Source of the DNA: a virus
Length of the DNA: 25,212 bases
IMG/VR virus record: IMGVR_UViG_3300031772_000261
Span: 1-25,212 of that record
Strand: one strand, 5' to 3'
Each line of letters opens with the position of its first letter. Within the stretch, counting starts at the first letter, position 1. Of this stretch, positions 1-25,212 are shown in pieces. The translations under genes and the position numbers were made by a program. The notes below the pieces were generated by a model. That model searched no databases and was not told the origin of the DNA. It saw only the letters and a program-made list of their open reading frames with translations.

Positions 1-196
1 TTAATCTTTCGCCTTTGACTCTGGCAATTCCCATCATAAAATGTCCACATTGACGCAAAGCTACTTTCCTTACAATAGCTCTTGTATTCTCCTGCGAACA
101 GGGCTTGTCTTTTTCCTGAATCAGGAGCAGGAAGAACTGCCGTCCTGCGGTTTGTCCCCCCGCAGAATAGCCGCTAGTGGTTGGTTTCAGATACAT
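1..196 (-). CDS. hypothetical protein, 3' end cut off by window edge
   Basis: A leftward frame opens at an ATG (196-194) behind a good ribosome binding site (AGGAGA on the minus strand, near 200-207) and stays open for 65 codons to the window edge, so the C-terminus is missing. The product starts MYLKPTTSGYSAGG and later contains RQCGHFMMGIARVKGE. I recognise no domain. It is the most distal visible gene of the leftward operon and overlaps the preceding gene by 23 bases, as expected for translationally coupled phage genes. Function unknown; the call as a real gene rests on the SD, the open frame and the operon position. Confidence 0.6.
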   Translation of the reverse strand, partial: MYLKPTTSGYSAGGQTAGRQFFLLLIQEKDKPCSQENTRAIVRKVALRQCGHFMMGIARVKGERL

Positions 197-371
197 TGGG
201 TTCTCCTTTCTCTTGCGATTGTTTTTCTACTGCGATGATGTGTTGTCCTTTTTTCAAGAGTTCCCGCACGTTGACCACCAGATCATGAAATGAGAAGCAG
301 TTGCAGTCGCAGTGGTCTTCGTTGAATAGCGAATCATCCGAAAAGATGATGTACAGAACTGGCAGATTCAT
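174..371 (-). CDS. small hypothetical phage protein
   Basis: This 65-residue product has a strong ribosome binding site (AAGGAGG about 6 bases before the ATG). The sequence begins MNLPVLYIIFSDDSLF and has a cysteine/histidine cluster (EDHCDCNCFSFHD, around residues 18-30) followed by a probably helical, charged C-terminal half. The cluster could bind a metal, but the spacing matches no motif I know. It lies in the leftward operon of small genes with a short gap upstream and an overlap downstream. No function can be assigned. Confidence 0.65.
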   Translation of the reverse strand: MNLPVLYIIFSDDSLFNEDHCDCNCFSFHDLVVNVRELLKKGQHIIAVEKQSQEKGEPNVSETNH

Positions 372-380
372 ACGCCCTCC

Positions 381-599
381 TTAATTCCATCCTATAGCTT
401 TGCTGATTTCCGGCGTCATCCCTCCCATTACAGTAAACCTCTCGAAAATTCGACGGCCTATCTTCGCTTCCTCTTCAAGGACTTCATGGAAATTATCTGT
501 TCTAACAGCGCTCATTCCGGGGGAATCGAGAAAGCGCGCCCATCTCGCGAGTTGCATTCTATCCGCTTCTTCTACCATTTCCATTGTCGGATATTTCAT
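381..599 (-). CDS. conserved small phage protein (MKYPTMxxVEEAD family)
   Basis: A 72-residue protein beginning MKYPTMEMVEEADRMQLARW and ending with a conserved-looking GGMTPEISKAIGW. From memory, small proteins of this pattern occur in many large tailed-phage genomes, but I know of no tested function. It is predicted to be mostly helical and soluble, with no membrane segment. Its ATG overlaps the stop of the upstream gene by four bases (596-599), a typical coupled-translation junction. Confident that it is a gene, not of its role. Confidence 0.75.
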   Translation of the reverse strand: MKYPTMEMVEEADRMQLARWARFLDSPGMSAVRTDNFHEVLEEEAKIGRRIFERFTVMGGMTPEISKAIGWN

Positions 600-856
600 T
601 CTTTCTCCTTTTCCTTATTCCATTCAGGAAAACCATGATTGCAGTTCAAGTCCTTCGGCAGGGCTTCTACTCTCTTTGAGAGAATGTCAACTTCTTTTTG
701 GGTGAGCCATCCGTGTACATTGGATGTGATAGGAGTGCGGAAGCAGAGTCTGCTATAGTGCAAAACGGCTAATTCGAGCAAACCTGCTTGTGATCCTATC
801 CCATTATCTATTACGGATATGCCATATCCGTTTTCAAAATTCTTTACAATGTGCAT
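596..856 (-). CDS. conserved small phage protein
   Basis: An 86-residue protein starting MHIVKNFENGYGISVIDNG. The order YGISVI, GLLELAVLHY, RTPITSNVHGWLTQKEVDIL resembles, from memory, a small conserved phage family of unknown function with a TPIT-V-GWL core. No membrane segment or metal motif is visible, and the C-terminus is lysine/glutamate-rich. It sits in the leftward operon with a three-base gap to the upstream gene and a four-base overlap with the downstream one. Probably an early or metabolic accessory protein rather than a structural one. Confidence 0.7.
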   Translation of the reverse strand: MHIVKNFENGYGISVIDNGIGSQAGLLELAVLHYSRLCFRTPITSNVHGWLTQKEVDILSKRVEALPKDLNCNHGFPEWNKEKEKE

Positions 857-859
857 GAT

Positions 860-1126
860 CTACTCTCCAGAGGGTTTGCGTATTTTAGAAATTGAGATTC
901 CCAGTCTCTTGCCCCGCTCCCGGACTGTTTCAATAAATCTAGCCGAGACCTTTGGTTTCTTTGTCAGCAGGAGCTTTATGTGGGCCGGACATTTTCCGTT
1001 ATCGAACCACGCACATCCGGTTGCGCAGGGATCGCCATTCGTGTTATTGAAGATGTGGGTGAACATGGATTCACCAGATTCCATTAACTTGCATCCGATG
1101 CCTGAGAAATCAGAAACGGTTCTCAC
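860..1126 (-). CDS. small Cys-containing hypothetical protein
   Basis: The open frame extends upstream to about 1216, but the preferred start is the GTG at 1126-1124. It has a GGAG ribosome binding site about 8-9 bases upstream and overlaps the stop of the upstream gene as GTGA. The product is 88 residues. Its centre contains GDPCATGCAWFDNGKCPAHI, with three cysteines and a histidine, which may form a small metal-binding knuckle. The C-terminal third is basic and helical. I do not recognise the family. Confidence 0.65.
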   Translation of the reverse strand: MRTVSDFSGIGCKLMESGESMFTHIFNNTNGDPCATGCAWFDNGKCPAHIKLLLTKKPKVSARFIETVRERGKRLGISISKIRKPSGE

Positions 1127-1341
1127 TTTGTTTTCTCCAGTTGTTCCAGAAACTTCATAGCTTCGTCTGATGACAGAAAGCTGGCTTTGGCTTTGTTGTT
1201 TATTAGTGCATCCCACGACTGAAACACCCTATGCCAGACAACTGAATACTTCTTGCCAGATGAGCCATCTGGCCAGGCGTTGTAGAAGAAAGGCTTTCCT
1301 CCAGTTATGACGGACGGGACCTTTTGCCAGTCTAGTTTCAT
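1123..1341 (-). CDS. small hypothetical protein
   Basis: A 72-residue soluble protein starting MKLDWQKVPSVITGGKPFFY. It is rich in aromatic residues in the first half (FFYNAWPDGSSGKKYSVVWH) and ends in a charged helix (SSDEAMKFLEQLEKTK). No domain is recognised. Its stop overlaps the GTG start of the next gene by four bases, and it starts one base after the stop of the upstream gene, so it belongs to a compact polycistron. Function unknown. Confidence 0.65.
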   Translation of the reverse strand: MKLDWQKVPSVITGGKPFFYNAWPDGSSGKKYSVVWHRVFQSWDALINNKAKASFLSSDEAMKFLEQLEKTK

Positions 1342-1342
1342 T

Positions 1343-1558
1343 TTAATTTCCTCTCAAGACGTTGTGTGCGATTTCTGATAGAAGCGGCACTTTTGCAGAG
1401 ACGAGTTCTTGCAGGGCCATTGGTCCCAGACTGCTGATGAGTTGGTAGATGTGATCAATGATTTCTTTTTCCGTTTTAGAACCGGAAACGATTTCACCTT
1501 CCATCCCTTCATACTTTGCCCGGATAAGGTGCAGTTCTTTTTCAGTGAAGATAGACAT
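1343..1558 (-). CDS. small helical hypothetical protein
   Basis: A 71-residue protein beginning MSIFTEKELHLIRAKYEGME. It is predicted to be almost entirely helical, with several charged/hydrophobic heptad-like stretches (EKEIIDHIYQLISSLGPMAL). There is no cysteine and no membrane segment. The ATG abuts the stop codon of the upstream gene at 1558 and a GGAGG-type ribosome binding site lies inside that gene's end. Could be a small nucleic-acid or protein-binding helical protein, but nothing specific supports that. Confidence 0.65.
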   Translation of the reverse strand: MSIFTEKELHLIRAKYEGMEGEIVSGSKTEKEIIDHIYQLISSLGPMALQELVSAKVPLLSEIAHNVLRGN

Positions 1559-1923
1559 TATTGACCCTCCTTGGATCGTTTCTTTATAATAGAGAACCCT
1601 GCGTACTTTCCTTCTATAGCCAAATCTTTGCAGGAGAGCAAATAAGGCGTCAACTCGGGAATGTCATTCAGTTCCCGGTCGTCATCTACTTCCACCAACA
1701 AGGCTTGTTCATGCTGCTTATAGAGTAGACGACAGCCGCGTACTCCGCACTTCTCTCCCAGCCGTTCAGCGTCTTCAATAGCTCTAACTCCTAAGATGCC
1801 GTTGTGATGGTCAGAAGCCATCACTACATGGCGTGGAGTAATGCAGTAAGGATGTGGCACGCCAATTGTATCGATGATGCGGAACTGCGCAGTCATCGGA
1901 AAATCGTTTAGAGCGGGTTTCAT
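1558..1923 (-). CDS. hypothetical protein with PHPYCITPRHV motif
   Basis: A 121-residue protein, the largest of the leftward operon. Notable segments are VPHPYCITPRHVVMASDHH (about residues 22-40), a GEKCGVRGCRLLY cysteine pair and an acidic stretch LLVEVDDDRELNDIPEL. The mix of histidines and cysteines near the N-terminus suggests possible metal binding, but I recognise no family. The start overlaps the stop of the upstream gene by four bases (ATGA). It is probably co-transcribed from the divergent region to its right. Confidence 0.65.
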   Translation of the reverse strand: MKPALNDFPMTAQFRIIDTIGVPHPYCITPRHVVMASDHHNGILGVRAIEDAERLGEKCGVRGCRLLYKQHEQALLVEVDDDRELNDIPELTPYLLSCKDLAIEGKYAGFSIIKKRSKEGQ

Positions 1924-2147
1924 GCTTCCTCCTCTTCTTGAAGATTTTCTTTTTCTTCGTTTCCAAACGAGTCGTTGGCCTCGACGCCATAGACGCCCAA
2001 AGCCTCGTAATCGAAGTCCCCCGTCATGTCGTTAGGAACGATGACTTTCATCAATTGCTTCAGCAGTTCGGATGCGCTTTCTTTTTTGATGCCGCTTGAA
2101 TCTATTTCAAAGATCAAGACGACTTTGTGCTTCTTAGTGATAGACAT
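1920..2147 (-). CDS. small acidic hypothetical protein, first gene of leftward operon
   Basis: A 75-residue protein starting MSITKKHKVVLIFEIDSSGI. A beta-strand-like start (KVVLIFEID) is followed by a helix (SASELLKQLMKVIV) and a highly acidic tail (FGNEEKENLQEEEEA). A ribosome binding site (AGGAGA, minus strand) lies about 5 bases before the ATG. It is the first gene downstream of the divergent intergenic region, so it is the gene most directly served by any leftward promoter there. No function is recognised. Confidence 0.65.
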   Translation of the reverse strand: MSITKKHKVVLIFEIDSSGIKKESASELLKQLMKVIVPNDMTGDFDYEALGVYGVEANDSFGNEEKENLQEEEEA

Positions 2148-2306
2148 TTAGTTCTCCTTTGTTCTGTGGGGTGCTTACCGGCTAAATTGCCGTAGCTAAT
2201 TTAACCATAGTTTGGATGAGGGCACCACATTATTTTTTCGTTTTAGATTAGACATAGATATCCAATTAGTTGTAGTGTGAGCACACTTTTCCATGAAGAG
2301 GATGCC
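2148..2306. promoter_or_regulatory. divergent intergenic control region
   Basis: This AT-rich stretch separates the leftward small-gene operon (first ATG at 2147) from the rightward glycosyltransferase/structural genes (first ATG at 2307). A divergent arrangement implies promoters in both directions. I could not pick out convincing -35/-10 pairs on either strand, so exact promoter positions are not called. The only clear structure is the imperfect dyad described separately. No small gene or RNA is visible here. Confidence 0.45.
2180..2206. promoter_or_regulatory. operator-like imperfect inverted repeat
   Basis: GGCTAAATT (2180-2188) and AATTTAACC (2198-2206) form a dyad matching at 8 of 9 positions, separated by 9 bases. 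The half-site centres are 18 bp apart, nearly two helical turns, as expected for a dimeric repressor binding one face of DNA. It lies 33-59 bases upstream of the leftward operon's first start codon. No repressor gene is identified in this window, so the binding protein is unknown. Confidence 0.4.
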
Positions 2307-3158
2307 ATGAAATTATCGATTGTTATTTCGACGCTGGACCGAACAATACAGTTGGATAGAACCTTGTTCTCCTTGTGCAAGTGGCAGAATTACGAGCCTG
2401 CGGATGTGGAATTAGTTGTGGTGGTCGATAGGACAAAAGTCTGGGGTGATTTTGGATGGGTAATGAGAAATTACAGACGGTACTTCTACAAAATTACGTT
2501 GATAGAGATTAACAGTGATCGAATGTCACAAAAGGGAGTAACGGGTAATCCTAGCCTCGGCATCAATATAGCTGTAAAAGCGGCTGAGAACGAAATTATC
2601 TTAAAGACTGATGCGGAGTGTACGCCGATCACGGAAACTGTCAGCGAATCCATCAAACTATTCGATGAGAACAAGCTCTGGTTTTTCTGCGTAAGAATGC
2701 TGACAGAAAGAGAGACAGAGCAAATGGGAGAAGGGTTTGATTCCATCCACCCTGACGCCCTTTACAAGAAGAAGCTGACTCAGATAGATGGCTTGTGGTA
2801 TATCACGGAAAGACAAAGATACCCTTATTGGTTCGGCGCTGTTTTCAGTCGGCAGCGGTTCATGGAGATTGGAGGGTTAGACGAAGAGTTTATGAAGGGA
2901 TTCGCCGGTGAGGACGATGAGTGGGCTGAGAGGATGGCGCGGAATGGAGTTCGGTGGGATTGGAGTGCCACGCTGAAGATACTGCATCAGTACCACGGGG
3001 ATTGGAGCCAAAGATGGATTCACACAGAGCCCCACTTTACGAATATCAGACGATTGCAGTGGAGTAGAGACAACGCTGTGATGAGAGCTAATGAAGGATT
3101 AGATTGGGGATCAGACAAGTACATTATCAGGAAGGAAACCTTCAATGCGCATCGTTAA
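2307..3158 (+). CDS. family 2-like glycosyltransferase (GT-A fold)
   Basis: A 283-residue protein that probably transfers a sugar from a nucleotide-sugar donor in the cytoplasm; donor and acceptor cannot be told. It opens with the GT-A strand MKLSIVISTLDRT. The metal-binding DxD position reads KTDAE (residues 100-104), and a catalytic-base-type motif GEDDEWAERM lies at 200-209, followed by HQYHGD. The ATG at 2307 is preferred over an upstream in-frame GTG (2277) because GAAGAGGA sits just upstream of it. Its 3' end overlaps the radical SAM gene by 14 bases, implying co-expression. Glycosyltransferases at the edge of a phage head operon often decorate virion or host-surface molecules; that is inference here. 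Confidence 0.8.
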   Translation: MKLSIVISTLDRTIQLDRTLFSLCKWQNYEPADVELVVVVDRTKVWGDFGWVMRNYRRYFYKITLIEINSDRMSQKGVTGNPSLGINIAVKAAENEIILKTDAECTPITETVSESIKLFDENKLWFFCVRMLTERETEQMGEGFDSIHPDALYKKKLTQIDGLWYITERQRYPYWFGAVFSRQRFMEIGGLDEEFMKGFAGEDDEWAERMARNGVRWDWSATLKILHQYHGDWSQRWIHTEPHFTNIRRLQWSRDNAVMRANEGLDWGSDKYIIRKETFNAHR

Positions 3159-4218
3159 TCGGAAGCTGAAAGAAGTACCACAGTTTACCAGAACGAACCG
3201 ACATCAACGAGCCCGATTGGAACATGGGACATTAAGGAAGTGGGAGAACTTCATCAGGTCAAAGATTGAAAAGAAGTTGAGACGAATTGAACTTACCAGT
3301 CTGCCACATTTCATGGTGATCGATCCGTGCAATTATTGTAATCTAAGATGCCCGTTGTGTCCTACCGGGATCGGAAAGCTAGGACAGCTACAAGCTCTAC
3401 TTTCTTTCGAGCATTTTCATCAGTATTTCGAGACGCTGGCGGACTACCTCTTTGAGATATTTTTGTTCAATTGGGGTGAGTCATTATTGAACAAGCAGGT
3501 GTTCAGAATGATTGAATACTCTCAGAGTAGAAATGTTGGAACTAATTTAAGTTCCAACTTCTCAGATGTAAGCAGTAAGGATTTGGATAATATTTTAGAT
3601 TCAGGATTAGAGTATCTTGTTGTATCTCTTGATGGCACTAGTCCGGAAACTTACAGTAAGTATCGAGTACGGGGCGTGTATGAAAATGTCTATGGGAACA
3701 TGCGAGAGTTAATTGATAGACGCAATCGCCGTCATCTAAAACTTCCTGTAATCGAGTGGCAAATGATTATAATGCGGCATAACGAACATGAGATTCCTGA
3801 AGCAGAACGATTAGCTAGGTGGGCGGGAGTAGATTTACTGCGGTTTATTCCTGTAGCTTTGCAGGTCATGGGTGAAGATAGAGAGCCATTGGCTAAGGAG
3901 TGGTTTCCTACTAATTTTGATGGACGAAAACGATCTACAGATGGAGTAGAGCAACAGTTTGGTCAGGCAGAGAAGCCAGGTCCTTGTTTTTATCTTTATG
4001 ACACATTGACTGTAAATCCTACTGGCGCTGTTACTCCTTGCTGTGTGATACATGGCCAAGAGAATGAGTTTGGGCAACTTCCAGTTGATGACATTCGTAA
4101 ATTCTGGAACAATCCTAAGTATCAGAGCGGGCGTTCTCTCTTCTCCAAGCGCAATCCAGATGTGAAGGTTTCAGTAGTATGTGATGGTTGTGACATCTTC
4201 AAGAAGGTGAAGAAATGA
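3145..4218 (+). CDS. radical SAM protein with C-terminal SPASM-like domain
   Basis: A 357-residue protein. The radical SAM cluster motif is CNLRCPLC (Cys65, Cys69, Cys72; C-x3-C-x2-C), which binds a 4Fe-4S cluster that cleaves S-adenosylmethionine. Cys62 lies just before it. The C-terminal part (from about residue 282) has PCFYLYDTL, TGAVTPCCV and a final VCDGCDIF, the cysteine pattern of a SPASM/twitch auxiliary-cluster domain. Such enzymes typically modify peptides or sugars; the substrate is unknown and no small precursor peptide is obvious next to it. It overlaps the glycosyltransferase gene by 14 bases and has an AGGAAGG site upstream. Its 3' end is duplicated downstream at 4329-4553. 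Confidence 0.88.
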   Translation: MRIVNRKLKEVPQFTRTNRHQRARLEHGTLRKWENFIRSKIEKKLRRIELTSLPHFMVIDPCNYCNLRCPLCPTGIGKLGQLQALLSFEHFHQYFETLADYLFEIFLFNWGESLLNKQVFRMIEYSQSRNVGTNLSSNFSDVSSKDLDNILDSGLEYLVVSLDGTSPETYSKYRVRGVYENVYGNMRELIDRRNRRHLKLPVIEWQMIIMRHNEHEIPEAERLARWAGVDLLRFIPVALQVMGEDREPLAKEWFPTNFDGRKRSTDGVEQQFGQAEKPGPCFYLYDTLTVNPTGAVTPCCVIHGQENEFGQLPVDDIRKFWNNPKYQSGRSLFSKRNPDVKVSVVCDGCDIFKKVKK

Positions 4219-4321
4219 CAAAAGAGATTTGGGGGGATCATATAAAGCAATGGCGAAAAGATGGGATGTAGGTCAGACCGCTATTCGTAACATTTTGTTC
4301 AATCTGAAGTGGAACCGTTAA
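4217..4321 (+). pseudogene. HNH homing endonuclease C-terminal helix-turn-helix remnant
   Basis: In the frame containing the ATG at 4250, the sequence reads KAMAKRWDVGQTAIRNIL and ends NLKWNR with a stop at 4321. This matches the pattern of the small DNA-binding helix-turn-helix found at the C-terminus of many phage HNH homing endonucleases (A-K-x-[FW]-x-V-x4-I-x2-IL, then a tryptophan). No catalytic HNH domain is present, and the frame enters from inside the end of the radical SAM gene without a start. It is probably the last fragment of a decayed homing endonuclease gene that once sat between the two SPASM copies. Confidence 0.45.
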
Positions 4322-4328
4322 GAAAGAC

Positions 4329-4553
4329 TTGACAGACGCATTAACAGTTGGTCCAATAGGTGATGTACATCCCTGTTGTGTGGTCCACGGCAAAGAAACA
4401 GAATTTGGACAACTTCCAGTTGATGACATTCGTAAATTCTGGAACAATCCGAATTACCAATCCGCTCGGTCCCTATTCTCCAAGCGCAATCCAGATGTGA
4501 AGGTTCCCATAGTCTGCGACGGTTGCGACATTTTCAAGAAATTCGATAAGTAA
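4329..4553 (+). pseudogene. duplicated 3' fragment of a radical SAM/SPASM gene
   Basis: An open frame of 74 codons (first possible start TTG 4329) encodes only the last part of a SPASM domain: VHPCCVVHGKE, then FGQLPVDDIRKFWNNP, ending VCDGCDIFKKFDK. It aligns with the final about 70 residues of the intact gene at 3145-4218. The two DNA copies share exact blocks of 41 bases (4075-4115 and 4410-4450) and 30 bases (4141-4170 and 4476-4505), with substitutions between. The catalytic radical SAM domain is absent and no ribosome binding site is seen. It is most simply a broken second copy left after recombination. Confidence 0.7.
4410..4505 (+). repeat. direct repeat of 4075-4170
   Basis: This segment repeats 4075-4170 in the same orientation. 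The first 41 and the last 30 bases are identical between the copies, and the intervening 25 bases have diverged, partly at third codon positions. The mosaic of identical and diverged blocks suggests either gene conversion or recombination between two related alleles rather than one recent clean duplication. Confidence 0.8.
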
Positions 4554-4595
4554 TATTCCCAGCGGATTCAGCTTACCAAAGAGGCCGACTTGGCG

Positions 4596-6410
4596 ATGAT
4601 TCAAACACTCCAATCCCGACTCACCAATTACGAAAAAAGAGAGACACTAGAAGAAGTCGCCCGCATGTGGAAGACGGGGATTTCTGGCGATGCCACATCT
4701 GGACCCACTTCTGAATATACGGGGTCTCCTTGGGTCTATAGCTGCATCAACGCCATCGCTAGAAACGTAGCGGGCGTCCCGTTGAGATTCACGGAGGGAG
4801 TAGAACGAGAAAAAGACTTAGACAAGGATCATTGGATTAGCAAACTGTTCAGACGGCCGAACATGCTGATGTCTGGAAGCGAGTTGGTTACGGCGACTGA
4901 AATCTTTTTGCAATTGGGCGGAAACGCTTTATGGGTTCCAGTTCCCGGCAAAGTTGAAAAGGGACAATTGACGGTTGAGGAATTATACGTCTTTGGTAAG
5001 AAATCCATCAAGCCCATTGTTAAGAAAAACCTGATGGTAGGTTGGGAAGTGAAGTGGGGCGGCGAAATAGAGAAATTCGATATAGCTGAAGTCCTGCACT
5101 TTCGCTATTTCAATCCGGAAGACCCCATTATGGGCATCGGACCTTTGCAAGCTGCTCAGGGAGCTTTCATTCAAGACTGGTGGAGCAACAAGTACAATGA
5201 AGCGTTCTTCAAAAACTTTGCGGAGCCCGGAGTCGTAATCACTTTCCCCGGTGATTACAATGATAAGATAATGAAGTCTAGCCGTGAGTCTTGGGACCAA
5301 CGGCATCAAGGGTTCAGCAAGATGAAGAAAACAGCGGTCTTGTGGGGAGGGGCGACACTAACAGAGTTAGGCGCCTCCAAGCGAGACATGCAATACGTTG
5401 AAGGAAAAAAGTGGGGGAGAGAAGAGACGTGCGCGGTTTTCAGAGTACCCCCCGTGGAAATCATGAACGTAGACCGGGTAAGCAGCACGGTCGAAAGCCA
5501 GAAAGCCCAACGCATCCTTTTTGGAGAAGAAGTCATAAGTCCTGAACTGAAGATGCTTGAAGATCGGTTGACCATCTTTCTTCAAATGTTCAGAGTTCAA
5601 AATGTTGAGGCTTGGTATGACACTAGCGAAGTCAGTATCCTTCAAGAAAGTATGGGAGCCAAGATCGCGCAAGCGAAAGATTTGCTCGGTTTAACTTTAC
5701 CTCTTAATGCGATACTGAAGCGATTAGACTTGGGTTTCAAGCCAGTTCCTTGGGGTGACGTAGCGTGGGTTCCGAACACGCTGGTAGCTCTTGGAACTGT
5801 GGTGGACGAAGATAATCCAGATGATGAGGAAGTAAAGCCCAAGTCCAAACCCAAAGCCAAGGCAAAAGATGAGGAAGAAGGGTTAAAAACTGCTCCTCCT
5901 AAAATGACAGGGAAGTTGAAGAAGGTTTTGTTCGGGTTGAGAAACGAAATCCTTAACTACAAAGATGGCTTATCTCAACCGAAATGGAACAGAGCTGAAG
6001 TCCGCTTGCGAAATGTAGTAGCCCAACCGGATTTACTGATAGCGAAAATCAAGTCATGGAGTGAGAGTGCTTCCAAGGAAGAAATCAAACTCGCTTTTAA
6101 TGCTCTTAGCCACGGCGCATCTACTCTCATGCCGACGCTCGCTCTGACTGGTTCGACTGCTAGAGCGAGCAAACTCCCTAAAGATTACAAGAAACTCATC
6201 TTGAAGTACGAAGACAAACTGGAAAGACGCTTGCGCTCTTACTACCGGCGATTGGGAGACAACTATGTCTCGGCTTTCCTGACTCAAAACAAAGAGGCGT
6301 CGGTTCTAAAATTTAACTGGCAAGAGGCGGATGACGAATTGGTAACGATCACTGAAGATGTTTTGATAAGCGCCCTTCTATCATTTGGCAAGTGTTCAAC
6401 GCTGGTTTAA
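4596..6410 (+). CDS. HK97-type portal protein with MuF-like C-terminal extension
   Basis: A 604-residue portal protein, which forms the dodecameric DNA entry ring at one head vertex. Portal-family features include SPWVYSCINAIARNVAGVPL near residue 43, a central HFRYFNPEDPIMGIGPLQAA and RVPPVEIMNV in the second half of the core. The HK97-like core ends near residue 400, followed by a charged linker (PKSKPKAKAKDEEEG) and a roughly 190-residue helical domain ending ITEDVLISALLSFGK. That last domain resembles the N-terminal helical part of MuF proteins, which in some phages are fused to the portal. ATG 4596 is preferred over TTG 4590 because AAGAGG (4579-4584) is then well spaced. Confidence 0.92.
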   Translation: MIQTLQSRLTNYEKRETLEEVARMWKTGISGDATSGPTSEYTGSPWVYSCINAIARNVAGVPLRFTEGVEREKDLDKDHWISKLFRRPNMLMSGSELVTATEIFLQLGGNALWVPVPGKVEKGQLTVEELYVFGKKSIKPIVKKNLMVGWEVKWGGEIEKFDIAEVLHFRYFNPEDPIMGIGPLQAAQGAFIQDWWSNKYNEAFFKNFAEPGVVITFPGDYNDKIMKSSRESWDQRHQGFSKMKKTAVLWGGATLTELGASKRDMQYVEGKKWGREETCAVFRVPPVEIMNVDRVSSTVESQKAQRILFGEEVISPELKMLEDRLTIFLQMFRVQNVEAWYDTSEVSILQESMGAKIAQAKDLLGLTLPLNAILKRLDLGFKPVPWGDVAWVPNTLVALGTVVDEDNPDDEEVKPKSKPKAKAKDEEEGLKTAPPKMTGKLKKVLFGLRNEILNYKDGLSQPKWNRAEVRLRNVVAQPDLLIAKIKSWSESASKEEIKLAFNALSHGASTLMPTLALTGSTARASKLPKDYKKLILKYEDKLERRLRSYYRRLGDNYVSAFLTQNKEASVLKFNWQEADDELVTITEDVLISALLSFGKCSTLV

Positions 6411-6422
6411 TTGGAGCGAGAC

Positions 6423-6686
6423 ATGAACCTATCAGATTGCAGGTTTGTTCACGCGGGTAGAACGATGGGATTCACGATTTTTGCCAGCAGTCCGGTGCGT
6501 GTGGTTTTGGACCAAGTTTTTCAGATGCAAATGGTGGGACAGGCGGAAGTCTACAAATTGGAGCCTACTAAACAAGTCCGTCGCATCTCGGTCAGAATCA
6601 AGGATGGCTACAAAGTGATAAATCGGCATTGGATTAGGCGGCGTGAACAGTTTGAGGAAGTTTCAGTGATTCAGAAAGCCAGTTGA
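6423..6686 (+). CDS. small hypothetical protein after portal
   Basis: An 87-residue basic protein starting MNLSDCRFVHAGRTMGFTIF. The frame reaches back to TTG 6411, but ATG 6423 is chosen because GGAGCGAG lies directly upstream. Segments such as VRRISVRIKDGYKVINRHWIR suggest a small beta-rich fold. No family is recognised. It begins 12 bases after the portal stop, so it is probably co-translated with the portal; base composition matches the portal rather than the G+C-rich genes that follow. Confidence 0.65.
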   Translation: MNLSDCRFVHAGRTMGFTIFASSPVRVVLDQVFQMQMVGQAEVYKLEPTKQVRRISVRIKDGYKVINRHWIRRREQFEEVSVIQKAS

Positions 6687-6689
6687 TAG

Positions 6690-6740
6690 ATGAAGGAAAC
6701 CATGACTGGTTGCCTCGCGCTTGACGAGTACAAGAATTGA
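6690..6740 (+). pseudogene. short ORF duplicating the 5' end of the gene at 7689
   Basis: A 16-codon frame (ATG 6690, or ATG 6702 behind GAAGGA) reads MTGCLALDEYKN then stop. The gene at 7689 begins MTDCDTLDEYKK. At the DNA level 28 of the first 35 bases from ATG 6702 match those from ATG 7689, including the 11-base block GAGTACAAGAA. This looks like a remnant of the 5' end of that gene, left when the two secreted-protein genes (6774-7636) came to lie between. It could alternatively be a leader peptide. Confidence 0.45.
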
Positions 6741-6773
6741 TGTAGAGTTCCAGAACTCAATAAGGAGAGTATC

Positions 6774-7271
6774 ATGAGAGGAAAGTTCATTGCAGCATTA
6801 GCTTTGATTTTACTGGTGGGGACATTGGCATTCGGCCAAACCCCAACACAAATCAAACAAATCCTTCCGGGTACGCCATCGGTGGTGTTTACTTGGGGAT
6901 ACAATACGGCGGACGAGGCGAGTATGGACTCCTTCGTTTTGCAGCATACCGGTTTCTCCACCACTGCGACGATCACCAACCCTTACAACGTCGAGCAGGT
7001 CATCAATCAGAAAACGATTCGGACGATTACTCATACGTTCCCTGTTACGCCTGCATTAACGGCGGGACAGAAAGCGTTCTACCGCATGGTCGCCCGCAAG
7101 CAAGGACTAGCTGATAGTGCGCCCTCGAACGTGGTGCAAATAGAAGTTGTCCCAACACCGCCGACGCCACAGAACCTGAACATAGCGAGGTTTACCGAAG
7201 TAGAGTTTACCCGCAAGACGCTTAAAGAGCTTGGTGGGATTCAGCTTTGGTTTATTACAAAGGTTTTATGA
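6774..7271 (+). CDS. secreted protein with FN3-like beta-sandwich
   Basis: A 165-residue protein with a clear signal peptide: basic MRGKF, hydrophobic IAALALILLVGTLAFG, probable cleavage near residue 21 before QTP. The mature part has a fibronectin type III-like pattern: VFTWGYNTADEASMDSFVL, then AFYRMVARKQGLADSAPSN followed by a VVQIEVVPTPP strand and proline linker. A ribosome binding site AAGGAG lies just before the ATG. Signal-peptide proteins are unusual inside a head-gene operon. It may be exported to the host envelope by Sec, for example to exclude other phages or aid lysis; that is inference. Its stop overlaps the start of a similar second gene (ATGA). Confidence 0.75.
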   Translation: MRGKFIAALALILLVGTLAFGQTPTQIKQILPGTPSVVFTWGYNTADEASMDSFVLQHTGFSTTATITNPYNVEQVINQKTIRTITHTFPVTPALTAGQKAFYRMVARKQGLADSAPSNVVQIEVVPTPPTPQNLNIARFTEVEFTRKTLKELGGIQLWFITKVL

Positions 7272-7636
7272 AAGTCTTGTTTGCATTGCTGTTGTTGGCC
7301 GGAGCACTTCACGCGCAAATCGCACCGCCGACTAAGATCATCAAGAAGCGTCATGGCCAGACTGCGGCTCTTTCGTGGACTTATGCGCCGAGAGTCGATT
7401 TTACTCTCCAGTATTTTTCGGTCAAGGCGACTTATAATCTCAATGTGACCCCGTTCGAGATTGCCCAGGCGGCACCCTCATCTAGGCAATCTTTGATTCC
7501 TGTGGTGTTTACTCATCAGAATCCGAAGTATGTGTATTTTATCGTTACTGCGTTTCATGACGGAAGCAAAGGCCGAGTTGAGAGCTTCAATTCTAACACG
7601 GTCGGGGCGGAAAGGATTGGGCCTCCGCCGAATTGA
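7268..7636 (+). CDS. second secreted FN3-like protein
   Basis: A 122-residue protein starting at ATG 7268, which overlaps the upstream stop as ATGA with AAAGG upstream. The N-terminus MKVLFALLLLAGALHA is a textbook signal peptide, with cleavage probably before QIAPP. The mature part has the same outline as its neighbour: ALSWTYAPRVDFTLQYF, a middle strand region, then YVYFIVTAFHDGSKGRVESF ending near NSNTV. The two genes look like diverged tandem relatives, each one FN3-like domain long. No enzyme motif is seen. Possibly an envelope-targeted accessory protein. Confidence 0.72.
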   Translation: MKVLFALLLLAGALHAQIAPPTKIIKKRHGQTAALSWTYAPRVDFTLQYFSVKATYNLNVTPFEIAQAAPSSRQSLIPVVFTHQNPKYVYFIVTAFHDGSKGRVESFNSNTVGAERIGPPPN

Positions 7637-7650
7637 AAAGGGATTTGAAA

Positions 7651-7692
7651 ATGACGCTTCGCTACTGTTACGACCTCATCACGCTGCCATGA
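7651..7692 (+). CDS. possible leader peptide coupled to the downstream gene
   Basis: A 13-codon frame (MTLRYCYDLITLP) starts 7 bases after a good ribosome binding site, AAAAGGGA (7636-7643). Its stop TGA (7690-7692) overlaps the ATG of the next gene (7689-7691). The next gene has no SD of its own, so ribosomes terminating here could restart there. This is a plausible translational-coupling leader; the short length means chance cannot be excluded. Confidence 0.35.
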   Translation: MTLRYCYDLITLP

Positions 7693-8069
7693 CTGATTGC
7701 GACACTCTCGATGAGTACAAGAAGCGCATTGACGAGCGGTTCCTCTCGCTGGAAAAGCTCGCACAGCGGGAACGGGAACTGCTTCATGTCGCGGTAGTGC
7801 AAGCGAAAGAGGCCATAGATTACCGGCTGTCTGGCATGAATGATCTGCGGCGTCAGATTGAGAGCGAGCGCGGGCGGTATGCCTTGCAGCTTGCCTATGA
7901 TCTGCACTGTTCGGACGACGATAAGAAGCATGATTCAATAACGCAGATGATTCATAAATTGGATAACCGGGTGTATGGCTTGGAAACTCGGATCTGGATT
8001 GGCGGAGCCACAGTGACAGCCTTTCTGCTGGCTGCCCAGCTCCTAATTCACTGGCTTAAATCACCATGA
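7689..8069 (+). CDS. coiled-coil protein with C-terminal membrane anchor (XhlA-like candidate)
   Basis: A 126-residue protein. Residues 1-98 are charged and helical (LDEYKKRIDERFLSLEKLAQ, then QAKEAIDYRLSGMNDLRRQI), a likely coiled coil. Residues about 102-123 (IWIGGATVTAFLLAAQLLIHW) form a single membrane helix followed by a short tail. This architecture resembles XhlA-type phage lysis accessory proteins, and the next gene is a lysozyme fragment, which fits a lysis cassette. A longer upstream frame exists, but ATG 7689 is preferred because it overlaps the leader's stop. Base composition is much richer in G+C than in the head genes. Confidence 0.6.
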   Translation: MTDCDTLDEYKKRIDERFLSLEKLAQRERELLHVAVVQAKEAIDYRLSGMNDLRRQIESERGRYALQLAYDLHCSDDDKKHDSITQMIHKLDNRVYGLETRIWIGGATVTAFLLAAQLLIHWLKSP

Positions 8070-8431
8070 AATTCTCGCAAGCTGGAAAAAAGGCGCTGGG
8101 CGAGATGGAAGGCTGCAAGCTGGCGATGTACATGGACAGCGGCGGGGCGCCCAGTATCGGGATAGGCCATCTGCTGACGAAGTCGGAACGGACATCGGGC
8201 AAGATCGTGATTGGCGCAATGATTGGAGTATCGGAGTTTCATCGATGGCTTGCGGAAGAACCCTATAAGGAGATTCGATATGAAGAGATGGTGGAACGTA
8301 GCGTTTCAGGCAGTGGCGACAGGGACTCAGATATACACGATGTTCGGCGCATTCGTGCCGCCAAAGCACCAAGGGTCGGTCACGCTCGGGCTCAGCCTCG
8401 CGCAGGCCGTGGTAGGCGTGCTGGCTCATAA
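8066..8431 (+). pseudogene. truncated GH24 phage lysozyme
   Basis: The first 50 residues match the N-terminus of T4-type (GH24) lysozymes, which cleave peptidoglycan during lysis: EMEGCKLAMYMDSGG, then SIGIGHLLTKSE. The catalytic glutamate is Glu15 and the partner aspartate is Asp24; the usual threonine of the E-D-T triad is Ser30. After about residue 50 the family sequence stops abruptly. The rest of the frame is arginine-rich and overlaps the next gene out of frame, so the C-terminal lobe is missing (usual length is about 150-180). Start ATG 8066 overlaps the upstream stop as ATGA. Likely inactive after an internal deletion. Confidence 0.65.
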
Positions 8432-8486
8432 TGTGAACCCAGATGGAACGCCTTCGAGCCAGCCGTATGTGCCTAATAGGCGTTAG
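8280..8486 (+). CDS. small membrane protein, holin-like candidate
   Basis: A 68-residue protein starting MKRWWNVAFQAVATGTQIYT. It contains two moderately hydrophobic stretches (about residues 7-26 and 33-50, TLGLSLAQAVVGVLAH) and a polar C-terminus ending in NRR. A ribosome binding site AAGGAG (8267-8272) supports ATG 8280 over the upstream in-frame ATG 8223. It overlaps the tail of the lysozyme frame. Size, position beside lysozyme and hydrophobicity suit a holin or lysis-associated membrane protein, but the segments are weak and the family is not recognised. Confidence 0.55.
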   Translation: MKRWWNVAFQAVATGTQIYTMFGAFVPPKHQGSVTLGLSLAQAVVGVLAHNVNPDGTPSSQPYVPNRR

Positions 8487-8561
8487 TTTTAGGGGGACGG
8501 ATGGCTTGCCAATGGGTAAGTCAATTGTTTACAACTAGCAGAACGAAGTTAAGGAGTTGAC

Positions 8562-9185
8562 ATGCCAGATCCAGAAACAGCAGGAGTCGCATCAACGGAG
8601 TCCTCAGTATCAAATTCTCAGGCTGGCTCACAGACAGGCGGGACGCAAGCCGGAATCGGCGCTGAGCAGCGCTCAGGGACTACCGGCGCTAATCAAGCCG
8701 GAGTCGGGGCGTCATCGCAAGGTGCTGGCGCTGATGTCGGAATGGACATCGGGCAGACTGAAGCCTACACAGTCAACATGAAGAAACTGGTAGCCGACGA
8801 GCTGGACCATGCTGCCAACTTGCGGTCTGTCGCGTTGGAAGCCTTGCGGCGGAGTCAACGGAACGCTGAAGACTACGATCAAACGTTGCGCAATATCGCA
8901 ACGCAATCTCTTCAATCAGCGGTTACGCTTCAGAATCGGGTCAGCAATGGCTCGACGGATCTCGACACCCGCATCAAACAAAACTCGGTTGACCATGATG
9001 GTCGAGTCCGTGGGATTGTTGAGGGTGAAGTCAGCCGGACGGTTCGTCATTCGGACCTGGCAATTGATCGTCAGTGGAACATTGACGAGGTTTCGGCATC
9101 GATTGCTAAGAATCCAGTCTTTCAGGATGCGATTGCTGGGGCGGTAGCAGCGGCGGTAGCAGCGGCGACAGCATCCAAGGCGTAA
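8562..9185 (+). CDS. low-complexity N-terminus plus helical domain, unknown function
   Basis: A 207-residue protein with AAGGAG eight bases before the ATG. Residues 1-60 are rich in Ser, Gly, Ala, Gln and Thr with near-repeats (GSQTGGTQAGIG, GTTGANQAGVGASSQGAG), probably disordered. Residues 65-190 are helical and charged (VADELDHAANLRSVALEALR, IKQNSVDHDGRVRGIVEGEV), likely a coiled coil. It ends in an alanine-rich helix (AGAVAAAVAAATASKA). The layout suits a virion-associated or DNA-binding structural protein, but nothing identifies it. Codon use is G+C-rich like its left neighbours. Confidence 0.65.
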   Translation: MPDPETAGVASTESSVSNSQAGSQTGGTQAGIGAEQRSGTTGANQAGVGASSQGAGADVGMDIGQTEAYTVNMKKLVADELDHAANLRSVALEALRRSQRNAEDYDQTLRNIATQSLQSAVTLQNRVSNGSTDLDTRIKQNSVDHDGRVRGIVEGEVSRTVRHSDLAIDRQWNIDEVSASIAKNPVFQDAIAGAVAAAVAAATASKA

Positions 9186-9214
9186 AAGACCTGCTCAGCT
9201 AAAAGGGTGAATTA

Positions 9215-9261
9215 GATGGAAACGGGTAGCTAAGGCTTCAAATTGGCCATCCGTTTCCATC
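9215..9261 (+). ncRNA. long-stem hairpin upstream of CRISPR-repeat-like element
   Basis: GATGGAAACGG (9215-9225) and CCGTTTCCATC (9251-9261) are perfect reverse complements and can extend inward by a G-U and a U-A pair, leaving a 21-base loop. There is no U-tract after it, so it is not a canonical terminator. It ends 13 bases before the CRISPR-repeat-like element, so it might be a separate terminator-like barrier, a processing signal, or part of a structured leader RNA. Confidence 0.45.
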
Positions 9262-9274
9262 AGTTTGAGTGAAT

Positions 9275-9306
9275 GTTGCACCCCATGCGGGCGCGTGGAT
9301 TGAAAC
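9275..9306 (+). CRISPR. solitary 32-base type I-C CRISPR-repeat-like element
   Basis: This 32-base sequence has the length and layout of type I-C (Cas5d/Cas7/Cas8c) CRISPR repeats: GTTGCACCCC, then ATGC, then GGGC, then the ending GCGTGGATTGAAAC. The stem GCACCC/GGGCGC pairs with one A-C mismatch. The 3' end is the part that becomes the 5' handle of a type I-C crRNA. There is no second full repeat, no spacer series and no cas gene nearby, so this is not a working array. A truncated second copy lies at 9630-9643. Solitary repeats in phages are known to act as RNA anti-CRISPRs; that role here is inference. Confidence 0.7.
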
Positions 9307-9317
9307 AAGAAAATCAA

Positions 9318-9620
9318 ATGACCAATACAAACGAAACTCCGCAGGTTCGGCGTGTGGTGTGCTCTGCTATACGGGCGGAGGATGGTACGGTGCTGCTAGG
9401 TGTGCGGCACTACAGCCCGGACATGCTTGAGCAGATTGAGGCCCGACGTGATGGAGAGAAGTTCAAGAATCGGTCGGGTAAGGATCAAGGGTTCGTGGAC
9501 CAGTTTGGGGTTTTTATGACACGCGAGGAAGCCTATATCGTAGCTGACGAGAGTGGCCAGATATGGGGCTGGCCCTGTGAGATCCCCAACGCAAGGCTGT
9601 ATAGTGAAATGCTCTACTAA
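9318..9620 (+). CDS. conserved small phage protein (RVVCxAIR...QGFVDQFG family)
   Basis: A 100-residue protein beginning MTNTNETPQVRRVVCSAIRA and including VLLGVRHYSPDM, then QGFVDQFGVFMTREEAYIVA, ending ARLYSEMLY. From memory, proteins with this order of motifs are common in tailed phages and have no assigned function. The frame could start at ATG 9273, but that would translate the CRISPR-repeat-like element as protein. ATG 9318, 12 bases after the repeat, matches where the family begins. There is no clear SD; the leader between repeat and ATG is A-rich (AAGAAAATCAA). Flanked on both sides by repeat-like elements. Confidence 0.75.
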   Translation: MTNTNETPQVRRVVCSAIRAEDGTVLLGVRHYSPDMLEQIEARRDGEKFKNRSGKDQGFVDQFGVFMTREEAYIVADESGQIWGWPCEIPNARLYSEMLY

Positions 9621-9629
9621 GCTGCGGCG

Positions 9630-9643
9630 GCGTGGATTGAAAC
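9630..9643 (+). CRISPR. partial second CRISPR-repeat-like element (3' handle only)
   Basis: GCGTGGATTGAAAC (9630-9643) is identical to the last 14 bases of the full repeat at 9275-9306. The sequence before it (GCTGCGGCG) no longer resembles the repeat's 5' half and cannot form its stem. It lies 10 bases before the ATG at 9654, almost the same distance as the full repeat lies from ATG 9318. Fourteen identical bases in the most conserved part of a type I-C repeat, in the same gene-start context, are unlikely by chance. Confidence 0.55.
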
Positions 9644-9653
9644 GAGTAAACAC

Positions 9654-10130
9654 ATGAGATCTGGCTATAACTCAACGGCGGAATGCTACATTATTGAGAA
9701 CACGCATAACAAGCATCATTGCTATGTTCCGCCGGAAGTTTGGGGAATTGATGCGTATACCGTTTGTACAGTTTGCCGATTGAAGAATTCAAGACTCTTC
9801 GTGGACGCTGGTATTACATTGTCAAAGCAGACATCTGCCGTGGTCATTAAGTTCGTTCCGGCGGCCCGCTTTATTTTTCCGGGTCCGGTAATAGGGAAAA
9901 AGACAACGGACAGGCTTTGTACGTCTTGTGGTACTACTCAAATCTGGCGCCGACTTTGGGATAACGGCGAACGGATTTGTGGAACTTGCAGACAAAATTC
10001 AGCGCCGCGTATTTGCAGATTTTGCGGGAAAGAAAACGTCGCGAAGTGTGAGTGGCGCACAAAGGATAAGATGTGTTCTGATAATGATTGTTGGAACGCT
10101 TTTGTCAGTGAAATGAAACTCGGAATTTAA
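9654..10130 (+). CDS. multi-zinc-finger protein with GATA-like finger
   Basis: A 158-residue protein with several cysteine pairs: CTVC (38-41), CTSC (89-92) with CGTC (109-112), CRFC (121-124), and Cys132/Cys141/Cys146. Residues 89-112 read C-x2-C-x16-C-x2-C with CTSCGTTQIWRR and NGERICGTC, strongly recalling a GATA-type zinc finger, whose hallmark is CxxCGTTxxxxWRR then GxxxCNxC. The second set (121-146) resembles a zinc ribbon. It probably binds nucleic acid in the cytoplasm. No SD is apparent; the start follows the partial CRISPR-repeat-like element by 10 bases. No nuclease residues are recognised. Other phage or eukaryote-like zinc-finger families remain possible. Confidence 0.65.
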   Translation: MRSGYNSTAECYIIENTHNKHHCYVPPEVWGIDAYTVCTVCRLKNSRLFVDAGITLSKQTSAVVIKFVPAARFIFPGPVIGKKTTDRLCTSCGTTQIWRRLWDNGERICGTCRQNSAPRICRFCGKENVAKCEWRTKDKMCSDNDCWNAFVSEMKLGI

Positions 10131-10134
10131 TCTC

Positions 10135-10169
10135 AGTCCGGCCAATCAACTGGCCTAACGTCACGGACT
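10135..10169 (+). ncRNA. two-level stem-loop in intergenic region
   Basis: AGTCCG (10135-10140) pairs perfectly with CGGACT (10164-10169), and inside it GCCA (10141-10144) pairs with TGGC (10151-10154) around the loop ATCAAC. Together these give a stacked stem with one asymmetric bulge. It lies in the 119-base gap between the zinc-finger gene and the next gene. A structured mRNA leader or small RNA is possible; function unknown. Confidence 0.4.
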
Positions 10170-10205
10170 TAGGCGCAGAGGCAACCACAGACCGGATGAG
10201 CGGGA

Positions 10206-10232
10206 CGGGTGTTGGTCCTACCCCAACACCCG
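10206..10232 (+). terminator. strong 10-bp hairpin before gene at 10250
   Basis: CGGGTGTTGG (10206-10215) and CCAACACCCG (10223-10232) form a perfect 10-bp stem with a 7-base loop (TCCTACC). It resembles an intrinsic terminator stem, but the following bases are AAACCCTTTGAGG, with no U-tract, so termination would not be canonical. It lies 17 bases upstream of ATG 10250 and could instead control access to that start, or mark the right border of the inserted G+C-rich region. Confidence 0.4.
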
Positions 10233-10249
10233 AAACCCTTTGAGGTGTT

Positions 10250-10561
10250 ATGATGAATGATCGAGAGTTGGTAGTACGAGTAATTGACATTCAGTCAAGG
10301 CGTCTCGTAGTACCAACCGCGCACATTCAGGACGTCATTCTAACGGTTAGTAGAGTGTTGGCCGGATTGGATTCCACAGATGCTATCGAAACATTGGGAG
10401 TTTTGCTGTATCATGGTAGAATCGCGAATGAACGATTGGGCAATCCAACGCAAGAACACAAATTCCGTGAACCTATTCCTTTGGGGCGCACAATGGAAGA
10501 GTTGAGACTAGAAGAGTACCAAAGGTTTGAGGAACGAAATGCCGACGAAACCCAAAATTAG
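10250..10561 (+). CDS. hypothetical protein preceding MuF gene
   Basis: A 103-residue soluble protein starting MMNDRELVVRVIDIQSRRLV, with GAGG before the start. The first half alternates strand and helix (VPTAHIQDVILTVSRVLAGL); the C-terminal 30 residues are strongly charged and helical (MEELRLEEYQRFEERNADE). No family is recognised. Its 3' end overlaps the MuF start by 23 bases, so translation is probably coupled to the minor head protein, suggesting it belongs to the head module rather than the accessory insert. Confidence 0.65.
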   Translation: MMNDRELVVRVIDIQSRRLVVPTAHIQDVILTVSRVLAGLDSTDAIETLGVLLYHGRIANERLGNPTQEHKFREPIPLGRTMEELRLEEYQRFEERNADETQN

Positions 10562-11999
10562 CGTTTGCGTAGATCTGAATATGAAAAACCCGGAAGTCCA
10601 ACAAGCCCTTGAATCCCGTCTTACTCAGATAAAGGGTATCAACGAGACATTGCGGGGGCGCTTACGGGAACAACTGAGGCGCGGATTCGCATTGGGTGAG
10701 ACAACGGATCAGATCGCAGAACGAATTCGCGGTGAATTCAGAACGCAATTGTACCGAGCAAGAACGATTGCACGCACTGAGATTAATGCGGCGGCTAATG
10801 ACTCTCGCAGCCTTCAAGCCAAAAAGACGTTTGGTAACAAATTCGATAAAGAGTGGATTGATTCCAACGATTTGTTGGTGCGTCCATCTCATAATATTGG
10901 TGGTGAGCGTGTTAGCGCGGATAAGAGGTATTCTAATGGAATGTGGAGGCCCCATGATCCATCTGCGCCTGCCAACGAATTAGTCAATTGTTATCTTCCG
11001 GGTACTAAAGTGTCTGGAAGATTTATTACTGGATCAAAAGCGTGGTACTCTGGAGAAGTTTGTGTAATTGAGACGCGGATGGGTGAAAGGCTTACCGTTA
11101 CCATCAATCATCCCATACTTACCGATAAAGGATGGGTTCCCGCTCACCAACTTCGAGAAGGCAATTATTTGCTTACTCACAGCAATAAGATCAGGGACTG
11201 TTCTTTGCTTAATGAAAATGATAAGAACGGCCCAGTCGCGATTGAGGATGTATTTAATGCGCTGAGGACTGATGGACGATCGCGGTTTAAGAAAGTTTCC
11301 GCTTTGGATTTCCACGGCGATGGATCTAGTATTAAGAGTCAAATCGAGATTGTAGATACCACAAGGGTACTGTTGCTGCGTAGACATTCCGGATCTTCTA
11401 AGCAGAGAAGTAATCGCTCCTTCGTACCTACCGATGTGGGTCAATCCTTCATGGCGGCTTTTAGCTCTGCGCAATTTGGTAAGCGTGGAGTCAGTGTGTC
11501 CACGTCGTGCGAGCCAAGCGTTTCTCATTTGTCTAACAACCAATTTGCGGTTATTCTTGATGCGCGACCACTTAACAAATTCTGCTTCGGATTGGCTGCG
11601 CAGTGGGACACTCCTTTTAAGGAAAGCGGTAAGTGTAGCGCGGTGTACATTAAACCGCTTGGACAATTTGAACACGCTAACTCCAGACAAATAGAGTTGG
11701 ATGATTTCTTGAGCATTAATCGGTTTGAATCTAATGCACGCTTCAGAACGATTTCGCAAAGTGGCGCGTCTTTTGAGGAAGCGCAAAAAAGTAACGTAAG
11801 AGCAACTCAACTCTTTACTGAGTTGCAGAGCGCTAGCGCCGGACAGGTAAAGCCTGACGATATTATCAGGATTGGGCGGTTGAAATTTGATGGTCATGTT
11901 TACGATCTCCAAACTGATACCGGTTACATGCTAGCAAATAATGTGCTTAGCAGCAATTGTCGCTGTACAGAAGTCTACCACCCAAAGGACGAAGATTAG
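10539..11999 (+). CDS. MuF-like minor head protein interrupted by an intein
   Basis: The 486-codon frame encodes a phage Mu gpF/SPP1 gp7-type minor head protein, which acts inside the head near the portal. Family features are ALGETTDQIAERIRGEF, then RARTIARTEINAAANDSR (about residues 73-90), and the C-terminal hallmark N-CRC. That last motif is split: residues 151-473 are an intein, after which CRCTEVYHP resumes. Splicing would give a 163-residue protein, shorter than typical MuF proteins; the missing N-terminal helices appear to be on the portal C-terminus 4 kb upstream. ATG 10539 has GAGG six bases before it; an upstream TTG (10527) lacks this. The opposite strand of the intein carries another gene. 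Confidence 0.88.
   Translation: MPTKPKISVCVDLNMKNPEVQQALESRLTQIKGINETLRGRLREQLRRGFALGETTDQIAERIRGEFRTQLYRARTIARTEINAAANDSRSLQAKKTFGNKFDKEWIDSNDLLVRPSHNIGGERVSADKRYSNGMWRPHDPSAPANELVNCYLPGTKVSGRFITGSKAWYSGEVCVIETRMGERLTVTINHPILTDKGWVPAHQLREGNYLLTHSNKIRDCSLLNENDKNGPVAIEDVFNALRTDGRSRFKKVSALDFHGDGSSIKSQIEIVDTTRVLLLRRHSGSSKQRSNRSFVPTDVGQSFMAAFSSAQFGKRGVSVSTSCEPSVSHLSNNQFAVILDARPLNKFCFGLAAQWDTPFKESGKCSAVYIKPLGQFEHANSRQIELDDFLSINRFESNARFRTISQSGASFEEAQKSNVRATQLFTELQSASAGQVKPDDIIRIGRLKFDGHVYDLQTDTGYMLANNVLSSNCRCTEVYHPKDED
10989..11957 (+). mobile_element. intein (Hint domain) inserted before MuF CRC motif
   Basis: This is a 323-residue intein. The N-terminal block starts at Cys1 (CYLPGTKV). Block B is TVTINHPILT, with the TxxH motif at Thr38/His41. 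The C-terminal blocks are HVYDLQTDTGYMLANN and VLSSN, ending in Asn323. The +1 extein residue is Cys. The usual penultimate histidine is a serine (Ser322), seen in some active inteins but worth noting. No LAGLIDADG or HNH nuclease motif is visible on this strand. The middle region includes IEDVFNAL and LDFHGDGSS. It has no TTA, CTA or TCA codons across 11037-11897, which keeps the opposite strand open as a second coding frame. Confidence 0.88.
11034..11897 (-). CDS. antisense Vsr/PD-(D/E)XK-like homing endonuclease inside the intein
   Basis: A 287-residue product read from the strand opposite the intein. Residues 9-53 and 61-105 are two similar helix-turn-helix repeats (IVRLYLSGASALQLSKEL and IIQLYLSGVSVFKLSKRF). 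The C-terminal half has a nuclease core: Glu159 (GRYEGAITSLL), Asp185 (GIYNLDL), Glu196-x-Gln198 (SIAVEIQ), Arg213 (QRIKYIL) and DWAVLIIFI, the outline of Vsr-like (EDxHD) or PD-(D/E)XK homing endonucleases. The histidine often found after the IAVEI strand is not evident (SGNFLKP). ATG 11897 has GGAG about nine bases upstream; a longer TTG start (11912) is possible. It probably cleaves intein-free MuF genes to spread the intein. Confidence 0.75.
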   Translation of the reverse strand: MTIKFQPPNPDNIVRLYLSGASALQLSKELSCSYVTFLRFLKRRATLRNRSEACIRFKPINAQEIIQLYLSGVSVFKLSKRFNVHRATLTAFLKRSVPLRSQSEAEFVKWSRIKNNRKLVVRQMRNAWLARRGHTDSTLTKLRRAKSRHEGLTHIGRYEGAITSLLRRSGMSTQQQYPCGIYNLDLTLNTRSIAVEIQSGNFLKPRSSISPQRIKYILNRDWAVLIIFIKQRTVPDLIAVSKQIIAFSKLVSGNPSFIGKYGMIDGNGKPFTHPRLNYTNFSRVPRF

Positions 12000-12016
12000 C
12001 GAATATAGGAGACGTC

Positions 12017-13282
12017 ATGAAAACGAAAGTCAAAGCATCATTGGGAGTTCAAATCAGATCCGTAGATAAGGATTCGCGAGTTGTTCAATTCACCGCTTCA
12101 GATGAAACTGTGGATCGCTACGGCACTGTCATTACCGTCAAGGGATGGGATCTTGCCAACTATCGCAAGAACCCTGTTTTCTTGTTCGGCCATGACTACC
12201 GGAGCCCGTGGTCAGTGATGGGGCGAACTGTCGATGTAAAGAAGAACGTGGAAGAAGGGCGGTTGGAAATGGACGTTATGTTCATGCCAGAAGAAATGAG
12301 CGCCGTCGCTGATTTTGTTTTTAAGCTGTACTCCAGCAAACCTCCATTTTTGAATTCCGTGAGTGTGGGTTTTCTGCCGATTAAATGGGAAGAAGTGAAA
12401 GACGAAGATCAAGAGGGCTTGAAGCAATCAGGTTCCAAGCGCAAAGCGTGGTTGCGCTACCTCCAGCAAGAGCTTTTGGAGCTGAGTGCAGTTACCGTGC
12501 CTGCGAATCCCGGAGCCAACAAAAAAGATGTGGCGGGCGTCATGCGAAGTATAATCGGAACGACCCGTGATTTCGATGCGGTTGCTCTCATGGCAGCGCA
12601 GACTGTGTTGAATGACGAAGACGAGTACGAGGCTCTTACGGATAAGATTGGCAATTGGACTGAAAAGAACGGGCTGATTGTACCCTGTGAAGGCGATTGC
12701 TGTTCCAAGATCGTTTGCATCGAGGACTTCGCTAAACAGAATGGGTTGAAGTGCTTCTCGTTCCCATCTGCTGCTGTAGAGCCCTCTGTTGAACGCGATG
12801 CCGATTCTGAACAGGACGAAGATGTTGTCGAAATGTCCAAGTTTGCTAAAGCGTTTAAGAACTTGGAAGTTCTACAGAATGCCGGAGCGGTTCTCAATCG
12901 CAAGAACAAGAAGTTGCTACAGCAGGCCAGCACTTGCGTCGCGAGCGTACTTGACTCATCTGAAATGATGAAAGAAGATGTTTCAGAACTCAAAGAGGTT
13001 GATGCGGTTGAGATTCGTTTGCAGCAAGTTGAAGAGAAACAAGACCAGACGCTTGAGATCTTGAGAGATATTTACGAGCACCTCATCAAAGGCCACGATG
13101 CTGAAGAAGATGATGATGACGATGAACCCGGATTGAACGATGAGGATGCGCCAGAAGACAAAGAGAGTTTGAAGGCGTTAGACAATTTGTTGACAAAAGT
13201 TTCTCCGCCAAAAACGGAAGAAGCTGATCTTGAGGCTGACGGACGCTTGAGTGCTGCACTGGCAGGACTGACAAGCAAGTAG
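12017..13282 (+). CDS. HK97-type prohead protease with long acidic C-terminal region
   Basis: A 421-residue protein. Residues 1-170 match the phage prohead serine protease family: VVQFTASDETVDRYGTVIT, catalytic His59 in FLFGHDY, the serine strand NSVSVGF (Ser114/Ser116), and LLELSAVTVPANPGA. It cleaves capsid and scaffold proteins during head maturation. Residues 170-421 are helical and acidic, including DAEEDDDDDEPGLND; no separate scaffold gene is seen, so this part probably serves as a fused scaffold. There is also a small Cys segment (CEGDCCSKIVC) near residue 227. ATG 12017 follows TAGGAGA. It lies directly between MuF and the major capsid gene, as usual. Confidence 0.9.
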   Translation: MKTKVKASLGVQIRSVDKDSRVVQFTASDETVDRYGTVITVKGWDLANYRKNPVFLFGHDYRSPWSVMGRTVDVKKNVEEGRLEMDVMFMPEEMSAVADFVFKLYSSKPPFLNSVSVGFLPIKWEEVKDEDQEGLKQSGSKRKAWLRYLQQELLELSAVTVPANPGANKKDVAGVMRSIIGTTRDFDAVALMAAQTVLNDEDEYEALTDKIGNWTEKNGLIVPCEGDCCSKIVCIEDFAKQNGLKCFSFPSAAVEPSVERDADSEQDEDVVEMSKFAKAFKNLEVLQNAGAVLNRKNKKLLQQASTCVASVLDSSEMMKEDVSELKEVDAVEIRLQQVEEKQDQTLEILRDIYEHLIKGHDAEEDDDDDEPGLNDEDAPEDKESLKALDNLLTKVSPPKTEEADLEADGRLSAALAGLTSK

Positions 13283-13335
13283 AAGGCTGACGGATCAGTG
13301 TAGGACGGGCATTTCGCCCACAAAGGAAAAAAACA

Positions 13336-14478
13336 ATGCACATTACAGAAGAGAAGTTAGATCAGATCTGTAAAGCCTTGGGGATTGTTACTGATCTCCA
13401 GAAGGCTCAAGAACTGCTCCAGAATCAGTACAACGCCATTCACGCGGAATTCGGAGCAGCTCCGGCTCGCGGCGTAAGAGTGGGACGTTGGTCGGGCGCT
13501 GACTCTGATAAGGATTCTGACGATTTGAAACGTCAGTTTCTTTATTGGGTTCGGGCTATCAGTGCGCGTCGAGCGTTGCCGGATACACCCGCAGAAATCC
13601 GGGCGATTATTGAAGCCGGAACAGATGCGCAGGGAGGGGTTCTCGTTCCTGAGATTTTCATCCCAGAGCTTCTGCGTGTAATCGAAGCATCCGCCGTCAT
13701 GCGTGGATTGGTTCGTGTTATCCCAATGACAACGGACACCAGCAATCTGCCAAGTTTGGTCAGCAACATGACGGTTTACTGGCCAGATGAATTGCAGATC
13801 ATCACTCAAAGCGATCCGGTCTTCGGAAAGGTGACACTCAGTGTTAAGACGATGGCGGCCTTGACGAGTGCATCTATTCAAGTTGCAGAAGATGCGGCGT
13901 TGCCTTTGGCTGATTTGTTGGTGACTCTGTTCGGAGAAGCGCTGGCTACTGAAGAGGATAAGCAGCTCCTTTCAGCTAGTGCAGCTCCGTTCAGCGGCGT
14001 CTTGTTTGCGTCTAACGTAAACGTAGTGACGATGGCATCGGGCAAAACGACTTTCAGTAGCATGGATTTCAATGACTTGTTGGACGTTGTTGACACCCTG
14101 ACCACAGCCGCTTCTGCTGGAGCCCGCTTCTTTGCTCACCGCAACATCATCACGAACATCCGAAAGATTCGTGATTTGAACCATCAGTACATCTGGAACC
14201 CTTCGACCGTGAACGGAGAACCAGCCACGATCTACGGGTATCCTTACAGCGCATCAGATGTTATGCCTGCAAACGCGGCAACTAATGTTAGCAAAGCCTT
14301 CCTGGCTTTTGGAAATCCGAAGTACATGTTTTTGGGAGATCGGCGTGACTTCCGCGTTGAAGTCAGCGATCACGTTGGATTCAAGAACAACGAGCGCTTC
14401 TGGAAGGTAACTAACAGAATTGCCGTTGCAATGGGAGTTCCTTCTGCGTTGGTTCGGATTCGGACTGCTGCTTCCTAA
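13336..14478 (+). CDS. HK97-fold major capsid protein
   Basis: A 380-residue major capsid protein forming the head shell. About the first 100 residues (a helical start with EEKLDQICKALGIV, then charged DSDKDSDDLKRQFLYWV) probably correspond to a delta-like/N-arm region. The HK97 fold then follows: AGTDAQGGVLVPEIF, SVKTMAALTSASIQVAEDAA, LFGEALATEEDKQLL, and the P-domain/C-terminal part NPKYMFLGDRRDFRVEVSDH ending in ALVRIRTAAS. AAAGGAAAAAA upstream is the ribosome binding site. It follows the protease by 53 bases and is followed by a good terminator, consistent with high, separately controlled expression. Confidence 0.93.
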   Translation: MHITEEKLDQICKALGIVTDLQKAQELLQNQYNAIHAEFGAAPARGVRVGRWSGADSDKDSDDLKRQFLYWVRAISARRALPDTPAEIRAIIEAGTDAQGGVLVPEIFIPELLRVIEASAVMRGLVRVIPMTTDTSNLPSLVSNMTVYWPDELQIITQSDPVFGKVTLSVKTMAALTSASIQVAEDAALPLADLLVTLFGEALATEEDKQLLSASAAPFSGVLFASNVNVVTMASGKTTFSSMDFNDLLDVVDTLTTAASAGARFFAHRNIITNIRKIRDLNHQYIWNPSTVNGEPATIYGYPYSASDVMPANAATNVSKAFLAFGNPKYMFLGDRRDFRVEVSDHVGFKNNERFWKVTNRIAVAMGVPSALVRIRTAAS

Positions 14479-14494
14479 TGGTCCGTAGATGCTC

Positions 14495-14529
14495 GGAGCC
14501 GGTGGGTATAACTCGCCGGCTCCTATTTT
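14495..14529 (+). terminator. intrinsic terminator after major capsid gene
   Basis: GGAGCCGGTG (14495-14504) pairs with CGCCGGCTCC (14514-14523) as a 10-bp G+C-rich stem with one G-U pair and a 9-base loop. It is followed by TATTTT. It lies 17 bases after the capsid stop codon, a usual place for a partial terminator that sets capsid mRNA levels above those of downstream genes. Confidence 0.7.
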
Positions 14530-14549
14530 GAAAGTAAAAGGAGGGCCTT

Positions 14550-14909
14550 ATGGCTCCAGTTCTAGTTCGAGTAAAGCAGGGGTGCAGATTGCGAGAAAAC
14601 GGAAGCAACTATATCGAGGGGCAAACATTTTACGTGGACCAAGAGCGGGTATCTTCAATTGCGGATATGGTAGATACGGTGCAGGGAGTTGCGCCTGTTA
14701 GAACCGCCGCGATTCTAAGTCCTCCTAGAACTTTTGAGGCTACGGCGATGCCTACGCCAGATCCTAAACTTGTTGAACCCACAGATACGTCAACTCCAAG
14801 TCTCAAACTGACCAAACCCAGGAATCTCGAAGATCTTTTTGAGGACGAGGAAGAGTCCAAAGAGCAAGATAAGAAGACGCCCCGAAAGATGAAGAAACGA
14901 ATCCTATGA
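14550..14909 (+). CDS. hypothetical protein downstream of capsid
   Basis: A 119-residue protein with AAAGGAGGG upstream of ATG 14550. The first 50 residues look like a small beta domain (MAPVLVRVKQGCRLRENGSN, then YIEGQTFYVDQERVSSIADM). The rest is proline/threonine-rich and then highly charged (LFEDEEESKEQDKKTPRKMK), probably disordered. Small proteins of this kind after the capsid gene sometimes act as head decoration or connector-associated proteins, but no family is recognised. Its stop overlaps the methyltransferase start by four bases. Confidence 0.65.
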   Translation: MAPVLVRVKQGCRLRENGSNYIEGQTFYVDQERVSSIADMVDTVQGVAPVRTAAILSPPRTFEATAMPTPDPKLVEPTDTSTPSLKLTKPRNLEDLFEDEEESKEQDKKTPRKMKKRIL

Positions 14910-15487
14910 ACAACCCCGCGCACAACATCAGAGAGTTTTGGAATTGTTTTAAGCTGGTAACGCAAGACTGCAACTCTGTTGTAGAGTTCGGGTGTGGTCA
15001 CGGTGACAATCTTCGCAGAACAGATTGTGAAGCGAAGACAGGTGTTGAGATAGTTCCTGAGTACACAACGATGAGACCTGCGGATGGCATTACATTCATT
15101 ATTGGCGATGCCATCAAAGTGGCTAAAAGTTTAGCGTCTAAATCTTACGATCTGGTTATGCTAATTGATGTGGTAGAACATTTTTATAACCCAGATGGAT
15201 CCCAACTGATTTTGCAGAGTCAGCGCATCGCTAAGAAGCGTGTTCTGATCTGGATGCCTGAAGGTTTTCTTAGACAGGATAAAGAGGTGTATAGCGGAAC
15301 GAATAGTGAGTACGTCTATAAACCTTCGCAAGATCATTTGGGTTCGTGGATGAAAGACGATTTGGAAGGCATGGGGTTTGACACCGCTCGATGGGACAAC
15401 TACCATCCAGATAGAGTTGACGGTCATCTTACTCCCGCGCTGTTTGGAATTTGGAATAGGCCGGAATTGGCCCCTCCAAGCGTTTAG
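14906..15487 (+). CDS. class I SAM-dependent methyltransferase
   Basis: A 193-residue protein with the Rossmann-fold methyltransferase signature. Motif I is VVEFGCGHGDN (25-35). An acidic position after strand 2 is VEIVPE, and YDLVMLIDVVEHFYNP (81-96) is the strand-4 region typical of small-molecule or sugar methyltransferases. No NPPY or other DNA-base methyltransferase catalytic motif is seen, so DNA modification is less likely. It overlaps the upstream gene as ATGA and precedes two glycosyltransferase genes, suggesting a shared job in building or modifying a glycan. The substrate is unknown. Confidence 0.8.
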   Translation: MNNPAHNIREFWNCFKLVTQDCNSVVEFGCGHGDNLRRTDCEAKTGVEIVPEYTTMRPADGITFIIGDAIKVAKSLASKSYDLVMLIDVVEHFYNPDGSQLILQSQRIAKKRVLIWMPEGFLRQDKEVYSGTNSEYVYKPSQDHLGSWMKDDLEGMGFDTARWDNYHPDRVDGHLTPALFGIWNRPELAPPSV

Positions 15488-15602
15488 GGCCGTTTTACCA
15501 TGCCAACACATGGCCAAAGCCCCAGGAATGGATTCTAGGGGCATAGGAGCCACGAGTTTTGGGGCTCTACGGGGCTAACTTACAGCGTTTTACGGAGTTT
15601 CA
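15488..15602 (+). other. structured intergenic region between methyltransferase and glycosyltransferase
   Basis: No gene is supported here. CCATG (15498-15502) pairs with CATGG (15509-15513) around CCAACA. A near-palindrome follows at 15519-15542: GCCCC, AG, GAAT, GG, ATTC, TA, GGGGC. GTTTTAC occurs twice (15492 and near 15586). A ribosome binding site CGGAG precedes ATG 15603. Without a U-tract these are not canonical terminators; a regulatory element or recombination scar is possible. Confidence 0.35.
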
Positions 15603-16487
15603 ATGAAAGAAGCGGACATCACCCTACATTTTATGTGTCGAGATGAATTTCCGACTTGCGTATTCTCTTTACTGTCTACGCTTCCTTTTGCCAAGAAAGC
15701 TATCATCGTTGATACCGGATCTACAGATGGTACGAGGGAGTGGCTGCAAAAGATCAAGGACATATACTCGGATAAGATTTCTTTGCAGCTTCGAGATGAC
15801 GTACCGGATTCTAGTCAATGGTCGTTCCATCGCTACATAACGCCTAATCGTTACTTGTCTGAGATTCGAGATAAGATGATACGCGAGACCACTACCGAGT
15901 TTTTCTGGATTGTTGATGGCGACGAAGTGTATCGGAACATCACTTGTGAACAAATTGTAGAAAGCATCGAGACTTGGCCTAAAGATAAGTTAGTCATGTA
16001 TGTTCCGCTTTTGTGGTTTGCTAAGGACATAAACACGCTAGGATGCTTTTCACCGGCGTCTTATGGGCTTACGGGTCGCGTGTTCAAAATGCAGGGAATT
16101 AAGATGCACGGCCACTTTCCGGGTGAGATGCACACAGGGCCTAACGGAGAGGATCTTGGACCCGCTAGCGAGTTGGCTATCTTGGCCAAACACATGGAGC
16201 CCTACATGCATTACGAAATGGTGACGAAGCCTTGGCGTCGTAAGATTACAGGAACAGCCGCTTATAATGGGCCGATACCCGAAGTTTTCTTTCAATATGG
16301 AATCTGGCCCGATAAGAAAGCGGAAAAGGTTCTCTATCAGAGAACCTTTGGTGTTTGGCCGGAAGATGAGGAGAAGAAGAGTGAAGAACAAAATTCTTGT
16401 GGGTATTCCCACACTCGGATGGGTGAAGACAGAGTTAGTGCAACGGTTGGTGGACGAGTATTGGAACGATCGGCGGGTGGTTGTTAG
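15603..16487 (+). CDS. family 2 glycosyltransferase
   Basis: A 294-residue protein with a clear GT2 core. It begins ITLHFMCRDEFPTCVFSLL. IIVDTGSTDGTREWL (34-48) is the nucleotide-sugar binding loop, and WIVDGDEVY (102-110) is the DxD metal site (Asp105, Asp107). Later GHFPGEMHTGP and histidines around HYEM resemble the acceptor side of this family. It likely transfers one sugar in the cytoplasm. The last 30 or so codons run into the next gene in another frame and look non-native, so the functional protein may end near residue 265. It contains a perfect 10-bp hairpin near its end. Confidence 0.85.
   Translation: MKEADITLHFMCRDEFPTCVFSLLSTLPFAKKAIIVDTGSTDGTREWLQKIKDIYSDKISLQLRDDVPDSSQWSFHRYITPNRYLSEIRDKMIRETTTEFFWIVDGDEVYRNITCEQIVESIETWPKDKLVMYVPLLWFAKDINTLGCFSPASYGLTGRVFKMQGIKMHGHFPGEMHTGPNGEDLGPASELAILAKHMEPYMHYEMVTKPWRRKITGTAAYNGPIPEVFFQYGIWPDKKAEKVLYQRTFGVWPEDEEKKSEEQNSCGYSHTRMGEDRVSATVGGRVLERSAGGC
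16325..16349 (+). repeat. perfect 10-bp inverted repeat inside coding sequence
   Basis: AAAGGTTCTC (16325-16334) and GAGAACCTTT (16340-16349) form a perfect stem with the 5-base loop TATCA near the end of the glycosyltransferase, 32 bases before the next gene's GTG. A perfect stem of this length inside coding sequence may regulate the downstream start or be a recombination mark. It is not followed by a U-tract, although GTGTTTGG follows. Confidence 0.5.
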
Positions 16488-17148
16488 ACTACTAGGGAAT
16501 ATTCAAGACGTTGCCGCCGCAAGAAATACCTTGGTGATGAATCATTACGATGTTGCCGCATTCACTCATCTGTGTTTGATTGATGCTGATACAGTTCCTC
16601 CACTGGGTTTTATTGATCGCATGTTGGAAGTCAATCGGCCTGTAGTTAGTGGAGTCACTCACATATTCAGACCTTTCAGACACAATTCAGATTCTGGACC
16701 AGAAGTGAGGTTAGCATTATGGCGAATGAGACCACAAGAAGGGGAGGAACCGACGTTCCAAAACGTGGGGGAGATTCCGGAATCAGGGGTGATGGAGGAG
16801 AAGGGGCTGGCGACGGGATGCTTCACGATGTTAATACAGTCGCAAGTCATTCAGAAACTAGCGAATCAGCTTCCGTTCTTCAAAACGACCTACACGGAAC
16901 AGACGCAGGAAAAGAAGTTGTCAGAAGATCTGTACTTCTGCCAGAAGATCGAGAACGAACTGGACATACGGATCAGCATCTTGACGGATCTAATCTGCGC
17001 GCATCACAAGATAGTGGACCTGAGCCACGTGGAACAGATGATGACAAACATGAGGAATCAGTTCAGAGAAGCTCTAGTCTATCGGGACAAGCACATCCAG
17101 AAATTAGAATCCCTCTGCCAAGCGGGCACATCGAAATTAACACCGTAA
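16381..17148 (+). CDS. glycosyltransferase-like protein (GT-A, DxD)
   Basis: A 255-residue protein starting at GTG 16381 (GAGGAG upstream); ATG 16366 is an alternative. The start KNKILVGIPTLGWVKTELV, the segment DVAAARNTLV and the metal site LIDADTVPP (Asp68, Asp70) are typical of GT-A glycosyltransferases that act on cell-surface glycans. The last 60 residues are helical and may be a C-terminal arm. It overlaps the preceding gene by about 107 bases and, from 16719 on, shares its DNA with another same-strand frame. Codon use changes at that point from A/T-ending to G-ending codons (ACG, GTG, GGG, CTG). Confidence 0.75.
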   Translation: MKNKILVGIPTLGWVKTELVQRLVDEYWNDRRVVVRLLGNIQDVAAARNTLVMNHYDVAAFTHLCLIDADTVPPLGFIDRMLEVNRPVVSGVTHIFRPFRHNSDSGPEVRLALWRMRPQEGEEPTFQNVGEIPESGVMEEKGLATGCFTMLIQSQVIQKLANQLPFFKTTYTEQTQEKKLSEDLYFCQKIENELDIRISILTDLICAHHKIVDLSHVEQMMTNMRNQFREALVYRDKHIQKLESLCQAGTSKLTP

Positions 17149-17333
17149 CTTTCAAGTTCCTGAATGACACCACAACGCGAGCCCGCATCGTGGCGGGCAA
17201 CATCTACAGTCGTGAGTTCCTAGAAGAAAATCTTCCGTTCAGCGAAACACAAACAAACTTCGATACTTATTTGGCGAGCAGCAATCTGTTCAAAATTCTT
17301 TCGTTCTCACGGGAGCAGTATGAGCGCCACTGA
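16719..17333 (+). CDS. overlapping-frame protein: disordered N-terminus, small C-terminal domain
   Basis: A 204-residue frame starting at ATG 16719 (GAGGTT upstream) overlaps the glycosyltransferase by 430 bases in a different frame. The overlapping part is hydrophilic and disordered (GGDSGIRGDGGEGAGDG, HTDQHLDGSNLRASQDSG). The unshared part (after 17148) looks like a normal small domain: VTFKFLNDTTTRARIVAGNI, then ENLPFSETQTNFDTYLASSN. Because no ATG/GTG start lies near 17148 in this frame, the small domain needs the overlapping start, an unusual start codon, or a frameshift from the glycosyltransferase. It overlaps the next gene by 14 bases. Domain identity unknown; near head-tail connectors. 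Confidence 0.55.
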   Translation: MANETTRRGGTDVPKRGGDSGIRGDGGEGAGDGMLHDVNTVASHSETSESASVLQNDLHGTDAGKEVVRRSVLLPEDRERTGHTDQHLDGSNLRASQDSGPEPRGTDDDKHEESVQRSSSLSGQAHPEIRIPLPSGHIEINTVTFKFLNDTTTRARIVAGNIYSREFLEENLPFSETQTNFDTYLASSNLFKILSFSREQYERH

Positions 17334-17880
17334 AATTATCACAAAAGATGATGTTTTTGAATACTTCAAGAGATTTCCGGCTGACGGTAATCGGGATGAC
17401 TTGATACGATTGGGCATCAACTCATTTCTTGAGAATTATTGCAGCCGCGTGTTCGCAAAGAGTGATGGATTGGTTGAAAACTTTTCTGTCCATGAAGTGA
17501 ACAGCTTCCGTTATCTTGTTAAGCGGCCTCCTATTCGTTCAATTATCAGTGTATCATCTGGTAGAACTACTCCAGTATCTGTTGATTCTCTAAGCTACGC
17601 TGTAGAGGACGGCGATATCGGATTGATTGTGTTTAGTAGTGAACTGACTACAGGGTTACATCAATACTCCATCAATTACAATGGAGGATTTGAAACAATC
17701 CCAAATGACTTGCGGTTAGTCGCTTTGAGCATAGCTATGAGGGAATCAGAAAAAGCTGAAAAGAACAGACACGGAATGAAAACGCGCATTTTTACTCAGG
17801 GGACTTTTGAGATGACTGAAAAGGATCTTGAACCTTTTGAAATCCGAATCTTGAGAGCTTATCAGTTAATGAGATACTAA
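17320..17880 (+). CDS. head-tail connector, HK97 gp6-like adaptor
   Basis: A 186-residue protein with the outline of the gp6-like adaptor family, which docks under the portal. It has a helical start (DDVFEYFKRFPADGNRDDLI), SFLENYCSRVF (a typical helix 2), and RYLVKRPPIRSIISVSSG. Then YSINYNGGFETIPNDLRLVA (the hallmark YxGGYxxIPxDL-like segment) is followed by LEPFEIRILRAYQLMRY. The start overlaps the upstream frame. Its position directly before a gp10-like protein, tail terminator and tail tube supports the assignment. Confidence 0.82.
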   Translation: MSATEIITKDDVFEYFKRFPADGNRDDLIRLGINSFLENYCSRVFAKSDGLVENFSVHEVNSFRYLVKRPPIRSIISVSSGRTTPVSVDSLSYAVEDGDIGLIVFSSELTTGLHQYSINYNGGFETIPNDLRLVALSIAMRESEKAEKNRHGMKTRIFTQGTFEMTEKDLEPFEIRILRAYQLMRY

Positions 17881-17881
17881 G

Positions 17882-18367
17882 ATGGATGTCAAACAACACA
17901 ACGCTTATATTCGGAATGAGATGGCAGGTCCCAAGATCAAACAGTTCATGGACCTGATCTTGAATCGAATCGAAGGCTATGTCATCAAGAATCTTTCTGG
18001 TCGAGTTTTGAAAGTGCGAACGGGTAGACTACGGAGTGCAGTAACAACTTCAGTGAAAGTCAAAGGGGCGGCTGTCGAGGGGAGTGTCGGCATTGTAGGT
18101 GGAGGTGGGGCCGTTGAAAAGATTGCTAATGTTTGGGAGTTCACCGGGCGCAAGAAGTTTTTTCTAACACCTAAAAACAAAAAGGCTCTCAGTTTCATGG
18201 CAGGCGGAAAGAGGGTATTTAGCAAGGGACATTGGATACCCGGAGAAAGACCGCGTCCGTTTATCAGTCCAGCGTTTGATAAAGCCACTCCTTACATATA
18301 CGCTCTACACGCCAAACGCTTTGCAAAGATATTCAATTTTAACATTGAGATCAGAGTAGGCGACTAA
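17882..18367 (+). CDS. HK97 gp10-like head-tail/neck protein
   Basis: A 161-residue protein starting one base after the adaptor's stop. The motifs LKVRTGRLRSAVTTSV (TGxL core), ANVWEFTGRKKFFLTP and GERPRPFISPAFDKATPYIY (RPFxxPAxD) are the hallmarks of the HK97 gp10-like family that completes the head-tail junction. A glycine-rich loop (GIVGGGGAVEKIA) replaces part of the usual core. Its stop is immediately followed by the next gene's ATG. Confidence 0.82.
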   Translation: MDVKQHNAYIRNEMAGPKIKQFMDLILNRIEGYVIKNLSGRVLKVRTGRLRSAVTTSVKVKGAAVEGSVGIVGGGGAVEKIANVWEFTGRKKFFLTPKNKKALSFMAGGKRVFSKGHWIPGERPRPFISPAFDKATPYIYALHAKRFAKIFNFNIEIRVGD

Positions 18368-18817
18368 ATGCAAGTCAACGACAGACGAGAGCAAGCGTTA
18401 ATAGACACGCATAACATTCTTGTAGACATGAATGTTTTTAAGGACATCGGCTACATGGCGAAGCATCCTGAAGAGGTATCCGATTTCCCCGCAGTGTATC
18501 TTGTTACGGGAGGACTTGGAGAGAGGAAGCCGGCCAATTTGTTGAACACGCTTTTTGACCATGAAATGCAAATCATTGCATACGTCTACCACAGACAGAA
18601 GCAGGAAGGAGAACTCTATCTTGAACTTGAACGGCTACTTGCGAAGATGCTTGACACCTTAGACTTAGCAGGGCAAACATTATCGCAAACGGAAGGTTAT
18701 GATCTTTTTGTCTCAGCTATCGAGACAGATGAAGGGACGTTGGGAGGAACTGGCCTTCCAATAGCTTTAGCGATACTTACAATCACGGCGCTTCTGCCCG
18801 CCAGAGACGCCATCTAA
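18368..18817 (+). CDS. tail terminator-like protein
   Basis: A 149-residue protein. The segment DFPAVYLVTGGLGERKPAN, then QKQEGELYLELERLLAKMLD, and the final DLFVSAIETDEGTLGGTGLP followed by hydrophobic strands matches the alpha/beta pattern of phage tail terminator proteins. These form a ring capping the tail tube at the head. Its position between gp10-like and tail tube genes is the canonical one. The match is by pattern and synteny, so a related minor tail protein is possible. Confidence 0.72.
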   Translation: MQVNDRREQALIDTHNILVDMNVFKDIGYMAKHPEEVSDFPAVYLVTGGLGERKPANLLNTLFDHEMQIIAYVYHRQKQEGELYLELERLLAKMLDTLDLAGQTLSQTEGYDLFVSAIETDEGTLGGTGLPIALAILTITALLPARDAI

Positions 18818-18829
18818 CAGGAGGAACCA

Positions 18830-19837
18830 ATGAGTATTCAAAGACCCACAAATTTCTTTTGGGCATTCGCTCAGAAGAAACAGGTTGACATCTTCACCGC
18901 TATCGCCGCCGCTTCGCTCAATAAGAGTCTCCCTTATCGAGAGTACACCAACGCTATGCTGGAGAAATCCATTTCGTCAGATAGGCTTTACTTCGGTAAA
19001 GGACATGATTTCGCATCGAGAGTGGATCGCACTGGCCATCAGTTCCGGTTTGGGCGGACATTCGACGCAACGTCTGAATCTTTGGCGTGGGCTCTATCTC
19101 TGCTTATGGGAAAGGTCACCACAACGGGAGCCGGTCCTATCTATCAACATGTAGTTGAGTATGAGAGCCCTCTGATTATAAAAGAGTGCTTGTACACCAC
19201 GATCATTGAGAAGGCGGGTTCTGAGTACCAGAACATACTCAGCGGCGTTTTCTTGGAGTCCGTGAATCTTAGCGCAGAAGGGAAAGAGAACCTGACGCTT
19301 GCACTAACGGCATCTGGCAGACAGCAAACCACGAATGCTACCACAATGCCATCTATCACGAAATCGGTTGCGTTCAGAAGCAACCACGCGACATTCACAT
19401 TCGGAGCGTCTGGTACTGAAACGGCTATTTCTGAAAGTGTTCTTCGATGGAATCTTGCGTTGGCCAGTAATCCAGATGTGCGATGGATGCCGGGTCAAAC
19501 AAGTGGAGAGGAGCATTTGATTCGCTACGCTTTGACAGGAGCTCAAACCATCAGCGGCTCTATCAGCTTGTTCTTGGACTCTACGTTGCGCGCTGCGTTC
19601 CTGAACCACACTCAATGCGGTCTTACCATTCTTTGCAAAGGTGTCTCCCATGTTGGACATGAGTTGAAGATCGAGATCCCCGCGTTTCAAATCTCCGCAG
19701 AAGCGCACGCGGTTAGCGGCCAGACCTCGGAATTGACTTTGACGTTCAACGAAGATTCAGTTATTAAGGACGACGGCGTGACTGGAAGCCCTATCAAGAT
19801 TACGCTCAAGAATGAGATCGTCAGTTTGCTTGGGTAA
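18830..19837 (+). CDS. major tail (tube) protein
   Basis: A 335-residue protein with AGGAGG before ATG 18830. It is rich in alternating beta strands and small/polar residues (GHQFRFGRTFDATSESLAWA, IYQHVVEYESPLIIKE, FLESVNLSAEGKENLTLALT, RYALTGAQTISGSISL), consistent with a tail tube protein that polymerises into hexameric rings. The C-terminal half repeats a similar strand pattern, as in two-domain tube proteins. It precedes the assembly chaperone and tape measure in the normal order. Confidence 0.82.
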   Translation: MSIQRPTNFFWAFAQKKQVDIFTAIAAASLNKSLPYREYTNAMLEKSISSDRLYFGKGHDFASRVDRTGHQFRFGRTFDATSESLAWALSLLMGKVTTTGAGPIYQHVVEYESPLIIKECLYTTIIEKAGSEYQNILSGVFLESVNLSAEGKENLTLALTASGRQQTTNATTMPSITKSVAFRSNHATFTFGASGTETAISESVLRWNLALASNPDVRWMPGQTSGEEHLIRYALTGAQTISGSISLFLDSTLRAAFLNHTQCGLTILCKGVSHVGHELKIEIPAFQISAEAHAVSGQTSELTLTFNEDSVIKDDGVTGSPIKITLKNEIVSLLG

Positions 19838-19870
19838 ACTCCAAGAATTCTTTTACAATCACTATCTACG

Positions 19871-19886
19871 AGGGTCTATAGACCCT
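19871..19886 (+). terminator. 16-base perfect palindrome after tail tube gene
   Basis: AGGGTCTATAGACCCT is a perfect palindrome: a 6-bp stem with a 4-base TATA loop. It is followed directly by the ribosome binding site GGGAGG of the next gene. It lies 33 bases after the tail tube stop. It may act as a weak terminator or RNA-stability element that keeps tail tube mRNA high, or as a protein-binding dyad. No U-tract follows. Confidence 0.45.
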
Positions 19887-19896
19887 GGGAGGCTCC

Positions 19897-20634
19897 ATGT
19901 TCGATTTAGCGTGGGATCAGATCAGCCATGAGATTTCTTATCGGAAGAGCGGCAAGATGTATCCCATGAAAGTGACGATGGGAGTCATTCCTTCTGAGAA
20001 ACTGGTTAGATATGACCGCAGTTTGCAGCGTCCTATCAAGCAGGACAAAGATGGTGGGACGACGATGGATATGTCACCAAGTGACATGGAAGAGGCTTTG
20101 TTCAACGAATACTTTCGCGCACTGCACATATCCGGAAAGTTGACACCGGGCACTCCTGAAGAGGTATTGAAGAAGATACCCGTTGAAGTCAAACGAGCGA
20201 CTATTCGTGAAGGCGTTGGTGGAGTGTTTCCGGTAGAAGAAGAGAAGGGAGAAGAGGGGACGCTTGACAGTATCTTGGAGTTAGACAACTCAATCAGTAT
20301 TACAGCGAGAGCTAATGGCCAAGAGCACGTCCTAACGCATCATCTAAAAGAACCGTTAGCGGAACATGAATTGGCGTACCGCAAGGCTACGGCGGGATCA
20401 TTGAAGACTCTACCGGGCCGAAAGAGAACTGAGTTCATGGTTGTTGAAGACTTCAACGTGTACGGAAAGCTGTACGACGCTCTTGTAGAAAGAGTGGAAG
20501 GCTACTGCGAAAATGGGGCTCCTTTTGATCCGTTGCACATCTCACAAATTCCGTACATTCACAAAAAGGTCGTCATTAAACAACTCTTTGGAGCAGCATC
20601 CATTCAGGAGGTAGAAGAGGGACAAGGCTTTTGA
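19897..20634 (+). CDS. tail assembly chaperone, upstream product (G-like)
   Basis: A 245-residue protein between the tail tube and tape measure genes, where most long-tailed phages encode tail assembly chaperones. It starts MFDLAWDQISHEISYRKSGK, has an acidic middle (PVEEEKGEEGTLDSILEL) and ends GQGF then TGA. It probably coats the tape measure during tail assembly. GGGAGG is the ribosome binding site. The +1 frame is open from 20615 and continues as an apparently coding segment, so a fraction of ribosomes probably shift frame at the end to give a 360-residue product. Sequence identity to a known family was not recognised; the call rests on position and frameshift. Confidence 0.7.
   Translation: MFDLAWDQISHEISYRKSGKMYPMKVTMGVIPSEKLVRYDRSLQRPIKQDKDGGTTMDMSPSDMEEALFNEYFRALHISGKLTPGTPEEVLKKIPVEVKRATIREGVGGVFPVEEEKGEEGTLDSILELDNSISITARANGQEHVLTHHLKEPLAEHELAYRKATAGSLKTLPGRKRTEFMVVEDFNVYGKLYDALVERVEGYCENGAPFDPLHISQIPYIHKKVVIKQLFGAASIQEVEEGQGF
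20626..20634 (+). other. candidate +1 programmed frameshift site
   Basis: The upstream frame ends GGC TTT TGA. The Phe tRNA on TTT (20629-20631) can slip one base forward onto the overlapping TTT (20630-20632), so reading continues with GAA. SD-like AGAGGG and AAGG lie just upstream. A slippery sense codon with a following UGA and an upstream SD-like sequence is the same logic as the RF2 (prfB) +1 site. Confidence 0.55.
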
Positions 20635-20980
20635 AGCGGCCTACGCTCTGGTTGTGGCTTCATTGCGACCAGAGAAGGGCGGGATGGAGACGTGCCTAAA
20701 GATTCTAGTTGATCCCGGAATAGCCGAGGTAGATTGTGAGGGATGCGCAGAAAAACCGTTTTGCGGAATGCGATCCCTTTCTTTGCTTAATAGATACAAT
20801 TGGATCATGCCGCGAATCCAACATCTAGCTTGGCTGTACGAGGCTAGAGATTTAATAGGAAATCTAAAGCTATCAGCGTGGGAGCTAAGAGGTTTGATTG
20901 TGTTCAACAGAGCGGTACTGGCGGCGCAACAAGCCGAGATAGAGATGGAAGAGAAACTACGAAAACAACGCGATGCCTAA
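20633..20980 (+). CDS. tail assembly chaperone frameshift extension (T-like)
   Basis: This segment encodes 115 residues in the +1 frame and has no convincing independent start: the first GTG (20654) lacks a ribosome binding site, while the frame is coding-like from KAFEAAYALVVASLRPEKGG onward. It contains VDCEGCAEKPFCG and ends in a charged helix. Expressed as an extension of the upstream protein, it would be the T-domain equivalent that contacts the tail tube. Its stop TAA overlaps the tape measure start (ATG 20973). Confidence 0.62.
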   Translation, partial: EAAYALVVASLRPEKGGMETCLKILVDPGIAEVDCEGCAEKPFCGMRSLSLLNRYNWIMPRIQHLAWLYEARDLIGNLKLSAWELRGLIVFNRAVLAAQQAEIEMEEKLRKQRDA

Positions 20981-23900
20981 CGTACAGTATACAATTATCG
21001 TAGATTCGGCTGGTGCTCTAACGAGCATCAACAAAGTCGGAACTGCGTTAGTCCAGACAGCGACTACGGGTAAGACTGCTTTCAGTGAGGTGAAGGCCGA
21101 GACGAGTAGTTTATCTAGCGCGTTTGGACATCTTGGCAACACCATGAAGAACATCTTTACCATCTTGGGCGTTGTGCAACTGGCGTCTGCGATACGGGAA
21201 GGTGTTCAAGCCGCATCTGATTTTCAGCATGAGTGGACTAAAGTCGCTGTTATTATGCGTGGTGAGACAGATCCCACAGTGCTTCTAAAGTTCAAGAAAG
21301 AGCTATTTGACCTACCGCCTATCTTTGGAGATGCTGCTAAGAACGCAACAGCTTTCTATGAAATTCTTTCATCAGGATTTACAGAACCCGCAGAAGCTCT
21401 AACGTTGTTGAAGGCGGCGGCTACGGCGGCGGCGGGGGGATTTACTGAAACGTCGGTAGCTGTAAAAGCGGGCTCTGCCGTTTTGCACGCCTACGGGATG
21501 GACGTCAGTCAAGCTACTCACGTCTTTGACATAATGGCTAAGACAGTAGATTTGGGCGTCATCCGATTTGAAGAGTTGGCTGCAGAACTGGGTAACATTA
21601 TTCCTCTTGCTGCGATTAATAGCGTTAGCTTTGAAGAGCTGAGTGCCGTAATCGCGTCTCTGACGTTGCAGGGTATGACAGCATCAGATGCGATTACCGG
21701 TGTGCGTTCCATGTTGAGTGGTTTGCTGGAGCCGAATGCTCAAGCTGAAAAAGCGGCTGCACGTTTGGGTATAATGTGGTCGGCGGCGGCTGTTAAAGCA
21801 ATAGGACTTGAAGGCGTCATTAAACAACTCTCTGATAGAAGCAAAGTAACCGCTGAAGATATCGCGTTACTCACTGGACGAGTTGAAGCCAACAAAGTGG
21901 CTTCTGCCGCATCATCAGAAGGTGGAATAGCAAAATTAAATATCGCTCTTAAAGCTACGCACGAAGCTTCTAAAAATCTTGGTTCTTCAGAAGAGTCCTT
22001 GAATAAAGTAAAGGAACAGTCTATCACTACTTGGGATGAATTATCAGTAATGACGGCTAAGTTGGCGCAACAGTGGGGTGATGATCTCGCACCATCTCTT
22101 GCAAAGATTGCTACGAAGCTCAAAGAGGTCATAGATAGCCTCAAAGATGGTGTACTTATAATGAACGAGTACACTATTGCGGTCATTAGTCTTGTGGGCG
22201 CGTTTGCTGCTGTAAAAATTGCTAAGATTTTGGAAGCTATTGCTGCGACGAAAGCGCTTCGTAGTCTCTTGCTGGCTTTTGACGCAGCTACTCTAACAGC
22301 CACATTCGGCCATCTTGGCGCGGCTTTTAGTGGTTTAGCTTCTGGGCTAGGCTTGGTCACCGCAGCGGGCGCTCTTACGATGGCTGGATGGATTTTGATA
22401 ATAGCAGCGGCTGCTGCTCTTGGATACGCTATTGTCGAACTTTATGGTTATTGGCGTCAATTGGGTGTTGAACAAGATAACGCAAGAGCGTCCGCGACAG
22501 CGTTAGCGTTAGATTTGAATTCTCGCGGTGTTCCTGGTGTGAAAGCGTGGCTAGCTGCGCTGACTTCAGGATCAATCACCCTAGAGACGTACAATAAGAA
22601 GTTGAAAGAACTATCAGAAGAACAGAAGAAGAACAATCCGGAACAATGGGCTAAACCAGATGTGTTGAAAGAATGGAATAGTATTGTGACAAAGATGGGC
22701 GTCACAACAGTTGAATCCTTCAAAGCGACGGCGAAAGCAGCTAGTGAAGCGGTCGCAAGAATTAAGGAGATAGGACCTGTTACCGCTGATTACTCAACAG
22801 TTTTAGCTCGCGCAGAAGCGGCGCAAAATAAGGCTTGGGACACTTTTAAGGAAGCGGTCAAAAATGCTAAAGGAGGAGTTAAAGATTTAGGAGAAGAAGC
22901 TAGGAAGGCCACTAAAGAACTTTTGTCTATGGCATCTGCTGCTGGCGATACCGTTCCCCAACTCTTGGCGCAAGAACAAGAAATTGCAAAATACATCGCT
23001 TTGCTTTCTAAACAGAAGGATGCTTTAGGGCAATTGCACACAGCTTCAGAAGCGTTAGCGGAAGTACATAATAAGATAGCGAACGCAACAAATCTGAATA
23101 CTGTTTTGATGTCTCAATGGTTGAAAGATGCGACTCCTAGAGTCAAAAGTGCAACTGCAGGATTTGAGCAGTTTGGCGATAGTCTCAAAGAATCTGAAGC
23201 CGGGTTTATTGCTGCGAATGCGGCGTCACTTGAGATGGAGAAAGGCTTACGGGATATGGGTCTTGCGGCGAAAGTTGCGGGAGATAATTTAGCTAAGTTG
23301 CCTCCTTTCATTCAGAACTTATCCGAAGCGTTCAAAAATCTAGGTCTCACGTCAACGGCGGCTTTGCAACAGACAGCGGATAATGCGGCTGCATCCTATG
23401 AAGCTATTCTTAATGACGCCACCTCTAGCGATAGAGACAGGGTTCTATCATGGGCGGCGGCTGAGAAAGCTAGACAGGAAGCCACGTTCGCCGCTACCGG
23501 ACAGATCGACTTGGAAGCATTGAGGGCCGCGCACGAAATTCAAGAGCAATTTGGTAGTCTTAAAAACAACAAAGATGCCAACTTGACGAATTGGGCGGAA
23601 CTCAGCAAGAGGCAAGTGAGCACTTTGGTTAGCGACGTTTCAAAAGGATTCGCAGACATTTTGTTCAGAGCTGGATCGTTTGGCGAAAAGATGAAGAGCG
23701 CTTTCAAGAACATAGGTTCGGGTATAGTTCAGGCGTTCTTCGAGAGTGGCATCCTGGGGTTACTCTCAGGAAAAGGATTACAGGGCTTCGGCGACTTCAC
23801 TTCTGGATTGATTGATGCAGTCACGGGTGGTTTAGGCAAAAAGCAAAAGACAGCAACGGAAACCGCTACGGAGTTGGGCATCAAAACGAAGAAAAATGTA

Positions 23901-25212
23901 ACTCCAGCAGTTAGCGAAGCAGTAACAAAAAGTTCTTACATCTCAAGCGTCATTCCTGAAATCCTGACGGCTGGTTCAACTATTGCATCGGCTGGAGCGA
24001 GTAAGTCTACCAAAGCCGCAACTTTAGCCAGCACGATAGGACGCTTGGTAATGCCGCGTAAAGAAGCGGCTGCCACACAAACGAAAGCGGACGAACTCTC
24101 CAAAGAAGTGCGAGAAGTTCTTCCGATGATCGAAGCTGGAACTTCAGCAATAGAACAAGGAGTCGTTCGGGCTCAAACCGCATGGGGCATCTACATTAAG
24201 TTTTTGCAGACGAACTTGATTGCTTTTGCTTCCGTCATTCAAGGTGTAGATGCGCAGATAGTGTTGCTGCTCGAAAAGATGGGCCTACTACAGCAGATTG
24301 GAAGTTCGGCTCAAAATGCAATCGAGATTCAGGATGTCGCTAGCGCTCCCTTCAAAGTTCCGCAAGAAGTGTTTATGCGGGCGGGTGATGATGAACAATT
24401 AGAGCAGGCACAAAAGAACGCATCTGATTCTCAGAAGGTTAAAACAGAGATTGAAACTCTACAATCCGGTTTGAAAGCTACTGTTACAATTCAGGCGAAC
24501 GCCATTTTCGACGCAATTCTAGCTGGAGGCACAAAGGGTTTGGACGGATTGTTGGGCTATGCTAAAAACTATTTTGCGGTCCAACTAAAGAAAACCTTTT
24601 CTAGTCTTTTGGAAGGACTTTTTACGGACGGCAAACGTGGCGGGGTGGGAGGAGTTTTCGGTGGTGGATCAGATGCCAGTGGTCTGATATTCAGCGCTGT
24701 TGGCGCTAATCGCAGGAACCAAACACAAGAGAGCACAAAGGTTGCAGAAGCGGTTAAAACCGGAGTTACTCTAGCGACGGGAAAAGCTGCGGAAGCCAGT
24801 TGTTCATGTTTTGAACGCAATATCGAAAAGTTAGCGCGCCCGATACAAGCATCATCAGGGGGATTGGCTAGAGCGGCGGGTGTGCTTGTAGGCGTGGGAG
24901 GCTTGTTTGCGGGCATGGGACGGGCCGCTGCTCCAGCGGCGGTAGGAAAGACATCAGTCAAGTTGATTACAGATGCAGGTCAGGTTGTTGGTGGACTCGC
25001 TCCTGGAGCGAGCGCTTTGGGCTCTAGTGTGGCGGGAGCCGGAGCTGGCGCTTTGGGCTCTAGTGTGGCGGGAGCCGGAGCTGGCATTGGCGCTCTTCCT
25101 ACTTCAGTTCCTTCGTTCCTTGGCGGCTCCTCTGCAATGATACCGGGTACGGCGGCGGGTACAGCGGCAACAACCGCAGGAACCGCAGGAACAACCGCTG
25201 GAGCCACAGGAA
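20973..25212 (+). CDS. tail tape measure protein, 3' end outside window
   Basis: The frame is open for 1413 codons to the window edge. The N-terminal region has the tape-measure core pattern (AASDFQHEWTKVAVIM, FYEILSSGFTEPAEAL, FEELAAELGNIIPLA, GMTASDAITGVRSMLSGLLE). Hydrophobic segments follow near residue 400 (YTIAVISLVGAFAAVKIA) and near 455-480 (MAGWILIIAAAAALGYAIV). Long alanine/lysine/glutamate-rich helices come next, and a Gly/Ala/Ser/Thr-rich stretch with a tandem repeat lies near the edge. The protein sets tail length and is ejected with the DNA. At roughly 1.5 angstrom per helical residue, more than 1400 residues implies a tail over about 200 nm. Confidence 0.93.
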   Translation, partial: MPNVQYTIIVDSAGALTSINKVGTALVQTATTGKTAFSEVKAETSSLSSAFGHLGNTMKNIFTILGVVQLASAIREGVQAASDFQHEWTKVAVIMRGETDPTVLLKFKKELFDLPPIFGDAAKNATAFYEILSSGFTEPAEALTLLKAAATAAAGGFTETSVAVKAGSAVLHAYGMDVSQATHVFDIMAKTVDLGVIRFEELAAELGNIIPLAAINSVSFEELSAVIASLTLQGMTASDAITGVRSMLSGLLEPNAQAEKAAARLGIMWSAAAVKAIGLEGVIKQLSDRSKVTAEDIALLTGRVEANKVASAASSEGGIAKLNIALKATHEASKNLGSSEESLNKVKEQSITTWDELSVMTAKLAQQWGDDLAPSLAKIATKLKEVIDSLKDGVLIMNEYTIAVISLVGAFAAVKIAKILEAIAATKALRSLLLAFDAATLTATFGHLGAAFSGLASGLGLVTAAGALTMAGWILIIAAAAALGYAIVELYGYWRQLGVEQDNARASATALALDLNSRGVPGVKAWLAALTSGSITLETYNKKLKELSEEQKKNNPEQWAKPDVLKEWNSIVTKMGVTTVESFKATAKAASEAVARIKEIGPVTADYSTVLARAEAAQNKAWDTFKEAVKNAKGGVKDLGEEARKATKELLSMASAAGDTVPQLLAQEQEIAKYIALLSKQKDALGQLHTASEALAEVHNKIANATNLNTVLMSQWLKDATPRVKSATAGFEQFGDSLKESEAGFIAANAASLEMEKGLRDMGLAAKVAGDNLAKLPPFIQNLSEAFKNLGLTSTAALQQTADNAAASYEAILNDATSSDRDRVLSWAAAEKARQEATFAATGQIDLEALRAAHEIQEQFGSLKNNKDANLTNWAELSKRQVSTLVSDVSKGFADILFRAGSFGEKMKSAFKNIGSGIVQAFFESGILGLLSGKGLQGFGDFTSGLIDAVTGGLGKKQKTATETATELGIKTKKNVTPAVSEAVTKSSYISSVIPEILTAGSTIASAGASKSTKAATLASTIGRLVMPRKEAAATQTKADELSKEVREVLPMIEAGTSAIEQGVVRAQTAWGIYIKFLQTNLIAFASVIQGVDAQIVLLLEKMGLLQQIGSSAQNAIEIQDVASAPFKVPQEVFMRAGDDEQLEQAQKNASDSQKVKTEIETLQSGLKATVTIQANAIFDAILAGGTKGLDGLLGYAKNYFAVQLKKTFSSLLEGLFTDGKRGGVGGVFGGGSDASGLIFSAVGANRRNQTQESTKVAEAVKTGVTLATGKAAEASCSCFERNIEKLARPIQASSGGLARAAGVLVGVGGLFAGMGRAAAPAAVGKTSVKLITDAGQVVGGLAPGASALGSSVAGAGAGALGSSVAGAGAGIGALPTSVPSFLGGSSAMIPGTAAGTAATTAGTAGTTAGATG
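25012..25083 (+). repeat. 36-base tandem repeat inside tape measure gene
   Basis: Two exact copies of a 36-base unit lie head to tail (25012-25047 and 25048-25083), encoding ALGSSVAGAGAG twice. The exact identity and in-frame length point to a recent duplication. The surrounding sequence is already Gly/Ala-rich. Confidence 0.85.

Follow-up and report, generated by a model that had tools for sequence, protein, structure and literature searches.

A large class of phage inteins that appears to encode its homing endonuclease codon for codon on the opposite strand

The gene of a MuF-like minor capsid protein, located in the head module of a 25-kb virus record (the window, which is the whole analysed stretch of 25,212 nucleotides), contains an intein that is, with high probability, a mobile element whose homing endonuclease is encoded by a complete gene of its own on the antisense strand, with codons in register with those of the intein. 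With hardly less confidence, we assign this element to a large class of phage inteins that would encode their homing endonuclease by a codon-for-codon antisense overlap, where splicing domain and nuclease, two unrelated functional proteins, originate from the two strands of one DNA and where the predicted catalytic VAVE motif of the nuclease and a separately selected FHGD motif of the intein occupy the same codons. At the level of comparative sequence analysis, our results establish the coding of two proteins in register that are both under selection, the kinship of the antisense protein to nucleases, a selected initiation signal and the existence of alleles with and without the element. They support the interpretation of a previous sequence-only reading of this DNA, which had proposed that the intein would be mobilised by a nuclease encoded on its complementary strand.

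Two open frames in a phage head gene

The sense frame of the MuF gene (Table 1) matches the Pfam families Phage_Mu_F (8.8e-8) and Intein_splicing (9.3e-7). In line with the sequence-only reading, it harbors a continuous 323-residue intein with an open frame and the expected splicing motifs, which extends from Cys1 at position 10989 via TVTINHPILT and HVYDLQTDTG to Asn323 and is followed by Cys+1 at position 11958, with the penultimate residue being Ser instead of His. Among 62 intein sequences, Cys1, T38, N40-H41-P42, the HV..L pattern, Asn323 and Cys+1 are conserved in at least 90%, and 57 of the 62 sense homologs match Intein_splicing. The structure model displays a Hint fold, for which Foldseek matched the mini-inteins Ssp DnaB and Mtu RecA and other inteins with probabilities of up to 1.00, and Foldseek alone listed no match with E <0.001 for either the sense or the antisense model. 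The sense strand thus encodes an intein that, judging from its conserved splicing residues and its fold, would excise itself from the protein. The linker connecting its confidently modelled parts, which faces the helix-turn-helix repeats and the connector of the antisense protein, did not match any nuclease in profile searches, and the in-frame endonuclease domain of canonical mobile inteins is absent from the class represented by the window.

Since other phage homing nucleases reside in introns, we have considered that the insert might be removed as RNA by a self-splicing intron. The sense frame, however, is open and bears an intein fold, and a search of positions 10400-12200 against Rfam matched no family at E up to 1. 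We have rejected this explanation, to which we ascribe a negligible likelihood.

Table 1. Coordinates of features in the window, with the strand where assigned.
Feature	Position	Strand	Basis or remark
Portal gene	4590-6410		head module
MuF gene (sense open reading frame)	10527-11999	+	open through N-extein, 323-codon intein and C-extein
MuF-like minor capsid protein, N-extein	10527-10988	+	Pfam Phage_Mu_F E=5e-8 for this stretch alone
Intein, 323 residues, Cys1 to Asn323	10989-11957	+	splicing residues, Pfam, structure model
N-terminal splicing half, residues 1-68	10989-11192	+	AlphaFold pLDDT ~95
Block B, TVTINHPILT	11094-11123	+	within N-terminal splicing half
Second confident segment, residues 83-125	11235-11363	+	pLDDT ~94; FHGD at 11310-11321
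Sense linker, residues 130-258, predicted disordered	11376-11762	+	pLDDT mostly 30-50
C-terminal splicing half, residues 285-323	11841-11957	+	pLDDT 90-98
Block F, HVYDL	11895-11909	+	within C-terminal splicing half
C-extein (CRCTEVYHPKDED) and stop	11958-11999	+	intein insertion before CxC motif
Putative antisense homing endonuclease gene, 287 codons and stop	11034-11897	-	exact codon register with intein
Shine-Dalgarno sequence GGAG	11907-11910	-	9 bases ahead of antisense ATG
Helix-turn-helix 1, nuclease residues 10-43	11769-11870	-	model helices; HTH profile matches
Helix-turn-helix 2, nuclease residues 62-96	11610-11714	-	Pfam HTH_23 3.8e-5; model helices
Predicted Vsr-like PD-(D/E)XK nuclease core, residues 153-266	11100-11441	-	sequence profiles 3r3p, 3hrl; structural Z
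Glu159, predicted catalytic	11421-11423	-	nearly invariant
Asp185, predicted catalytic	11343-11345	-	invariant in 102 sequences
Glu196, predicted catalytic	11310-11312	-	invariant in 102 sequences; codon is that of sense Phe108 of FHGD
Protease-like protein	11957-13282		head module
Major capsid protein	13336-14478		head module
Tail tube protein	18830-19837		head module

Upstream of the portal gene, the window contains a glycosyltransferase (Glyco_transf_7C, 1.6e-5) adjoining a radical SAM/SPASM protein (8e-9) at positions 2277-4218 (+), which is an unusual pair beside a phage head module. A 158-residue frame on the 5' side of the MuF gene (9654-10130, +) carries several CxxC pairs and did not match any Pfam or PHROG family.

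On the opposite strand of the intein, the 287-residue frame and the ribosome binding site described in the sequence-only reading were both recovered, with the frame being open from its ATG. The codon register is exact, with the codons of both strands matching one to one as reverse complements, and within the whole intein the only antisense stops are that of the nuclease itself at 11034 and one at 11931 that precedes its start. Antisense stops in this phase face the sense codons TTA, CTA and TCA for Leu and Ser, all of which have synonyms, so that one DNA can serve both proteins. With 26 Leu and 37 Ser codons in the intein, about 10.8 antisense stops would be expected from the codon usage of the window (the probability of finding none being 7e-6), and none of 5000 synonymous recodings of the intein kept the antisense frame open. 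The antisense frame is real and its openness far exceeds what would be expected by chance.

The start of the nuclease is located inside block F of the intein, where the sense sequence HVY[DN]L corresponds to the antisense sequence E[VI][VI][NH]-Met read backwards. Its Shine-Dalgarno sequence is complementary to CTC, the codon of the Leu in block F, plus the base that follows. This Leu is encoded by CTC in 86 of 101 loci, compared to about 22 expected, and if restricted to loci with enough background Leu codons and based on the usage of each gene, CTC is found in 85 cases compared to 21.8 expected (z 16.7). The codon bias indicates that the translation-initiation signal of the antisense nuclease is under selection. 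A scan of the minus strand near the antisense start did not identify any sigma-70-like promoter.

Relationship of the antisense protein to homing nucleases

By itself, the antisense protein of the window matches HTH_23 (Table 1) and a Cbp1-like helix-turn-helix family (9e-8) and, only weakly, a restriction-nuclease family. Searches with a profile of 23 nuclease homologs detected I-Bth0305I, a homing endonuclease of a mobile intron (3r3p, E=1.7e-7), and the Vsr-like protein 3hrl (5e-5). These database scans were seeded with sub-alignments, as the full alignment (A1) was too diverse for use as seed. The Pfam family MTES_1575 REase is matched by 66 of 102 nuclease homologs, with a best value of 2e-11, and a homing-endonuclease model of PADLOC matches one relative (2e-5). 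The profile comparison suggested in the sequence-only reading has thus led to nuclease and homing-endonuclease families.

The same assignment is obtained from structure prediction. The AlphaFold model of the nuclease, calculated from 102 sequences, has a pLDDT of 89.8, with 225 of its 287 residues at values of 90 or above. Its core superimposes on Vsr (1cw0) with a Z-score of 9.9 (114 residues aligned, 3.0 Å), on I-Bth0305I (3r3p) with a Z-score of 9.6 (92 residues aligned, 2.7 Å) and on 3hrl with a Z-score of 9.8. Since Foldseek by itself returned weak E-values for the nuclease model, the assignment of the fold is derived from the second-look aligner in combination with sequence profiles. Among the 102 homologs, N183, D185 and E196 are invariant, and E159 and R213 are nearly so. 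Three of the core residues proposed in the sequence-only reading, Glu159, Asp185 and Glu196, are thus among the most conserved of the family, whereas Gln198 is not conserved. Sequence profiles and structure models together indicate that the antisense protein combines tandem helix-turn-helix repeats with a Vsr/PD-(D/E)XK nuclease of the homing type. The predicted kinship with EDxHD homing endonucleases in the sense of I-Bth0305I concerns the fold and not membership of that family, with the conserved residues being E159, Y182-N-x-D185, A-V-E196 and R213 in the proteins described here.

Recurrence and selection on both strands

In tblastn searches, the antisense protein was detected in 80 phage records, 42 of them with at least 80% coverage (best E 8e-24), where it mostly lies opposite to genes whose annotation reads head morphogenesis or minor head protein. 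The nuclease was not annotated in those annotated records that we inspected and that contain an intact sense gene. Sampling from the nuclease side provided 147 homologous loci on viral and bacterial genome contigs, whose titles include Actinobacteria, Chloroflexi, Firmicutes and Gammaproteobacteria. Both frames are open in the same register in 146 of them, and the exception (L056) contains one indel that disrupts sense and antisense frames alike, whereas the other two opposite-strand phases nearly always show many stops. Collapsing nuclease proteins that are more than 97% identical, among these loci and the annotated phages, leaves 131 loci. Antisense stops are found 7 times in 44,588 codons of the overlap compared to 1,033 times in 54,092 codons upstream. 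The antisense frame, whose openness in related inteins had been proposed as a check in the sequence-only reading, is thus kept in inteins of many phages. Sampling from the sense side with two search patterns yielded 80 loci, and in all 80 the nuclease is found antisense and in register, never on the sense strand, although this sample is not fully independent because one of the two patterns (DFHG) faces a nuclease motif. A group of Salmonella phages that contain the sense intein and were mostly missing from the antisense matches did not turn out to be an exception, since the antisense frame is intact in the three that were checked.

Several loci deviate from this organization. In L028, L071, L080, L094, L100, L157 and L158, the nuclease contains one stop, whereas the sense intein is open, as would be expected at a stage of the homing cycle where the nuclease decays while the intein must still splice, or as a consequence of sequencing errors. 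In Rhodococcus phage REQ3 (L021 1384-2007, +), the nuclease has lost its helix-turn-helix half but kept the core, and the intein is shorter, which perhaps also represents a decaying stage.

The signature of double coding is manifested in the distribution of substitutions. In 18 pairs of related loci, the ratio of differences at first to those at third sense codon positions is 0.49 on the upstream side of the overlap and 0.41 on its downstream side, with values of 0.92, 1.61, 1.84 and 1.33 for the consecutive quarters of the overlap itself. For the quantification of constraint, substitutions were classified by their effect, divided by opportunity and expressed relative to doubly silent changes. 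In the exteins, antisense-changing substitutions occur at a rate of 1.20, compared to 0.12 for sense-changing substitutions and 0.12 for those changing both, which is the pattern of a gene without antisense coding. In the region of the linker, the relation is reversed, with a rate of 0.19 (95% interval 0.15-0.24) for changes that affect only the antisense protein, 0.66 (0.54-0.83) for those that affect only the sense protein and 0.08 for changes in both. The N-terminal third of the intein shows full double constraint, with rates of 0.36, 0.39 and 0.06, respectively. The overlapping-gene comparison foreseen in the sequence-only reading thus reveals purifying selection on both frames. Its further claim that the two proteins are forced to co-evolve base by base holds for the N-terminal third and the FHGD/VAVE site, but not for the linker, where the sense protein is weakly constrained and predicted to be disordered, so that the sense strand there mainly just stays open.

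These data bear on the concern that the antisense frame might be a chance open frame or the mere shadow of a conserved sense protein. The register does mirror some similarity, and 1000 synonymous recodings of the sense intein still score 66.5 ± 14.3 on the nuclease profile. Their maximum, however, is 113.7, and the real nuclease, with a score of 234.5, is located about 12 standard deviations above their mean. Conversely, the real sense intein scores 268.5, compared to 145.9 ± 13.1 after recodings that are synonymous for the nuclease. As the former recodings lose the nuclease and the latter much of the intein, neither frame follows from the other. A shadow would equally be at odds with the concentration of substitutions at the antisense wobble position, the contrasting antisense rates of linker and exteins, the modelled disorder of the sense linker, the independent matches to nuclease structures and a free-standing homolog with many stops on its opposite strand (described below). 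The comparison of rates, and also the recoding tests, refute this explanation, the probability of which we consider to be vanishingly small.

Both proteins also interlock at the predicted active site of the nuclease, where V-A-V-E196 faces the sense residues F-H-G-D on the same codons. For antisense Ala194 and Val195, the nuclease permits four codons each. Still, the sense residue opposite to this motif is Gly in 98 of 100 cases (42.7 expected), His in 89 of 95 (19.7 expected) and Asp in 67 of 69 (28.2 expected), whereas at the control sites E159, N183 and D185 the sense residues are found at expectation. We have thus rejected the possibility that the conservation of FHGD merely mirrors that of the nuclease, and conclude that the same codons are under selection for both FHGD and the active site of the nuclease. 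In the window and in its homologs, the independently selected FHGD is part of the second confident segment of the sense model, outside of the classical splicing blocks.

These constraints also pertain to a scenario where the nuclease is real while the sense intein has ceased to splice and persists as an open passenger. The weak constraint and predicted disorder of the linker would fit such a scenario. It is opposed by the conservation of the splicing residues, by the sense constraint in the N-terminal third and by the His, Gly and Asp of FHGD, which are held far beyond the need of the nuclease. Moreover, a MuF protein with an unspliced insert of 323 residues would be unlikely to work. We thus regard a loss of splicing as very improbable and retain the interpretation of a splicing intein with a nuclease on its opposite strand.

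Mobility and relation to known systems

The distribution of the element suggests that it moves. In the phages Snoke and KMB36, whose exteins are 92.4% identical, the inteins occupy two different extein positions, 720 and 786, and each phage has an empty site where the other carries its intein. Sequence differences cluster at both sites. In the Gordonia phages Vivi2, Angelicage and Keitabear, with exteins that are 94-97% identical, Keitabear contains a different intein (72% identical) at the same site as the other two. Empty alleles and horizontal spread, which distinguish mobile inteins, are reflected in the reciprocal empty sites of Snoke and KMB36 and in the same-site swap of the Gordonia phages. 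The extein is a MuF protein in 62 of 98 cases and a portal, minor capsid 2 or VG15 protein in others, and in Rctr197k the host gene is that of a dCMP deaminase, where the second Cys of the PCxxC motif marks the insertion site. A free-standing homolog of the nuclease occurs in three Acinetobacter phages (L020 455-1348, +; L174 2827-3720, +). This homolog is convergent with an intein-free MuF gene, overlaps with its end by a few bases and is faced by 12, 12 and 24 stops on the complementary strand. The respective MuF gene is shared by 78 phages, of which 3 carry the free-standing nuclease, and two inspected relatives are without it. The free-standing homolog, the differing sites in similar exteins and the same-site swap all support mobility.

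Two loci are worth describing. In L017 (616-1968, -), an intein of this type resides in a dCMP deaminase gene that is annotated as head morphogenesis protein in its record, a label that appears to follow the intein instead of the extein. A portal-MuF fusion gene (L002 2016-6038, +) apparently contains two inteins, a LAGLIDADG-like one upstream and one with an antisense nuclease downstream.

We propose that translation of the sense mRNA would yield a MuF protein with an intein that splices itself out. A transcript of the opposite strand, whose coding capacity is reflected in the observed selection, would be translated from the Shine-Dalgarno sequence and ATG inside block F to produce the two-HTH, Vsr-like nuclease. 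The enzyme would then cleave alleles that lack the intein, at the insertion site or close to it, ahead of the part of the MuF gene that codes for the CxC motif. In cells co-infected by an intein-bearing phage, repair of the break would use the genome of this phage as template, by which intein and nuclease would be copied jointly. A plausible benefit of this arrangement would be the uncoupling of nuclease expression from that of a late, strongly expressed head gene.

Alternatively, a genuine antisense nuclease might serve a purpose other than homing, such as the exclusion of competing phages or the regulation of late gene expression. Phage homing nucleases can have secondary roles, and conservation in many phages would also fit a useful function. 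We nevertheless consider such a role improbable, since the nuclease is located wholly within an intein and is related to a homing endonuclease, since its distribution is characterized by different sites, same-site swaps and sporadic presence, and since PADLOC did not assign the protein of the window to any defence system. Homing and exclusion are also not mutually exclusive, as the cutting of intein-free relatives would itself produce exclusion.

The proposed homing by an antisense nuclease would define a new genetic architecture for selfish mobile elements. With more than 100 divergent loci, it provides an exceptionally clear example from nature of two proteins fully encoded antisense to each other in exact register, where selection can be measured on both frames. 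Several questions of long standing become testable, namely whether opposite strands can stably encode two unrelated folds, as the Rodin-Ohno idea envisages for early coding, how expression of a homing nuclease is achieved in opposition to a late gene with strong transcription and why an endonuclease seems to be missing from some phage inteins. It also exposes a blind spot of annotation.

The antisense-nuclease intein is real and recurs at well over 100 diverse phage loci. In the open-licence literature, we did not find any description of a nuclease encoded antisense within an intein, in agreement with the sequence-only reading, which knew of no such arrangement, and the element is to our knowledge undescribed. 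The MuF intein of Aaphi23 has an entry in the intein registry, which may serve as a lead. Canonical mobile inteins, whose LAGLIDADG or HNH domain is in frame, share with the elements described here a Hint domain interrupted by a linker region with the homing function and an insertion at conserved motifs of important genes. Unlike in these, the sense linker here contains no nuclease, and a separate gene on the opposite strand covers nearly the whole intein including splicing blocks. EDxHD/Vsr-like homing endonucleases, such as I-Bth0305I (3r3p), resemble the antisense protein in the predicted catalytic fold, as judged from profiles and structure, and in the combination of a DNA-binding module with a Vsr-like core. 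A family of these enzymes associated with fractured genes and split inteins was reportedly described by Dassa and colleagues in 2009. We know of EDxHD/Vsr-like homing endonucleases that are intron-encoded or free-standing and of none that share their DNA with a second protein.

Two systems come close in one respect each. In insertions of the ShiLan type, a hidden out-of-frame HNH endonuclease was described in a phage methylase (Arsenault et al., 2025, PMC11855218). As in our case, the homing nuclease occupies an alternative frame of an insertion that is open in the frame of the host gene. In contrast, the nuclease is of the HNH type, a splicing domain was not detected and the host protein is predicted to keep the in-frame insertion; the terms antisense and opposite strand are absent from that report (PMC11855218). 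Antisense homing endonuclease genes that are expressed and active, such as I-DsqI, are known from group I introns of nuclear rDNA (PMC9548176). Like the phage elements, they place the homing endonuclease antisense to a mobile element, there an intron. The gene, however, is an insertion into a peripheral segment of the intron RNA, the intron belongs to an rRNA gene and the sense strand encodes no protein, so that double protein coding is absent (PMC9548176).
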